Source: Marivita sp. (GTDB lineage: Bacteria; Pseudomonadota; Alphaproteobacteria; Rhodobacterales; Rhodobacteraceae). From it: a stretch of 59,015 nt of DNA. The position numbers and the translations under genes were made by a program. The notes under the pieces were generated by a model. The model made no database searches. It saw only the letters and a list, made by a program, of their open reading frames with translations, and was not told where the DNA came from. The stretch lies in contig NZ_JAIPUS010000020.1 in NCBI RefSeq assembly GCF_020055675.1, forward strand, positions 1-59,015, written 5' to 3'. Shown in pieces: positions 1-59,015 of this stretch. The number at the start of each line of letters is the position of its first letter. Position 1 is the stretch's first letter.

Positions 1-1
1 G

Positions 2-1381
2 ACCAACCATCTCGATATCGAGGCAATCGGCTGGTTGGAAAACGAGCTCAAGCGCACGCGCAAGGGCTTTGTCCTGATCAGCCACGACCGCCGCTTCCTG
101 TCGGAACTCACCCGCGCGACGCTCTGGATCGACCGGGGACAGGTGCGCCGCCAGGAAAAAGGATTCGAGGCCTTCGAGGAATGGCGCGACAAGACCTGGG
201 AAGAAGAAGACATTCAGCGCCACAAGCTCGACCGCAAGATCAAGGCCGAGGCGCGGTGGGCGGTCGAAGGTATCAGCGCAAGACGCAAGCGAAACATGGG
301 CCGCGTCCGCGCGCTGCAAGACTTGAGACAGGATCGCAGCAGCATGACCAAGCGACAGGACACGGCCGCGATGGAGCTTGCCTCGGGCCCAAAATCCGGC
401 CGCAAGGTGATCGAAGCCTCAGGCCTGGCCAAACGCTTTGACGACACGCCCATCGTTCGGGATTTCACGCTCACCGTGCAACGCGGCGACCGCGTGGCCT
501 TTGTCGGACCCAATGGGGTGGGCAAGACCACGCTGATCAAGATGTTGATGGGCGAGATCGAACCGGATGCCGGCACTGTCAAGCTGGGCACGAACCTGGT
601 GCCAGCGGTCTTTGACCAGACCCGCGCGCAACTGAACGGCGATCTGAGCCTGTGGGAAAACCTGACCGGCGATCCCGAGATGCGGGTGTCGGACAAGGCT
701 GATCAGATCATGGTGCGCGGTGCACCAAAGCACGTTGTGGGATATCTCAAGGAGTTTTTGTTCGACGAAGCACAGGCGCGAGCGCCGGTGCGGTCATTGT
801 CGGGCGGTGAAAAGGCGCGGCTTCTGCTGGCCCGGATCATGGCGCGCGAATCGAACCTGCTGGTGCTGGACGAGCCGACAAACGATCTCGATGTCGAAAC
901 GCTCGATCTGTTGCAGGACCTGCTGAGTGACTATGACGGAACCGTTCTGCTCATCAGCCACGACCGGGATTTCCTTGACCGCGTGGCGACGACAACCGTC
1001 GCGATGGAGGGCAACGGCCGGGCCACTGTCTATGCCGGCGGCTGGAGCGATTATCGCGCCCAGCGCGGTCAGGACATGGCGCCGACATCCTCCGCGGCCT
1101 CTGCGCCGAAAGAGGCCGGGACATCAGCCGCCGCGGCGCCCAAGCCGAAATCCGGGCTTAGCTTTACCGAAAAGCACCGGCTTGACGAATTGCCGGCCGA
1201 GATCGACCGCCTGACCGGCGAGATTGCCAAGCTCGAAAAGCTTTTGGCCGATCCCGAGCTGTTCACCCGCGAGCCATTGAAATTCAAGAAGGCGTCCGAA
1301 GCATTGGCGGCCCGGCAGACTGCCTTGACCGAGGCCGAAGACCAATGGCTCGAGCTGACCGAAAAGGCCGAGGCCGGATGA
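2..1381 (+). CDS. uup: ABC-F family ATPase Uup, 5' end outside window
   Basis: Only the C-terminal 459 residues are present; the reading frame is open from base 2. It begins in the first ABC domain (TNHLDIEAIGWLE, then the switch sequence LISHDRRFL) and passes through the basic ABC-F linker (RRKRNMGRVRALQDL). A complete second ABC domain follows, with Walker A GPNGVGKTT, signature LSGGEKARL and Walker B LLVLDEPTNDLD. The last 75 or so residues (from about base 1160) are charged and helical, matching the C-terminal coiled-coil DNA-binding domain that separates Uup from other ABC-F proteins. There are no membrane segments, so it is a soluble nucleotide-dependent ribosome or nucleic-acid factor rather than a transporter. 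Uup is linked to precise transposon excision and ribosome function in E. coli; the role here is inferred from family. Confidence 0.9.
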   Translation, partial: TNHLDIEAIGWLENELKRTRKGFVLISHDRRFLSELTRATLWIDRGQVRRQEKGFEAFEEWRDKTWEEEDIQRHKLDRKIKAEARWAVEGISARRKRNMGRVRALQDLRQDRSSMTKRQDTAAMELASGPKSGRKVIEASGLAKRFDDTPIVRDFTLTVQRGDRVAFVGPNGVGKTTLIKMLMGEIEPDAGTVKLGTNLVPAVFDQTRAQLNGDLSLWENLTGDPEMRVSDKADQIMVRGAPKHVVGYLKEFLFDEAQARAPVRSLSGGEKARLLLARIMARESNLLVLDEPTNDLDVETLDLLQDLLSDYDGTVLLISHDRDFLDRVATTTVAMEGNGRATVYAGGWSDYRAQRGQDMAPTSSAASAPKEAGTSAAAAPKPKSGLSFTEKHRLDELPAEIDRLTGEIAKLEKLLADPELFTREPLKFKKASEALAARQTALTEAEDQWLELTEKAEAG

Positions 1382-1471
1382 TCCTCCGGCATCGGCGGAT
1401 CAGGGGCCAGACCCTTCTGAACGCGTCCGGGCGTTTTGGTCTTTGTCCTGCCGCGCCCTAGGTCGGCCATC

Positions 1472-2575
1472 ATGTCCAGACCAATTTTCATCGGCGCTCG
1501 CATCTATCGCGGATCGAGCTATGGCCCACGCCATCCGCTGTCGATTCCGCGTGTGCCCACCGTGATGGACTTGTGCCGCAGCCTTGGCTGGCTGCCCTCC
1601 GATCAATACCGAACCAGCCCCTGCGCCAAGCCCAGCGCGCTCTTGGGGTTTCACACAGGCGCCTATATCGAGGCGCTGCAAGAGTCCGAAGCGACGCAAC
1701 AGCCGAACCTGCACTATGACCTTGGCACCCTGTCCAACCCGGTCTTTCCCGAGGTTTACCGCCGCCCTGCCACCGCGGCCGGCGGGGGGTTGTTGGCAGC
1801 CGAGAGCGTGAGGCACGGCGGCATCGCCTATAATCCCGGCGGCGGGACGCATCACGGCTTGCCTGATCGTGCCAACGGGTTCTGTTACATCAACGAACCG
1901 GTTCTGACGATCCAGCGCCTGCGCGCGATGGGGCTGGAGCGCATCGCCTATATCGATATCGACGCGCATCACTGCGACGGGGTTGCGGTCGCGTTTCACG
2001 GCTCGGAGGCGGTTCAGATGATCTCTGTCCACGAAGATCGCCGCTGGCCCTTCACCGGCCAGCTGGAGGATGAGGCGGGTGGTGCAGCACTCAATATTCC
2101 CGTTCCGCGCGGATTGAATGATACCGAGTTTGACTTGATCCTCAACGAGGTGATCCTACCCGCAGTGGCGCGGCAAAAGCCCGATGCGATCTATCTGCAA
2201 TGCGGCGCCGATGCCGTGACGGAGGATCCGCTGTCCCGCCTTGGCTTGTCCAATCGGTGCCATGTGCTTACGGTGCAGGCACTGCGCGCCTTGTCCCCCC
2301 GGATGGTCGTGTCGGGCGGTGGCGGCTATAATCCGTGGACGGTCGGCCGGGCGTGGTCCTGTGTCTGGGCAACAATCGCCGGGCACGACATTCCCGATCG
2401 GCTACCTGAGGAGGCCTCGGATATTCTGCGTGCCTTGCGCTGGACCCGGCAGGCCCAGCCGGATGAGGCGCTGCTGACCACCTTGCTGGACAGACCCAGA
2501 GAGGGGCCGATTTCGCAACAGGTGCAAGACGCCGTGGCGCATTTGAAACGACGGTCAGCCAGTCCGGTCGGATAG
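1472..2575 (+). CDS. Histone deacetylase family protein (AcuC-like amidohydrolase)
   Basis: A 367-residue zinc-dependent deacetylase-fold enzyme. The diagnostic motifs are in order: GGGTHHGLPD with the paired active-site histidines, GFCYIN, then YIDIDAHHCDGVA with metal-binding Asp and His, QCGADAV with a metal-binding Asp, and GGGGYNPW near the end. These match class I HDAC and acetoin-utilisation AcuC proteins. The start at 1472 (MSRPIF) is preferred over an in-frame GTG at 1436 because family members begin close to this point. The substrate cannot be read from sequence; acetyl-lysine, acetylpolyamine or another acylamide are all possible. It lies 90 bp after uup and its last 21 bp overlap the end of convergent chpT. 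Confidence 0.88.
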   Translation: MSRPIFIGARIYRGSSYGPRHPLSIPRVPTVMDLCRSLGWLPSDQYRTSPCAKPSALLGFHTGAYIEALQESEATQQPNLHYDLGTLSNPVFPEVYRRPATAAGGGLLAAESVRHGGIAYNPGGGTHHGLPDRANGFCYINEPVLTIQRLRAMGLERIAYIDIDAHHCDGVAVAFHGSEAVQMISVHEDRRWPFTGQLEDEAGGAALNIPVPRGLNDTEFDLILNEVILPAVARQKPDAIYLQCGADAVTEDPLSRLGLSNRCHVLTVQALRALSPRMVVSGGGGYNPWTVGRAWSCVWATIAGHDIPDRLPEEASDILRALRWTRQAQPDEALLTTLLDRPREGPISQQVQDAVAHLKRRSASPVG

Positions 2576-3187
2576 ATCGAGCGTCAGGCTGGCCCACCCC
2601 TGTCCCGACCGAACGGTTATAGCGATGCCGTCGTCCTTGCAAAGCCGTGCAAGCAGGGGAAATTGCACGTCGGCGGGTCGCAGCTTTGACGAATCACCGG
2701 AGAATGCGCCCTTTGCCAAAAGGGTCCAATATGGCCCATCCGTCTGGACGGTGTCGGCCTGGGCCGTTGTCACGAGGCGTCCCGGCTCTGTCGTAACCTG
2801 GATTTGCCCGCCTTGGGGCAGCGCGTTTTCCAGGCAAAGAACCGACAGGTAGCCAAACTGCGTCACATCGCGTCCGAGGCTTTCTGTGATCGGCCAGCTG
2901 GTCATGATGCGTGTGCCCGCATAGTGGTCGGCCAGCGTTTTCTGCACCTCTGCTGCCCCGATCGGATAGGTGTCCCCCGCATTGCCAAAGGCGATGCGGA
3001 AGAACCGGATCCGCGCCGTTGCGTTATCGCAGCTTTGCTGGATCAGTGACAGCTCCGGCCCGCCCGGTGCCATGCCGGCCATCCCGGCCAATTCCAGGCC
3101 ATTGGAAATCGCGCCAATCGGGTTGATAAGGTCATGACAAATCCGAGATCCGATCAATGCAGCAAGTGAAGACCTGTCATGTTGCAC
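2555..3187 (-). CDS. chpT: Histidine phosphotransferase ChpT
   Basis: A 210-residue protein of the HPTransfase (DUF2328) family. It has a DHp-like N-terminus with the phospho-accepting site in SRICHDLINPIGAISNG (His18), followed by a degenerate ATPase-like C-terminal domain without nucleotide-binding boxes. In alphaproteobacteria ChpT takes phosphate from CckA and passes it to CtrA (and CpdR). A strong cckA gene lies about 22 kb away in this window, which agrees with the assignment. The start is GTG at 3187, with a GGAGG motif five bases upstream. It is transcribed divergently from the DUF3553 gene, with 33 bp between start codons, so their promoters must overlap the neighbouring gene. The 3' end overlaps the deacetylase gene by 21 bp. 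Confidence 0.85.
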   Translation of the reverse strand: MQHDRSSLAALIGSRICHDLINPIGAISNGLELAGMAGMAPGGPELSLIQQSCDNATARIRFFRIAFGNAGDTYPIGAAEVQKTLADHYAGTRIMTSWPITESLGRDVTQFGYLSVLCLENALPQGGQIQVTTEPGRLVTTAQADTVQTDGPYWTLLAKGAFSGDSSKLRPADVQFPLLARLCKDDGIAITVRSGQGWASLTLDLSDRTG

Positions 3188-3220
3188 TATGTCCTCCAGT
3201 AAGCAGCAAGGAGCCCGCTT

Positions 3221-3403
3221 ATGTCTGATATGAATGGTCTTTTGGAGCCCGGGTCATTGGTCCGCCACCCGGAACAGCCTGACTGGGGTGTCGGGCAGGT
3301 CCAGTCCAACATCGGCGACACGATCACCGTGAATTTCCGTGAGGCGGGTAAAGTTGTGATAGATGGCTCCCGTATTGAATTAATGCCGGTGTTCGAAGAA
3401 TAG
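3221..3403 (+). CDS. DUF3553 family small protein
   Basis: A 60-residue protein with a clear AAGGAG ribosome-binding site at 3208-3213, seven bases before the ATG. It consists almost entirely of one compact beta-rich unit (GSLVRHPEQPDWGVGQVQS, then ITVNFREAGKVVID), recognisable as DUF3553. Similar GxVxHPxxPxWGxG modules resemble small SH3-like or CarD-like barrels, so binding to nucleic acid or RNA polymerase is conceivable, but no function is established. Divergent from chpT at very short distance. Confidence 0.85.
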   Translation: MSDMNGLLEPGSLVRHPEQPDWGVGQVQSNIGDTITVNFREAGKVVIDGSRIELMPVFEE

Positions 3404-3439
3404 CATTTCAACCAAAGGTTGATAAATGCTTAATCCAAG

Positions 3440-3459
3440 CCAAAATACGCGCATTTTGG
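3440..3459. repeat. 20-bp inverted repeat between DUF3553 gene and olsB
   Basis: CCAAAAT and ATTTTGG form a perfect 7-bp inverted repeat around ACGCGC. A smaller one, CAACC-aaa-GGTTG, precedes it at 3409-3421. It lacks the T-run of an intrinsic terminator. It could be an operator for the olsBA promoter or a transcript-end hairpin for the DUF3553 gene. No Pho box is visible in this 125-bp gap. Confidence 0.45.
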
Positions 3460-3528
3460 TCAGCTCCGATGTCGTTGCGCGTCAACCGCGCTGCGATTAC
3501 TGTGGTCTAGAAGGAGGTTGGCAGCTCC

Positions 3529-4302
3529 ATGCTACAGACGGCCCCCCCATTTCACGTGTCATTGGCGCGGACTGATGCTGACATTCGCGCGGCGCAGAGG
3601 CTGCGCTATGATGTGTTCGTGACCGAACTGGGCGGCGATGGGGCCGGTGTGGATCATGGGCGACGGATCGAAACGGACAGGTTCGATGCGTTTGCCGATC
3701 ATCTGGTGTTGCGCGATCTGCGCGCACCGGACCCTGACACCGACGGCATTGTCGGTGTCTATCGCCTCATGACAGCCGAACATGCTGCCGAGGCGGGGCA
3801 GTTTTATTCGGCGGATGAGTTCGATCTGTCCCCGCTGCACGCCAGCGGCCGCACATTGCTTGAGCTGGGGCGATCCTGTCTGCATCCGGACCACCGGGGC
3901 GGCGTCGCGCTGCGCAGTCTGTGGCAGGGATTGGCAGAATATGTGGTGGAAAAAAACATCGATCTTCTGTTCGGCACGGCCAGCTTTCATGGTACCGATA
4001 CGGAACGTCTGCTCAACCCGGTGTCGCATCTGCACGCCGCTTATCTTGCCCCGCCGGATTTGCGCGTGACATCGAAGATGCCGCAGGACATGGCTTTGCT
4101 TCCCCCCGCGAAGGTCGACCGCAAGGCCGCGATGCGCGACACGCCGGCGTTGATCAAATCCTACCTTAAGCTGGGAGGCGCGATCGGGCAGGGGGTGTTT
4201 GTCGATCACGCCTTCAACACGACCGATCTCTGCCTGATCCTCGATGCGGCACGGCTTGATCCCGCTGATCCGCTGCGCCGCCCGGCGCGCGCCGCACGAT
4301 GA
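3529..4302 (+). CDS. olsB: L-ornithine N(alpha)-acyltransferase OlsB
   Basis: A 257-residue GNAT-fold N-acyltransferase of the OlsB/hemolysin-like family. It has the motifs AAQRLRYDVFVTELG near the N-terminus, LELGRSCLHPDHRGG in the middle and LLFGTASFHGTD. OlsB transfers a 3-hydroxyacyl group from acyl carrier protein to the alpha-amino group of ornithine, making lyso-ornithine lipid at the cytoplasmic membrane. The ATG at 3529 follows a GGAGG at 3511-3515. The stop codon overlaps the start of the next gene in an ATGA arrangement, so the two acyltransferases should be translated together. The partner downstream is the O-acyltransferase expected for the second step. Confidence 0.88.
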   Translation: MLQTAPPFHVSLARTDADIRAAQRLRYDVFVTELGGDGAGVDHGRRIETDRFDAFADHLVLRDLRAPDPDTDGIVGVYRLMTAEHAAEAGQFYSADEFDLSPLHASGRTLLELGRSCLHPDHRGGVALRSLWQGLAEYVVEKNIDLLFGTASFHGTDTERLLNPVSHLHAAYLAPPDLRVTSKMPQDMALLPPAKVDRKAAMRDTPALIKSYLKLGGAIGQGVFVDHAFNTTDLCLILDAARLDPADPLRRPARAAR

Positions 4303-5126
4303 GCCCGACATGGGACAGTGACGAGCCGATAGAAGCCGAGCGCATCTCGGTTCCCGGTTGGCTGCGGGTGATCCTGCGCGGGCTGGCCCTCGGCACCGTG
4401 TTGTTCGGGGGTCTGCTGGTGCTGCTGCTGGTGCGACTGGTCGAGCGTCCTCTTTCGGGGGTTGATCGTCCTGTCACGCCCTACATCACCCAAGGCGTGT
4501 GCCGGACAGCCCTGTTTATCCTCGGGATGCGGCTGCTGGTGCGCGGGCCGCGCCTTCGGGTGCGCGGTGCCGTTGTTGCCAATCACAGCTCGTGGCTTGA
4601 CATCTTTGCCCTGAATGCCCGCAAGAATGTCTATTTCGTTTCCAAATCCGAAGTGGCGTCATGGCCCGGAATCGGGTGGCTTGCCCGCGCCACCGGTACG
4701 GTCTTCATCCGGCGCGACCCGCGAGACGTGAAGGCGCAGGTGGCACTTTTCGAAGAGCGCCTGAGGCATGGCCACCGGCTGTTGTTCTTTCCGGAGGGCA
4801 CCTCGTCGGATACGGTTCGTGTCTTGCCGTTCAAACCCACGCTCTTTGCGCCGTTTTTCGGTGATGCGCTGATCCATGAAATGCGCGTTCAAGCCGTGAC
4901 CGTGATCTATCACCCGCCCGAGGGCAAGGATCCACGGTTTTACGGCTGGTGGGGAGAGATGGGCTTTGGCGAACACCTGATCAAGGTGCTGGCGCAACAT
5001 CCGCAAGGCAAGATCGAACTCGTGTATCATGAGCCAGTGCGCATCGACGCATTCCCCAACCGGAAAACGCTGGCCCGCAAGCTGGAAGAACAGGTGAGAT
5101 CGCATCATTCCCGACTTTGCGAGTGA
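4299..5126 (+). CDS. olsA: Lyso-ornithine lipid O-acyltransferase OlsA (PlsC family)
   Basis: A 275-residue membrane acyltransferase. A hydrophobic segment (about residues 20-45) is followed by the acyltransferase motif NHSSWLD (His-x4-Asp) and FPEGTSSD, the glycerolphosphate-acyltransferase signature. General 1-acylglycerol-3-phosphate acyltransferases (PlsC) share these motifs. The four-base overlap with olsB argues for OlsA, which esterifies the 3-hydroxyl of lyso-ornithine lipid to finish the lipid. Ornithine lipids contain no phosphorus and commonly rise under phosphate limitation. It faces gyrA convergently across a long non-coding stretch. Confidence 0.88.
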   Translation: MSPTWDSDEPIEAERISVPGWLRVILRGLALGTVLFGGLLVLLLVRLVERPLSGVDRPVTPYITQGVCRTALFILGMRLLVRGPRLRVRGAVVANHSSWLDIFALNARKNVYFVSKSEVASWPGIGWLARATGTVFIRRDPRDVKAQVALFEERLRHGHRLLFFPEGTSSDTVRVLPFKPTLFAPFFGDALIHEMRVQAVTVIYHPPEGKDPRFYGWWGEMGFGEHLIKVLAQHPQGKIELVYHEPVRIDAFPNRKTLARKLEEQVRSHHSRLCE

Positions 5127-5735
5127 AGTCCGTTGGCGCGTAAACGGCACCCTGCTGCAAATTTACCCAGTCTGAAAACCGGGGACGGGTGTCACAGGTC
5201 GCAGCCATCGGTATGCCAAGGGCCAAGGGCCAAGGGAAGGCGCAGCTCTTCAAGGATGTGCAATACCGAGAACGCCGCGAAACAGCCCGGCGCATCACCT
5301 GTGCAACACGCCGGGCTTGATATGAAAAACTGCGGCACAGATGGATCAGGACCACCTTGGGCGCCGATAAATTTTTTTGTGCAAATTCAGAGCACTCGTT
5401 ACCCGTACGCACCGGCACAGGCGGCAGAAAATGCCAAGTTGGGAATTTGATGTGTCCGGTGCGATACCGTCTATTCTATTGTCCTTCTGAAGGAGCCTGT
5501 CCTGTCGGCGAACAACGGGTTTGACTGACGTCAGTGGCACGACCTTGGACCTTGGGTCGAATCCGAGGACCTTCGTAGGCCATGACATCGCTCAGCGCCG
5601 TTTCTGCGTCGCATCATCGTATAAACGAATCGCGTAACGGTTTCGCAAAAGCCAAAAAGCGGCGCGACCAACAGGGCCGCGCCGCTCTTTCATCTTGCGA
5701 CACCAGGGGCTTGCAGTCCGCGGCCGATCCTGTGT
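5127..5735. other. 609-bp non-coding gap between convergent olsA and gyrA
   Basis: I see no convincing gene: the open frames here have no family features and poor composition. Contents are a tandem 7-mer GCCAAGG repeated three times at 5215-5235, a 9-bp GC stem (AGCCCGGCG with CGCCGGGCT) at 5284-5317, and a run of seven T at about 5371-5377 not directly behind a stem. The gyrA terminator lies at 5658-5686. The gap is unusually long for this otherwise compact region. Confidence 0.6.
5658..5686 (-). terminator. Intrinsic terminator of gyrA
   Basis: A 9-bp perfect stem (AGCGGCGCG with CGCGCCGCT) lies about 50 bp after the gyrA stop. Read on the minus strand, it is followed at once by a T-rich stretch (TTTTTGGCTTTTG). 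Confidence 0.8.
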
Positions 5736-8471
5736 TTACTCGTTGTCGGGCAGGTCCTCGTCTGCCTGATCGGCGATCCATGCGACCGAAACCACGACTT
5801 CGTCGGCCCCGGTGTTGAACACCTTCACGCCGCCTGCATTGCGGGAACGGAAGGAAATCCCGTCCACCGGCACCCGGATCGATTGTCCGCGCGAGGTTGC
5901 AAGCATGATCTGGTCGTCCATATCCACCGGGAATGACGCCACGATGGCCCCGGCACGCAGCCCTTTATCGATGGCCTGCACGCCTTGGCCACCACGCCCG
6001 CGCACGGGGTAGTCATGCGATGAAGACAGCTTGCCCGCGCCCTTGGCGGTGATCGTCAGGATCAGATTTTCCGCTGCCGACATCTCGGCATAGCGGTCCT
6101 GGGTGATGGCGCCGGGGGCCATTGCCTCCTCGTCGTCCTCGGACTCGGCATCGTCGGCCAGCCCGGCCACGGCCCGGCGCATCTTGAGATAAGCGGCCCG
6201 CTCTGCCGGATCGGCCTCGAAGTGGCGGATCACGGCCATGCTCACCACGCGGTCGCCGTTGTTGAGACGAATGCCCCTGACACCTGTGGACTTGCGGCCC
6301 TTGAAGACGCGGACAGCGGTGGTCGGGAAACGGATGGCGCGGCCCGAGTCGGTGACAAGCATCACGTCGTCGTCTTCGGACGCGATCCGCGCGTTGACCA
6401 GTTCCACACCCTCGGGCAGGTCCATCGCGATCTTGCCGTTGCGCATCACGTTGGTGAAATCCGACAGCGCGTTACGCCGCACGTCGCCCGCACTGGTGGC
6501 GAAGACGATCTGCAAGTCATCCCAATCGGTCTCGTCCCGGTCTACCGGCATGATCGCGGCAATCGACACGCCGGTCGGGATCGGCAGGATGTTGACGATG
6601 GCCTTGCCCTTGGAGGTGCGCCCGCCCTGCGGCAGGCGCCACGTCTTGAGCTTGTAGACCATGCCCTCGGTGGTGAAGAACAACAGCTGCGTGTGGGTGT
6701 TGGCGACGAACAGCGTGGTGACGACGTCGTCATCCTTGGTCGACATGCCCGACAGCCCCTTGCCGCCACGCTTTTGCGCGCGGAAATCGGCGAGCGGCGT
6801 GCGCTTGATATAGCCGGTCTGTGTGACCGTCACGACCATGTCCTCGCGTTCGATCAGGTCCTCGTCTTCCATGTCGCCGGACCAGTCGACGATCTCGGTG
6901 CGGCGCGGCACAGCGAACTGGTCGCGGACTTCGCGCAGTTCATCGGCAATGATCCCCATGATCCGGTCACGCGACCCCAGGATTTCGAGGTATTCACGGA
7001 TTTTGCCGGCCAGCTCTTCCAACTCATCGGTGACTTCCTTGACACCGATCTGGGTCAGGCGTTGCAGGCGCAATTCCAGGATGGCGCGGGCCTGTGCCTC
7101 GGACAGGTTATAGGTGCCGTCCTCGTTGGCGGTGTGGGTCGGATCATCGATCAGCGCGATATAGGGCAGGATATCCTTGGCGGGCCATTTTCGGGTCATC
7201 AACCGCTGGCGCGCCTCTGCTGCATCGGCCGAAGACCGGATGGTCTGAACCACCTCGTCGATATTGGTGACCGCCACGGCGAGGCCGCACAGGATGTGGC
7301 TCCGCTCGCGTGCTTTTCGCAGCAAATACGCGGTCCGTCGCGCAACGACGTCCTCACGAAAATCGATGAACGCGGTCAGGAAGCGGCGCAGCGTCAACTG
7401 TTCGGGCCGCCCACCGTTCAGCGCCAGCATGTTGCAGCCAAAGGAGGTTTGCATCGGGGTGAAGCGGAACAACTGGTTCAACACCACTTCGGCGGTTGCA
7501 TCGCGCTTGAGTTCGACCACCACGCGCACACCATTGCGGTCGGATTCGTCCTGAACGTGCGCGATCCCTTCGATCCGCTTTTCGCGGGCGGATTCGGCGA
7601 TCCGTTCGATCATGGTGGACTTGTTCACCTGGTAGGGAATTTCGTCGATGACGATCGCCCAACGATCCTTGCGGATTTCTTCAACCCGCGTCTCGGACCG
7701 GATGATCACCGAGCCGCGCCCCTCAAGATATGCCTTGCGCGCGCCCGAGCGGCCCAACATGAGTCCGCCTGTCGGGAAATCAGGGCCGGGGACGTACTGG
7801 ATCAATTGCTCCGAACTCAGGTCCGGCTCCTCGATCAGGGCCAGACAGGCCTCCACAACCTCGCCCAGGTTATGCGGCGGGATATTTGTGGCCATGCCCA
7901 CGGCAATGCCGCCCGCACCGTTGACCAGCATGTTGGGAAACCGTGCCGGAAGAACCGTCGGTTCCTTGTCCTTGCCGTCGTAATTGTCCTGGAAATCGAC
8001 CGTGTCCTTGTCGATATCCGCGAGCAGGAAGCTGGCGGGCTTGTCCATGCGCACTTCCGTATAGCGCATGGCGGCGGCGTTATCACCATCCATGGACCCG
8101 AAATTGCCCTGGCCATCCAGAAGCGGCAGCGACATGGAAAAGTCTTGCGCCATCCGCACAAGCGCATCGTAGATCGCGCTGTCGCCATGCGGGTGGTACC
8201 GCCCCATGACGTCGCCCACCGGACGCGCTGATTTGCGGTACGGTTTGTCGTGGCTGTTGCCGGATTCGTGCATGGCGTAGAGGATTCGCCGGTGCACCGG
8301 TTTCAGACCGTCGCGCAGGTCCGGGATCGCACGGCTGACGATCACGCTCATCGCGTAATCCAGGTAAGACGACTTCATCTCGTCCGTGATCGATATTTGC
8401 GGCCCATCGTGGCGCGGACGTTCAGGCGGCATATCTTCAGTGTTTTCAGGGGGTTCTGGCGTGTCGCTCAC
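5736..8471 (-). CDS. gyrA: DNA gyrase subunit A
   Basis: A 911-residue type II topoisomerase subunit. It introduces negative supercoils together with GyrB. The N-terminal breakage-reunion domain includes [17 protein letters not shown] and the quinolone-determining region [17 protein letters not shown]. Ser98 and Asp102, equivalent to the E. coli resistance positions 83 and 87, are wild type. The catalytic tyrosine is in [10 protein letters not shown] (Tyr137). The C-terminal half carries the GyrA box QKRGGKG, which distinguishes gyrase from topoisomerase IV ParC, followed by the beta-pinwheel repeats and an acidic tail. The start codon is GTG at 8471 with only a weak ribosome-binding site. 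It is a single-gene unit, divergent from the Usg-family gene and ending at a strong terminator. Confidence 0.97.
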
Positions 8472-8675
8472 GGGGATAGCCTGCTGTCTGGATGTCTATA
8501 TTTTGTTGGGATAACACATATCAGAGACAGGATGTAGCCTGCAATCCACTTGAAGATTTTCGTGGCAAAGAGCGATTGGCACTCACCACTCAAGATGGCC
8601 AACATGTTGTTTTTGTTGAAAAGTAACGAATCTGTGGCAAGATTTCCAACATAACAATAATCGCATGAGGTTTGC

Positions 8676-8948
8676 ATGTCGGAAATGAGCGAAACCGAAT
8701 TGATGCTGCGGGGCTACGGGCTGACCACCGCGCAATTCTATTACCGGATGCCGGATTACCGGAATGTCCTGAACACGTTTGTCTGGCAGGACTATGATCT
8801 GGCCCCCGATCATCCCAAGCTGTTCGAATTCATCGAATTCTGGCAAGACACGATCGAAGGCCCGTTGCACTCGGTGCAATACACGCATCGCAAGATGCTG
8901 TCCTCGGGTGAATGGCAGAACATGGTTGGTGAGTTCACCTATCATTGA
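8676..8948 (+). CDS. Usg family protein
   Basis: A 90-residue protein recognisable as the alphaproteobacterial Usg family (features: TELMLRGYGLTTAQFYYRMPD and LLDLAP-like centre, here WQDYDLAPDHPKL, then WQDTIEGPLHSV). It is rich in aromatic residues and has no membrane segment or signal peptide. The function of the family is not known. The ATG has an ATGAGG motif upstream. The 204-bp gap to gyrA must hold promoters for both divergent genes. A stem-loop follows the stop. Confidence 0.85.
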   Translation: MSEMSETELMLRGYGLTTAQFYYRMPDYRNVLNTFVWQDYDLAPDHPKLFEFIEFWQDTIEGPLHSVQYTHRKMLSSGEWQNMVGEFTYH

Positions 8949-8954
8949 CACCGC

Positions 8955-8982
8955 GTGCGAGCGCCGTTTCTGGCGTTCGCAC
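8955..8982. terminator. Bidirectional stem-loop between Usg gene and M32 peptidase gene
   Basis: GTGCGAGCGCC pairs with GGCGTTCGCAC (11 bp with one G-T pair) around a 6-base loop, placed between two convergent genes. There is no T-run on either side, so this is a probable but weak terminator or an mRNA-end stabilising hairpin. Confidence 0.55.
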
Positions 8983-8997
8983 AAAGCGGCGCGGGTC

Positions 8998-10470
8998 TTA
9001 AACCCCGTAGATGCTGCCGAATTTTTCTTCGAGGTAGGTCAGCAGCGGCGCCTCGTTCGGTGCGAAACCGCATGCCCGCTCGATCACGTCGCGCGGTTCG
9101 TACAGCCCGCCATGGCGCTGCACATTGTCCCGCAGCCATGTCGTCGCGCCGGACGTGTCACCCGCCGCCATTTGCGGGTCCAGGTCAGGCACGGCCTGGC
9201 GCAACGCCTCGTGCAGGCACCCGGCATAGACATTGCCCAGCGAATAGGTCGGGAAATACCCGAACAGGCCCACCGACCAGTGCACGTCCTGCAGGACACC
9301 GTTTGACGGCTTGTCCACCGCATAGCCGAAATCCGCCTCGAAGCGTGTGTTCCAGGCCTCTTCCAGATCGGTCACATCCAGCGACCCCGCAATCAACTGG
9401 CGCTCCAGGTCATATCGCAGAAGGATATGCAGGTTGTACTGCACCTCGTCGGATTCTGTACGGATGAAGCCTCGGTGCACCCGGTTCACCGTGGCAAAGA
9501 ACGCCTCCGCATCGGGGATGCCGATATCGCCGAACGTCTCGACCATCTGGCCCAGCAGCCAGCCCGTGAACGCCCGCGAGCGGCCAAGCTGGTTCTCGTA
9601 AATCCGGCTCTGGCTTTCATGGACTCCCATCGACACACCCTGGCCCAGAGGCGTCAGCAGATAGGCTTGGTCGATATTCTGCTCGTAAGACGCGTGGCCA
9701 ACCTCGTGGATTGTCGAATAGATGCAATTGAAGGGGTCGATCGGGTTGGTGCGTGTCGTGATGCGCACGTCGTTGCCCGATCCCGAGCTGAACGGATGAA
9801 CCGCCTTGTCCACGCGTCCCCGGCTCATGTCGTAGCCAAAACCCTTGGCAATCTGCCGGGCCAGCCGCATCTGCGCGTGCTCATCAAAGGTGCCGCGCAA
9901 GGCAGCAGGGGCAGGCGCCCCCAGGACACTGTCTCGCAACGCCACCAGGCGTGGCCGCATGGCCCCGAACATCGCGTCCAGGTCTGCCGCCGTCGCGCCC
10001 GGCTCGTAATCTTGCAACAACGCATCATAGGGATCGCCGCCATCGGCAATCGCCGCGCCCTCCTGGCGCCTCAGGTCGAGGACGCGCTCCAGGGTCGGGG
10101 CGAACGCGGCGAAATCATCGTTTGCCCGCGCTTCGGCCCAGACGCCCTGCGCGACCGACGTCGTGCGCGCAAGCTCGGCCGCCAGATCGGCCGGGACCTT
10201 CGAGCTTCGTTCGAAACTGCGCCGGATATGGCGAAGGTTGGCGCGCCCCTCCGCGTCCGTTGGCGCGGCATTCTCCAGCCACTCCGCGACACGCGGATCG
10301 GTGCGGCGCGCGTGCAGCACCGATTCCATCGCGCCGATCTCGTCGCTTCGCTGGGTGACCGCACCGCGCGGCATCACCGTTTCCTGATCCCACCCAAGGC
10401 GTCCGGCAACTTGGCCCAAGGCTTCGGTTTCGCGGCAAAAGGCCATCAGGTCATCATAAGCCGTGCTCAT
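8998..10470 (-). CDS. M32 family metallo-carboxypeptidase
   Basis: A 490-residue enzyme with the zinc motif HEVGH at residues 255-259 (within STIHEVGHASYEQ). The family-typical SESQSR-like segment (VHESQSRIYEN) and FTRTES-like segment (RGFIRTESDEVQYNLH) follow. M32 enzymes (Taq carboxypeptidase type) remove single C-terminal residues and are cytosolic; no signal peptide is present. The start at 10470 (MSTAYDDL) overlaps the stop of ctaA by four bases (ATGA on the minus strand), so it is translationally coupled to heme A synthase. That pairing is more likely economical packing than shared biochemistry. Confidence 0.92.
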   Translation of the reverse strand: MSTAYDDLMAFCRETEALGQVAGRLGWDQETVMPRGAVTQRSDEIGAMESVLHARRTDPRVAEWLENAAPTDAEGRANLRHIRRSFERSSKVPADLAAELARTTSVAQGVWAEARANDDFAAFAPTLERVLDLRRQEGAAIADGGDPYDALLQDYEPGATAADLDAMFGAMRPRLVALRDSVLGAPAPAALRGTFDEHAQMRLARQIAKGFGYDMSRGRVDKAVHPFSSGSGNDVRITTRTNPIDPFNCIYSTIHEVGHASYEQNIDQAYLLTPLGQGVSMGVHESQSRIYENQLGRSRAFTGWLLGQMVETFGDIGIPDAEAFFATVNRVHRGFIRTESDEVQYNLHILLRYDLERQLIAGSLDVTDLEEAWNTRFEADFGYAVDKPSNGVLQDVHWSVGLFGYFPTYSLGNVYAGCLHEALRQAVPDLDPQMAAGDTSGATTWLRDNVQRHGGLYEPRDVIERACGFAPNEAPLLTYLEEKFGSIYGV

Positions 10471-11615
10471 GTGGTTGCTCCTCGAATGGATTGTTGGGCC
10501 GGGTATTGCGCAGCAAACCGTGCCCGCAGGACCAGCACCCACAGGATCACCGCGCCAACCTGGTGCGTGATCGCGATCTGCCACGGCGCCATATAAAGCA
10601 CCGTCACGATGCCCAGCACCATCTGGACCCAGAGCATGGCAAAGACCGCATTGAAGCGAACCCGCGTGTTCGCGTTCGGCGACTTGCGCGCGCGCACCCA
10701 GACGAAGATGCCAAAGACCAACAGCAGATAGCCCGCGATCCGATGCATGAATTGCACGAGCCCCGCGTTTTCAAAGAAGTTGCGCCACACCGGCTCCAGC
10801 TCGAACGGGAAGGGCGGCAGGAAGGCGCCCGCCATCAGCGGCCAATCGTTGTAGGTGCGCCCGGCGTCGATTCCCGCCACCAGGGCGCCCAGCAGGATTT
10901 GCAGGAACGTGAAATGCATGAGCCCCGTGCCCAGCCCGAACAGCGCGCCGTCCCGTGACCGCCGGGCCTGCATCAGGTCGCGCTCCTCGCGGCCAAGCTC
11001 GAAGGTGTACCAGGCGATAAAGCCAAGGATGACAAACGCCAAGCCAAGGTGGGTCGCCAGCCTGTAGGACGCCACATCGAGCATCGTGCCCGTCAGGCCC
11101 GAAGACACCATCCACCAGCCGATCGCCCCTTGAATGCCGCCCAGCACACCAAGGATCAAGAGCCGCCCGGTCCACCCGGTGGGGATCTGTTTGCGCAACA
11201 GGAACCACAAGAAGCCCACGGCCCAAACAAGGCCGATGACGCGGCCAAGCTGACGATGGCCCCATTCCCACCAATAGATGAATTTGAAGTCGGACAGGCT
11301 CATGCCCTTGTTCTGCAACTGGTACTCCGGGATCGCGCGATAGAGTTCGAACTCCCGCTGCCAGTCGCCGGCGTTCATCGGCGGCAAGGCCCCGGTGAGC
11401 GGCCGCCACTCGGTAATCGCCAGACCGCTATCGGTAAGCCGGGTCAGCCCGCCAACGGCGATCATCACGGCAACCAGCGCAAAGAGCCCCATCAGCCAGG
11501 CCCGGATCGCTCCGCGCGCACCACGCTTGCCCGCGTCGATCATGCCGCCCTTCGGCGCCGCCTTGCGTGGCGTGTCATCGACCACGTCTTCGAAAATATT
11601 GCGATTTCCGCTCAT
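10467..11615 (-). CDS. ctaA: Heme A synthase
   Basis: A 382-residue polytopic membrane protein that oxidises the C8 methyl of heme O to the formyl group of heme A for cytochrome aa3 oxidases. About eight hydrophobic helices are visible. Conserved motifs include GGLTRLTDSGLAITEWRP near the N-terminus, FKFIYWWEWGHRQLGR, and the later heme-binding LVQFMHRIAGY and AITHQVGA, giving the expected His pairs. The start at 11615 (MSGNRNIFED) has an AGGAGG-type site directly upstream. The long form with a charged cytoplasmic N-terminus is typical of alphaproteobacterial CtaA. Confidence 0.95.
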   Translation of the reverse strand: MSGNRNIFEDVVDDTPRKAAPKGGMIDAGKRGARGAIRAWLMGLFALVAVMIAVGGLTRLTDSGLAITEWRPLTGALPPMNAGDWQREFELYRAIPEYQLQNKGMSLSDFKFIYWWEWGHRQLGRVIGLVWAVGFLWFLLRKQIPTGWTGRLLILGVLGGIQGAIGWWMVSSGLTGTMLDVASYRLATHLGLAFVILGFIAWYTFELGREERDLMQARRSRDGALFGLGTGLMHFTFLQILLGALVAGIDAGRTYNDWPLMAGAFLPPFPFELEPVWRNFFENAGLVQFMHRIAGYLLLVFGIFVWVRARKSPNANTRVRFNAVFAMLWVQMVLGIVTVLYMAPWQIAITHQVGAVILWVLVLRARFAAQYPAQQSIRGATT

Positions 11616-11678
11616 GCACGGACCTCCTGAGTTGGGCAAAAGACTAGGCCCGGGACGGGAGCGCTTCAAGGCGCGGAG

Positions 11679-12422
11679 CTACCCCTTGTTCTTCCAACGC
11701 ACCATTTGCCGCAGTATGCCGTGCAACATCTGCACATCGGCGCGCGTCAGCGGCATGCGACTCCACATGTTGCGCAGATTTCGCTTCATGCCGGCCGCCT
11801 TGATCTCGGGATAGAAGAAACCTGCCTCCTCCAGCCTGTCTTCATAGTGACCGGCCAGCTTGTCCATCTCGATCGCCGTGGCCCACTCGGTGCCTGCCAG
11901 TTCAGTTGTTTCGGCCGGTGCCACGATCGATTGACGCCGCCACTCGTAGCCGGTCAGCAAAACGCATTGTGCAAGGTTCAGGGATGGAAACTCCGGGTTG
12001 ACCGGTACCGAGATGATCGCATTCGCCAGGGCGATATCGTCATTCTCGAGCCCGGCTCGTTCCGGCCCGAAGAGAACGGCGACCGTTTCGCCGCTTGCGA
12101 TCTTTTCGCGGGCGATTTCCATCGCGCGCTCCGGAGTGACGACAGGTTTGGTCATGCCCCGCTGACGCGCCGTGGTGGCAAAGACAAAGGAACAATCCGC
12201 GACCGCATCGACGGTACGCGCTGTCACCACCGCATCATCGAGAACCCGCCCCGCGCCAGATGCCATGGCAACCGCTTTCTGGTTGGGCCAGCCGTCACGC
12301 GGGGCGACCAGCGCCATCCGGTCCAGACCGAAATTCAGCATTGCCCGCGCTGCCGCGCCGATGTTTTCCCCCATCTGCGGGCGCACGAGGACAAAACAGG
12401 GCTGCGGCGTGTCACTTGGCAT
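11679..12422 (-). CDS. trmJ: tRNA (cytidine/uridine-2'-O)-methyltransferase TrmJ-like (SpoU family)
   Basis: A 247-residue SPOUT-superfamily enzyme with the knot motifs RPQMGENIGAAARAMLNFG (motif 1), VAVLFGPERAGLEN (motif 2) and ISVPVNPEFPSLNLAQC (motif 3). These match TrmJ, which methylates position 32 of the tRNA anticodon loop using S-adenosylmethionine, and the C-terminal extension after the knot fits TrmJ as well. The start at 12422 (MPSDTPQ) is chosen because upstream codons in the same frame have no family resemblance. Other TrmH-family rRNA methyltransferases are possible alternatives. It is divergent from the ThiE-like gene with 142 bp between starts. Confidence 0.85.
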   Translation of the reverse strand: MPSDTPQPCFVLVRPQMGENIGAAARAMLNFGLDRMALVAPRDGWPNQKAVAMASGAGRVLDDAVVTARTVDAVADCSFVFATTARQRGMTKPVVTPERAMEIAREKIASGETVAVLFGPERAGLENDDIALANAIISVPVNPEFPSLNLAQCVLLTGYEWRRQSIVAPAETTELAGTEWATAIEMDKLAGHYEDRLEEAGFFYPEIKAAGMKRNLRNMWSRMPLTRADVQMLHGILRQMVRWKNKG

Positions 12423-12564
12423 GGCTCGGGACTCCGGTTCCGAAAATTTGCGCCTGACTAGTGCGCTGTCCCGCCAAGGGCAAGCCGTGCAAGCCATGCA
12501 AGCCCTTGGCGCATGGCGCGAAATCACGGTATAGACGGGCGAGCAAAACCAGAAGGGGCCGAAG

Positions 12565-13188
12565 ATGTCCAATGCAGAGCAGCCGCAGATCTACCTGATC
12601 ACGCCACCCGAGATCGAACTCAGTCATTTTCCCGAAGACTTGGCGCGTGTTCTGGACACGGTCGAGATCGCCTGCATCCGCCTGTCGCTGGCCACGCGCG
12701 ACGAGGACCTGATCCTGCGCGCCGCCGATGCCGTGCGCGAGGTGGCGCATCGGTTCGACGTCGCGCTGGTGATCGACACCCATGTGGTGCTGGCGCAGCG
12801 GCTTGGCCTGGATGGCGTGCACCTGACCGATGGCCCGCGATCCGTGCGTATGGCCCGCAAGGACCTTGGACCGGATGCCATCGTCGGCGCATTCTGCGAC
12901 CAGTCGCGCCATGATGGCATGACCGCGGGCGAGGCGGGTGCCGATTACGTCAGCTTCGGCCCCGTCGGCGACACCGCTTTGGGCGATGGATCGCGCGCCG
13001 AAACGGAGCTGTTCAAATGGTGGTCCGAAATGATTGAGATCCCCGTGGTCGCCGAAGGCGGGCTTGATCCCGAGATCATCCGCACCCTGGCACCGATCAC
13101 CGATTTCTTCGGCATCGGCGAGGAAATCTGGCGCAGCGAAAATCCGGTGATCGCGCTCAAGACCCTGGCGGCCGCGATGCCTGGCTGA
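12565..13188 (+). CDS. Thiamine-phosphate synthase-like (ThiE/TenI family) protein
   Basis: A 207-residue TIM-barrel protein of the ThiE/TenI group (YLITPP at the N-terminus, DGVHLTDGP, AGADYVSFGPV, PVVAEGGL). The phosphate-binding end of the barrel is recognisable. The usual ThiE GQxD segment reads HLTDGP, and the expected GPVFPTxTK loop reads GPVGDTALGDGS. Catalysis as a true thiamine-phosphate synthase is therefore doubtful from sequence alone. No other thiamine genes are near. The ribosome-binding site is AGAAGGGG, before the ATG. Confidence 0.75.
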   Translation: MSNAEQPQIYLITPPEIELSHFPEDLARVLDTVEIACIRLSLATRDEDLILRAADAVREVAHRFDVALVIDTHVVLAQRLGLDGVHLTDGPRSVRMARKDLGPDAIVGAFCDQSRHDGMTAGEAGADYVSFGPVGDTALGDGSRAETELFKWWSEMIEIPVVAEGGLDPEIIRTLAPITDFFGIGEEIWRSENPVIALKTLAAAMPG

Positions 13189-13194
13189 CCCGGG

Positions 13195-13246
13195 ACACCG
13201 GGGGCTCTGCCCCCGCCGCGCTTCGCGCGACTCCCCCGGGATGTTT
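13195..13246 (+). repeat. GC-hairpin intergenic repeat, copy A
   Basis: CGGGGGC-tct-GCCCCCG (13199-13215) is followed by a small CGCG-ctt-CGCG stem and then CTCCCCCGGGATGTTT (13231-13246). Copy B nearby is inverted and copy C is at 45.84 kb. It sits directly after the ThiE-like stop, so it may act as its terminator. Confidence 0.7.
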
Positions 13247-13256
13247 TAAAACCGGA

Positions 13257-13293
13257 GAGGTAACGGACCATTAACCTTAACGGCCGATAAACG
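13257..13293. promoter_or_regulatory. Cluster of TTAAC motifs, degenerate CtrA-like spacing
   Basis: The stretch contains GTAA-N7-TTAAC and, overlapping it, TTAA-N7-TAAAC, each one mismatch from the CtrA consensus TTAA-N7-TTAA. It lies between two convergent genes with no coding start nearby, so a promoter role would require an unannotated transcript. Low confidence. Confidence 0.3.
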
Positions 13294-13338
13294 ATCTTGC
13301 GGTACAGGCGGGGACGCCGATGACCGTAACCGGAGAAG

Positions 13339-13361
13339 CCCCCTGCCCACAAAGCAGGGGG
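13339..13361. repeat. Perfect 8-bp hairpin CCCCCTGC / GCAGGGGG
   Basis: The stem is perfect with a 7-base loop (ccacaaa), lying between repeat copies A and B. No T-run follows. It may belong to a larger composite element spanning 13195-13430. Confidence 0.6.
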
Positions 13362-13392
13362 TGGACCCGTGGTCTGATCTTCTCTGGTTTCG

Positions 13393-13426
13393 AAATATCC
13401 CGGGGGTTTGGGGGCAGAGCCCCCAA
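13393..13426 (-). repeat. GC-hairpin intergenic repeat, copy B (inverted)
   Basis: On the plus strand AAATATCCCGGGGG (13393-13406) precedes TTGGGGGC-aga-GCCCCCAA (13408-13426). The reverse complement matches copy A: a GC hairpin, then CCCCCGGGATATTT. It faces copy A and sits just after the SYLF gene on that gene's strand. Confidence 0.7.
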
Positions 13427-13477
13427 GGGCTGCAGACCCGCACATACCAAGCGGGGCTTGCCCGGCATGTCTCCGCG

Positions 13478-14035
13478 TCAGGGAATGATCCGCGTGTATT
13501 TGACGCCTTCCAGCGTTGCTCCGAGGCGCAGGCCGGCCTGACCGAAAATCACCGCGATGACAGGAGCCAGCGAGGTGGTTGTCTCCGCCGCGATTGTCTC
13601 GCCACCTTCCGGTATCGCGTATTCGACATTGGCACCGGCAGCCCATCCGGGGGAGCGGCGAAACTTCATCAGCGCGTCCTCGGTCATGAAGAACAGCACA
13701 TGTGCGTATTGCTGTGCGCCGATCTGCAAGCCCGCGCTGGCCTTGGTCGTGGAGTAGAAATCTACCGTCACGCCGCCGACGCGCAGCGCGCCGCGTCCGA
13801 AGGCGCCGCCAAGGCCCAGCCCCGCCTCTGTCACCAGCGGCATCACCAACAGGCCGTTGGCGTTCGAGGCCAATGCCTGGGTGCCGGGAAAGCGGCGGTA
13901 CATTTCGGCCAGGGTTGCATCGACCCGGGCGTCGATCCGGGCCGCGCCATTGCCGCCGACGCCATTGGCGCAGCCGGACAATAGCAGAATGCCGCCGAGG
14001 CCAAGGGCCATCTCACGTCGTGTCAGGGATGTCAT
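13478..14035 (-). CDS. SYLF-domain (YSC84-type) lipoprotein
   Basis: A 185-residue exported protein. The N-terminus TRREMALGLGGILLLSGC has a lipobox with Cys22 and an RR pair resembling a Tat signal, so it should be a membrane-anchored lipoprotein. The rest matches the SYLF/YSC84 lipid-binding domain: ALASNANGLLVMPLVTEAGLG, then GGVTVDFYSTTKASAGLQIG and FFMTEDAL, ending in a glycine-rich strand region. SYLF domains bind phosphoinositides in eukaryotes; the role of bacterial forms is unclear. It is convergent with the ThiE-like gene across the repeat-rich gap. Confidence 0.85.
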   Translation of the reverse strand: MTSLTRREMALGLGGILLLSGCANGVGGNGAARIDARVDATLAEMYRRFPGTQALASNANGLLVMPLVTEAGLGLGGAFGRGALRVGGVTVDFYSTTKASAGLQIGAQQYAHVLFFMTEDALMKFRRSPGWAAGANVEYAIPEGGETIAAETTTSLAPVIAVIFGQAGLRLGATLEGVKYTRIIP

Positions 14036-14161
14036 GTGTCTGCTCTTTCATTTTCGAAGATTGCCATAGCCTCGGAGTTCGGCTGTTCCGCCGATTGGGT
14101 ACAGTATAGCCACAACCGAGCGACCTGTCACCATCGACAGAGCCGTTTAGGCGATGGATCG

Positions 14162-15160
14162 CTATGCGTTGAGCAGGCGTGCAGCGGCCGGTGCGAAATA
14201 GGTCAGCACGCCGTCGCAGCCGGCGCGCTTGAACGCCATGAGGCTTTCCAGCATGACGCGGTCATGGTCCAGCCAGCCGCGTTCGGCCGCACCTGCCAGC
14301 ATCGCGTATTCGCCGGACACCTGGTAGGCGAAGGTCGGAACGCCGAACATGTCCTTGGTCCGGCGACAGATGTCGAGATAGGGCATGCCGGGCTTGATCA
14401 TCACCATGTCCGCGCCCTCGGAAAGGTCCCGCGCCACCAGGCGCATCGCCTCGTCGGAATTGCCCGGATCCATCTGGTATCCCGTCTTGTCGCCCGTGAA
14501 GGCGTCTGCGGCCCCAACTGCGTCGCGGAACGGCCCGTAAAAGGCACTGGCGTATTTCGCCGCGTAACTGAGAAGCGCGACATTGTGAAAGCCCTCGCGT
14601 TCCAATTCGCTCCGCATCGCCGCTATGCGGCTATCCATCATGTCGGACGGGCCGATGATGTCCGCGCCGGCGCGCGCTTGGCTGAGGGTCTGTTTCACCA
14701 AGGCCTCGACCGTGCGATCGTTGACGATATACCCATCCTCGGAAAATCCGTCATGCCCCGTTATGTTGTAGGGATCCAGCGCCACGTCAGTCATGACCAT
14801 GATATCCGGCACCGCGTCCTTGATCGCACGGGTCGCGCGGTTTGACAGGTTCTCGGGGTTCCAGGCTTCGGCGCAGTCTTCGGTCTTGAGTGCGGGATCG
14901 GTGTAGGGGAAAAGACAAATCGCCGGAATGCCGAGCTCATGCGCCTCGCGCGCGGCCGCCACCACCTTGTCGACCGAGCGTCGAAGGACGCCGGGCATCG
15001 TCGGCACCGGCTCCTCGATCCCCTCTCCGTCACGCACGAAGACCGGCCAGATGAAATCATCCGGTGTCAGGCTGTTTTCGCGGACCATGGCGCGCAGCCC
15101 TTCGGTGCGGCGCAGGCGGCGCAGGCGTGAGGCGGGAAAGGCGGGTGTAATCGGCGTCAT
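14162..15160 (-). CDS. hemB: Delta-aminolevulinic acid dehydratase (porphobilinogen synthase)
   Basis: A 332-residue enzyme that condenses two 5-aminolevulinate molecules to porphobilinogen, the second common step of heme, bacteriochlorophyll and B12 synthesis. Both Schiff-base lysines are visible: Lys202 in SYAAKYASAFYGPFRDA and Lys256 in MVMIKPGMPYLD. The metal-site region reads TDVALDPYNITGHDG rather than the cysteine-rich zinc motif, which fits the magnesium-dependent class. The start at 15160 (MTPITPAFPAS) follows AGGGAC; upstream in-frame codons lack family similarity. A 252-bp gap separates it from the divergent membrane-protein gene. Confidence 0.96.
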   Translation of the reverse strand: MTPITPAFPASRLRRLRRTEGLRAMVRENSLTPDDFIWPVFVRDGEGIEEPVPTMPGVLRRSVDKVVAAAREAHELGIPAICLFPYTDPALKTEDCAEAWNPENLSNRATRAIKDAVPDIMVMTDVALDPYNITGHDGFSEDGYIVNDRTVEALVKQTLSQARAGADIIGPSDMMDSRIAAMRSELEREGFHNVALLSYAAKYASAFYGPFRDAVGAADAFTGDKTGYQMDPGNSDEAMRLVARDLSEGADMVMIKPGMPYLDICRRTKDMFGVPTFAYQVSGEYAMLAGAAERGWLDHDRVMLESLMAFKRAGCDGVLTYFAPAAARLLNA

Positions 15161-15412
15161 CGGGTTGTCCCTGGGCTTTATCAGTGCCCAAGGGATGCAC
15201 CGCCCCCGCGCCCATGTCCAGACCCCGCTCGGACCAAACCGCGTGACAGCGCCGCCGCTCCGGTCGACAGGTGGCAACGCCGCGCCGGGGCTATCGGGCG
15301 CGCGGCCCGTCCGTGATGGATTGCGCACGCCATTTTACGCGCCAGCATCCGGCTCTGGGCAATCGCCGAACAGCGCGTTAGAGATCAGCGAAATTTAACG
15401 GGGGGCGCCACC

Positions 15413-15940
15413 TTGGATTGGTATTCTACCGTCTTCGAGCTTATCGACATGAGATCCTTTTCGAACCTCTGGTTCTGGATCGTTCTGGCCGTGGTGTGGT
15501 CATCGGCCAGCCATTGGGTGCTGGGTGTGCCCTATGACATGGTCAGCCGCGCCAAGCGACGCGGCGGTCAGGATGCCGAGGACCTGACAGACCTGTTGCG
15601 GATCAACACGGGCCGGATCCTCTATATTATCGAGGAGGCGGGTCTGTGGATCATCGCGGCGGGGATGTTTTTCCTTACCGGGTTTTTCATTCTCGGCTGG
15701 TTCTACGCGGTCGAGATTGCGCAGGCCCTGTTTTTGCTTGGCTTTCCCATGGCGATTGTCAGCATGCTCAGCGTCCGTACGGCGCGGGGTCTGCGCAACC
15801 AGGACGACAACCTCGACGCGGTCTACAGACGGCTGGCGCGACATCGCCTGTCCGTGCAGGCGATTGGCATGGTGTCGATCTTTGTCACTGCGATGTGGGG
15901 AATGTACGTGAACCTCAGCATTGGCGTGTTGGGCGGTTGA
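15413..15940 (+). CDS. Conserved membrane protein, function unknown
   Basis: A 175-residue protein with three or four hydrophobic helices (about residues 18-38, 74-112 and 145-172) and a positively charged internal loop (MVSRAKRRGGQ). It starts at TTG 15413 with a GGGGGG-type site nearby. I recognise the N-terminal pattern (MDWYSTVFELIDMRSFSNLW) as common in Rhodobacteraceae, where some annotations call it a SufBCD-associated component. Nothing in this window supports an iron-sulfur role. It is followed after 33 bp by mfd and probably shares its transcript. Confidence 0.75.
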   Translation: MDWYSTVFELIDMRSFSNLWFWIVLAVVWSSASHWVLGVPYDMVSRAKRRGGQDAEDLTDLLRINTGRILYIIEEAGLWIIAAGMFFLTGFFILGWFYAVEIAQALFLLGFPMAIVSMLSVRTARGLRNQDDNLDAVYRRLARHRLSVQAIGMVSIFVTAMWGMYVNLSIGVLGG

Positions 15941-15973
15941 CGCGGCCCGGCTGTCACGCCAAATGACAGCGCT

Positions 15974-18900
15974 ATGAACAAACCCCAGCACGTTATCATG
16001 GGCGGCGCGCCCGAAGGCTTCGATGCCCGTCTTGTCCTGGCCGAAGCCGAAAAGGCCGGCGGCGCCGTGTGCCATGTGGCGCGCGATGACCGGCGGCTGG
16101 CACAGATGCGCGATGCGCTGCGCCTGCATGCGCCCGACATCCCGGTTTTCGTGTTTCCCGGCTGGGATTGCCTGCCCTACGACCGCGTGTCACCCAACCC
16201 GGATATTTCGGCCGCGCGCATGGCGACACTGGCCGCGCTCACCCATGCGATGCCCGCGCAATATGTGCTGCTCTCCACGATGACCGCAGCGACGCAGAAG
16301 ATCCCGGCACGCGCCGTGCTGAAGGACGCGGCCTTCACGGCCCGGGTCGGCAACCGCGTGAACGAAGAGGCGCTGCGCAATTTCCTGGTGCGCATGGGGT
16401 TCAGCCAGGCGCCGACGGTGATGGAGCCGGGCGATTACGCCATCCGCGGCGGCATCATCGACATCTACCCGCCGGGCGACGGCGGTCCGGTCCGGCTCGA
16501 CCTGTTTGGCGACGTGCTGGACGGGGCGCGGCGGTTCGATCCCGCCTCGCAGCGGACGACGGAAAAGCTCGACGTCGTCGAGCTCGCCCCGGTTTCAGAG
16601 GTCATCCTCGACGAGGCGGCGATGACGCGCTTCCGGCAGAATTACCGGATCGAGTTCGGCACTGCGGGCAGCGACGATCCGCTCTACGAAGCGGTCAGCG
16701 CCGGGAGGAAGCAGGCCGGGATGGAGCATTGGCTGCCGTTCTTCCACGATCATCTTGAAACGCTGTTCGATTACCTGCCCGGTGTGCCGGTCACGCAGGA
16801 CGATCAGGTCACGCCCGCGCGGCTGGCGCGCTGGGACGGTATCGTGGATCAGTACGAAACGCGCATCGCCGCCCTGCAACAGAAATCGCGCATGGACACG
16901 GTCTACAAGCCGGTGTCGCCGGAACAACTCTACCTCGACGATGCCGCCTGGACGGCGGCCCTTGCCGATCGCCGGGTGGTCCAGTTCCACCCGCTGCAAC
17001 AGGCCTCGGGGCCGAACGTAGTGGATGCGGGCGGGCGCATCGGGCGCAGCTTTGCGCCAGAGCGGCAGCAGGAAAATATAAGCCTGTTCAGTGCGCTGGC
17101 GGATCATGTTCGCGCAAAGATGCAAGGCGGACCCGTGGTCATCGCGTCCTATTCCGATGGCGCGCGAGAGCGTTTGTCGGGACTGATCGAGGATGAAGGG
17201 CTGGGCGAAACGATCCCGGTCAACGATCTGACCCGCGTCGGCAAGCGCGGGCTTTACCTCACCGTGTGGCCGCTGGAGCAAGGTTTCGAGGCGCCTTGGG
17301 GGGAGGCTGGCAAAAGGGCGCGGATCACTGTCGTCTCGGAGCAGGACGTGCTGGGCGACCGGCTGATCCGGTCGCCAAGGAAGAAACGCAAAGCCGAGAA
17401 CTTCCTGACGGAAGCGCAATCGCTGTCGCCCGGCGATCTGGTCGTGCATGTCGACCATGGTGTCGGTCGGTATCTTGGGCTCGAGGTGGTCACCGCCGCA
17501 GGTGCGGCGCATGAATGTCTTTTGCTGGAATATGCAGAAAAAACAAGGCTTTACCTGCCGGTTGAAAATGTCGAACTGCTGTCCAAATTCGGACACGAAG
17601 AGGGCCTTCTCGACCGGTTGGGTGGGGGTGCGTGGCAGGCGAAGAAAGCCAAGCTCAAGGAACGCATCCGCGAAATTGCGGACCGGCTGATCCGTATCGC
17701 TGCCGAACGTGCGCTGCGAAAGGCGCCCGTGATGGACCCGCCGCCGGGGGCGTGGGACGCGTTTTCCGCCCGGTTCCCGTACCAGGAAACCGACGACCAG
17801 CTGCGCGCGATCGAGGATGTCATGTCAGACATGCATTCGGGCCAGCCGATGGACCGCCTGATCTGCGGCGATGTCGGCTTTGGCAAGACCGAGGTCGCGA
17901 TGCGGGCAGCCTTTGTCGCCGCCATGTCGGGCGTGCAGGTCGCGGTGATCGCGCCGACGACGCTGCTGGCGCGCCAGCACTACAAGGGTTTCGCCGAACG
18001 CTTCCGTGGATTTCCCTTGGAAGTCAGGGCCTTGTCGCGCTTTGTTTCGGCAAAGGATGCACAGGCTACCAAGGACGGCCTGGCGCGCGGCACAGTGGAT
18101 ATCGTGGTCGGCACGCACGCGCTTTTGGCCAAGGGCATCCAGTTCCAGAACCTCGGGCTGCTGATCATCGACGAGGAACAGCATTTCGGGGTGTCGCACA
18201 AGGAGCGGCTCAAGCAATTGCGCACGGATGTTCACGTGCTGACGCTGACCGCGACGCCGATCCCGCGCACGTTGCAGCTGTCTCTGTCCGGTGTGCGCGA
18301 CCTGAGCATTATCAGCACGCCGCCGGTCGATCGTCTGGCGATCCGGACCTATGTTTCGGAATTCGATGCGGTCACGGTGCGCGAGGCTCTGCTGCGTGAG
18401 CACTACCGCGGCGGGCAATCGTTTTTCGTCGTGCCCCGCGTGTCCGATCTGCCCGAGATCGAGGCGTTCCTGACAGAGCAGGTACCCGAGATCTCCTTTG
18501 TCGTGGCGCATGGCCAGATGGCAGCAGGCGAGCTCGACACCCGCATGAACGCCTTTTACGACGGCAAGTACGATGTGCTGCTGGCCACCACGATTGTCGA
18601 ATCGGGCCTTGATATCCCGACCGCCAACACGATGATCATCCACCGCGCCGATATGTTCGGGCTAAGCCAACTCTACCAGATCCGCGGCCGCGTGGGCCGG
18701 TCGAAAACCCGGGCCTATGCTTACCTGACAACGAAACCACGCACCAAGCTGACGCCCGGAGCCGAGAAACGGCTGCGCGCGCTTGGCTCGCTCGACACGC
18801 TTGGCGCGGGCTTTACGCTTGCCAGTCAGGATCTCGACATCCGTGGCGCGGGCAACCTGCTGGGCGAGGAACAATCCGGCCAGATGCGCGATGTCGGCTA

Positions 18901-19450
18901 CGAACTTTACCAGTCGATGCTGGAAGAGGCGATTGCCAAGGTGCGGTCGGGCGAAATGGAGGGCCTGTCGGAAGCGGACGATCACTGGGCCCCGCAGATC
19001 AACCTCGGCGTGCCGGTCCTGATCCCCGAGGACTACGTGCCCGATCTCGATGTGCGCCTGGGCCTGTACCGCCGCCTGTCATCTCTCTCCACCAAGGTCG
19101 AGCTCGAGGGCTTCGCTGCTGAATTGATCGACCGCTTCGGCAAGCTGCCGAAAGAGGTGAACACGCTGCTTCTGGTGGTGCGCATCAAGGCGATGTGCAA
19201 ACGCGCCGGTATCGCGAAACTCGATGGCGGGCCGAAAGGGGCAACGATCCAGTTCCACAATGACAAGTTCGCATCTCCCGATGGCCTGGTGGATTTCATC
19301 AAGGACCAGAAGGGGCTTGCCAAGGTCAAGGACAACAAGATCGTTGTGCGCCGCGACTGGAAGAGGGACAGCGACAAGATCAAGGGCGCGTTTGCGATCG
19401 CTCAGGACCTGGCAAAGAAGGTGAAAGAGGCGAAGACGGCCAAGGCCTGA
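15974..19450 (+). CDS. mfd: Transcription-repair coupling factor Mfd
   Basis: A 1158-residue SF2 translocase that removes RNA polymerase stalled at DNA lesions and recruits UvrA. The UvrB-like N-terminal module is present, then the CarD-like RNA polymerase-interacting domain ([21 protein letters not shown]). The helicase motor has Walker A GDVGFGKT (residues 632-639), DEEQ box IIDEEQHFG (from Asp733), TATPIPRTL and the RecG-like TRG segment ([34 protein letters not shown] split over two stretches). The C-terminal UvrA-masking domain follows. The length is normal for the family. The ribosome-binding site is weak. Confidence 0.97.
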
Positions 19451-19513
19451 GGCTGTGCGTTAGCGGAAAGCGGTGATGCGTCAACCCATCCTTCGCGCCG
19501 TTGTGCGGAGGTC

Positions 19514-19587
19514 TGGAGCGGGTAGCGGGAATCGAACCCGCAACTTAAGCTTGGGAAGCTCGCGTGATACCTTTTCACCATACCCGC
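19514..19587 (-). tRNA. tRNA-Gly (anticodon CCC)
   Basis: A 74-base cloverleaf including encoded CCA (TGG at 19514-19516 on the plus strand). The acceptor arm GCGGGTA pairs with TACCCGC; D arm GTGA/TCAC; anticodon arm with loop TTCCCAA giving anticodon CCC; T arm GCGGG-TTCGATT-CCCGC; discriminator U as in bacterial tRNA-Gly. One anticodon-stem position (27-43) is a C-A mismatch. It is oriented against mfd. Confidence 0.93.
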
Positions 19588-19687
19588 GCTCTGGACGGTC
19601 AGATACGCTTGGGTGTGTGGGGCGTCAAGAGGGGGGTGCGCTGTGAGGGTCTCCCTCGTGGGACCGCAGAACAAGCGCCCGACCAGG

Positions 19688-19778
19688 TGGGCGCGGAACG
19701 CGCCCGCCGTCAAACCGAAGGTTTGCCTTCGGCAAAATGGGCAGGCGGACGCGTCACCGCCGCTGCGCGACGGCGGGG
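19688..19778. repeat. Three consecutive hairpins after the RamA-like gene
   Basis: Stems GGGCGC/GCGCCC (about 19689-19705), CCGAAGG/CCTTCGG (19715-19732) and CCGCCG/CGGCGG (about 19758-19778) lie between the tRNA and the stop at 19790. Read leftward from that gene, the middle stem is followed by TTTG, so at least one may end its transcript. Confidence 0.5.
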
Positions 19779-19789
19779 CTCCCGGCCCA

Positions 19790-21838
19790 TCACCCCCGCT
19801 TCCGCCGCCGCACGCGACCGCCATCACTCCCATCCCCCTGAGTGTTGAACCCAACGACGGGCAACTCAACCACCTTGCCCAGTTCCGGGAACGGGTCGGT
19901 GGCGTGGGGGATGGCGTTCGCCGCGACGAAATGGTCCTGGAATTTCGGCTCGATGGCGGTTTCGACCTTGGTGATCTGGCGCACGCTGCGTTCGATCTCG
20001 GCGCGGGCGGCCAGGTTGCAGAGCGCAATGCGCGCGCCGGTGCCGGCGGCGTTGCCCGCACTCGTGACCTGGTCCAGCGGCACGTCGGGGATCATCCCCA
20101 GCACCATCGCGTGTTTGGCGCTGATATGCGCGCCGAACGCGCCTGCCAGCACCACGCGGTCAACCGTGTCCACACCCATCTCGTCCATGAGTAGCCGCGC
20201 GCCCGCGTAGAGCGCGGATTTGGCCAGCTGGATCGCGCGGATGTCTCCTTGCGTGACGGTGATGCGCGGGCCGCCTTGCTCCGTGACATCATGGATCAGG
20301 TAGGCATGGGTGCGCCCTTCGGGCACGCAGCGCTCGGTGCCTGTCTGCGCCGCCGATCCGATCAGCCCCTTGGCGTCCATCACCCCGGCAATGCGCAGTT
20401 CCGCCACCGCCTCGATGATGCCCGAGCCGCAGATGCCGGTGATGCCTGTCGCGGCGGTCTCGTCCCAGAAACCATCCTCGTCCGACCATTTGTCACAGCC
20501 GATCACCCGGAAACGCGGTTCCTTGGTGACGGGGTCGATGCGGATCGCCTCGATGGCACCGGGGGCGGCACGTTGCCCGCTGGAGATCTGCGCGCCCTCG
20601 AAGGCAGGGCCGGTGGGCGAGGAACAGGCCAGCACGCGGCGGGTGTTGCCCAGCAGGATCTCCGCATTGGTGCCCACATCGACGATCAGCACGAGGTCCT
20701 CGGATTTGCCCGGCTGTTCCGACAGCGCCACAGCGGCGGCATCGGCTCCGACATGGCCCGCGATGCAAGGCAGGATGTAGATCTGGGCGCTGGCGGGCAG
20801 GGCGGTCAGGTCCAGGTCGCGGGCGGTCAGGTCGAGGTGGTTCGACGTGGCCAGCGCAAATGGCGCCTGGCCGAGTTCCACCGGGTCGATGCCCAGCAGC
20901 AGGTGGTGCATCACCGGGTTGCAGACGAACACGGTTTCCAGAATGAGGCTGGTCGCGATGCCCGCCTCCTTTGCGATTTCCTCGGCCAGCGTGTTGATCG
21001 CGTCGCGCACGGCGCGGGTCATCGCCTGATCGCCGCCGGGGTTCATCATGGCATAGCTGACACGGCTCATCAGGTCTTCGCCAAAGCGGATCTGCGGGTT
21101 CATGATGCCCGAGGAGGCCACGATCTCGCCGGTGTCCAGATTGGTCAGATGGGCCGCAACGGTGGTGGAGCCAAGGTCGATGGCCAGCCCGAAGATGCCC
21201 GCCTCGTGCAGGCCGGGCCAAACGGCGATGATGCGGGGTGTCGCCTCGGCGCTGGTCTTGTGCAGGGCGACAGTGATCGCCCATTTGCCTTTTCGCAGAA
21301 CGGGTTGCAGCACCGTCAGCACCGGGAAGGCGCAGGTGACCGCTTCGATCTCCCACTGTTCCCTGAGCGCGCGCGCCACGCGCTCCAGATCACCGGTGGG
21401 CGTGTGCATGTCGGGCTCGTCGACCTCGATATAGTAAAGCCGGGTGGCCGGGTCCATTTCAATCACGCGGGCACTGGCGGCCTTGCGCACGACCTGGCGG
21501 TGGACCTGGGAGTCGGGTGGCACGTCGATCACGATGTCGCCCTGCACCTGGGCCTGGCAGCCAAGGCGGCGGTCCGGTTTCAGCCCGCGCTTTTCGTCGT
21601 AACGCGCCTCAACGGCGTTCCAGTCGGACAGGGCGCCCTCGCGGGCGGTGACGCCGTGCTTGGGAAACGCGCCATAGCCGGGTGTGATCTGGCACTTGGA
21701 GCAGATGCCGCGCCCGCCGCAGACGCTGTCAAGATCGACCCCCAGATGCCGTGCGGCGGTCAGCACCGGGGTGCCAACGGGGAACCGGCCACGTTTGCCG
21801 GACGGCGTGAAGACAACAAGTGGATCCTGGTTTGACAT
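19790..21838 (-). CDS. RamA-like [2Fe-2S]/ASKHA corrinoid-activating protein (DUF4445)
   Basis: A 682-residue protein with an N-terminal plant-type ferredoxin domain, iron ligands C40-x5-C46-x2-C49 and C94 (CGGRGICSKC, then RRLGC). A linker and a large ASKHA-fold ATPase domain follow (GLAIDLGSTTVAAHL, VDVGTNAEILLG, GSGIIEAVAE). This is the architecture of RamA and related reductive activators that reset inactive cob(II)alamin on corrinoid methyltransferases using ATP. In Phaeobacter, a close relative, I recall a RamA-like protein being linked to a split B12-dependent methionine synthase lacking its own reactivation domain; that is my preferred role. No corrinoid protein is adjacent. The start at 21838 fits an AGGGAT site. 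Confidence 0.83.
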   Translation of the reverse strand: MSNQDPLVVFTPSGKRGRFPVGTPVLTAARHLGVDLDSVCGGRGICSKCQITPGYGAFPKHGVTAREGALSDWNAVEARYDEKRGLKPDRRLGCQAQVQGDIVIDVPPDSQVHRQVVRKAASARVIEMDPATRLYYIEVDEPDMHTPTGDLERVARALREQWEIEAVTCAFPVLTVLQPVLRKGKWAITVALHKTSAEATPRIIAVWPGLHEAGIFGLAIDLGSTTVAAHLTNLDTGEIVASSGIMNPQIRFGEDLMSRVSYAMMNPGGDQAMTRAVRDAINTLAEEIAKEAGIATSLILETVFVCNPVMHHLLLGIDPVELGQAPFALATSNHLDLTARDLDLTALPASAQIYILPCIAGHVGADAAAVALSEQPGKSEDLVLIVDVGTNAEILLGNTRRVLACSSPTGPAFEGAQISSGQRAAPGAIEAIRIDPVTKEPRFRVIGCDKWSDEDGFWDETAATGITGICGSGIIEAVAELRIAGVMDAKGLIGSAAQTGTERCVPEGRTHAYLIHDVTEQGGPRITVTQGDIRAIQLAKSALYAGARLLMDEMGVDTVDRVVLAGAFGAHISAKHAMVLGMIPDVPLDQVTSAGNAAGTGARIALCNLAARAEIERSVRQITKVETAIEPKFQDHFVAANAIPHATDPFPELGKVVELPVVGFNTQGDGSDGGRVRRRKRG

Positions 21839-21956
21839 GGGCATCCCTGTATGCGTGTTGGTCGCGATAATAGGGATGCCGTGACCCGGGAAACGGTGAA
21901 TTGCGTCATAATGATCGTGCAGAGCGGCATGAGCTGCGCAAACGCAGCCTTTGCAC

Positions 21957-22547
21957 CTAGGCTGCGTCGCGGCCCAGCCTGTCCATCTGCGCAAGAAGTT
22001 TATCGACCGATCCCGGCTTGGGATCAGAGGCGGGGGCGAAAAATGTGAATTTCACCGGTTTGAAACCGACAAAGCCGAGAACCTGCCCCTTGATCTGGTG
22101 CCGGATTGCATCGTGATAGGCCAGCCACAGGAAGCTGCGCGGCGTGTCAGACGTGATGACGACGCGCGCGGTGCGGCCTGTCAAAAGCGGCTTGGGCAGA
22201 CCGATGGGCGTGGTTTCCCGAGTGGTGAAGGTCCGCCCGATGGCCAGCACACGGTCAATCCATCCCTTGAGCTTGGCCGGAAAGCCACCCCACCACAGCG
22301 GAAAGGCCAAGACGAAATGCGTGCACCATTCAAGATTGCCCAGCGACTCTTCCAGCACCGGTTCCAAAGGCTTGGGGCTGTCGTACCCGGCTTTGCCCCG
22401 GTCGGGATCGAATGTCAGGTCGTGCAACTGCGACAGGCGCACTTCGTGGCCTGCTGCGCGGGCGGCCATTGCGTAGCGCTCCATCGCCTGACGGGTGATC
22501 GAGTCCGGGCCGGGATGACCGTTGAGAATGAAGATCCGTTTTGCCAT
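21957..22547 (-). CDS. NAD(P)H-dependent flavodoxin-fold oxidoreductase (MdaB/KefF-like)
   Basis: A 196-residue flavodoxin-like protein. It has the FMN phosphate-binding start IFILNGHPGPDS and the family hallmark FPLWWGGFPAKLKGWIDRV. Then follow the GLPKPLLTGRTARVVITSDTP segment and a C-terminal FVGFKPVKFT stretch. Members reduce quinones or act as regulatory subunits with NAD(P)H. It shares orientation with the RamA-like gene, whose start is 118 bp further on, so the two could be co-transcribed; whether the flavoprotein supplies electrons for corrinoid activation is speculation. The start at 22547 (MAKRIF) is preferred over upstream codons. Confidence 0.88.
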   Translation of the reverse strand: MAKRIFILNGHPGPDSITRQAMERYAMAARAAGHEVRLSQLHDLTFDPDRGKAGYDSPKPLEPVLEESLGNLEWCTHFVLAFPLWWGGFPAKLKGWIDRVLAIGRTFTTRETTPIGLPKPLLTGRTARVVITSDTPRSFLWLAYHDAIRHQIKGQVLGFVGFKPVKFTFFAPASDPKPGSVDKLLAQMDRLGRDAA

Positions 22548-22769
22548 GGCGTCTGCCTCCACGCATTTCGCGATTATCACACGGGCCGGTCACAGGTCCA
22601 AGACAAAGCGGTGTCGCGGACCACCTTGATACGCCAGAACCGCGCAAGTCTCTTCCTTGCCCTCCGGGCTGCACTTGCACGTCCATCCCGATTGCTTCGG
22701 CGTCGCATGGTCGCCAAGGGGATTGGGGCTTTTCCCCGGTCGCAACCCGTGCGATAGGGACGTGCCTAA

Positions 22770-24245
<1,476 letters not shown>

Positions 24246-24260
24246 CGGCGAGACGACGCC

Positions 24261-25418
24261 GTGACACCCGCCGCAAGATGGGCAGCCGCAGCCCAGATCG
24301 TCGACGAGATCGGTCAAGGTGAGCCGGCGGAAAAAGCGCTGACCACATGGGCGCGCAAATCCCGCTTTGCCGGGTCCAAGGACCGCGCCGCGATCCGCGA
24401 TCATGTCTTCGATATCCTGCGCAACTGGCGCAGCACGGCAGCCCTGGGTGGTGCTGAGACCGGCCGGGGCCGGGTGCTTGGGCGATTGCGGCAGACCGGT
24501 GAAGACCCGTCGCTTGTTTTTTCCGGCACCGGGTATGGGCTGGACATCCTGACCGATGCAGAACAGGCGGCAGGTCAGACACCCGTCGGGGCCGCGGCCG
24601 CTGATCTTCCAGATTGGCTATTTTCGCTTTTTGTCAATGAATTGCCGGGTGATGCTCCTGCGACAGCTGAAGCGTTGCGCCATCGCGCACAAGTGTATTT
24701 GCGGGTCAACACGATCAAGGCCAATCGCGGCACGGCGCAGGCCGCGCTGGCCGATGACGGGATCCAAACGGTCCCGCATCCCTTGTCGGACACCGCGCTC
24801 GAGGTCACGGCAAATGCGCGTCGCGTTTCTCAGTCCACCGCTTTTCGGAGCGGACTTGTGGAGTTGCAGGATGTCGCGAGCCAAGCCGTCGTCGAAGCGC
24901 TGCCGTTGGACCCAGGCATGCGCGTGCTTGACTATTGTGCCGGCGGGGGCGGAAAAACGCTTGCCATGGCGGCGTATCTGAACGGCCCTGTCGAGGCTCA
25001 TGACGCCAATCCGCGCCGCATGTCCGATCTGCCCCAACGCGCCGCACGCGCCGGGGCCGATGTGCGCGTGGTACCTGCGCCAAAAGGGCTTTATGAACTG
25101 GTCTTGTGCGATGCGCCCTGTTCCGGAAGCGGTTCCTGGCGCCGCGCGCCAGATGGCAAATGGCGCCTGACCCCGGACAGCCTGGATCGGTTGACCCAAG
25201 TCCAAGCGGATATTCTGGACAAGGCGGTCGCATGCGTCGCCTCTGACGGTGTGCTGGCTTATGCAACCTGCTCCGTTCTGCGTCGCGAGAACGAAGATCA
25301 GATCAATGGATTCTTGCAGCGTCATCCTGACTGGGTTTGCACACAAGAGGGCCGATTTGGACTGGTTCAAGGTGGAGACGGATTTTTTCTTGCAATCCTA
25401 AAGAGAAAAACAATTTGA
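24261..25418 (+). CDS. rsmB: RsmB/NOP family rRNA cytosine-C5 methyltransferase
   Basis: A 385-residue methyltransferase with an N-terminal NusB-like helical part (WAAAAQIVDEIGQGEPAEKAL) and an S-adenosylmethionine domain (VLDYCAGGGGKTLAMAA). The two motif cysteines are Cys287 in CDAPCSGSGSWRR and Cys337 in YATCSVLRRENEDQI. This fits enzymes making m5C967 of 16S rRNA. It is shorter than E. coli RsmB, as is common in alphaproteobacteria, so another m5C site is possible. The start is GTG at 24261, 15 bp behind guaB. Confidence 0.88.
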   Translation: MTPAARWAAAAQIVDEIGQGEPAEKALTTWARKSRFAGSKDRAAIRDHVFDILRNWRSTAALGGAETGRGRVLGRLRQTGEDPSLVFSGTGYGLDILTDAEQAAGQTPVGAAAADLPDWLFSLFVNELPGDAPATAEALRHRAQVYLRVNTIKANRGTAQAALADDGIQTVPHPLSDTALEVTANARRVSQSTAFRSGLVELQDVASQAVVEALPLDPGMRVLDYCAGGGGKTLAMAAYLNGPVEAHDANPRRMSDLPQRAARAGADVRVVPAPKGLYELVLCDAPCSGSGSWRRAPDGKWRLTPDSLDRLTQVQADILDKAVACVASDGVLAYATCSVLRRENEDQINGFLQRHPDWVCTQEGRFGLVQGGDGFFLAILKRKTI

Positions 25419-25443
25419 AATACAGGTATTTGGGGTTTAGCTT

Positions 25444-25458
25444 TTAAGCGGAGTTTAA
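25444..25458 (+). promoter_or_regulatory. Perfect CtrA-type box upstream of cckA
   Basis: TTAA-GCGGAGT-TTAA matches the CtrA consensus TTAA-N7-TTAA exactly. It begins 63 bp before the cckA ATG at 25507, in a position that would place the box near the -35 region of a promoter ending in a short leader. CtrA is the final recipient of the CckA-ChpT phosphorelay, so this suggests feedback on cckA. Confidence 0.65.
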
Positions 25459-25506
25459 TCCTATCGGTGTCAAGTGCCGGAAACCCGATGTCCAAAGAGC
25501 TGCTTG

Positions 25507-27831
25507 ATGACCCTTTTTGATCGATCCGTGCCGGCCAAACCAAGGCTCGCCAGTGCCAAATCGCTCTTGTTGGCGTTCGCGGTTGCCAGCGCGGCACTGG
25601 CTCTGGCAGCCCCGCATCGCGCGATGCAATCGGGGTTCTGGGCTTCGGGTGCTGCGTTTGCCGCAATCTATCTTGCCGCTCTTCTAATTGACACGTGGCG
25701 CAAAATGCGGGGACAGCGTGCGATGCGGCAGCTTGGGTTGCTGGTAGAACATGATATCTCGGCATGCATTTTCACCGATCACGACGGCATTGTGCTTGCG
25801 GCAAACCGCGCGGCCAAAGCCCTGCACAAGGTGTCGACCGGTCAGGGGTTGCGCCCGATTGTCGAAACATTCGTGGCCGATGCGGCAGGCCTGATCCACC
25901 GCGTTCAAAGCGGGGCGCTCAGCGACGGCATCGCGTCGGAAAAGGTTGTCCTGCCGGACAAGCACATGCGGATGTCGGCGCATCAGGCTGGTCCCGACAC
26001 CCTGTTGTGGCGGTTGGAGTCGTTTGAAAGCCGGGACGGTCAGGACGTGTCGGGCGGTGCGGCCTTTCCGGCGATGACGATTGGCCGGGGCGGCACCGTG
26101 CTGTGGATGAACGCTGCGGCGCGGACGCTCGCTGGCGGCAGGGTCCGGTCGCTGGATGAACTCATCTCCGACACACCGTTACGCCCCGGAGAGGTCCATC
26201 AGATTCAAGCGGCCAGTGGGGAACAGGAATACACGATCAATTTGCAAGACGCAGGGCTTGGTCGCGAAGAGGTGCTGATGATCCCCGCGACCCAGCCGCG
26301 CGCCGAAGCCTCGGACGAGGCTGGCTTTGAGGCACTGCCGGTTCCGCTTCTCAAGCTTACCTCGCAGGGGGAGATCACCTGCGCCAACCGTTGCGCCCGT
26401 GACCTCTTGAACGCAAGCCGGGACGACCATCGCACGCTGTCGGATCTGATGGAAGGGCTGGGCCGATCGATTCCGGATTGGCTGTCGGACGCCGCCGCGG
26501 GCAAAGGTTTGGGCCGATCGGAATTCCTGCGCCTGACACGGTCTGACACCGAGGTGTTTGTACAGGTCACGCTGACCCGCGTGATCGAGGATGGACAAAC
26601 ATCGCTGGTCGCCGTGTTGAACGATGCAACAGAGTTGAAAAGTCTGGAGGCGCAGTTTGTCCAAAGCCAAAAAATGCAGGCCATCGGTCAGCTTGCCGGC
26701 GGTGTCGCGCATGATTTCAACAATCTTCTGACCGCCATTTCAGGGCATTGCGACCTGTTGTTGCTGCGCCATGATCAAGGCGATCCGGAATATGCTGACC
26801 TGATCCAAATCCATCAGAACGCCAATCGCGCAGCCGGGCTTGTGGGCCAGCTACTGGCGTTTTCGCGCAAGCAGACTCTCAGTCCGGAGCGTCTGGACCT
26901 GCGCGATATTCTGTCGGATCTGACCCATCTTCTGAACCGTCTGGTGGGGGAAAAAGTCACGCTCAACCTGCGCCAGGATCCGGGTCTGCCTGCGATCCGG
27001 GCCGACAAACGCCAGCTTGAACAGGTCATCATGAACCTGGTCGTCAATGGCCGCGACGCGATGGCCGAAGGAGGGACGATCCTGATCGAGACCGATGAAC
27101 GCGTTCTGGACAAACCGATACAGCATGGGCGGGCCAAGGTGCCTGCCGGCGCCTATGTTGTCGTTCGGGTCCAGGACGAGGGGGTTGGAATACCGCATGA
27201 CAAGCTGCAAAAGGTGTTCGAGCCCTTCTTCACAACGAAACGCACCGGGGAGGGTACGGGGCTCGGCCTCTCAACCGTCTACGGTATCGTGAAGCAATCG
27301 GGCGGCTTCATCTTTGTCGATAGCACGCAAGGCAAAGGGAGCGTGTTCACATTGATGTTTCCGGTTTGCGAAGAGCCGATCGCTGCCCCGCCAACCACGT
27401 GTGAAACACCGAGATCCATCCCGGCCCGCGAGGGTGACGGAGTTGTGCTTCTGGTCGAGGATGAGGCTCCGGTCCGCGCGTTTGCCTCCCGCGCGCTGTC
27501 GCATCGTGGGTTCAAGGTGGTCGAGGCCGCAAATGCCGAGGAGGCGCTTGATCTGTTGGAGGATGACGATTTGAAGGTGGATGTTTTCGTCACCGACGTG
27601 GTCATGCCCGGCCTTGATGGACCAAGCTGGGTGCGCGAGGCCCGCGCATCCCGACCCGAGGTGCCGGTGGTGTTCATGTCCGGCTATGCCGAGGACGTGT
27701 TCAAATCCCAAGGTGCGCGGATCGAATCGTCAGCCTTTCTCGCCAAGCCGTTTTCCCTGACAGATCTGACCGCAATCGTGAACCAGCAGCTTGCCGCCAC
27801 ATCTGTGGACGGAAATCCTGCGGAGCCGTGA
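25507..27831 (+). CDS. cckA: Hybrid sensor histidine kinase CckA
   Basis: A 774-residue hybrid kinase that feeds phosphate to ChpT and then CtrA. Two N-terminal hydrophobic segments (about residues 18-60) anchor it in the inner membrane. PAS-like sensing regions follow, then the dimerisation/phosphoacceptor helix GQLAGGVAHDFNNLLTAI with His402. The ATPase domain has LEQVIMNLVVNGRDAM, DEGVGIP and GTGLGLSTVYGIV. The C-terminal receiver carries its phospho-Asp in FVTDVVMPGLDG (Asp697). ATG 25507 is chosen over an in-frame GTG at 25474. The GTG lies only 16 bp after a CtrA box and would probably fall upstream of the transcript start. It ends abutting the convergent sulfotransferase-like gene. Confidence 0.92.
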   Translation: MTLFDRSVPAKPRLASAKSLLLAFAVASAALALAAPHRAMQSGFWASGAAFAAIYLAALLIDTWRKMRGQRAMRQLGLLVEHDISACIFTDHDGIVLAANRAAKALHKVSTGQGLRPIVETFVADAAGLIHRVQSGALSDGIASEKVVLPDKHMRMSAHQAGPDTLLWRLESFESRDGQDVSGGAAFPAMTIGRGGTVLWMNAAARTLAGGRVRSLDELISDTPLRPGEVHQIQAASGEQEYTINLQDAGLGREEVLMIPATQPRAEASDEAGFEALPVPLLKLTSQGEITCANRCARDLLNASRDDHRTLSDLMEGLGRSIPDWLSDAAAGKGLGRSEFLRLTRSDTEVFVQVTLTRVIEDGQTSLVAVLNDATELKSLEAQFVQSQKMQAIGQLAGGVAHDFNNLLTAISGHCDLLLLRHDQGDPEYADLIQIHQNANRAAGLVGQLLAFSRKQTLSPERLDLRDILSDLTHLLNRLVGEKVTLNLRQDPGLPAIRADKRQLEQVIMNLVVNGRDAMAEGGTILIETDERVLDKPIQHGRAKVPAGAYVVVRVQDEGVGIPHDKLQKVFEPFFTTKRTGEGTGLGLSTVYGIVKQSGGFIFVDSTQGKGSVFTLMFPVCEEPIAAPPTTCETPRSIPAREGDGVVLLVEDEAPVRAFASRALSHRGFKVVEAANAEEALDLLEDDDLKVDVFVTDVVMPGLDGPSWVREARASRPEVPVVFMSGYAEDVFKSQGARIESSAFLAKPFSLTDLTAIVNQQLAATSVDGNPAEP

Positions 27832-28434
27832 TCAGCCGCCTTCGGGAATCGAATTCCAAAGCACAAAATCGGCTGCCCGGTGCAGGCGCACCAAGGCTTG
27901 GGCGTCTGGTGAAATCTGCAAAGACTGTTCTAAAGAGACGTTCACTTCAGGAATGTCCGGCAAAGGCCCCAATCTTTTGGAAAGAAAGGCGCGCAAACCG
28001 GCCTGATCCTCGTACCGAAAGAAATGCGACACAGACGTCCCGTTGGGCCGCGGTTCCACGAACTTGGCTTGGGATCCGACATTTGCATAGGCTGGCGGCG
28101 ACTCTTCGCACGCTGCGCGCAGGAAAGTGTCTATCGTCACATCTTTTGTCGAAGCGGGTCGACCGTCCAGGGCGGCCCGTTGACGGTAGCGATACCAACT
28201 TCCCAACCAGCTCAGCGGTTCGCGGATCACGGCGACCAGCTCCAGGTCGGGTTTGCCCATCTTGTCGAACATGGGCCGAAAAAACCGGTTATAGCGATAG
28301 ACCGGCGCGTGCTTTAGCTCCGGCGGATCGCTCACCACGAGTGACGCGCGCGGCGCGAGGGCGCGCATGTAGGCCTGTGTCCCGGTTTTTGGCACCGACA
28401 GAAGGACCAATCCTTCGTTCCAGAACACCAACAT
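27832..28434 (-). CDS. Sulfotransferase family-like protein
   Basis: A 200-residue protein with a PAPS-type phosphosulfate loop near the N-terminus (VLLSVPKTGTQAYMRAL) and the 3'-phosphate-binding-like segment VAVIREPLSWLGSWYRYR. Both fit the sulfotransferase fold. The acceptor is unknown; cell-surface polysaccharide or small-molecule substrates are possibilities. There is no signal peptide. Its stop codon directly abuts the cckA stop (no gap), and its start is divergent from recA. A TTAA-N8-TTAA sequence lies 31-46 bp upstream of its ATG, one base too wide for a CtrA box. Confidence 0.75.
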   Translation of the reverse strand: MLVFWNEGLVLLSVPKTGTQAYMRALAPRASLVVSDPPELKHAPVYRYNRFFRPMFDKMGKPDLELVAVIREPLSWLGSWYRYRQRAALDGRPASTKDVTIDTFLRAACEESPPAYANVGSQAKFVEPRPNGTSVSHFFRYEDQAGLRAFLSKRLGPLPDIPEVNVSLEQSLQISPDAQALVRLHRAADFVLWNSIPEGG

Positions 28435-28514
28435 GATCGCCGCTCCGCCTGTAATCTGGGCGCCTTAAACCACTCCTTAACCAATCCGCGCAACACTCGT
28501 TGTGAAATTAGAAG

Positions 28515-28543
28515 TTGAAATGTTCGCGTTTTGATCTCATAAA
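28515..28543 (+). promoter_or_regulatory. recA promoter with LexA (SOS) box in the spacer
   Basis: TTGAAA (28515-28520) and CATAAA (28538-28543) are separated by 17 bp. GTTC-N7-GATC, the Rhodobacter-type LexA operator, occupies 28522-28536 inside that spacer. LexA binding there would block RNA polymerase directly. It lies 73-101 bp upstream of the recA ATG. Confidence 0.8.
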
Positions 28544-28615
28544 GAGAAAGAACAGGAAGTGAACAAAAGCAGCAATTGCCGCACCTGTCCGGGTGTGGAA
28601 TAAGGATCGAAAGCA

Positions 28616-29695
28616 ATGGCAACGGCAGATCTTCTGAATATGGATAGCAAGCGCGACGCGAACAAACAAAAAGCCCTGGATTCGGCGCTGGCGCAGATCG
28701 AGCGCCAGTTCGGCAAGGGCTCGATCATGAAACTGGGGGGCGACAACGTCTTGCGCGATATCGAGTCGACCTCGACCGGATCGCTTGGCCTCGACATCGC
28801 TCTGGGAATCGGCGGTTTGCCCAAAGGCCGGATTATCGAAATTTACGGCCCCGAAAGTTCGGGCAAGACAACGCTGACACTGCATTGCGTGGCCGAGGAA
28901 CAGAAAAAAGGCGGCGTCTGCGCCTTTGTCGACGCGGAACACGCGCTCGACCCGCAATATGCCCGCAAACTCGGCGTCGACCTGGACGAATTGCTGATCT
29001 CGCAGCCCGATACCGGCGAACAGGCGCTCGAGATCACGGATACCCTGGTGCGGTCCGGTGCGGTCAGCATGGTGGTGGTCGATTCGGTGGCTGCGCTCAC
29101 ACCGAAATCCGAACTTGAGGGCGACATGGGCGACAGCAGCGTCGGCGTGCATGCCCGCCTGATGAGCCAGGCCATGCGGAAACTGACCGGATCGATCAGC
29201 CGATCGAACTGCATGGTGGTGTTCATCAACCAGATTCGCATGAAAATCGGCGTGATGTTCGGCAGCCCTGAAACCACGACGGGCGGCAATGCCCTGAAAT
29301 TCTACAGTTCGGTCCGTCTCGACATTCGCCGGATTGGTGCGGTCAAGGATCGCGACGAGATTGTCGGGAACGCAACCCGCGTCAAGGTCGTCAAGAACAA
29401 GGTCGCACCACCCTTCAAACAGGTGGAATTCGACATCATGTACGGAGAAGGCATCTCGAAGATGGGCGAGCTGATCGACCTTGGTGTGAAGGCGGGCGTC
29501 GTCGAAAAATCCGGCGCGTGGTATTCCTATGGCGACGAACGGATTGGACAGGGCCGCGAAAACGCCAAGACATTCTTGCGCGAAAACACGCAAGTCTCGC
29601 TAGAGATCGAGGACAAGATTCGCGCAGCACATGGGCTGGATTTCGACATGAGCGGCTCCGGAAGTGAATCCGAGGACGATATCGTCGAAAGCTGA
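28616..29695 (+). CDS. recA: Recombinase RecA
   Basis: A 359-residue DNA strand-exchange ATPase and co-protease for LexA. Walker A GPESSGKT is at residues 78-85. Also visible are [13 protein letters not shown], Walker [13 protein letters not shown], the L1 region around [20 protein letters not shown]-type sequence (here MSQAMRK), the L2 region [19 protein letters not shown] and an acidic C-terminal tail ([10 protein letters not shown]). The upstream promoter has an SOS box. It is transcribed alone or with alaS 180 bp downstream. Confidence 0.98.
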
Positions 29696-29746
29696 TCGCG
29701 ACGGGACAAGCCCCCAAAGGCATGAGACGACGATACGGACACGGAA

Positions 29747-29771
29747 AGCAGGGTGGCGAATGCGTCGCCCT
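29747..29771 (+). terminator. Possible weak recA terminator
   Basis: An imperfect stem (GGCGA with TCGCC, flanked by CAG/CTG with a bulge) is followed by TTTGCGTTT, between recA and alaS. It may only partly terminate. Confidence 0.35.
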
Positions 29772-29875
29772 GTTTGCGTTTCGGGCGGGTTTGGATGGTG
29801 GACAGCCTTCAAAGCAGAGGCTATTTCAGCCCGAACGACACACGCCGCCTTTTTACCTTTCGGGTCAGGTCAAAC

Positions 29876-32551
29876 ATGCCAACGTTGAACGATATCCGCT
29901 CTACCTTTCTGAGCTATTTTGAAAAACAGGGTCACGAGGTTGTTCCGTCGAGCCCGCTTGTGCCGCGCAACGATCCGACGCTGATGTTCGTCAACTCGGG
30001 CATGGTGCAGTTCAAGAACCTGTTTACCGGGGTCGAACACCGCGACTATCGCCGCGCGGCAACCTCGCAGAAATGCGTGCGCGCGGGCGGCAAGCACAAT
30101 GATCTGGACAATGTCGGCTACACAGCGCGCCATCATACCTTTTTCGAAATGCTCGGGAATTTCAGCTTTGGCGATTACTTCAAATCCGAGGCGATCCCCT
30201 TTGCCTGGGAACTGATCACCCGGCACTTCGGAATTCCTGCCGAAAAGCTCTACGTCACGATCTACCATACCGATGACGAAGCATTCCAGATCTGGAAAAA
30301 GGTCGGTGTTCCCGAGAGCCGCATCATCCGCATCGCGTCGTCCGACAATTTCTGGCAGATGGGTCCAACCGGACCCTGTGGGCCATGCACCGAGATTTTC
30401 TACGATCATGGCGATCACATCTGGGGTGGACCACCGGGCAGCCCCGAGGAGGATGGCGACCGGTTCATCGAGATCTGGAACATCGTTTTCATGCAGAACG
30501 AACAGTTCGAGGACGGCTCCATGAAGGCGCTCGACATGCAGTCGATCGACACTGGAATGGGACTCGAACGGATCGGGGCCTTGCTGCAGGGCAGCCACGA
30601 CAACTATGACACCGACACGATGCGCGCCCTGATCGAGGCAAGCGCGGATGTGTCTTCGACCGACCCGGATGGCCCCGGCAAGACCCATCACCGTGTGATC
30701 GCGGATCACCTGCGGTCCACCTCCTTCCTGATCGCCGATGGCGTGATGCCCAGCAATGACGGGCGCGGATACGTGCTGCGCCGCATCATGCGCCGGGCGA
30801 TGCGTCATGCGCATTTGCTGGCGGCCCAGGATCCGGTGATGCACCGGCTGGTGCCGGCATTGGTGCGCCAAATGGGGGCCGCCTATCCCGAACTGGCACG
30901 CGCACAGGCCCTGATCGAGGAAACATTGCAGCTCGAAGAGACGCGGTTCAAGCAGACGCTGGATCGCGGGTTGAAGCTGCTCGACGAAGAATTGAGCGGG
31001 CTGTCCGAAGAGGCGCCACTGCCGGGCAGCGCGGCGTTCAAGCTCTATGACACCTACGGATTCCCGCTTGACCTGACGCAAGATGCACTGCGCGAAAAGG
31101 GTCGGAGCGTCGATATGGACGGGTTTGATGCGGCGATGGCCGAACAGAAGGCCAAAGCACGCGCCGCGTGGTCCGGCTCGGGTGAGGCCGCAGATGCGGC
31201 GATCTGGTTCGATTTGGCCGAGAGCCATGGCGCGACGGATTTCCTGGGGTACGACACCGAAAAAGCCGAGGGCCAGATGCTGGCATTGGTCAAGGACGGT
31301 GCTGCGATTGACAGGCTGAGCGAGGGTGAAAGCGGCTGGATCGTGCTGAACCAGACGCCGTTTTATGGCGAGGCCGGCGGGCAGGTGGGTGACACCGGCT
31401 GGCTGCGGCGGCTCGAGAATGAAGACGATCAAGCAGAGGTAACGGATACCCAGCGCATGGGCGGCGGCAAGATGGTCGCGCATCACGTCACCATTCGCAG
31501 CGGCACGTTCAAAAGCGGCGAAGCGGTGCAACTCGAAGTCGATCATGGCCGTCGCACGTCGATCCGGGCCAACCATTCCGCGACCCATCTTCTGCACGAG
31601 GCGTTGCGCCGCGCGCTTGGCGATCATGTGGTCCAGCGGGGGTCGCTCAATGCACCGGACCGGCTGCGGTTCGACTTCAGTCACGGCAAGGCATTGAGCC
31701 CTGCGGAATTGAAGCGGATCGAAACAGAGGTGAACGCCTATATTCGCCAGAACTTGCCTGTCGAGACCCGGATCATGACGCCGGACGATGCCCGCGAGAT
31801 GGGCGCACAGGCGCTTTTCGGCGAGAAATACGGCGATGAAGTGCGCGTTGTGTCGATGGGAGAGCAAGCCGGCTCGGGCAAGGGCAGCGCCGGAAATACC
31901 TATTCTCTTGAACTTTGTGGCGGCACCCATGTGCAGCGCACCGGTGATATCGGCGTTTTCGTCACTCTGGGGGACACCGCCTCAAGCGCCGGGGTGCGCC
32001 GCATCGAGGCGCTGACCGGGGCAGAGGCCTTTGCCTACCTGTCGGAACAGGATCAGCGGCTGGCCGAAGTGGCACAGGACCTCAAGTCGTCCGCGTCGGA
32101 TGTGCCGGCGCGGGTCAAATCGCTTCTGGATGAACGCAAGTCCTTATCCAACGAAGTCGCACAGCTGCGCCGGGAACTGGCCATGGCTGGCGGGGCCGGG
32201 CAGGGCCAGGCGGCCGAGGCAAAAGATGTGAACGGTGTGAAATTCATCGCGCAGGTGTTATCCGGTGTGTCCGGAAAAGACCTGCCCCCCTTGATCGACG
32301 AACATAAACAACGGCTTGGATCTGGCGCGGTTCTTCTGATCGCGGACGCGGGCGGGAAGGCGGCTGTCGCGGCTGGCGTGACGCCGGACATGACCGGGTC
32401 GGTGTCGGCAGTTGATCTGGTCAAGGCCGCCGTGCCAGAACTTGGTGGCAAGGGCGGCGGTGGCCGTCCCGATATGGCCCAGGGTGGCGGGGCTTCCGTC
32501 GATAATGCCGAAGCCGCGATCAAGGCCGCCGAAGCTGTTTTGAAAGGATAG
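29876..32551 (+). CDS. alaS: Alanyl-tRNA synthetase
   Basis: An 891-residue class II synthetase. The N-terminal catalytic core reads [19 protein letters not shown], then [10 protein letters not shown] and [15 protein letters not shown]. The editing domain has the zinc-binding [12 protein letters not shown] and [13 protein letters not shown] motifs. The C-terminal domain carries a coiled coil and the glycine-rich [14 protein letters not shown]-type end (here [16 protein letters not shown]). The start at 29876 (MPTLNDIRS) is fixed by homology; upstream codons in frame are not family-like. The downstream DUF1330 gene begins three bases after the stop. Confidence 0.97.
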
Positions 32552-32554
32552 GAT

Positions 32555-32842
32555 ATGCCCGCACTCTGGATTGCCCATGTCACGGTGACAGACCCCGAGG
32601 CCTATGCCAAATACGCAGAGCTGGCCGGCCCGGCGATTGCCCAACATGGTGGGCATTTCATCGCTCGCGGTGGGCGCTTTGTCCAGCTTGAGGGACAGGA
32701 GCGGGAGCGCAATGTTGTGGCCCGCTTCCCATCGGTCGAGGATGCCGAGGCCTGTTACAACAGCGCTGATTATCAGCGCGCGCTCGATCATGCGCGCGGC
32801 GCGTCAGAGCGGGAATTGCTGATCGTCGAAACGTCGGAGTAA
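32555..32842 (+). CDS. DUF1330 family protein
   Basis: A 95-residue ferredoxin-like-fold (dimeric alpha-beta barrel) protein. The family pattern is clear: ALWIAHVTVTDPEAYAKY, then HGGHFIARGG and YNSADYQRALDHARGASER. Function is unknown. The start is three bases after alaS, with the ribosome-binding site inside the alaS end, so it is translationally coupled. Confidence 0.85.
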   Translation: MPALWIAHVTVTDPEAYAKYAELAGPAIAQHGGHFIARGGRFVQLEGQERERNVVARFPSVEDAEACYNSADYQRALDHARGASERELLIVETSE

Positions 32843-32852
32843 CACAGGACCG

Positions 32853-32883
32853 GATCTCGCAAGCGCGTCGCGCCTGCGAGATC
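32853..32883. terminator. Bidirectional hairpin between DUF1330 gene and typA
   Basis: GATCTCGCA and TGCGAGATC form a 9-bp perfect stem, with an inner GCGCG/CGCGC stem in the loop, between two convergent genes. The plus side is followed by GCCTCTTCGCTT, only weakly T-rich. Confidence 0.6.
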
Positions 32884-32893
32884 GCCTCTTCGC

Positions 32894-34714
32894 TTAACCG
32901 GCTTTTGCCATCCGCTTTCGCTCGTGCGGGTCAAGGTAGCGCTTGCGCAACCGCACCGCGTTCGGCGTCACCTCGACCAGCTCATCGTCGTTGATATAGG
33001 CGATCGCCTCTTCCAGCGAGAGCGTGATCGGCGTCGTCAGGCGGACCGCGTCATCCGTGCCCGAGGCGCGCACGTTGGTGAGTTTCTTGCCCTTGAGCGG
33101 GTTCACTTCCAGATCGTTTTCGCGACTGTGTTCGCCGATGATCATCCCGGTATAGATTGCTTCCTGCGAGCCGATGAACATCTTGCCGCGATCTTCCAGG
33201 TTCCAGAGCGCATAGGCGACCGAGGTGCCGTTTTCCATCGAGATGAGCACACCAGCCCGGCGACCGGGGATCGATCCCTTGTGTGGCGTCCAGCCATGGA
33301 ACACCCGGTTGAGGACACCGGTGCCGCGGGTGTCGGTCAGGAATTCGCCATGATAGCCGATCAAACCGCGGGACGGAACATGCGCGATAATGCGCGTTTT
33401 TCCGGCTCCCGCGGGTTTCATCTCGACCAGTTCGCCCTTGCGGGCACCGGTCAGTTTTTCGATCACGGCGCCGGAATAGTCGTCATCCACGTCGATGGTT
33501 GCTTCCTCGACCGGCTCCAGCATCTTGCCGTCATCGCCTTCCTTCATGATCACCTGCGGCCGCGAGATCGACAGTTCGAACCCTTCGCGGCGCATGTTCT
33601 CGATCAGGACGCCCATCTGCAATTCACCCCGGCCCGACACCTCGAAAGCTTCGCCGCCGGGGGTGTCGTTGATCTTGATGGCAACGTTGGATTCCGCTTC
33701 TTTCATCAGGCGTTCCCGGATCACCCGTGATTGGACCTTCTTGCCATCGCGGCCGGCCAGCGGTGAATCGTTGATGCCGAAGGTGACCGTGATCGTGGGA
33801 GGATCGATCGGTTGCGCTGCCAGAGGTTCGTCCACGGCAAGCGCGCAGATCGTGTCGGCGACGGTTGCCTTGGACATGCCAGAGATGGAAACGATGTCGC
33901 CCGCCAATGCCTCGTCGATGTCCTGTGGTCCAAGCCCGCGAAACGCCTGGATTTTGGTAACGCGGAACTGTTCGATCTTCTGGCCAAGCCGGCTCAGGGC
34001 CTGCACCGTGGCGCCCACCTTGAGACGACCGGTTTCAACCCGGCCGGTCAGAAGGCGCCCGACAAACGGATCGGACCCCAGCGTGGTGGCCAACATGCGG
34101 AAATCATCGTCCTGCTTCTTGATCTGCTTGGGGGCGGGCACGTGATTGACAATGAGTTTGAACAGCGCTTCCAGGTCCTGGCGCGGTCCGTCAAGCTCTG
34201 TATCGGCCCAGCCGGACCGTCCCGAGGCATAGAGATGCGGGAAATCGAGCTGGTCCTCGTTTGCGTCCAACGACGCGAACAGATCGAAACACTCGTCCAG
34301 CGCGCGGTCCGGTTCGGCGTCGGGCTTGTCCACCTTGTTCAACACGACAATCGGACGCAGACCCAGGGCAAGCGCCTTGGCGGTCACGAACTTGGTTTGC
34401 GGCATTGGCCCTTCGGCGGCATCGACCAGCAGCACCACGCCATCGACCATCGACAGGATACGTTCCACCTCGCCGCCGAAATCGGCGTGACCGGGGGTGT
34501 CGACGATGTTGATGCGTGTGCTTTTCCATTCGACCGACGTGGCCTTGGCAAGAATGGTGATGCCGCGCTCGCGTTCGAGATCGTTGCTGTCCATGGCACG
34601 CTCTGCCACAGCCTGATTGGCGCGAAATGCGCCGGATTGTTTGAGTAGCTCGTCAACCAGGGTTGTCTTGCCGTGGTCCACGTGAGCGATGATCGCAATG
34701 TTGCGAAGGTCCAT
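32894..34714 (-). CDS. typA: Ribosome-associated GTPase TypA/BipA
   Basis: A 606-residue translational GTPase. G1 HVDHGKTT is at residues 11-18, G2 RERGITI, G3 [11 protein letters not shown], and G4 [11 protein letters not shown]-like domains III and V follow ([23 protein letters not shown]), then the BipA-specific C-terminal domain ([26 protein letters not shown] split over two parts). It binds ribosomes and aids assembly or translation under stress and cold. The length is normal. It is divergent from the outer-membrane barrel gene. Confidence 0.97.
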
Positions 34715-35032
34715 GTCGTTATCTCTTGTCGGAATGAATTGAGGCGGGGTTACTAGGCCCCACTGGAGAACACCAGCAGAAAACCCTATGGAGATGGGAG
34801 ATGCCGCTTGGGCACAACAGGGCGATCACGAAAGTGTGACAGCGCATCGGCAAGTCCCCCCTGATCTTGCGAGTTTTCGCCAGTGAATGGCCGTTGGTCC
34901 GGTTCCTGTGCGCGCGTCGTGACTGCGGTGTTGAAACGAGATCGGAGGTGGCGACGTTTCTGTAATGGCACGTCAGGGGCACAAGCCGGGCTGACGTGAC
35001 GCAACGAGGCGAACCAAGAGAAAGGATCTCTC
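34715..35032. other. 318-bp gap with an inverted repeat before the barrel gene
   Basis: Holds the divergent promoters of typA and the outer-membrane gene. The clearest structure is CACGTCAG (34969-34976) with CTGACGTG (34991-34998) around a 14-base centre, 35 bp before the barrel ATG: an operator or 5'-leader hairpin. No coding sequence seen. Confidence 0.5.
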
Positions 35033-35614
35033 ATGACACGCATTTTTCTGAGCAGTGCACTGGCCATGACAGCGGCAACCGCATCTTACGCCGGTGGGTC
35101 CGACCCTGCACCGGTGGAGCCGGTGGTGATTGAGCCCGAGGCCGCGACCTCTGGCCCGATGGGCGGAGACTGGACCGGGGGCTATGGCGGTCTGAGCTTT
35201 GGCAACCTGTCGGTGGACGCCGACGATTTGGAGGACAGCGAAGGCGTCTATGGCCTCTACGGCGGCTATGATTACGACTTCGGTCAGTTCGTGGTTGGCG
35301 GTGAGTTGGACTACCAGACCGGTGAAGATATCGAGTTGGGCAGTGTGGAGGTGGACAACATTCTGCGCGCAAAGGTGCGCGGCGGTTATGATCTGGGCAG
35401 GACATTGATCTATGGCACGGTCGGCGCGGCACAGCTCAACGCAGATGGCGGAGATGACACCGGCATCGTTGGCGGCCTTGGCGTTGAATACAAGGTGACG
35501 GAACAGTTTTCCGTGGGTGGCGAATACCTTGCCCACCGGTTCGACGATTTCGACGACACCGGCGTCGATATTGATGCCGACACCGTGTCGTTGCGAGGCA
35601 GCTTCCGCTTCTAG
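35033..35614 (+). CDS. Outer-membrane beta-barrel protein (OmpA-like/opacity type)
   Basis: A 193-residue exported protein. A Sec signal peptide (about residues 1-20, ending ATASYA) precedes a proline-rich stretch (DPAPVEPVVIEPE). Alternating hydrophobic strands with aromatic girdles follow (GGDWTGGYGGLSFG, YGGYDYDFGQFVVGGELDYQ, AKVRGGYDLGRTLIYGTVG, FSVGGEYLAHRF). It ends in SLRGSFRF with the C-terminal Phe recognised by the BAM complex. The pattern predicts about eight strands. It is very acidic, as is common in marine bacteria. The specific function is unknown. Confidence 0.82.
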   Translation: MTRIFLSSALAMTAATASYAGGSDPAPVEPVVIEPEAATSGPMGGDWTGGYGGLSFGNLSVDADDLEDSEGVYGLYGGYDYDFGQFVVGGELDYQTGEDIELGSVEVDNILRAKVRGGYDLGRTLIYGTVGAAQLNADGGDDTGIVGGLGVEYKVTEQFSVGGEYLAHRFDDFDDTGVDIDADTVSLRGSFRF

Positions 35615-35743
35615 GGTCTCGCTCCGGTGATCAGCCCCGTCCAGGGCGCGCAAAAACCGGTGCTCACCTTGGCAAGGCGTTCCCAAAAATGAATCGATTG
35701 CCACAAGGCATGGAACGCGCACCGTCCCTTCGTTGCGCGTTTT

Positions 35744-36073
35744 TCAATGCGTGGCCGTTCCGGAGAAGAGGTTGATGACGAGGATTCCGGACATGATCAG
35801 GGCGATCCCGATGATGGCCGCCATGTCCAGCGTTTGCCCGAACACCGCAAAGCCGATGATGGCGATGAACACGATGCCCATGCCGGACCACATGGCATAG
35901 GCCACGCCGACAGGAAAAGTGCGCAGTGCGATGGCCAGAAGATAGAAGGCCGCGCCATACGCCACGACCACGATGATCGACGGAAGGGGGCGGGAAAACT
36001 GTTGGCTGGCCTGAAGCGCCGTGGTCCCGATGGTCTCGGCGAGAACGGCCAACATGAGAATGAAATAGGGCAT
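35744..36073 (-). CDS. Small multidrug resistance (SMR) family transporter
   Basis: A 109-residue inner-membrane protein with four hydrophobic helices. The essential acidic residue of the first helix is Glu13 (LAVLAETIGTTALQAS), matching Glu14 of EmrE. The helix-3 signature GVAYAMWSGMGIVFI is also present. SMR proteins work as proton-coupled dimers exporting quaternary cations, guanidinium or polyamines; the substrate cannot be assigned here. The YitT-family gene lies 70 bp upstream on the same strand. Confidence 0.9.
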   Translation of the reverse strand: MPYFILMLAVLAETIGTTALQASQQFSRPLPSIIVVVAYGAAFYLLAIALRTFPVGVAYAMWSGMGIVFIAIIGFAVFGQTLDMAAIIGIALIMSGILVINLFSGTATH

Positions 36074-36143
36074 CGCGACCTTCTCAACCTTTCGGGTAAT
36101 GGGCTTATACGTCCTGTTACTGTGTGTCGCCGTGTTTCATCTT

Positions 36144-36764
36144 TCAGGATCGTGCGACATAGCGGTCGCCGCGGTGGTTGACCGTCACGATCAGGTTCAG
36201 GATCACCGCGCCAAGCAGCGACCAGGCAACCACCGGCCAGGGCAGGATCCAGACCGCCAGAGCAAAGACACCCAGATCGAACAGCAATTGCGTGTTGCCC
36301 GCCTGAATACCACGCGTGTCTTGCAGCCACAGCGCCACGATGCCCACACCGCCCAGCGTCGCCCCGTGCCTGAACAGAGAAATCAGTCCCACACCGGCCA
36401 ATATACCGCCCAATACCGCGCCAAGCGCTGGGTGAACGGTGTCGACCGTCAGGATCAGGGGCAGCAGCTCGGATATCGCGGACATGGCCGCCACCGCGCA
36501 GAAGGTCTTTACCGTGAAGACCCAGCCCAATTGAGAGACGGCCACCAGGTAGAAAGGCAGGTTCAGGACAAAGAAGATCGCTCCGAAGGGCCAATCCGTG
36601 GCATAGCTGACCACCAGGGACAGACCGGCGATCTGCCCCGTAATGAGGTTGGAGGCGGACAGGAACTGAACGGCCAGCGCAACCAATGTCGCGCCAACCA
36701 AGATGCCTTGAACGTCTTCAAGCGCGGTATGCCTGTCCGCTGGTGGTTTGCTCAGCAGGAACAT
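36144..36764 (-). CDS. YitT family membrane protein
   Basis: A 206-residue polytopic protein with five to six hydrophobic helices. The family pattern is visible: LITGQIAGLSLVVSYATDWPFGAIFFVLNLP split over the second and third helices, and FRHGATLGGVGIVALWLQD near the middle. It lacks the soluble C-terminal DUF2179 domain of longer Bacillus YitT proteins. Function is unknown. It is on the same strand as the SMR gene and may share a promoter. Confidence 0.85.
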   Translation of the reverse strand: MFLLSKPPADRHTALEDVQGILVGATLVALAVQFLSASNLITGQIAGLSLVVSYATDWPFGAIFFVLNLPFYLVAVSQLGWVFTVKTFCAVAAMSAISELLPLILTVDTVHPALGAVLGGILAGVGLISLFRHGATLGGVGIVALWLQDTRGIQAGNTQLLFDLGVFALAVWILPWPVVAWSLLGAVILNLIVTVNHRGDRYVARS

Positions 36765-36812
36765 GGCTCAGCGTGTATGACGCAGCCAAACACTGTCAAG
36801 CCCGCCCATGCG

Positions 36813-38027
36813 TTACCCCTTGAGCGCCGCGTCCAGACGTTGATCCAGCTTTTCGAGAAAGCCCATTGTCGTCAGCCAGCCTTGCTCGGGTCCCACCAGC
36901 AGCGCGAGATCCTTTGTCATGAAGCCAGCTTCGACGGTTTCCACGACCACACGCTCCAGCGTTTCGGCAAAGGCGCGCAGGCTGATATTTTCGTCAAGCT
37001 TTGCGCGATGCCTCAACGCACCGGTCCAAGCGTATATACTTGCTATGGAATTTGTCGATGTCTCTTCACCCGCCTGATGCTGGCGATAGTGCCGCGTCAC
37101 GGTTCCATGCGCCGCCTCGGCTTCGACAATCTTCCCATCCGGGGTCATCAACTGCGATGACATCATGCCCAGCGATCCAAACCCTTGCGCCACGGTATCG
37201 GACTGCACATCGCCATCGTAATTCTTGCAGGCCCAGACAAAGCCGCCCGACCATTTCAGCGCCGAGGCCACCATGTCGTCGATCAGGCGGTGCTGGTATT
37301 CTATGCCCTTTTCGTCGAACTTGTCCTTGAACTCTGCCTCGAACACCTCTTCGAAGATCTCGATGAAGCGGCCATCATATTGTTTCAGGATGGTGTTCTT
37401 GGTCGATAGGTAGACCGGCCAGCCAAGGTTCAGACCATAGTTGAACGAGGCCTTCGCGAAATCTCGAATCGAGTCGTCAAGATTATACATCGACATGAAG
37501 ACCCCGGCCGAGGGCGCATCGAACACGTCGCGTTCGATCACCGTGCCGTCCACGCCTTCGAATTTCATCGTCAGCTTGCCGGCGCCCGGAAACTTGAAAT
37601 CCTGCGCCTTGTACTGGTCCCCGAAAGCGTGGCGGCCGACCACGATGGGCTTGGTCCAGCCCGGAACAAGACGCGGCACGTTGCGACAGATGATCGGCTG
37701 GCGAAATATCACGCCGCCCAGGATGTTGCGGATGGTGCCGTTCGGGCTGCGCCACATCTTCTTGAGTCCGAACTCCTCGACCCGGCCTTCGTCGGGGGTG
37801 ATGGTGGCGCATTTGACGGCGACGCCGACCTCCCTGGTTTTTTCGGCGGCGTCGATGGTGATCTGGTCTTCGGTGCGGTCCCGCTCCTCGATCCCGAGAT
37901 CGTAGTAGAGCAGGTCGATATCGAGATAGGGCAGGATCAGTTTCTTCTTGATGAAATCCCAGATGATCCGGGTCATTTCATCGCCGTCCATCTCGACAAT
38001 CGGATTTTCGACTTTGATCTTCGACAT
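36813..38027 (-). CDS. icd: NADP-dependent isocitrate dehydrogenase (eukaryote-type)
   Basis: A 404-residue TCA-cycle enzyme oxidising isocitrate to 2-oxoglutarate with NADP. The N-terminus [19 protein letters not shown] and the segment [16 protein letters not shown] identify the homodimeric subfamily shared with mitochondria, not the E. coli type. The metal/substrate region [20 protein letters not shown] and [13 protein letters not shown] are intact. The start at 38027 (MSKIKVEN) has GGAAAGGGA upstream. It begins 25 bp after the MFS gene stop on the same strand, so read-through from that gene is likely. Confidence 0.96.
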
Positions 38028-38052
38028 TGGCGGGTCCCTTTCCTTTTTCGGG

Positions 38053-39285
38053 TCAGTTGGGAATCGTAGGTGCAAGCCGCGCCTCTGCCGTCATCATCAA
38101 TCGCATCAGCCACAGCGCCGCGAGCGCTTCGACAAAAATCGCGATGGACAGTGGCACTGGCGTTCCATCGAACATGAGCCCCACCGGGATCGCAAGACTC
38201 ACCGCGCCCACGGTCGACATCGCGCTGATGATACTGGCCGACATGCCCGCAATATGACCCATGGGTTCCTGCGCGATGGCTGAAAGGTTACCGATGGTCA
38301 TTCCGGCCTGAAAGAAGATCGACACCTGCCAGACCACGAACGCGGCGAAAAACGGGCCAGGCGCGATCACGCCCGCGGTTGCGCCGATCCCCAGCACGAT
38401 CATCAGCCCCGAAATCAACACCTGCGCCGACAGCATGGCGCGAACCAGGACCATCATGCCCAACCGAACCACGAGTGCGGCATTGAGGATGCTGGACGAC
38501 GCGGCAAGCACGGCCACGAGACCGAACCACAGCGGGAAATTCTCGGCGCGGTCAAAGGTGATGTCATAGATCTGCTGAACGCTCGCAAGCATGGAGAACA
38601 GCATACTGAAACACAGGGCTTGCACGAGGATCGACAGGCGGACGACAGGGTGGGCGAACACCTCTTTGGCGGCACTGGCCAAGTCTTCGATCCGGAGGCG
38701 GCGGCGGTTTTCCGGCGACAGCGTTTCAGGCAGGCGAAGCGCCAGCCAGGTCGCGGTGACAACAGAGAACGCGACAAACCCGTAGAACACCGCGCGCCAG
38801 CCAGACAGGTTTATCACGATCGATCCCAGAAGCGGCGCGATTGCCGGCACCAGCGCGAAGACGATCATTATGAACGACAACACCTTGGCCATGCCGCGCC
38901 CGGCATAAAGATCGCGGACCACGGCCAGCGTCACCACGCGCGGCCCCGACGCGCCAAGGCCCTGCAAGACCCGTGCGGCGATCATGACCTCCAAGGTCTG
39001 CGCCCGTGATGCCAGCAGCGCCCCCACGATATAAATGCCGGAGCCGATCAGCATCACCGGCTTGCGTCCGAACGTGTCGGACAGGGGACCGGCGAAAAGC
39101 GTACCAACCCCCATACCAAGAACGAAGGTCGTGATGACAAGCTGGGCGTTGTTCAGATCCCCGGGCGTCAAGTCCTGCCCGATTTGTGGAAGCGCGGGCA
39201 GCATTGCATCGATGGACAGGGCGATCGTGGCGGCCACCATCGCCATCAGGGCGATGAATTCGGCGCGCGGCATGGATTTTGGCAT
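38053..39285 (-). CDS. MFS transporter, Bcr/CflA drug-efflux type
   Basis: A 410-residue inner-membrane protein with twelve hydrophobic helices. The major-facilitator motif A is in the first cytoplasmic loop ([15 protein letters not shown]), and helix 1 has the Bcr/CflA start [16 protein letters not shown] motif-C-like [11 protein letters not shown] stretch is in helix 5. This group exports bicyclomycin, chloramphenicol and similar compounds; the native substrate is unknown. The start at 39285 ([10 protein letters not shown]) is chosen; 39273 is also possible. It lies directly upstream of icd. Confidence 0.88.
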
Positions 39286-39353
39286 GAAGGGTTCCCGAAG
39301 CTGCGCCTTGGCCTCTAGCACCAAGTCAAATCGTGCAACAGCCCCGGCACGCC

Positions 39354-40001
39354 TCAGGCCTGCTGTGCCGCGTTCTGTTCCATGATATCATCCAGCACCT
39401 TGAGCCAGAGATCTGTCGGCTGTGCGCCGGGAACCGCATGCTGGCTGGCCACGATGAACGTGGGAACAGACGTCACCCCCATGCCGCGCGCAGCGGCATC
39501 GCGGTCGACAATGTCGCGCCGGTCTTCTTCGGTGGCAAGCAGGCGCAGCACAACGCTGGCATCCATGCCGCAGGAATCGGCGATATCGCCCAGAACGTCG
39601 GGATCGCCAATATCGCGCCCGTCGACGAAGTACGCCTTGAACAGCGCATCCACGACAAAGAGCTGGTGACCTTCGATCCCCGCCCAATGGATCAGGCGGT
39701 GCGCGTCCATGGTATTCGGTGTTTTTTCAATGGCTTCAAGGTTGATCTTCACACCGGCCTTTTCGGCGTGCTCCATCACCGGCGCATAGGCCTTTGCCGC
39801 GGCCTCCTGTCCTCCGAACTTGCTTTCGAGATAGGCGCGCCGGTCCATGCCTTCGGGGGCCATGTCCGGGTTCAGTTGGAATGGGTGCCAGGTGATCTGA
39901 AAGGGATGATCCGGCCTTTGCTCAAGCGCGCGATCAAGGTTGGCCTTTCCGATATAGCACCAAGGGCAGATCGGGTCGGACATGATATCGAGCTTGACCA
40001 T
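39354..40001 (-). CDS. DsbA-family (FrnE-like) thiol oxidoreductase
   Basis: A 215-residue thioredoxin-fold protein with the CPWC redox motif (Cys12 and Cys15 in DPICPWCYIG). The DsbA helical insertion and the cis-proline loop GVTSVPTFIVA follow. No signal peptide is present, so it is cytoplasmic, as for FrnE and 2-hydroxychromene carboxylate isomerase relatives. FrnE proteins have been tied to oxidative-stress or polyketide functions. It lies 66 bp from the AMP-dependent ligase end, on the same strand. Confidence 0.88.
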   Translation of the reverse strand: MVKLDIMSDPICPWCYIGKANLDRALEQRPDHPFQITWHPFQLNPDMAPEGMDRRAYLESKFGGQEAAAKAYAPVMEHAEKAGVKINLEAIEKTPNTMDAHRLIHWAGIEGHQLFVVDALFKAYFVDGRDIGDPDVLGDIADSCGMDASVVLRLLATEEDRRDIVDRDAAARGMGVTSVPTFIVASQHAVPGAQPTDLWLKVLDDIMEQNAAQQA

Positions 40002-40067
40002 GTGTGATTCCTCAAAAAAAAACGTTTTGACGCGTTTAGCAGAGGTCCGTGCAAATGATAACCCGCA

Positions 40068-41576
40068 CTATTCCGTGCCGTGGTCGGGCAGGGCACGGCG
40101 CAAGAGTTTGTTATTGGCGTTCCGGGGCAAAGAGGCGAGCCGCCTGTACAGTCGCGGCTGCTTGTACCGGGCCAATTGGCTGGCGACAAAGCGTGACAGC
40201 GTATCGGTGTCGATCTCGGCATCGGCCACGTAGAACGCGGCAATGATACGGGTGTCGGGTTTGATCTCTATATTGGTGACGCCGACATCCTGAATGTCTG
40301 GGTGGCTCAGAAGCGTCGCCTCCACCTCGAGCGGGCTGACCCGGAAGCCCCCGGCGTTCATCATGTCATCTGCGCGGCCATGATAGAGAATGTCTTTGTT
40401 TTCAGTCAGTTCACCGGTGTCTCCGGTCAGGAACCAGTTATCCTGGAAGCGGGATGCCGTTTCTTCGGGCTGATCCAGGTAGCCCAGCATCATCCCCGGA
40501 TTGCTGCGGTGAACGGCAATGATGCCCGACGTGCCGACGGGAACGGGGCCGTCTTTTCCCAGAATCGCGACGCGCCGCCCCGGCTGGGGCCAGCCAAGAC
40601 TTTCCGGCGCAACCTGTGGCATGCCGGGCGCGGTCGAGATGAAGGTCGAACATTCCGACATGCCGAACGCCTCGAAGACCGGTGTGCCTGTGGCATTTTG
40701 CCAGGCATCACGGATCGCGGCGGGAAGTTTTTCCCCGGCCGAAAGGCCGTGGCGGAGCTTGGGAAGACTGGGCGTGTTCGACTTTAGAAAGGCCCTGTAA
40801 ACCCCGGGTGTTGCGGCAAAGATTGTCGCGTCATGACGTTTGAGCAAGAGCGGCAATTGCGCGTGGGACACATCCTTGGCCGGGATCAGCGCGGTCGCCC
40901 CAAGGGTCCACGGATCCAGAAGCCCGGTGCCCATTGTATAGGTCCAGTTGAACGCTCCTGCGTGCATCAGCCGGTCGGTTTCGGCCAGGCCATACCAGCC
41001 ATCCAGCATCATTCCCCGCGCCCAGATCGCGCGATGGGCATGGCACACTGCCCGCGGTTTGCCGGATGTGCCGGATGTGAAGATGATATATGCAAGCCGG
41101 TCAGGATCGCCGAAATCGAACGCAGCGGGAGGCGCGCCGTACCAATCCTCCATCCGGGCCGTACGGATGATCGGTCGGGACGCCGGGCAGGCGGTTTCAC
41201 CGTCATGCAGGAACGCCGCCGGATCGGTCATGTCGACCAGCAGCTGCACCTCCGACGTGGTAAGCTGCGACGAGGTCGGAATCGGCACGATGCCCACCGC
41301 AATCGCGGCAAGGTAGGCGACCGGGAATTCGACAGTGTTTCCGACCCGCATCAAGAGCCGATCACCCTTTTGCAGACCGGCTTGTTGAAGCCCGGTGGCA
41401 CACCCAAGGATGGCCTGTTTCAATCGCCTATAGCTCCAGCGTTCGGCCCCCGACAGCCGCAGCACCGCAAGCGCGATCTTGTCCGGCGCGCGATCCGTCG
41501 CGGCCAACACATGCGCCGCGAGATTGAAATCCTGCGGGCAGGGCGGGAAACGGTTATCCTGGACGACGGACTGCAT
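40068..41576 (-). CDS. AMP-dependent acyl-CoA/aryl-CoA ligase family protein
   Basis: A 502-residue ANL-superfamily enzyme that activates a carboxylic acid as acyl-AMP and then usually CoA thioester. The P-loop-like motif is YIIFTSGTSGKPRA. The A5-like region is VFEAFGMSECST, and the hinge and C-terminal catalytic lysine region reads LTGDTGELTENKDILYHGRADDMM (in parts) and NANNKLLRRAL. Relatives include benzoate-CoA ligase types. It is divergent from an XRE-cupin regulator with 78 bp between starts, a layout typical of a local regulator-target pair. The substrate is unknown. Confidence 0.88.
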   Translation of the reverse strand: MQSVVQDNRFPPCPQDFNLAAHVLAATDRAPDKIALAVLRLSGAERWSYRRLKQAILGCATGLQQAGLQKGDRLLMRVGNTVEFPVAYLAAIAVGIVPIPTSSQLTTSEVQLLVDMTDPAAFLHDGETACPASRPIIRTARMEDWYGAPPAAFDFGDPDRLAYIIFTSGTSGKPRAVCHAHRAIWARGMMLDGWYGLAETDRLMHAGAFNWTYTMGTGLLDPWTLGATALIPAKDVSHAQLPLLLKRHDATIFAATPGVYRAFLKSNTPSLPKLRHGLSAGEKLPAAIRDAWQNATGTPVFEAFGMSECSTFISTAPGMPQVAPESLGWPQPGRRVAILGKDGPVPVGTSGIIAVHRSNPGMMLGYLDQPEETASRFQDNWFLTGDTGELTENKDILYHGRADDMMNAGGFRVSPLEVEATLLSHPDIQDVGVTNIEIKPDTRIIAAFYVADAEIDTDTLSRFVASQLARYKQPRLYRRLASLPRNANNKLLRRALPDHGTE

Positions 41577-41654
41577 GACGCATGGGTAGGGTGCATCCTG
41601 CGCTGTCGCAAGCCGCAGTTGCGGGCCGCATGGACGGTGGCTATAGAGATCGGC

Positions 41655-42275
41655 ATGTCAGATGATCCCAAGAACCTCATCCGCATCGCACGCGACACCG
41701 GGATTCAGGACCAACCCGAAGCATTGAACCTGGGTTTGCGCGTGCGCGATTTGCGCAAGGCGCGGAACTGGACGCTGGAACAGGCAGCGCAGCAGGCGGG
41801 CCTGGCGCGATCAACGCTGTCAAAGATCGAGAACGGGCAGATGTCGCCGACCTATGACGCGCTGAAGAAACTGGCCGTCGGGTTGCAGATCAGCGTGCCG
41901 CAGCTTTTCACGCCGCCGCAGCGGGAAAAGATCAATGGCCGAATGGTGATGACGCCATTTGGATCAGGCCAACATCATGCAACGACCACCTATGAACACG
42001 AACTTTTATCCGAAACGCTGACCAAGAAGCAGATGTTGCCCTACCGGGCACGTGTGCGGGCGCGCAAGATCGAGGAATTCGATGGGTGGGTGCGGCATGA
42101 CGGCGAGGAGTTTCTTTATGTCCTGACCGGGATGATCCGCCTGTTCACGGAATTCTATGAGCCGATCGAGATGCGCCGGGGCGACAGCGCCTATTACGAT
42201 GCCACGATGGGACACAACGTGATCTCGGTGTCAGAGGACGACGCCACGATCCTTTGGGTGACTTCGTTGCTGTGA
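41655..42275 (+). CDS. XRE family transcriptional regulator with C-terminal cupin domain
   Basis: A 206-residue regulator. The helix-turn-helix spans about residues 28-82 (LRKARNWTLEQAAQQAGLARSTLSKIENG split as two helices). A cupin sensor domain follows at about residues 130-205 (HDGEEFLYVLTGMIRLF and MRRGDSAYYDATMGHNV). Proteins of this layout bind small metabolites in the cupin and often repress neighbouring catabolic genes; the divergent ligase is the likely target. The start at 41655 (MSDDPKN) is the first codon consistent with the family. Its last 45 bp overlap a convergent small gene. Confidence 0.9.
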   Translation: MSDDPKNLIRIARDTGIQDQPEALNLGLRVRDLRKARNWTLEQAAQQAGLARSTLSKIENGQMSPTYDALKKLAVGLQISVPQLFTPPQREKINGRMVMTPFGSGQHHATTTYEHELLSETLTKKQMLPYRARVRARKIEEFDGWVRHDGEEFLYVLTGMIRLFTEFYEPIEMRRGDSAYYDATMGHNVISVSEDDATILWVTSLL

Positions 42276-42518
42276 GATTTGCTCTGGCGTGCGGGCCATT
42301 TCGCTCGCCTGCCGCGCAAGGGATTCGACAAAGATCAGGTCTGCAAGCTCTTCCGACGCTTCACGCGGGGTCAGGTCATGCGTTTCGGCAAGGTGCCGGG
42401 TGATATCTTCCATATCATCCGACGGACGCGTCAACGTTTCGCCATTGAGAAACGGAAAGCGTACATGAAGACGGATCAGCGCGGCGTACCAGTTCCGGGA
42501 AAATTCAGACCTCGTCAT
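42231..42518 (-). CDS. Conserved-looking hypothetical protein, 95 residues
   Basis: I do not recognise a family. Reasons to accept it: an AGGAGC ribosome-binding site eight bases before the ATG, a promoter-like TTGACC-N17-ATTATG at 42551-42579, and protein-like composition with amphipathic helices (NWYAALIRLHVRFPFLNG, then DMEDITRHLAETHDLTPREA). The composition suggests a soluble helical protein. It overlaps the 3' end of the XRE-cupin gene by 45 bp tail to tail. Confidence 0.6.
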   Translation of the reverse strand: MTRSEFSRNWYAALIRLHVRFPFLNGETLTRPSDDMEDITRHLAETHDLTPREASEELADLIFVESLARQASEMARTPEQISQQRSHPKDRGVVL

Positions 42519-42550
42519 GTTCAGGCTCCTGACTGTGTGCCGTCGTATGC

Positions 42551-42579
42551 CATAATGGCACAGCGTCAGCGCCGGTCAA
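42551..42579 (-). promoter_or_regulatory. Promoter-like element for the 95-residue gene
   Basis: On the minus strand TTGACC is followed after 17 bp by ATTATG, giving a leader of about 26 bases before the ATG at 42518. Confidence 0.5.
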
Positions 42580-42586
42580 TAGACGT

Positions 42587-42608
42587 CTGCGGGCGCAGTC
42601 ACCCGCAG
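42587..42608 (-). terminator. Hairpin after the entericidin-like gene
   Basis: CTGCGGG pairs with CCCGCAG (7 bp, 8-base loop) 17 bp after the stop of the small lipoprotein gene. No T-run follows. Confidence 0.45.
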
Positions 42609-42624
42609 AGGTGTTCACCGCCTG

Positions 42625-42741
42625 TCAGAACCAGCCTTGCACGGCCCGAGCACTGCCAGAGATATCCCGTCCCAGGCCCTCGACCGTTGCGCAGGCGGTG
42701 ATACTGCACGCCAGCAGCATCAATAGTCCCCATTTCGGCAT
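42625..42741 (-). CDS. Entericidin EcnA/B-like small lipoprotein
   Basis: A 38-residue peptide with a hydrophobic N-terminal segment (WGLLMLLACSITAC) and a lipobox ending at Cys17. The entericidin signature CATVEGLGRDIS follows, then a short amphipathic tail ending VQGWF. A GAGGAG site precedes the ATG. The gene starts three bases after the stop of the solute-binding-protein gene, so they share a transcript. Entericidins are cell-envelope lipoproteins; in E. coli EcnA and EcnB behave as antidote and toxin linked to stationary-phase lysis. Which activity applies here cannot be told. Confidence 0.75.
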   Translation of the reverse strand: MPKWGLLMLLACSITACATVEGLGRDISGSARAVQGWF

Positions 42742-42744
42742 CGA

Positions 42745-44562
42745 TCACTCCTCGTCCCACCACCAGACATCGGGTTGCCAGCCGATCCAGTCACCGTAGA
42801 TCGGCAGCGCGTCGGGATATTTCAGCTCTTTCACATGGGCGATGCGGCTGATGTTCCACTGATAGATCGGAATCACGTAGCGCCCGGTGGTCAGCACGCG
42901 GTCAAGCGCGCGGGTGGCGGCGATGAAGTCCTCGCGCGACCCGGAATTCAGGATCGTGTCGATCATTTCTTCGGCCGCCGGTGAACACATGCCCATCCAG
43001 TTGCGGGTGCCCGGGGCGTCAACCCCGTCGCAGCCCCAGTAGAGTTTCTGTTCGTTGCCGGGGCTGAGCGAGAGGCCACGCCGGTAATATGTCATGTCAA
43101 AGTCATAGGTGTTCGTGCGTTCGCGAAACTGCGCGTTGTCAATGGTGGTGACGATTGGCGTAATTCCCATGCGTTCCAGCGACTGCGTGAACAGGTCGAT
43201 GATCGCCTCATTTTCGGAACTGCCCTGGCTGAGCACGATTTCAAAGGTGAACGCTGCGCCATCGGGGCGCGTCATGACACCTTCCTCGATCGTGTATCCG
43301 GCGTCTTGCATCAAAGAGATCGCCGCGCGGATATTGCCCCGGTTCCGCTCTGTGCCATCGCTGACGGGCAGGGCGTAGCCATCCAGCGCGCCGGGCAGCA
43401 AACTGTCCTCGAACGGTTCCAGAAGGTCGCGCACGCGTCCGTCCGCCGCGCCGTCCTGCATCCCCAGAACTGAGTTGGAAAAATAAGAAGTGATGCGCGG
43501 CTGTTTGGACCCGGTCATGGTTTCGTTGATATATTCGAAATTGAACGCGTGGATCATCGCGTCGCGCACGCGCCAGTCGCTGAACGCATCGCGGCGCGTG
43601 TTCATCACAAACCCCGTGATCCCGGAGGGCCGTTCATGCGGGATCACCGATTTGACCACATCGCCGGTGTCGATGGCGGGGAAGTCGTATTGCGTGGCCC
43701 ATTTCTCGACATTGAATTCCCGGCTTGAATTCAGTGCACCGGCTTTGAACGCTTCGAACATCGCGGTGCCATCGCCGTAGAACTCCATGCGGATTTCATC
43801 GAGGTTGGCCTGACCCCGCATGAAATTGACATCCTGGCCCCAGTAATCGGGATCACGCCCGAGACTGACGAAACGGCCGGCCTCGTAGTCGTCGATCACG
43901 TAAGGCGCGGTGGTGATGGGGATCTCGTCGATACCGGACGCGGCAAAATCCTTGCCCTCCCATTGTGCCTTTTTCAGGATCGGACGCATGCCGATCAGGA
44001 GCGCCATTTCCGGGTCATCTTCTTCAAAGGTGAAGCGAATGCTGCGCGGGGCGGTCTGTTCCATCGATGCGACCTTGGCCCAGGCGCCGTGATAGCGTGG
44101 ATGACCGATGGTGCCGAGGGTTTCGTAGGACCACATCACGTCCTCGACGGTGACAGGGCTTCCGTCGGAGAATCGGGCCTCGTCGCGCAAGACGAATTCG
44201 ACCCATTCGCGGTTCGGTCCCGTTTCGATTGATTCGGCCAGGAGCGCATAAAGCGAGAAGGGCTCGTCCCAGTTTCGGCCCATCAGGCCTTCATAGAGCA
44301 GGAACCGCAGTTGCCAAGGGGTCGAGCCCTTGGGGATATGCGGGTTGAGGCTGTCGAAGCCGCCAGTCTCGCCGGTGACGATCCGGCCGCCCTTGGGGGC
44401 ATCTGGGTTTGCATATGGCAGAGACACAAAATCAGGTGGAAGCGCCGGATCGCCATACATAGCTATGCCGTGCCGAGGCTCGGCATGCGCAGAGTGCGCG
44501 GCCATCGTCAGGGCGAAGGCGGCGGCGCTTAGCTGCCAAATCTGGAAACAATTCGATCTCAT
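42745..44562 (-). CDS. Family-5 extracellular solute-binding protein (YejA/oligopeptide-type)
   Basis: A 605-residue periplasmic receptor with a Sec signal peptide (about residues 1-27, ending HSAHA). The binding-protein signature reads FLLYEGLMGRNWDEPFSLYALLAESIE (in parts), then VEFVLRDEARFSDGSPVTVEDVMWSYETLG. Residue pattern and length match the YejA branch, which captures peptides such as microcin C for the YejBEF permease. No permease or ATPase gene is adjacent, so it is an orphan receptor here or its partners are elsewhere. Downstream it carries the entericidin-like gene. Upstream, on the opposite strand, is a candidate small RNA. Confidence 0.9.
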   Translation of the reverse strand: MRSNCFQIWQLSAAAFALTMAAHSAHAEPRHGIAMYGDPALPPDFVSLPYANPDAPKGGRIVTGETGGFDSLNPHIPKGSTPWQLRFLLYEGLMGRNWDEPFSLYALLAESIETGPNREWVEFVLRDEARFSDGSPVTVEDVMWSYETLGTIGHPRYHGAWAKVASMEQTAPRSIRFTFEEDDPEMALLIGMRPILKKAQWEGKDFAASGIDEIPITTAPYVIDDYEAGRFVSLGRDPDYWGQDVNFMRGQANLDEIRMEFYGDGTAMFEAFKAGALNSSREFNVEKWATQYDFPAIDTGDVVKSVIPHERPSGITGFVMNTRRDAFSDWRVRDAMIHAFNFEYINETMTGSKQPRITSYFSNSVLGMQDGAADGRVRDLLEPFEDSLLPGALDGYALPVSDGTERNRGNIRAAISLMQDAGYTIEEGVMTRPDGAAFTFEIVLSQGSSENEAIIDLFTQSLERMGITPIVTTIDNAQFRERTNTYDFDMTYYRRGLSLSPGNEQKLYWGCDGVDAPGTRNWMGMCSPAAEEMIDTILNSGSREDFIAATRALDRVLTTGRYVIPIYQWNISRIAHVKELKYPDALPIYGDWIGWQPDVWWWDEE

Positions 44563-44641
44563 TTTCGCAACGACCCCTGTCTGCCCTTGTTTTATTGCGC
44601 CTGACGGTAACGAGGCTTTCGTGGGTTTTCAAACTTTTAGC

Positions 44642-44670
44642 TTGGATCGGCGCGAAAGATTGCTTATAAC
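44642..44670 (+). promoter_or_regulatory. Promoter of the candidate small RNA
   Basis: TTGGAT (44642-44647), a 17-bp spacer, and TATAAC (44665-44670). Transcription would start near 44677. No coding start lies downstream before the terminator. Confidence 0.6.
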
Positions 44671-44676
44671 GGGATC

Positions 44677-44751
44677 ACTGCTCGATAGGTTTCTTGCCTG
44701 TATGAAACCTGCCTCAATAACTTGACCCCGGCCTCGTGCCGGGGTTTTTTT
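44677..44751 (+). ncRNA. Candidate small regulatory RNA, about 75 nt
   Basis: The predicted transcript runs from about 44677 to the T-run at 44751. It folds into a first hairpin with stem AGGTTTC/GAAACCT (44687-44710) around a 10-base loop TTGCCTGTAT. A single-stranded linker with GCCTC and a strong intrinsic terminator follow. The loop and linker pyrimidine-rich CCT motifs resemble the anti-Shine-Dalgarno seeds of Hfq-dependent small RNAs; that is inference. It is divergent from the solute-binding-protein gene. I do not recognise a described RNA family. Only a seven-codon open frame (MKPASIT) lies inside. Confidence 0.6.
44726..44751 (+). terminator. Strong intrinsic terminator
   Basis: CCCCGGC and GCCGGGG form a 7-bp GC stem with loop CTCGT, immediately followed by seven T. 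It works on the plus strand only. The nearest upstream gene on that strand ends 2.4 kb away, which is the main argument for a transcript starting locally. Confidence 0.9.
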
Positions 44752-45042
44752 ATCCCCATGACAGGTGATCGGTGCCGACGCAACGGTCGACATGTTGGGC
44801 CGAACACGCCGCGCGGGCCGCTATATATGGGTTTGGGCGATGCCGCTGTGTTGCTCGCGCCACCGCCCGCTGTTGCGCCGGAATTGTCGGTCAGGCCTGA
44901 GACCAGCATCGCGATGCCGCGCGCGGAACGATTCGCCCGAGCCCGGCGCGCCCCTGTCTGATCGCCGGCAACACCCCTTTGTGTTATGCAGGCGCGGCAT
45001 GTAAATTGCTGCACAAGCAAACAACGCAAAGAGGAAGCGAAC

Positions 45043-45816
45043 ATGTCGCTCAATGGGAAAACGGCGATCATCACCGGGTCCAATTCGGGAATCGGTCTGG
45101 GCGTGGCGCATGAACTGGCCCGCGCGGGCGCGAATGTGGTGATCAACTCTTTTACCGACACGGCCGAGGATCATCGCCTGGCCGAAACCATCGGCAAGGA
45201 GCACGAAATCACCGCGCGCTACATACAGGCGGATATGTCGAAGCCGGAGCAGTGCCGCGCGCTTATTGAGCAAGCCGGTGGCTGCGATATCCTTGTGAAC
45301 AATGCTGGGATTCAGCATGTCGCACCGGTCGAAGACTTCCCGACGGAAAAATGGGACGCGATCATCGCGATCAACATGTCCTCGGCCTTTCACACCACCG
45401 CCGCAGCCTTGCCGATGATGCGCCGCGCAGGCTGGGGCCGGATCGTCAATATCGCCAGTGCACATGGCCTGACCGCGTCGCCGTTCAAATCGGCCTATGT
45501 GACGGCAAAGCACGGGGTGGTCGGCCTCACGAAGACAGTGGCGCTGGAGACCGCGAGAGAGCCGATCACCGCGAACGCGATTTGTCCCGGGTATGTCCTG
45601 ACCCCATTGGTGGAAAGCCAGATCCCGGATACCGCCAGGAAATACGAAATGTCCGAGGAGGAGGTGAAGCAGAAGGTGATCCTCGAGCGGCAGCCATCGA
45701 AGGAATTCGCGACGGTCGAACAGGTTGGCGGCACCGCGGTGTTCCTGTGTTCGGCTGCGGCCGCGCAGATCACCGGCACGACGATCTCGGTCGATGGCGG
45801 CTGGACCGCGCTTTGA
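45043..45816 (+). CDS. bdhA: 3-Hydroxybutyrate dehydrogenase
   Basis: A 257-residue short-chain dehydrogenase oxidising D-3-hydroxybutyrate to acetoacetate with NAD. The Rossmann motif is TGSNSGIGLGVA. Then come NNAGIQHVAPVEDFP, the catalytic Ser-Tyr-Lys group in IVNIASAHGLTASPFKSAY (two parts) and YVTAKHG, and the family-typical ICPGYVLTPLVESQI. The start at 45043 (MSLNGKTAI) has a GAGGAAG site. It is followed by a GC-hairpin repeat and a patatin-like gene on the same strand, suggesting polyhydroxybutyrate degradation. Confidence 0.93.
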   Translation: MSLNGKTAIITGSNSGIGLGVAHELARAGANVVINSFTDTAEDHRLAETIGKEHEITARYIQADMSKPEQCRALIEQAGGCDILVNNAGIQHVAPVEDFPTEKWDAIIAINMSSAFHTTAAALPMMRRAGWGRIVNIASAHGLTASPFKSAYVTAKHGVVGLTKTVALETAREPITANAICPGYVLTPLVESQIPDTARKYEMSEEEVKQKVILERQPSKEFATVEQVGGTAVFLCSAAAAQITGTTISVDGGWTAL

Positions 45817-45837
45817 CCATGCGCTTCGCAAGGCGGT

Positions 45838-45868
45838 GCGAGGGGCCAGCCCCTCGCGCTCCCCGGAG
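45838..45868 (+). repeat. GC-hairpin intergenic repeat, copy C
   Basis: GCGAGGGG-ccag-CCCCTCGC (45838-45857) is followed by CTCCCCGGAGTTTA, the same layout as copies A and B. Its tail runs into GGCAAGATGAAGGAG, so the repeat appears to supply the ribosome-binding site region of the next gene. Confidence 0.7.
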
Positions 45869-45901
45869 TTTACCTGGCAAGATGAAGGAGCGCGCGGCAA
45901 C

Positions 45902-46933
45902 ATGGTAAAGATCAACCTGGCGCTCCAGGGGGGCGGCGCACATGGCGCGTTCACCTGGGGGGTGCTTGACCGGATTCTCGAGGACACGGACATAGAGATT
46001 GCGGCGATCACCGGCACCTCTGCCGGGGCGCTGAACGGGGCGGTGGTGAAATCCGGCCTTGTGCGGAACGGCCGCGAGGGCGCGCGCGAGTCGCTGGATT
46101 GGCTGTGGACGCAGGTGGCGCGGCTGGATGAACTGAGCATTCCGAAATGGATGCAGGCCTGGCTGCCAACGCCAGGCACCATCAGCAACTCCATCGAATA
46201 TTCCCCCGGTTTTCTGATGAGCGATACCTTCAGCCGGATGATGTCGCCCTATGCGTGGGGGCCATTTTACGACAATCCGTTGGAGAAGATCGTCGACCAG
46301 CTGGATTTCGACACTGTCTGCACGACGAAAGGGCCCCAACTCTACGTCTGCGCCACCAATGTGCGCGATGGCAAGGTGCGGGTTTTCGAAGGCGACTGGA
46401 TTTCCACCCAGAGCATCCTGGCCTCGGCCTGCCTGCCAACGCTGTTCAAGGCGGTCGAAGTGACAGATCCGCAAACCGGCGAGGTCGAGGCGTTCTGGGA
46501 TGGCGGCTATACCGGCAATCCGGCGCTTTTCCCGCTCTATCACAACGATTTGCCCAAGGATGTGTTGATCATCAATATCAACCCGCTGCATCGCGACACG
46601 GTGCCGAAGATGCCGAACGAGATCCAGAACCGGATCAACGAGATCAGCTTCAATTCGTCACTGCTGCGCGAGTTGCGGGCGATCGAGTTCGTGCAACGCC
46701 TGGTCTCTGAAGGCACGGTCGCCGACGGCGCGATGAAAAAGATGCGGGTTCACATGATCGCGGATGATCAGCTGATGAATGATCTGTCGGTGGCGACGAA
46801 GATGGTGCCGGTGCCGTCGGTGATCGCGGCGTTGAAAGCCGCCGGACGCCAGGCGGCGGATACCTTCCTGTCGCAGCACAAAGCGGATCTTGGCACGCGG
46901 CAGACGGTGGATCTGGTCGAGATGTTTGGCTGA
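45902..46933 (+). CDS. Patatin-like hydrolase (possible PHB depolymerase)
   Basis: A 343-residue alpha/beta hydrolase with a Ser-Asp dyad. It has the oxyanion motif GGGAHG at residues 11-16, nucleophile GTSAG with Ser40, and catalytic Asp200 in FWDGGYTGNPA. There is no signal peptide, so it is cytoplasmic. Patatins are usually phospholipases. Coupling to bdhA (86 bp upstream, same strand) suggests an intracellular polyhydroxybutyrate depolymerase or oligomer hydrolase, since BdhA uses the released 3-hydroxybutyrate. The start at 45902 (MVKINLAL) fits the family N-terminus; GGAG lies 12 bases upstream. Confidence 0.88.
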   Translation: MVKINLALQGGGAHGAFTWGVLDRILEDTDIEIAAITGTSAGALNGAVVKSGLVRNGREGARESLDWLWTQVARLDELSIPKWMQAWLPTPGTISNSIEYSPGFLMSDTFSRMMSPYAWGPFYDNPLEKIVDQLDFDTVCTTKGPQLYVCATNVRDGKVRVFEGDWISTQSILASACLPTLFKAVEVTDPQTGEVEAFWDGGYTGNPALFPLYHNDLPKDVLIININPLHRDTVPKMPNEIQNRINEISFNSSLLRELRAIEFVQRLVSEGTVADGAMKKMRVHMIADDQLMNDLSVATKMVPVPSVIAALKAAGRQAADTFLSQHKADLGTRQTVDLVEMFG

Positions 46934-46989
46934 GAGGGGCTTTCGGGACACCGTTGACGGCGGGTGGGCGGCACGCGGCGAAACCGAGG

Positions 46990-47670
46990 TCACGCGGCCT
47001 TGACGGGCCGGGTCGGATCCTTGTCGTTAGGATAGACAAGCCCGGCGGAAATCACCAGTTTCGCGGCGTCTTCGATGCTCATATCAAGTTCGATCACGTC
47101 TTCTTCGGGAAAGAACAACAAAAATCCCGAGGTGGGATTTGGCGTGGTGGGCACGAAGACCGAGACAAGCCGTCCCATCGTTTCGGCACGGCGCGCCACC
47201 TCGCCGCGCGCATCGGTGGAGATAAAGCCGATGGCCCAGATCCCCTTGCGCGGATACTGGATAAGGCAGGCCTTTTCGAAGCTGCGGTCCGACTGGGCAA
47301 AGATCGTTTCGGCGATCTGTTTCACGCCGCTATAGATCGACCGGACCACCGGCATGCGCTGGACAAGGCTTTCGGCGAAGCGGATCAGCGACCTTCCGAT
47401 CAGACCCTTGGCAACCCAGCCAATGAAGATCGTGAAAAACAGGAAGAAGATGACGCCGATGCCGCGCAGGTTAATGCCGATATATTGCTCGGGATTGAAC
47501 CGGTCGGGCACCAGCGGCAGGACAAAGCCGTCGATCCAGCCCATGATCGACCAGATCAGCCAGATTGTCAGGCTGACCGGCGCGATGACGACAATTCCAG
47601 TGAGAAAGCTTGCCCGAAGGCGGGCAAACATGCCGGGTTTGCGGCGCTCTGGCTGAAATGGGGTGGTCAT
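46990..47670 (-). CDS. DUF502 family membrane protein
   Basis: A 226-residue protein with two hydrophobic helices (about residues 20-48 and 68-92). The DUF502 signature follows: RMPVVRSIYSGVKQIAETIF, then KGIWAIGFISTDARG and VFVPTTPNPTSGFLLFFPEEDVIELDMSIEDA (in parts). The domain is found in bacteria and plants (COV proteins) without a known bacterial activity. Convergent with the patatin-like gene. Confidence 0.88.
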   Translation of the reverse strand: MTTPFQPERRKPGMFARLRASFLTGIVVIAPVSLTIWLIWSIMGWIDGFVLPLVPDRFNPEQYIGINLRGIGVIFFLFFTIFIGWVAKGLIGRSLIRFAESLVQRMPVVRSIYSGVKQIAETIFAQSDRSFEKACLIQYPRKGIWAIGFISTDARGEVARRAETMGRLVSVFVPTTPNPTSGFLLFFPEEDVIELDMSIEDAAKLVISAGLVYPNDKDPTRPVKAA

Positions 47671-47752
47671 TTGCAGTCCGTCTGTGGTTCCTGCGGACCC
47701 TAGGCGGTTCCCGGTTGCTCTACAATGTTTACGCAGCCCAAGGCTCTGAAAT

Positions 47753-48670
47753 TCAACGCAGAGACGCTATTTCCTGTGCACTTTGCGCCCCCAGCACGGC
47801 ATTGTTCAACACCAGGGCGATATTCGCGTCGAGCGATCTGCCGTCTGTCAGCTCGTATATCCGTTGCAGAAGGTACGGCGTCAGCGCCTTGCCCGAGATC
47901 CCATGCGTGTCTGCGTCCTTGGTGGCGCGGGTAATGATCGGGCGCATCTCGGACTGCGGGATCTCGGCGTCCCGGGGAATCGGATTGGCGACAAGCTGCC
48001 CGCCCGGCAGGGACAGGGCGCGGCGCATCTGGTGGGCCTTGGCGATGTCCAGCGGGGTATCCACGCGCAGCGGCGCCTTGAGTGTCGCGCCTCGTGACCA
48101 GAACGTGGGAAGCATGTCCTGCCCATAGGCCATGACGGGAACCCCCAGGGTTTCCAATACTTCGAGAGTTTTCGGCAGATCGAGGATCGCCTTGGCCCCG
48201 GCCGCCACGACCGTGACCGGGGTCTGCGACAATTCCTGCAGATCGGCAGAGATATCGAAACTTTGATCGGCACCGCGATGCACGCCGCCGATGCCGCCGG
48301 TGGCAAAGACCGAAATCCCGGCAAGACGCGCCGCGATCATCGTCGCGGCGACGGTGGTCGCCCCGGTGCCGCCACGGGCCATGCAGACGGCCATGTCGGC
48401 GCGGCTGAGTTTTGCGACCTGTTTGGCTTGCGCCAGCGCATCCAACTGACCGGCATCCATGCCAATGCAAAGCCGCCCGTCCAGTACGGCGATTGTCGCG
48501 GGCTCCGCGCCGTTTTCGCGGATCGTGGTCTCGATCGCGCGGGCCGTTTCAAGGTTCTGCGGCCAGGGCATGCCGTGGGTGATGATCGTTGATTCCAGCG
48601 CCACAACCGGCGCACCGGTGTCGAGCGCCGTCTGGACGGCGGGTGAGATATCGAGGGGCAGGGCGGTCAT
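47753..48670 (-). CDS. psuG: Pseudouridine-5'-phosphate glycosidase
   Basis: A 305-residue enzyme splitting pseudouridine 5'-phosphate to uracil and ribose 5-phosphate. Motifs include VALESTIITHGMPWPQN, GGTGATTVAATM, FATGGIGGVHRGA, and the conserved lysine in VAAGAKAILDLPKT. The start at 48670 lies three bases after the stop of the kinase gene, forming a psuK-psuG unit as in other bacteria. It allows use of pseudouridine from degraded RNA. Confidence 0.95.
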   Translation of the reverse strand: MTALPLDISPAVQTALDTGAPVVALESTIITHGMPWPQNLETARAIETTIRENGAEPATIAVLDGRLCIGMDAGQLDALAQAKQVAKLSRADMAVCMARGGTGATTVAATMIAARLAGISVFATGGIGGVHRGADQSFDISADLQELSQTPVTVVAAGAKAILDLPKTLEVLETLGVPVMAYGQDMLPTFWSRGATLKAPLRVDTPLDIAKAHQMRRALSLPGGQLVANPIPRDAEIPQSEMRPIITRATKDADTHGISGKALTPYLLQRIYELTDGRSLDANIALVLNNAVLGAQSAQEIASLR

Positions 48671-48673
48671 CGG

Positions 48674-49561
48674 TCAGGTTCCTCCGGCAACATAGGCTGC
48701 GGCAGTCGCGAGCGCGCGGTGCAGCGCCAATTCTCGCGGAGCGCCGCGTAATTCGGACGCGATATGGGCCGCCATGAACGCATCGCCTGCGCCGGTGACG
48801 CGCGTGACCATCACCTCTGGCGGACGTTCGGCAAGGAGACCCTCCGGCGTGGCGTCGCAGGTGACATTGCCGCCATCGGTGACCAGGGCGCGCGCCGCCC
48901 CGCGTTCGATCAGTGCGGCGCCCGCCTGCGGGGCGCTGTCGAAGCTTGCCTGGCAGAGCAACCCGGCCTCTTCGAGATTGACATAGAGCGTGCCATGCCC
49001 GCTGCGGATGAAGGGCAGGAGCCGTTCGGCCTTGCCGGGTGACGCGGGGGCGATGCGCAGGTCGGCCTTGGAAAAGGCGGGGTGGTGCGCGATCTGGTCC
49101 AGAAGCATTTCGGTCAGGTTGCCGTCAAGCGCGATGGGACCGGGAAACGGGGCTTCGACAAAGCCCAGCGGCCCGTCGATCAGCGGGCGCAGAATCTTGT
49201 CGCCCGCCTGTTCCAGCGAATGGGCATCGGCGATGGCCGCGGCGAGGCCATTGGCCCCTTCGATGGCCATGTATTGGTCGGTGGGAAGATCGTCGGAGCG
49301 GTAGACCTGGTCTGTCACAAGGCCCAGACGGTTGCAGGCCGACACAAGCTCTTCGCCTTCGGGGTCACGGCCAACGACACTGAGCAGGGCAGGGGTCAGA
49401 TCGAATCGCGCCAGCGTCATCGCGATATTCAGCGCCACGCCGCCCGGCAGCCGCGTGATGTGGCCGGGCACGTCGCTGCCGGGCTTCATGTGTCGGTCGG
49501 ATCTGCCGATAACGTCCCACAGGACGGATCCGATGCAGAGGATATCAGGGCGCTTGGTCAT
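48674..49561 (-). CDS. psuK: PfkB-family carbohydrate kinase, probable pseudouridine kinase
   Basis: A 295-residue ribokinase-fold enzyme. The N-terminal signature GGVALNIAMTLARF and the C-terminal PfkB catalytic motif TRVTGAGDAFMAAHIA are clear. Adjacency to psuG with a three-base gap indicates phosphorylation of pseudouridine, the first step of the pathway. The start at 49561 (MTKRPDIL) is used; 49573 is an alternative. No nucleoside transporter is visible nearby. Confidence 0.9.
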   Translation of the reverse strand: MTKRPDILCIGSVLWDVIGRSDRHMKPGSDVPGHITRLPGGVALNIAMTLARFDLTPALLSVVGRDPEGEELVSACNRLGLVTDQVYRSDDLPTDQYMAIEGANGLAAAIADAHSLEQAGDKILRPLIDGPLGFVEAPFPGPIALDGNLTEMLLDQIAHHPAFSKADLRIAPASPGKAERLLPFIRSGHGTLYVNLEEAGLLCQASFDSAPQAGAALIERGAARALVTDGGNVTCDATPEGLLAERPPEVMVTRVTGAGDAFMAAHIASELRGAPRELALHRALATAAAYVAGGT

Positions 49562-49639
49562 GCATCGTGTCATCGCCCGATGCGGGGGGCTGCGCAAGTG
49601 CCGGTTTTCATATTAGGCCGATGCAGGCCCCATTGTTGC

Positions 49640-49669
49640 GCCACTCGCTTTGTGGCAGGGCTTCGCCAC
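49640..49669 (+). promoter_or_regulatory. Leader with two mutually exclusive hairpins
   Basis: GCCAC (49640-49644), GTGGC (49652-49656) and GCCAC (49665-49669): the middle segment can pair with either flank, giving two alternative 5-bp hairpins 24 bp before the PLP-enzyme start. It could be a small regulatory leader or chance. Confidence 0.3.
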
Positions 49670-49692
49670 GAATTGAACGGAGTTCTGCGACA

Positions 49693-50877
49693 ATGATGAA
49701 ACGCACCCTCATGCGCCCGGATGGTCTTCCCGACAGCGCATCCACACCGGTGGTCACACCGCTGATCCCGTCGGTTGTCTATGCCAGCGAAACGCCGGAT
49801 CGGCTGGACGATCAGTACGAGGGTCGCGCCGATGGCTACACCTATGCGCGCGAGGGGCATCCGAACGCGGATGTGCTGGCCCGCCGGATCGACGCGATGG
49901 AAGCGACGCCCGAACCCGGTCTGGTGGTCGGGTCGGGGATGGCGGCTGTCACGGCGGTTCTTCTGGGTCTTTGCAAGAGCGGGGATCACGTCGTGGGGGG
50001 CGACCAGCTTTACGGCCGGTCTCTGCGCATGATGCGGGACGACTTGCCACGGCTGGGGATCGAGACGACGCTGGCCGATCCGACCGATGTCGACTCGTTT
50101 GCGGCGGCGCTGCGGCCGAACACGCGTCTCGCCTTGATCGAGGTGGTGTCGAACCCGACCTTGCGGATCGCGGATGTGCAGGGGATTGCGGATCTGTGTC
50201 GCGAGACAGGGGTGCTTCTGGTGGTGGATAATACGTTTACCACGCCGCGGGCGATCAAACCGTTCGAGATGGGCGCAGACGTGGTGCTGCATTCGGTCAC
50301 CAAGCTGCTGGCCGGCCATTCGGATGTCACGCTGGGCTGGGTCGCGGCGCGTGGTGCGGATCAAGCCAAGGCGATCTATGACTTTGCGGTGACAACCGGC
50401 CTGACCCCCAGCCCGTTCGATTGCTGGCTCGCGGAACGCGGGCTGATGTCCTTTGACCTGCGCTTTGACCGGGCCGAGGCAACGGCGGCGCGGCTGGCTG
50501 ACCATCTCGCGGCGCAAGACGGCGTGAGGCGCGTCCTTTATCCCACACGTCCCGATCACCCGGACCGCGCACGCGCGCAGGGGCTGCTGCGGGGACGCGG
50601 GTGCAACATGGTGAGTTTCGAGCTGGACGGCGGGCGTGCGGCGGCCAACGCCTTTACCAAGGGGGCGGACCGGATTGCCTTTGCGCCGACTCTCGGGGAC
50701 GTGGGCACCACGCTGTCGCAGCCGGCGTCCTCGTCGCACCGAGGTTTGACGCCCGAGGGGCGCGAAGCGCTTGGTATGACCGAAGGTTTTTTCCGCGTCT
50801 CCGTCGGCTTGGAAGACCCGGATGCGCTGTTGGCGGCGTTTGACGCCGGGCTGGCGGCCGCGGCATCCGCAAAATGA
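49693..50877 (+). CDS. Cys/Met-metabolism PLP-dependent enzyme (trans-sulfuration family)
   Basis: A 394-residue fold-type I enzyme. The PLP lysine is Lys204 in LHSVTKLLAGHSDVTLG. The substrate-side region reads YAREGHPNADVLARRIDAME, the cofactor-phosphate segment is GSGMAAVTAVLLGL, and the C-terminus has GTTLSQPASSSHRGLTPEGR. Cystathionine gamma-synthase, beta- or gamma-lyase and methionine gamma-lyase share this pattern, so the exact reaction is open. The ATG is at 49693 or 49696. The stop overlaps the phoR start in ATGA form, so a phosphate-sensing kinase is translationally coupled to a sulfur amino-acid enzyme. Confidence 0.88.
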   Translation: MMKRTLMRPDGLPDSASTPVVTPLIPSVVYASETPDRLDDQYEGRADGYTYAREGHPNADVLARRIDAMEATPEPGLVVGSGMAAVTAVLLGLCKSGDHVVGGDQLYGRSLRMMRDDLPRLGIETTLADPTDVDSFAAALRPNTRLALIEVVSNPTLRIADVQGIADLCRETGVLLVVDNTFTTPRAIKPFEMGADVVLHSVTKLLAGHSDVTLGWVAARGADQAKAIYDFAVTTGLTPSPFDCWLAERGLMSFDLRFDRAEATAARLADHLAAQDGVRRVLYPTRPDHPDRARAQGLLRGRGCNMVSFELDGGRAAANAFTKGADRIAFAPTLGDVGTTLSQPASSSHRGLTPEGREALGMTEGFFRVSVGLEDPDALLAAFDAGLAAAASAK

Positions 50878-51914
50878 CGGCCGCGCCCCGCGATATCCTG
50901 ATGACCCTGGGCATCCCGGCGCTGTTGATTGCGCCGGATGAAGCGATTTTCGCCATCAACGAGGCGGCTGAAAAGCTGCTTGGCCGCAATATCGAGGGGC
51001 GTCATTTCATCACCGCGCTGCGCCAACCGATCCTGTTGGAAACAATCGAACAGGTGCGCGAGGACGGCAAATCGCGCGAGGCGCGCTACCTGACCAATGA
51101 CGGGCAGCACGATATAACCTACCGCGTCACCTGCGGTGCGGTGCCCATGGACGGCCGGCATGGTACGCTCGTGTCCTTCGAGGATATCACCCCGATGGAG
51201 CAGGCGGGACAGATGCGCCGCGATTTCGTCGCCAATGTGAGCCATGAACTGCGCACGCCGCTGACGGCGCTTCTGGGGTTTATCGAAACGCTACAAGGCC
51301 CGGCCCGCAACGACGCCAAGGCGCAGGAGCGATTCCTTGGCATCATGGCCGCCGAAGCCGAGCGCATGAACCGGCTTGTGTCGGACCTGTTGTCGCTGAG
51401 CCGGGTCGAGGCCGAAGAACGCGTGCGACCGCTCGACAGGATCGATCTTGGCGCGGTTATTCAGCAGACGCGCCACAGCCTGTCGCAATTGGCCTCCGAA
51501 AAGGACATCGAGGTCAGTGTGACCCTGCCGGACGACCCGGTGATCGTCCCAGGTGACGAGGATCAGATCCGACAGGTCATGACCAATCTTGTCGAGAACG
51601 CGATCAAGTATTCCGACCGCGGGTGTTTTGTCCGTATCGCGCTTGGAACGCCCGACTACGAGAACCGCCTGCGCGGCAGAGGTGTGCGGATCGAAGTAAG
51701 CGATACCGGGCCGGGCATCGACACCGTTCACTTGCCGCGCCTGACCGAACGGTTCTACCGGGTGGACAGCCACCGATCCCGAGAACTGGGCGGAACCGGT
51801 TTGGGTCTGGCGATCGTGAAGCACATCGTGAGCCGTCATCGCGGCCACTTGCAGGTGGATAGCCAGTTGGGCAAAGGCACCACGTTCAGCGTTATCCTGC
51901 CGGTCGGCGACTGA
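50874..51914 (+). CDS. phoR: Phosphate-regulon sensor histidine kinase PhoR
   Basis: A 346-residue kinase. An N-terminal PAS-like region (about residues 10-105) is followed by the phosphoacceptor helix FVANVSHELRTPLTALLGF with His124 and the ATPase boxes TNLVENAIKYSD, VSDTGPGI, and GTGLGLAIVKHIVSRH, the PhoR-type G2 box. Unlike E. coli PhoR, no transmembrane helix is visible, so it should be soluble or peripheral. The only start with a sensible site overlaps the PLP-enzyme stop. It is convergent with phoB, ending 14 bp from the phoB stop. Confidence 0.9.
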   Translation: MTAAPRDILMTLGIPALLIAPDEAIFAINEAAEKLLGRNIEGRHFITALRQPILLETIEQVREDGKSREARYLTNDGQHDITYRVTCGAVPMDGRHGTLVSFEDITPMEQAGQMRRDFVANVSHELRTPLTALLGFIETLQGPARNDAKAQERFLGIMAAEAERMNRLVSDLLSLSRVEAEERVRPLDRIDLGAVIQQTRHSLSQLASEKDIEVSVTLPDDPVIVPGDEDQIRQVMTNLVENAIKYSDRGCFVRIALGTPDYENRLRGRGVRIEVSDTGPGIDTVHLPRLTERFYRVDSHRSRELGGTGLGLAIVKHIVSRHRGHLQVDSQLGKGTTFSVILPVGD

Positions 51915-51928
51915 CCGCCGGCAGACGA

Positions 51929-52618
51929 TCAGCCGAGCGCGTATCCCGCACCGCGCACCGTGCGCAACGGGTCGCCGCCGCCCGCCATGGTCAACGACTT
52001 GCGCAAGCGGCCGATGTGCACGTCCACGGTGCGCGTATCGACATAGATGTCGCGGCCCCAGACCCGGTCGAGCAATTGTTCCCGCGACCAGACCCGTCCC
52101 GGCTTTTCCATCAGCGTGGACAGCAGGCGGAACTCTGTCGGCCCCAGCTTGACCTCGGAGCCGTCGCGGGTGACCCGGTGGGTTTCGGCGTCAAGGACGA
52201 TATCATCGAATTCCAGCCGCAAACCGGCGGCAGCCGGACGTGTCCGGCGCAATTGCGTGCGCACACGGGCCATCAATTCGACAATGGAATAGGGTTTGAT
52301 GACATAATCATCCGCCCCTGTTTCAAGCCCCCGCACGCGGTCCACTTCCTCGGATCGGGCGGACAGCATGATGATCGGGACATTGCGCGTGTCCGCCCGG
52401 GTCTTGAGCTGGCGGCACACCTCGATCCCTGACACGTTGGGCAACATCCAGTCCAGCACGATGATATCGGGCTGTTCCTCTTGCACCAACATCAGGGCCT
52501 CTTCGCCATTCTCGGCTTTTGCGACGCGAAATCCTTCGGCTTCAAGGTTATAACCAAGCACTTCGCGCTGCGCGGGTTCGTCTTCGACGACAAGGACGGT
52601 GGGTTGAACGGAGTTCAT
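51929..52618 (-). CDS. phoB: Phosphate-regulon response regulator PhoB
   Basis: A 229-residue OmpR-family regulator. The receiver has acidic residues EDE near the start, phospho-Asp56 in IVLDWMLPNVSG, Thr/Ser and Lys switch residues (MLSARSEE and VIKPY). The winged-helix domain includes LGPTEFRLLSTLMEKPGRVWSREQLLDRVWG in parts and TVDVHIGRLRKSL, typical of PhoB. The start at 52618 (MNSVQPT) fits the family. It is last in the pstSCAB-phoU-phoB unit, 16 bp after phoU, and so would be autoregulated by the upstream Pho box. Confidence 0.96.
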   Translation of the reverse strand: MNSVQPTVLVVEDEPAQREVLGYNLEAEGFRVAKAENGEEALMLVQEEQPDIIVLDWMLPNVSGIEVCRQLKTRADTRNVPIIMLSARSEEVDRVRGLETGADDYVIKPYSIVELMARVRTQLRRTRPAAAGLRLEFDDIVLDAETHRVTRDGSEVKLGPTEFRLLSTLMEKPGRVWSREQLLDRVWGRDIYVDTRTVDVHIGRLRKSLTMAGGGDPLRTVRGAGYALG

Positions 52619-52634
52619 GGGGTATTTGTCTCGG

Positions 52635-53354
52635 TTAGGATGAGGCCGACAGACCTGCATCCGATGATGTGACATCTTCTTTCTTGCGGGGTTCATCCGG
52701 TTTTTCGCCGGTTACGAGGAATACGACCTGCTCGGCCACAGAAGTTACGTGATCGCCCATGCGTTCCACGTTCTTGGCGATAAAATGCAGATGCATGCAT
52801 GGCGTGATGTTGCGCGGATCCTCAAGCATGAATGTCAGGAATTCGCGGAACAGGGTGTTATACATCTGGTCCACGTCGATGTCACGCTCGATCACGTCAC
52901 GGGCCAATGCGTCGTCGCGTTGGATATAGGCATCCAGCGCATCCTTGAGCATGATCTGCACATCCCGCGACATGCGGCGCAGCTGCGACGAGGCCCCGCT
53001 GATCGCCGGCATGGTCATCAGAACCGCGTTGCGCTTGGCCAGGTTCTTGGCCAGGTCACCGATGCGTTCGAGATTGGCACTGATCCGCATGACCGACAGG
53101 ATGACGCGCAGATCGACGGCTGTTGGCGCGCGCAGAGCGATCACGCGCGCCGCTTCCTCGTTCAGAAGGTCTTCCAGTTCGTCGATCGTCTTGTCATTGG
53201 CACGTACCTTGTCGGCCAGTTCCTGGTCGCGGGTTTCCAACGCCTGGGCCGAATCGAGGATGGCTTGTTCGACCAGCCCGCCCATCTTCATGATCCGGGC
53301 CTGGATCCCTTCAAGATCGCGATCGAATGCGCTTGCGATATGTTCCTGGTTCAC
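52635..53354 (-). CDS. phoU: Phosphate transport system regulator PhoU
   Basis: A 239-residue all-helical protein with two PhoU repeats (ARIMKMGGLVEQAI and RISANLERIGDLAKNLAKR; then RDIDVDQMYNTLFREFLTFM and KNVERMGDHVTSVAEQV). PhoU links Pst transporter occupancy to PhoR inhibition. The start is GTG at 53354, four bases after the pstB stop. A TTG at 53366 is also in frame, but the family begins near the GTG (MNQEHIASAFDRDLE). Confidence 0.95.
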   Translation of the reverse strand: MNQEHIASAFDRDLEGIQARIMKMGGLVEQAILDSAQALETRDQELADKVRANDKTIDELEDLLNEEAARVIALRAPTAVDLRVILSVMRISANLERIGDLAKNLAKRNAVLMTMPAISGASSQLRRMSRDVQIMLKDALDAYIQRDDALARDVIERDIDVDQMYNTLFREFLTFMLEDPRNITPCMHLHFIAKNVERMGDHVTSVAEQVVFLVTGEKPDEPRKKEDVTSSDAGLSASS

Positions 53355-53358
53355 GATC

Positions 53359-54156
53359 TTATCCAATCCGTCCGGTGATGTAGCTTTCGGTGCGGCTGTC
53401 TTCGGGGTTTGTGAAAATCTTCGGCGTATCGCCGTATTCCACGAGGTTGCCCAGGTGAAAGAACGCGGTTTTCTGGCTGACGCGCGCGGCCTGTTGCATC
53501 GAGTGGGTCACGATCACAACGGCGTAGTTTTGGCGCAGTTCGTCGATCAGTTCCTCGACCTGGGCGGTGGCGATCGGGTCCAGCGCGGAGCAGGGTTCGT
53601 CCATCAGCAGAACCTCGGGTTCGGTGGCGATGGCACGCGCGATGCACAGGCGCTGCTGCTGGCCACCCGAAAGACCGGTGCCGGGTGCATCGAGCCGGTC
53701 CTTGACCTCGTCCCAAATGGCGCCCCGGCGCAGGGCCCGTTCGACGATGTCATCGAGCTCGGCCTTGTTGCGGGACATGCCGTGGATCTTGGGGCCATAG
53801 GCGACGTTATCGTAAATCGACTTGGGAAAAGGGTTCGGCTTCTGGAACACCATCCCGACCTTCGCACGCAGCTGCACCGGGTCGATGCGCTTGTCATAAA
53901 TGTCTTCGCCGTCGATCAGGATGTCTCCCTCGACGCGGCAGACGTCGATCGTGTCATTCATCCGGTTGATGCAGCGCAGGAAGGTGGACTTGCCACATCC
54001 CGACGGGCCGATGAAGGCCGTCACGGTGTTGTTCTCGATCTCGACCGACACGTCCTTGATCGCGTGGTTGTCACCGTAATAGACCTGCACGTCCTTGGCT
54101 TTGATTTTGACGTCCGTCACGACCGTCTCCTGTGTAGTATTTGGTACATCGTACAT
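53359..54156 (-). CDS. pstB: Phosphate ABC transporter ATP-binding protein PstB
   Basis: A 265-residue ABC ATPase. Walker [10 protein letters not shown] is at residues 50-58, Q-loop [16 protein letters not shown] is diagnostic of PstB, then [23 protein letters not shown] and the H-loop [12 protein letters not shown]. It energises uptake through PstCA and contacts PhoU. It starts 15 bp after pstA and ends four bases before phoU. Confidence 0.97.
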
Positions 54157-54171
54157 GGGGATTTATGTCCT

Positions 54172-55968
54172 TTACCAGCGACGTTCGAACTTGCGGCGGA
54201 GAATGATGGCAACGAGGTTCATGACCACGAGGAAGGTCAACAAGACGCAAATCGCCGCCGCGGTCTTAGCCTCGAAGGCCCGTTCCGGGAAATCCGACCA
54301 GCGGAAGACCTGCACCGGCAGGACCGTCGCGTTGTCCATGATGCCCGTAGGGACCTCGACGATGAAGGCCACCATGCCAATCAGCAGCAGCGGTGCGGTT
54401 TCGCCAAGTGCTGCGGCCATACCGATGATCGTGCCGGTCAGGATGCCGGGCATCGCCAGCGGCAGCACGTGGTGGAACACCGCCTGAACCTTGGAGGCCC
54501 CGACGCCCAGGGCGGCCTCGCGGATCGAAGGCGGCACGGCCCGCAAAGCGGCCCGCGAGGCGATGATGATCGTCGGCAGGGTCATCAATGCCAGAACGAT
54601 CCCGCCCACCAGCGGGGCAGAGCGCGGCATCCCGAAGAAGCTGAGGAAGACCGCCAGCCCGAGCAGACCGAAGACGATCGACGGCACGGCGGCCAGGTTG
54701 TTGATGTTCACCTCGATGAAGTCGGTGAAGCGATTGCGCGGCGCGAATTCCTGCAGGTAGATCGCGCCCAGCACCCCGACCGGGAAGGTCAGGCTGAATG
54801 TCACGAGCATGGTCCAGAACGAGCCCACGACCGCGCCCCAGATGCCCGCAAGCTCCGGCGCGCGGCTGTCAGCGGCGGTGAAGAAGCGGGTGTTGAAGAC
54901 CCGCTCGATCAGGCCTGCTTCATTGAGCGTTTCAGCCCAGGCGATCTGATGGTCGCTGAAGGGGCGATTGGACTCGGGCAGTTCCATGATACGGAACGAC
55001 CAGGCCTCGCTGTCCTCGATCGGCAGGGTGACCCGGGTGAGCAACTCGCCCGAGGCCTCCGCCCGGTTGACCTCGGTCAGGCGTATCCATCCGCCGCCGG
55101 CCTTGATGAAGAGCGACACGTTCTCGTCGTCAACCTCTTCGGCACCGCCGGCACCGTCGGCGCGTGCCTCGAGCGCCTCGGCCTGGGCGATCAGAGCGTC
55201 ACGCCGTTCGCGTGCGAGGTCCTGAGCGGCCAGTTGTTCGCTGCGCTCTTCTTCGGTTTCGGCCGCCTCGGCCCGTTCGCCGTAGACCCGGATCGCGTTT
55301 TCCTGGCGGCTGGCTTGACGACGCAACCGGTCTGCATCGACGTAAAGCTGGGACTTCACCTGGCGCAGGGCATCGCTGAAGTCATTGGCACTCGTCGATA
55401 TGGCGAGGCTGCCGTCTTCAAGCTCTGAAACCGACAGCAGGCCGTTCACCGGCTGGCGGTCGAGCTGCCCGTAAGCCCCTTGCTTGTAGAGGTCCAGCGT
55501 GTCGGACCCGATCAGCGGGAAGTTGATGCTCTGCCCCAGCAGATCGGGGTTCGCTGCAACATGATCCGCCAGTTCGAAGTTTGCCCCGCCGGAGACGAGG
55601 TCGTGCAGCTCGCGCCGTTCCTGGCGCCCGGTGGCGAGGGGGAAACGCTCTTCCAGGCCACGCTCGATCAAGCCATCAAAGTCGGCGCGGCGGATGACTT
55701 TCGGGTCCGAGCTTGCGGTGACCCCGAGAAACTCGGTATCAAGCTGGATTTCCTTGTCGAGGTAAGTGGAAAAGAGCGCCCCGCCAGCCTGGAACACAAC
55801 CGTGGAAAGCAGGGTGATCAGCGCTGCGGCCGCGATGCCGATGGCGGAGATGCCGTAGATTTTCAACCGCAGTTCGGCGCGGCGCCGCTTGCGCAGACGA
55901 GCCGATCCGCCGGCAAGGCTGCTGCGGCGCGGCGCAGCGTCGGGGATATTTGAAGCGAGGTCAGCCAT
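54172..55968 (-). CDS. pstA: Phosphate ABC transporter permease PstA, long DUF3333 form
   Basis: A 598-residue permease, about twice the length of E. coli PstA. A basic cytoplasmic N-terminus (RLRKRRRAELRLKIYG) precedes one helix (about residues 40-62). A large periplasmic region of about 300 residues (DUF3333 type) follows, including a highly charged helical stretch rich in Glu, Arg and Ala at about residues 205-285. The permease core then has five helices with the EAA loop REAALGVGASKVQAVFHHVLP (in parts). The charged stretch predicts a coiled coil. Twelve bases separate it from pstC. Confidence 0.95.
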   Translation of the reverse strand: MADLASNIPDAAPRRSSLAGGSARLRKRRRAELRLKIYGISAIGIAAAALITLLSTVVFQAGGALFSTYLDKEIQLDTEFLGVTASSDPKVIRRADFDGLIERGLEERFPLATGRQERRELHDLVSGGANFELADHVAANPDLLGQSINFPLIGSDTLDLYKQGAYGQLDRQPVNGLLSVSELEDGSLAISTSANDFSDALRQVKSQLYVDADRLRRQASRQENAIRVYGERAEAAETEEERSEQLAAQDLARERRDALIAQAEALEARADGAGGAEEVDDENVSLFIKAGGGWIRLTEVNRAEASGELLTRVTLPIEDSEAWSFRIMELPESNRPFSDHQIAWAETLNEAGLIERVFNTRFFTAADSRAPELAGIWGAVVGSFWTMLVTFSLTFPVGVLGAIYLQEFAPRNRFTDFIEVNINNLAAVPSIVFGLLGLAVFLSFFGMPRSAPLVGGIVLALMTLPTIIIASRAALRAVPPSIREAALGVGASKVQAVFHHVLPLAMPGILTGTIIGMAAALGETAPLLLIGMVAFIVEVPTGIMDNATVLPVQVFRWSDFPERAFEAKTAAAICVLLTFLVVMNLVAIILRRKFERRW

Positions 55969-55980
55969 GATCAGGTCCCG

Positions 55981-57357
55981 TCAGTCGTAGGCTTCGCGGA
56001 AGCGGGCAACCAGCCGCTGTGCGAGCATGTTCATCAGAAGTGTCATCACAAAGAGCGTGAAACCGAGCGTAAAGGCCGGGCCAGCGGCCGTCTTCGCCTC
56101 GATATCACCGGTAATCAACGCCACGATCTGCACCGTCACGGTCGTCATCGCCTCAAGCGGATTGCCGGTCAGGTTGGGTCCCTGGCCCGCGGCCATGACC
56201 ACGATCATCGTTTCCCCGATGGCCTTGCTGACGCCCAGCACGATCGCCGAGACGATCCCAGGCAATGCGGCGGGCAGGACCACCTGCCGGATCGTCTCGG
56301 CTTTGGTCGCGCCAAGGCTGAGTGAACCGTCGCGCAGGCTTTGAGGGACGGAGTTGATGACGTCATCGCTCAGCGATGAAATGAAGGGAATGATCATGAT
56401 CCCCATGACCATGCCGGCCGCAAGCGCGGATTCGGACGCGATCGGGACACCGATTGCCTTGCCGGCATCGCGCAACAAGGGAGCGACGGTGATCACCGCG
56501 AAAAAGCCATAGACGACCGTCGGGATACCGGCGAGCAATTCCATGACCGGCTTGACCACCGCCCGAACTCGTTGGTTGGCGAAATCCGACAGGTAGATCG
56601 CCGCGAACAGGCCGATCGGCACTGCCACCAGCATCGCGATCAGGGTAATCATCAGGGTGCCCGCGAAAAGCGGCACGATCCCGACCTTGTCGGCATCCAT
56701 CTCGCCCTCGAAGACACCGGACAGCGGGCTCCAGGTGGTGCCGAAGAGGAACTTGTGAAGCTGCCAGTCGATGGCGTCGAAAAATCGGACCGTCTCGAAG
56801 ATCAGCGACAGCACGATTCCGATGGTTGTGAGAACGGCAACCGTTGCCATCACGGCCAGACCCCTGCGGATCATGTTTTCCGCATAGATCCGCGCGCGAA
56901 GCTCGATCGTGATTTGTTGGTACGTCCACCAGGCAACTGCGGCAACCGCGCCGATCGTCGCCAGCGCCGTACCCCAGAGGCGTGTCGCGTTCATCCACGA
57001 AAATGAACTCGCAATCTGTTCGCGCAGCATGTCGGTAGAGGACGCGACAGTGCCCTGCGCGATGCTGCGCGCATCCGACAGGACAAGGTTCCATTGAAGC
57101 GGGCCGTCATCGGGCAGGGCATCGCTGACCCGACCGATCAGGGTTCTGTGGATCAGCGTTTCGCCAAGGACCGTCAGAACAAGCAACACACCCCAGCCGG
57201 CCAGCATAACCCAGAGCATGCTGTGCATCCCGTGGTGCTGGGGTCTGGAGTGCAGGCGTTGACCCGTCGCCGACGACAGCGCATTGGCGTGTTGCTGCGA
57301 GACGTAAAACGCGACAATCGCCGCGACCGGGACGAAAACAAAAAGGGCGAATATCAT
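55981..57357 (-). CDS. pstC: Phosphate ABC transporter permease PstC
   Basis: A 458-residue permease with an extended N-terminal part: a first helix (about residues 1-20), a second at about 45-65, and further helices before the conserved core. The core includes FGTTWSPLSGVFEGE, FAAIYLSDFANQRVRAVVKP and the EAA-type loop DGSLSLGATKAETIRQVVLPAALPG (in parts), then GVSKAIGETMIVVMAAGQ. The start at 57357 (MIFALFVF) is preferred over codons 72 bases upstream. It pairs with PstA in the inner membrane. Confidence 0.95.
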   Translation of the reverse strand: MIFALFVFVPVAAIVAFYVSQQHANALSSATGQRLHSRPQHHGMHSMLWVMLAGWGVLLVLTVLGETLIHRTLIGRVSDALPDDGPLQWNLVLSDARSIAQGTVASSTDMLREQIASSFSWMNATRLWGTALATIGAVAAVAWWTYQQITIELRARIYAENMIRRGLAVMATVAVLTTIGIVLSLIFETVRFFDAIDWQLHKFLFGTTWSPLSGVFEGEMDADKVGIVPLFAGTLMITLIAMLVAVPIGLFAAIYLSDFANQRVRAVVKPVMELLAGIPTVVYGFFAVITVAPLLRDAGKAIGVPIASESALAAGMVMGIMIIPFISSLSDDVINSVPQSLRDGSLSLGATKAETIRQVVLPAALPGIVSAIVLGVSKAIGETMIVVMAAGQGPNLTGNPLEAMTTVTVQIVALITGDIEAKTAAGPAFTLGFTLFVMTLLMNMLAQRLVARFREAYD

Positions 57358-57420
57358 GCAGGGACCCCAGTGTGACCCGTTCCGGCAGGGAATAGGGTCG
57401 AACGTGATTGAAAATGCCGG

Positions 57421-57440
57421 GGGCGGCACGCCGCCCCCAG
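57421..57440 (-). terminator. pstS-pstC intercistronic stem-loop (partial terminator)
   Basis: GGGGGCGG and CCGCCCCC form an 8-bp GC stem with a 4-base loop. On the pst strand it is followed by GGCATTTTCAATC. Between pstS and pstC this could let most transcripts end after pstS or protect its mRNA end. Confidence 0.6.
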
Positions 57441-57459
57441 CCTTGTCCGATCAATCGGA

Positions 57460-58443
57460 TCAGTAGTTCTCGGTCGTCAGAGCCGGCAGCTCTTCGATGG
57501 CTTCAAGGTTCGCCTGCTGGGCTTCCTCGGACACCGGGATCAGGCCGACATCGGCGAGGTAACCGTCCGGACCCTGTGCGCTGACGAATTCACGGGCGTA
57601 TTCCTTGATGCCCGGGATGACGCCAACGTGGGCGTGCTTGATGTAGAAGTACATCGAGCGCGACACCGGGTAGGCGTCCGACGCGATGGCCTCGAAAGTC
57701 GGCTCGACACCGTCGATCACGACACCCTGCAGGGCGTCACGGTTCTGATCGAGGTTCGAGAAGCCGAAGACGCCAAGCGCGTTTTCGTTCGCTTCGAGCT
57801 TGGAGACGATCAGGTTGTCGTTCTCACCGGCCTCGACGAAGGGGCCATCCTCACGGATTTCCATGCCGGCACCGCCGCAGTCTTCACCACCGGCCTCTTC
57901 ACAGCCAACTTCCATGACCAGCTCTTCAAAGGAATCACGGGTGCCGGATGTCGGCGGGGGGCCTTGAACCTCGATCTCGATGGCCGGAAGGGCAGGGTCG
58001 ATGTCGGACCACATGGTCGGCATCGGGCCTTCGGCGGCCAGCGCTTCCCAGACTTGGGCCTTGGTCAGATCGAACTTCGGGCCATCAGCGGAGTTGGCCA
58101 TCACGAGACCGTCGTAGCCGACCAGAACCTCGGTGAAGTCAACACCGTTCTCGAGGCAGGTCTCGACCTCGGACAACTTGACGCGACGCGACGCGTTGGT
58201 GATGTCGGGGTGCTCGACGCCAACGCCGGCGCAGAACAGCTGCAGACCACCGCCCGAACCGGTCGATTCGATGACCGGAGTTTCGAAATCGGTGGAGTTG
58301 CCGAACTGCTCGACGACTGTCGTGGCGAAGGGGAACACCGTCGACGAACCGACGATGCGGATCTGGCTGCGATCCTGCGCAGCCGCGGCAGTTGCGGACA
58401 CGGCTGCAACGGCAAGTGCCGATACGGCGAGTTTTACGGACAT
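57460..58443 (-). CDS. pstS: Phosphate ABC transporter substrate-binding protein PstS
   Basis: A 327-residue periplasmic phosphate receptor. A Sec signal peptide (about residues 1-22, ending TAAAA) is followed by IRIVGSSTVFPFATTVVEQF, the phosphate-loop start, and ESTGSGGGLQLFC with the phosphate-binding Ser-Gly-Gly turn. The segment GPPPTSGTRDSFEE supplies further ligands. The longer PstS form without lipobox is typical of marine alphaproteobacteria. It is first in the operon, 85 bp downstream of a three-unit Pho box. Confidence 0.97.
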   Translation of the reverse strand: MSVKLAVSALAVAAVSATAAAAQDRSQIRIVGSSTVFPFATTVVEQFGNSTDFETPVIESTGSGGGLQLFCAGVGVEHPDITNASRRVKLSEVETCLENGVDFTEVLVGYDGLVMANSADGPKFDLTKAQVWEALAAEGPMPTMWSDIDPALPAIEIEVQGPPPTSGTRDSFEELVMEVGCEEAGGEDCGGAGMEIREDGPFVEAGENDNLIVSKLEANENALGVFGFSNLDQNRDALQGVVIDGVEPTFEAIASDAYPVSRSMYFYIKHAHVGVIPGIKEYAREFVSAQGPDGYLADVGLIPVSEEAQQANLEAIEELPALTTENY

Positions 58444-58527
58444 TACGTTAACTCCTTGTTTGAACGTCTCGCGGTCATCACGTGATAACCGTCGGCGCCG
58501 GATCTATTGGTGTTTCGCCATGCTTTT

Positions 58528-58556
58528 GTGACAAACACGTAACAGTTTGATGACAG
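58528..58556 (-). promoter_or_regulatory. Pho box of the pst operon (three repeats)
   Basis: On the minus strand CTGTCAT, CTGTTAC and TTGTCAC occur with 4-base spacers, an exact 11-base period matching PhoB half-site spacing. The last unit ends 85 bp before the pstS start. Confidence 0.85.
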
Positions 58557-58959
58557 ACGCCGGTGTGAGGCTGGAAAATCTGCAACATCAGGTTAAACAA
58601 TTGATTTCACGATAATATTTTTATCTTTCTGCAATGCGTCGGAGTTAAAATACGAAACCGATCTGGTCTTGCGGGCGAAATATTCGCGAGTGCACGACGG
58701 TTCAAAAGGAAGTCTGTAACAGATGTCGCCGCGTGTCGGAGAATCGCGCGACTCGGTGCATGCGCGCCGTTGCCAGCCTGTGACCGGCGCGCGCCTCGAG
58801 GGGATTATCAAGAGCGACCGCTATCTATCGGACAAGACGGAATAATAGGCCGAAAGCCGGTCTGGGATGTGCCCCACTGGATTTCAAGTGTAAACACCAT
58901 TCAGAAATGTCACTGGGTTTGCTAAGCAGGAATGTCACCGCCGGGTGCGACGGGAGCAA

Positions 58960-59008
58960 GGCTTTTGAGCCCGTAGACCCCAGATATCGAAGGGCTGAAA
59001 AGCCTTGC
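58960..59008. repeat. Long interrupted inverted repeat at the right edge
   Basis: GCAAGGCTTTT and AAAAGCCTTGC are perfect 11-bp arms; one mismatch in, AGCCC and GGGCT extend the stem around a central loop. Just before it AAATGTCAC (about 58904) and GAATGTCAC (about 58929) repeat, as at ends of some insertion sequences. Identity unresolved because the window stops here. Confidence 0.45.
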
Positions 59009-59015
59009 GGGGGTC

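Follow-up and report, generated by a model that had tools for sequence, protein, structure and literature searches.

The question raised by this locus is whether the gap between a solute-binding protein gene and a 3-hydroxybutyrate dehydrogenase gene encodes a small RNA, and if so, which RNA this is and on what it acts. The initial annotation of the window (the whole 59,015-nt stretch of Marivita sp. DNA that was analyzed) had described a compact unit of about 75 nt with its own promoter and terminator, and this description is well supported, including by an edge of conservation at position 44677 (Table 1). The small RNA reads ACTGCTCGATAGGTTTCTTGCCTGTATGAAACCTGCCTCAATAACTTGACCCCGGCCTCGTGCCGGGGTTTTTTT from that position on the + strand. 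Its promoter-like sequence is present as had been claimed and can be read in an extended form, CTTGGAT-N17-TATAAC; it is missing from the list returned by an automatic promoter scan because that scan demands a T at the last -10 position. Conservation steps up sharply at 44677, 7 nt past the -10 box, a boundary that fits the predicted transcript start, and from there the predicted RNA is 75 nt long to the last T (71-81 nt in relatives). The 5' hairpin, described at first as a perfect one of 7 bp, indeed has seven perfect pairs, to which one U-G pair adds an eighth. The terminator is likewise as strong as had been proposed: its nine pairs are the most among the seven sites listed for positions 42000-48000, a region in which shuffled sequences gave a mean of 5.5 sites. 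The fold computed for 77 nt of the RNA has an energy of -26.5 kcal/mol against a mean of -15.5 for shuffled sequences (z = -4.5), with none of 200 shuffles as good. The absence of any coding sequence on this strand for 2.4 kb upstream, also part of the original description, is a reasonable reading, the nearest gene-like frame of the + strand ending at 42275; the end of that frame resembles, by eye, an XRE/cupin-type regulator. Its conservation, described next, goes far beyond chance, and with nearly every sampled species of the family carrying it almost unchanged, the existence of this small RNA is very probable.

Table 1. Coordinates and supporting details of the features in and around the predicted small RNA gene
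Feature	Position	Strand	Details
Divergent gene, family-5 extracellular solute-binding protein, 605 aa	42745..44562	-	PF00496, 194.8 bits
Promoter-like sequence of the divergent gene	44604..44632	-	TTGAAA-N17-TACCGT, by eye
Imperfect dyad CAAACTTTTAGCTTG	44630..44644		Overlaps the -35 of the small RNA and the -35-like box of the divergent gene
Small RNA promoter (predicted)	44642..44670	+	-35 TTGGAT 44642-44647, 17-nt spacer, -10 TATAAC 44665-44670
Small RNA gene (predicted)	44677..44751	+	Transcript of at most 75 nt, end within the T run
Possible second contact	44678..44684	+	RNA nt 2-8, CTGCTCG versus CGAGCAG in the same leader
5' hairpin	44686..44711	+	From fold; stems 44686-44693 / 44704-44711, loop 44694-44703
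dcw-complementary segment	44695..44712	+	RNA nt 19-36; perfect match to the dcw leader upstream of mraZ (G000:C70)
Intrinsic terminator	44724..44751	+	Stem 44724-44746, then a run of 7 T to 44751
3-Hydroxybutyrate dehydrogenase (bdhA-like)	45043..45816	+	TIGR01963 over cut-off

The RNA is nearly universal in its family. A DNA search of 61 genomes recovered it in all 37 Rhodobacteraceae examined (17 of the same genus, the source genome included, and 20 of other genera), and the other 24 genomes, all from outside the family, gave nothing beyond one 21-nt match. In a wider search, it was present in 385 of 394 family genomes and in 346 of the 347 good assemblies among them; as one match in a good assembly (G195, E = 6e-4) was unconfirmed on re-search, the safer counts are 384 and 345. 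One further genome (G429) carries the RNA split over two contig ends. A re-search at a loose threshold recovered it in none of the nine family genomes from which it is missing, all of which are assemblies 70-90% complete. Eight of these nine nevertheless hold a site like that of the dcw leader discussed below, beside mraZ in two (G073 and G173) and by sequence alone in six (G206, G276, G365, G374, G375, and G399). Both the completeness and the surviving sites point to gaps in the assemblies as the likely explanation of the absences.

A covariance model was run with stricter filters against 192 genomes of the class. The three that belong to the family scored 102-106 bits, and the 189 non-family genomes gave three weak matches at 27-31 bits, as against 102 bits for the small RNA itself; in the stretches printed, these three show the terminator only, and we therefore rejected them as evidence of occurrence outside the family. 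A pattern scan of titled contigs returned at least 118 stretches with the conserved core, among them sequences of Ruegeria, Paracoccus, Roseobacter, Sulfitobacter, Rhodovulum, Jannaschia, and Cereibacter. Among the matches listed, every title that names a group gives the Rhodobacterales, one of its members, or simply Alphaproteobacteria; the genera among these matches, Neomegalonema included, belong to the Rhodobacterales. Since a match had to carry 39 of the 40 conserved bases, the scan is uninformative on variation.

For variation, other samples are available. Among 168 distinct loci, the majority of which had been chosen for their similarity, identity is 0.99-1.0 over 40 nt from 44677; just upstream of this point in the same loci the bases vary, save for the -10, the -35, and CAAACTTTTAG before the -35. 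In the 37 family genomes, a set not chosen by the conserved core, the first 40 nt are identical in 34, the source genome included, and have one change each in the other three, and a loose -35/-10 pattern is found in 36. Even among 16 genomes that gave a locus and had been picked mostly for weak matches, 10 have the identical 40 nt, as does Cereibacter flavus (L173), of the genus of Rhodobacter (Cereibacter) sphaeroides. The two stems differ in what this conservation says of them. All six consensus pairs of the terminator stem are changed on both sides in some sequence among 55 distinct ones, whereas the eight pairs of the 5' hairpin are invariant in the same set and so lie beyond any covariation test. 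The terminator stem is thus supported as a structure and the 5' stem is predicted only. Loss of both stems in relatives, named in the initial annotation as a finding that would speak against the RNA, was looked for and did not occur. Nor is a conserved peptide encoded: the frame that starts with an AUG at RNA nt 26 has 7 codons in 26 of the 37 family genomes, 5 in two, and 20 in one, while the remaining eight lack the AUG (L034) or run on for 30 codons without a stop. We rejected a coding role because the frame differs in length or is missing among these genomes.

At its own thresholds, Rfam reports tRNA alone in the whole window, so that this RNA would go unannotated there. The best match below threshold is to SorX (RF02784), and it raises the reading that we are dealing with a SorX-like RNA whose loop and C-rich linker would target transporter mRNAs or ribosome-binding sites. 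The two are of similar length, share a two-hairpin layout, and are both found across the family, SorX being over its cut-off in 311 of the 394 family genomes. However, the match of the small RNA to the SorX model (25.1 bits, E = 4e-4) falls well below the cut-off of 46.6 bits, and at E <= 0.01 the model also picks up 4 of 14 control genomes, again with scores under the cut-off. Moreover, SorX proper has its own locus elsewhere in this genome (G000:C33, 67.6 bits), and the small RNA has another linker, the SorX-like CCTCCCTGTTG being absent from it. Membership in SorX was therefore rejected, and we regard the corresponding mode of action as very unlikely. As an observation on SorX itself, this genome has three further SorX-like loci just below the cut-off, at 39-45 bits (together with SorX, L079-L082, on G000:C33, C73, C72, and C34), in which a linker CCTCCCTGTTG(G/A)ACT precedes a terminator; these are presumably similar to R. 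sphaeroides RNAs of the CcsR type.

A different RNA of R. sphaeroides fits far better. StsR, as described in the available parts of the literature, is a Hfq-associated RNA of 72 nt (PMC8307010); under its earlier name RSs0827, it is reported to be induced late under singlet oxygen stress (PMC3688512). It is an orphan RNA, induced through RpoHI/II, which pairs with the small RNA UpsM and with the 5' untranslated region of the dcw mRNA (PMC8625941, PMC11354728; for the pairing with UpsM, also PMC8307010). UpsM (RSs0682) is itself the leader RNA of dcw, whose long leader is described as a feature of the Rhodobacteraceae (PMC5089854); UpsM and the dcw 5' leader are thus the pairing partner, i.e., a target rather than counterparts of the small RNA. 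The RNA of this locus, from the same family, is likewise predicted from sequence to be an orphan with a promoter and a terminator of its own and a similar length of about 72 nt. As R. sphaeroides StsR pairs with the leader RNA of dcw, we examined the regions upstream of mraZ. In this genome, RNA nt 19-36 have a perfect complement, GCAGGTTTCATACAGGCA, in that leader, some 230 nt ahead of the MraZ coding motif. The near-universal conservation together with the match to the dcw control region makes this RNA most likely the local copy of StsR rather than SorX, which has its separate locus, and we hold orthology with StsR to be highly probable. The assignment rests on length, partner, and family, StsR being known here by description. 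In Paracoccus denitrificans, "Intergenic 60" or "134," from the available part of PMC5107571, is a candidate counterpart; the available part of the Ruegeria pomeroyi study (PMC4809877) yielded no position usable for comparison. Six pieces of the small RNA's letters were searched for in the open-licence literature and not found.

The complementarity to the dcw leader stands out both within this genome and across the family. The 17-mer CAGGTTTCATACAGGCA has two exact sites in the genome, namely the RNA gene (antisense) and the dcw leader; with up to three mismatches, four further sites appear, all at three, as against two for the reversed control. Two of these three-mismatch sites lie within frames but on the opposite strand, L226 in one of 165 aa that by eye resembles a peptide deformylase and L227 in one of 137 aa that by eye resembles acpS. 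The predicted gain from pairing with the leader is 19.4 kcal/mol (-134.7 joint versus -115.3 separate). A second contact is possible through the 5' end of the RNA, whose counterpart CGAGCAG sits 55 nt beyond the beginning of the first site and lies within 80 nt in 20 of the 31 leaders that hold TTCATACAGGC. Across 50 family leaders, we scored pairing as the longest paired run, with G-U counted as 0.3, using the consensus RNA rather than the genome's own copy for 15 of them. At the usual place, 36 of the 50 score 12 or more; the 50 are not a random sample because many of the 30 later leaders were picked for a weak or missing RNA match. Of the 20 leaders fetched first, 17 score 12 or more. In contrast, only 7 of 1773 equally long control windows reach 12 (maximum, 15.8), and none of seven mraZ regions from other families does. 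The leader of G035, at a contig start, scores 16, while that of G142 pairs at an unusual place, which may be chance. Scores stay below 12 in the leaders of G212, G162, G099, G232, G031, G378, G354, G085, G069, G123, G024, G030, and G033, the last having no site in the 236 bases present before the MraZ match. As a separate observation, the dcw leader of this genome (L215) has a long predicted hairpin after the pairing sites and then a broken run of T, which might be what is expected for a UpsM-type RNA. The initial annotation had suggested that a CCT-rich loop and linker could pair with ribosome-binding sites; this is not favored, the long conserved match being to the dcw leader and not to a ribosome-binding site.

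The leaders that depart from the usual site are informative in their own right. The leader of G407 pairs with RNA nt 27-47 over 21 bases, including letters of that genome's own linker, and the leader of G094 with nt 22-40 over 19 bases with one G-U. In G162 and G099, the leaders pair with nt 32-43 at a score of 11.3, which is weak when taken alone, as 42 of the 1773 controls reach 11. That changed leaders are matched by another part of the RNA supports a real pairing. At the same time, 40 nt of the RNA stay nearly frozen while the site slides, which suggests that pairing with the dcw leader is not enough to account for the freeze; further constraints from other targets, a protein, or contacts with an RNase or Hfq are likely. 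Such a freeze is more than one changing target would demand, and it could be taken to mean that we are dealing with an RNA other than StsR for which the dcw leader is likewise a partner, or with a hub RNA that has other main targets, the dcw match being one among several. Yet the exact long complementarity in this genome is solely to the dcw leader, and the RNA agrees with StsR in length, orphan status, and partner, which leaves this alternative improbable and StsR the preferred identity.

Two sets of other potential targets were considered. The published contact of StsR with rpoE, just downstream of the start, finds no family-wide signal here: the mean best helix was 7.6 in 23 genomes versus 7.3 in 3411 controls, in a test with rough start codons (2 of the 23 frames were wrong) and a sample outside which R. 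sphaeroides itself lies. The start regions of the neighboring solute-binding protein and bdhA genes show no notable complementarity to the small RNA either, their best helices of 5.3 and 8.9 lying near the control mean of 7.3 (sd, 1.1), and they were rejected as targets.

The neighborhood itself is conserved. The divergent placement from a peptide-type solute-binding protein gene, as first described, is borne out by 173 of the 187 loci with enough flank, in which such a gene lies within 700 nt; in 133 of 173 loci, a bdhA-like gene was found downstream of the RNA, no more than 1200 nt away and in the same orientation. Together with the shared promoter element, this arrangement would be expected if the RNA were a local element of the locus, serving as a leader or attenuator of bdhA or as an antisense control of a neighbor. 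We consider this extremely unlikely: the RNA is present in the 40 of 173 loci that have no bdhA-like gene in that range, it ends in a strong terminator, and its best helices with the starts of the neighbors lie near the control mean. What the locus may share is regulation. The dyad between the two genes has a positional conservation of 0.7-1.0, its CAAnCTTTT half is found upstream in 30 of the 37 family genomes, and in the -10-like box of the divergent gene the T and A are conserved at 0.83-0.85. The dyad is a possible operator for a regulator, and since it overlaps promoter-like sequences on both sides, one regulator or back-to-back polymerases may serve both the RNA and the divergent gene. 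Further along, the bdhA-like gene is followed by a gene for a patatin-like phospholipase (45725-46933, + strand, first codon uncertain), which was seen in that direction in 89 of 173 loci, a figure that is too low wherever the flank is short. On the - strand, at 47753-49597, lies a gene whose product belongs to the Indigoidine synthase A family (PF04227) and is of the pseudouridine-5'-phosphate glycosidase type; the gene adjoins a frame that resembles, by eye, a PfkB-type sugar kinase, and the two are probably a pair for pseudouridine breakdown.

These observations can be combined with the literature on StsR in a working model. We infer that the RNA is produced in this organism. It would be made under stress or in stationary phase, being transcribed from its own promoter, perhaps upon induction via RpoH-type sigma factors, and stopping at its own terminator. 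By analogy with StsR, it would bind Hfq. On contact with the dcw leader, the 5' hairpin would open, and about 18 bases of the 5' part of the RNA would pair with the long 5' leader of the operon; the same RNA would also pair with UpsM, the small RNA made when transcription stops inside this leader. Pairing may then be followed by cleavage by RNase E, a fall in dcw mRNA, and slower growth, as reasoned from R. sphaeroides StsR, whose induction, RNase E cleavage, and growth effect are published, as far as the available part of the source goes, for that species only (PMC11354728).

The kind of RNA is thus already known. What may be new here is its near-universal and almost invariant presence together with the sliding of its target site: the available part of three StsR papers does not speak of this wide distribution, and neither the presence nor the sliding was found in the part of the open-licence literature that could be consulted, itself a weak negative. 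We offer, as a tentative proposal that we rate somewhat below even chances, that StsR and dcw form an ancestral, near-universal brake on division in this family, in which the RNA has been frozen while its target slides, the freeze arising from further targets or a protein, and in which the RNA acts as a hub linking stress and the use of storage polymers to division. The constancy of the RNA against a moving target is unusual in itself and offers a direct test for further binding partners, and the covariance model R1 could start an annotation family for this RNA. More generally, a circuit described in one laboratory species appears to be core to the control of division in a large family, with the RNA in 385 of 394 sampled genomes; if the proposal holds, stress and storage-polymer use, represented at the same locus by bdhA and solute uptake, would be tied to cell division by the StsR hub.
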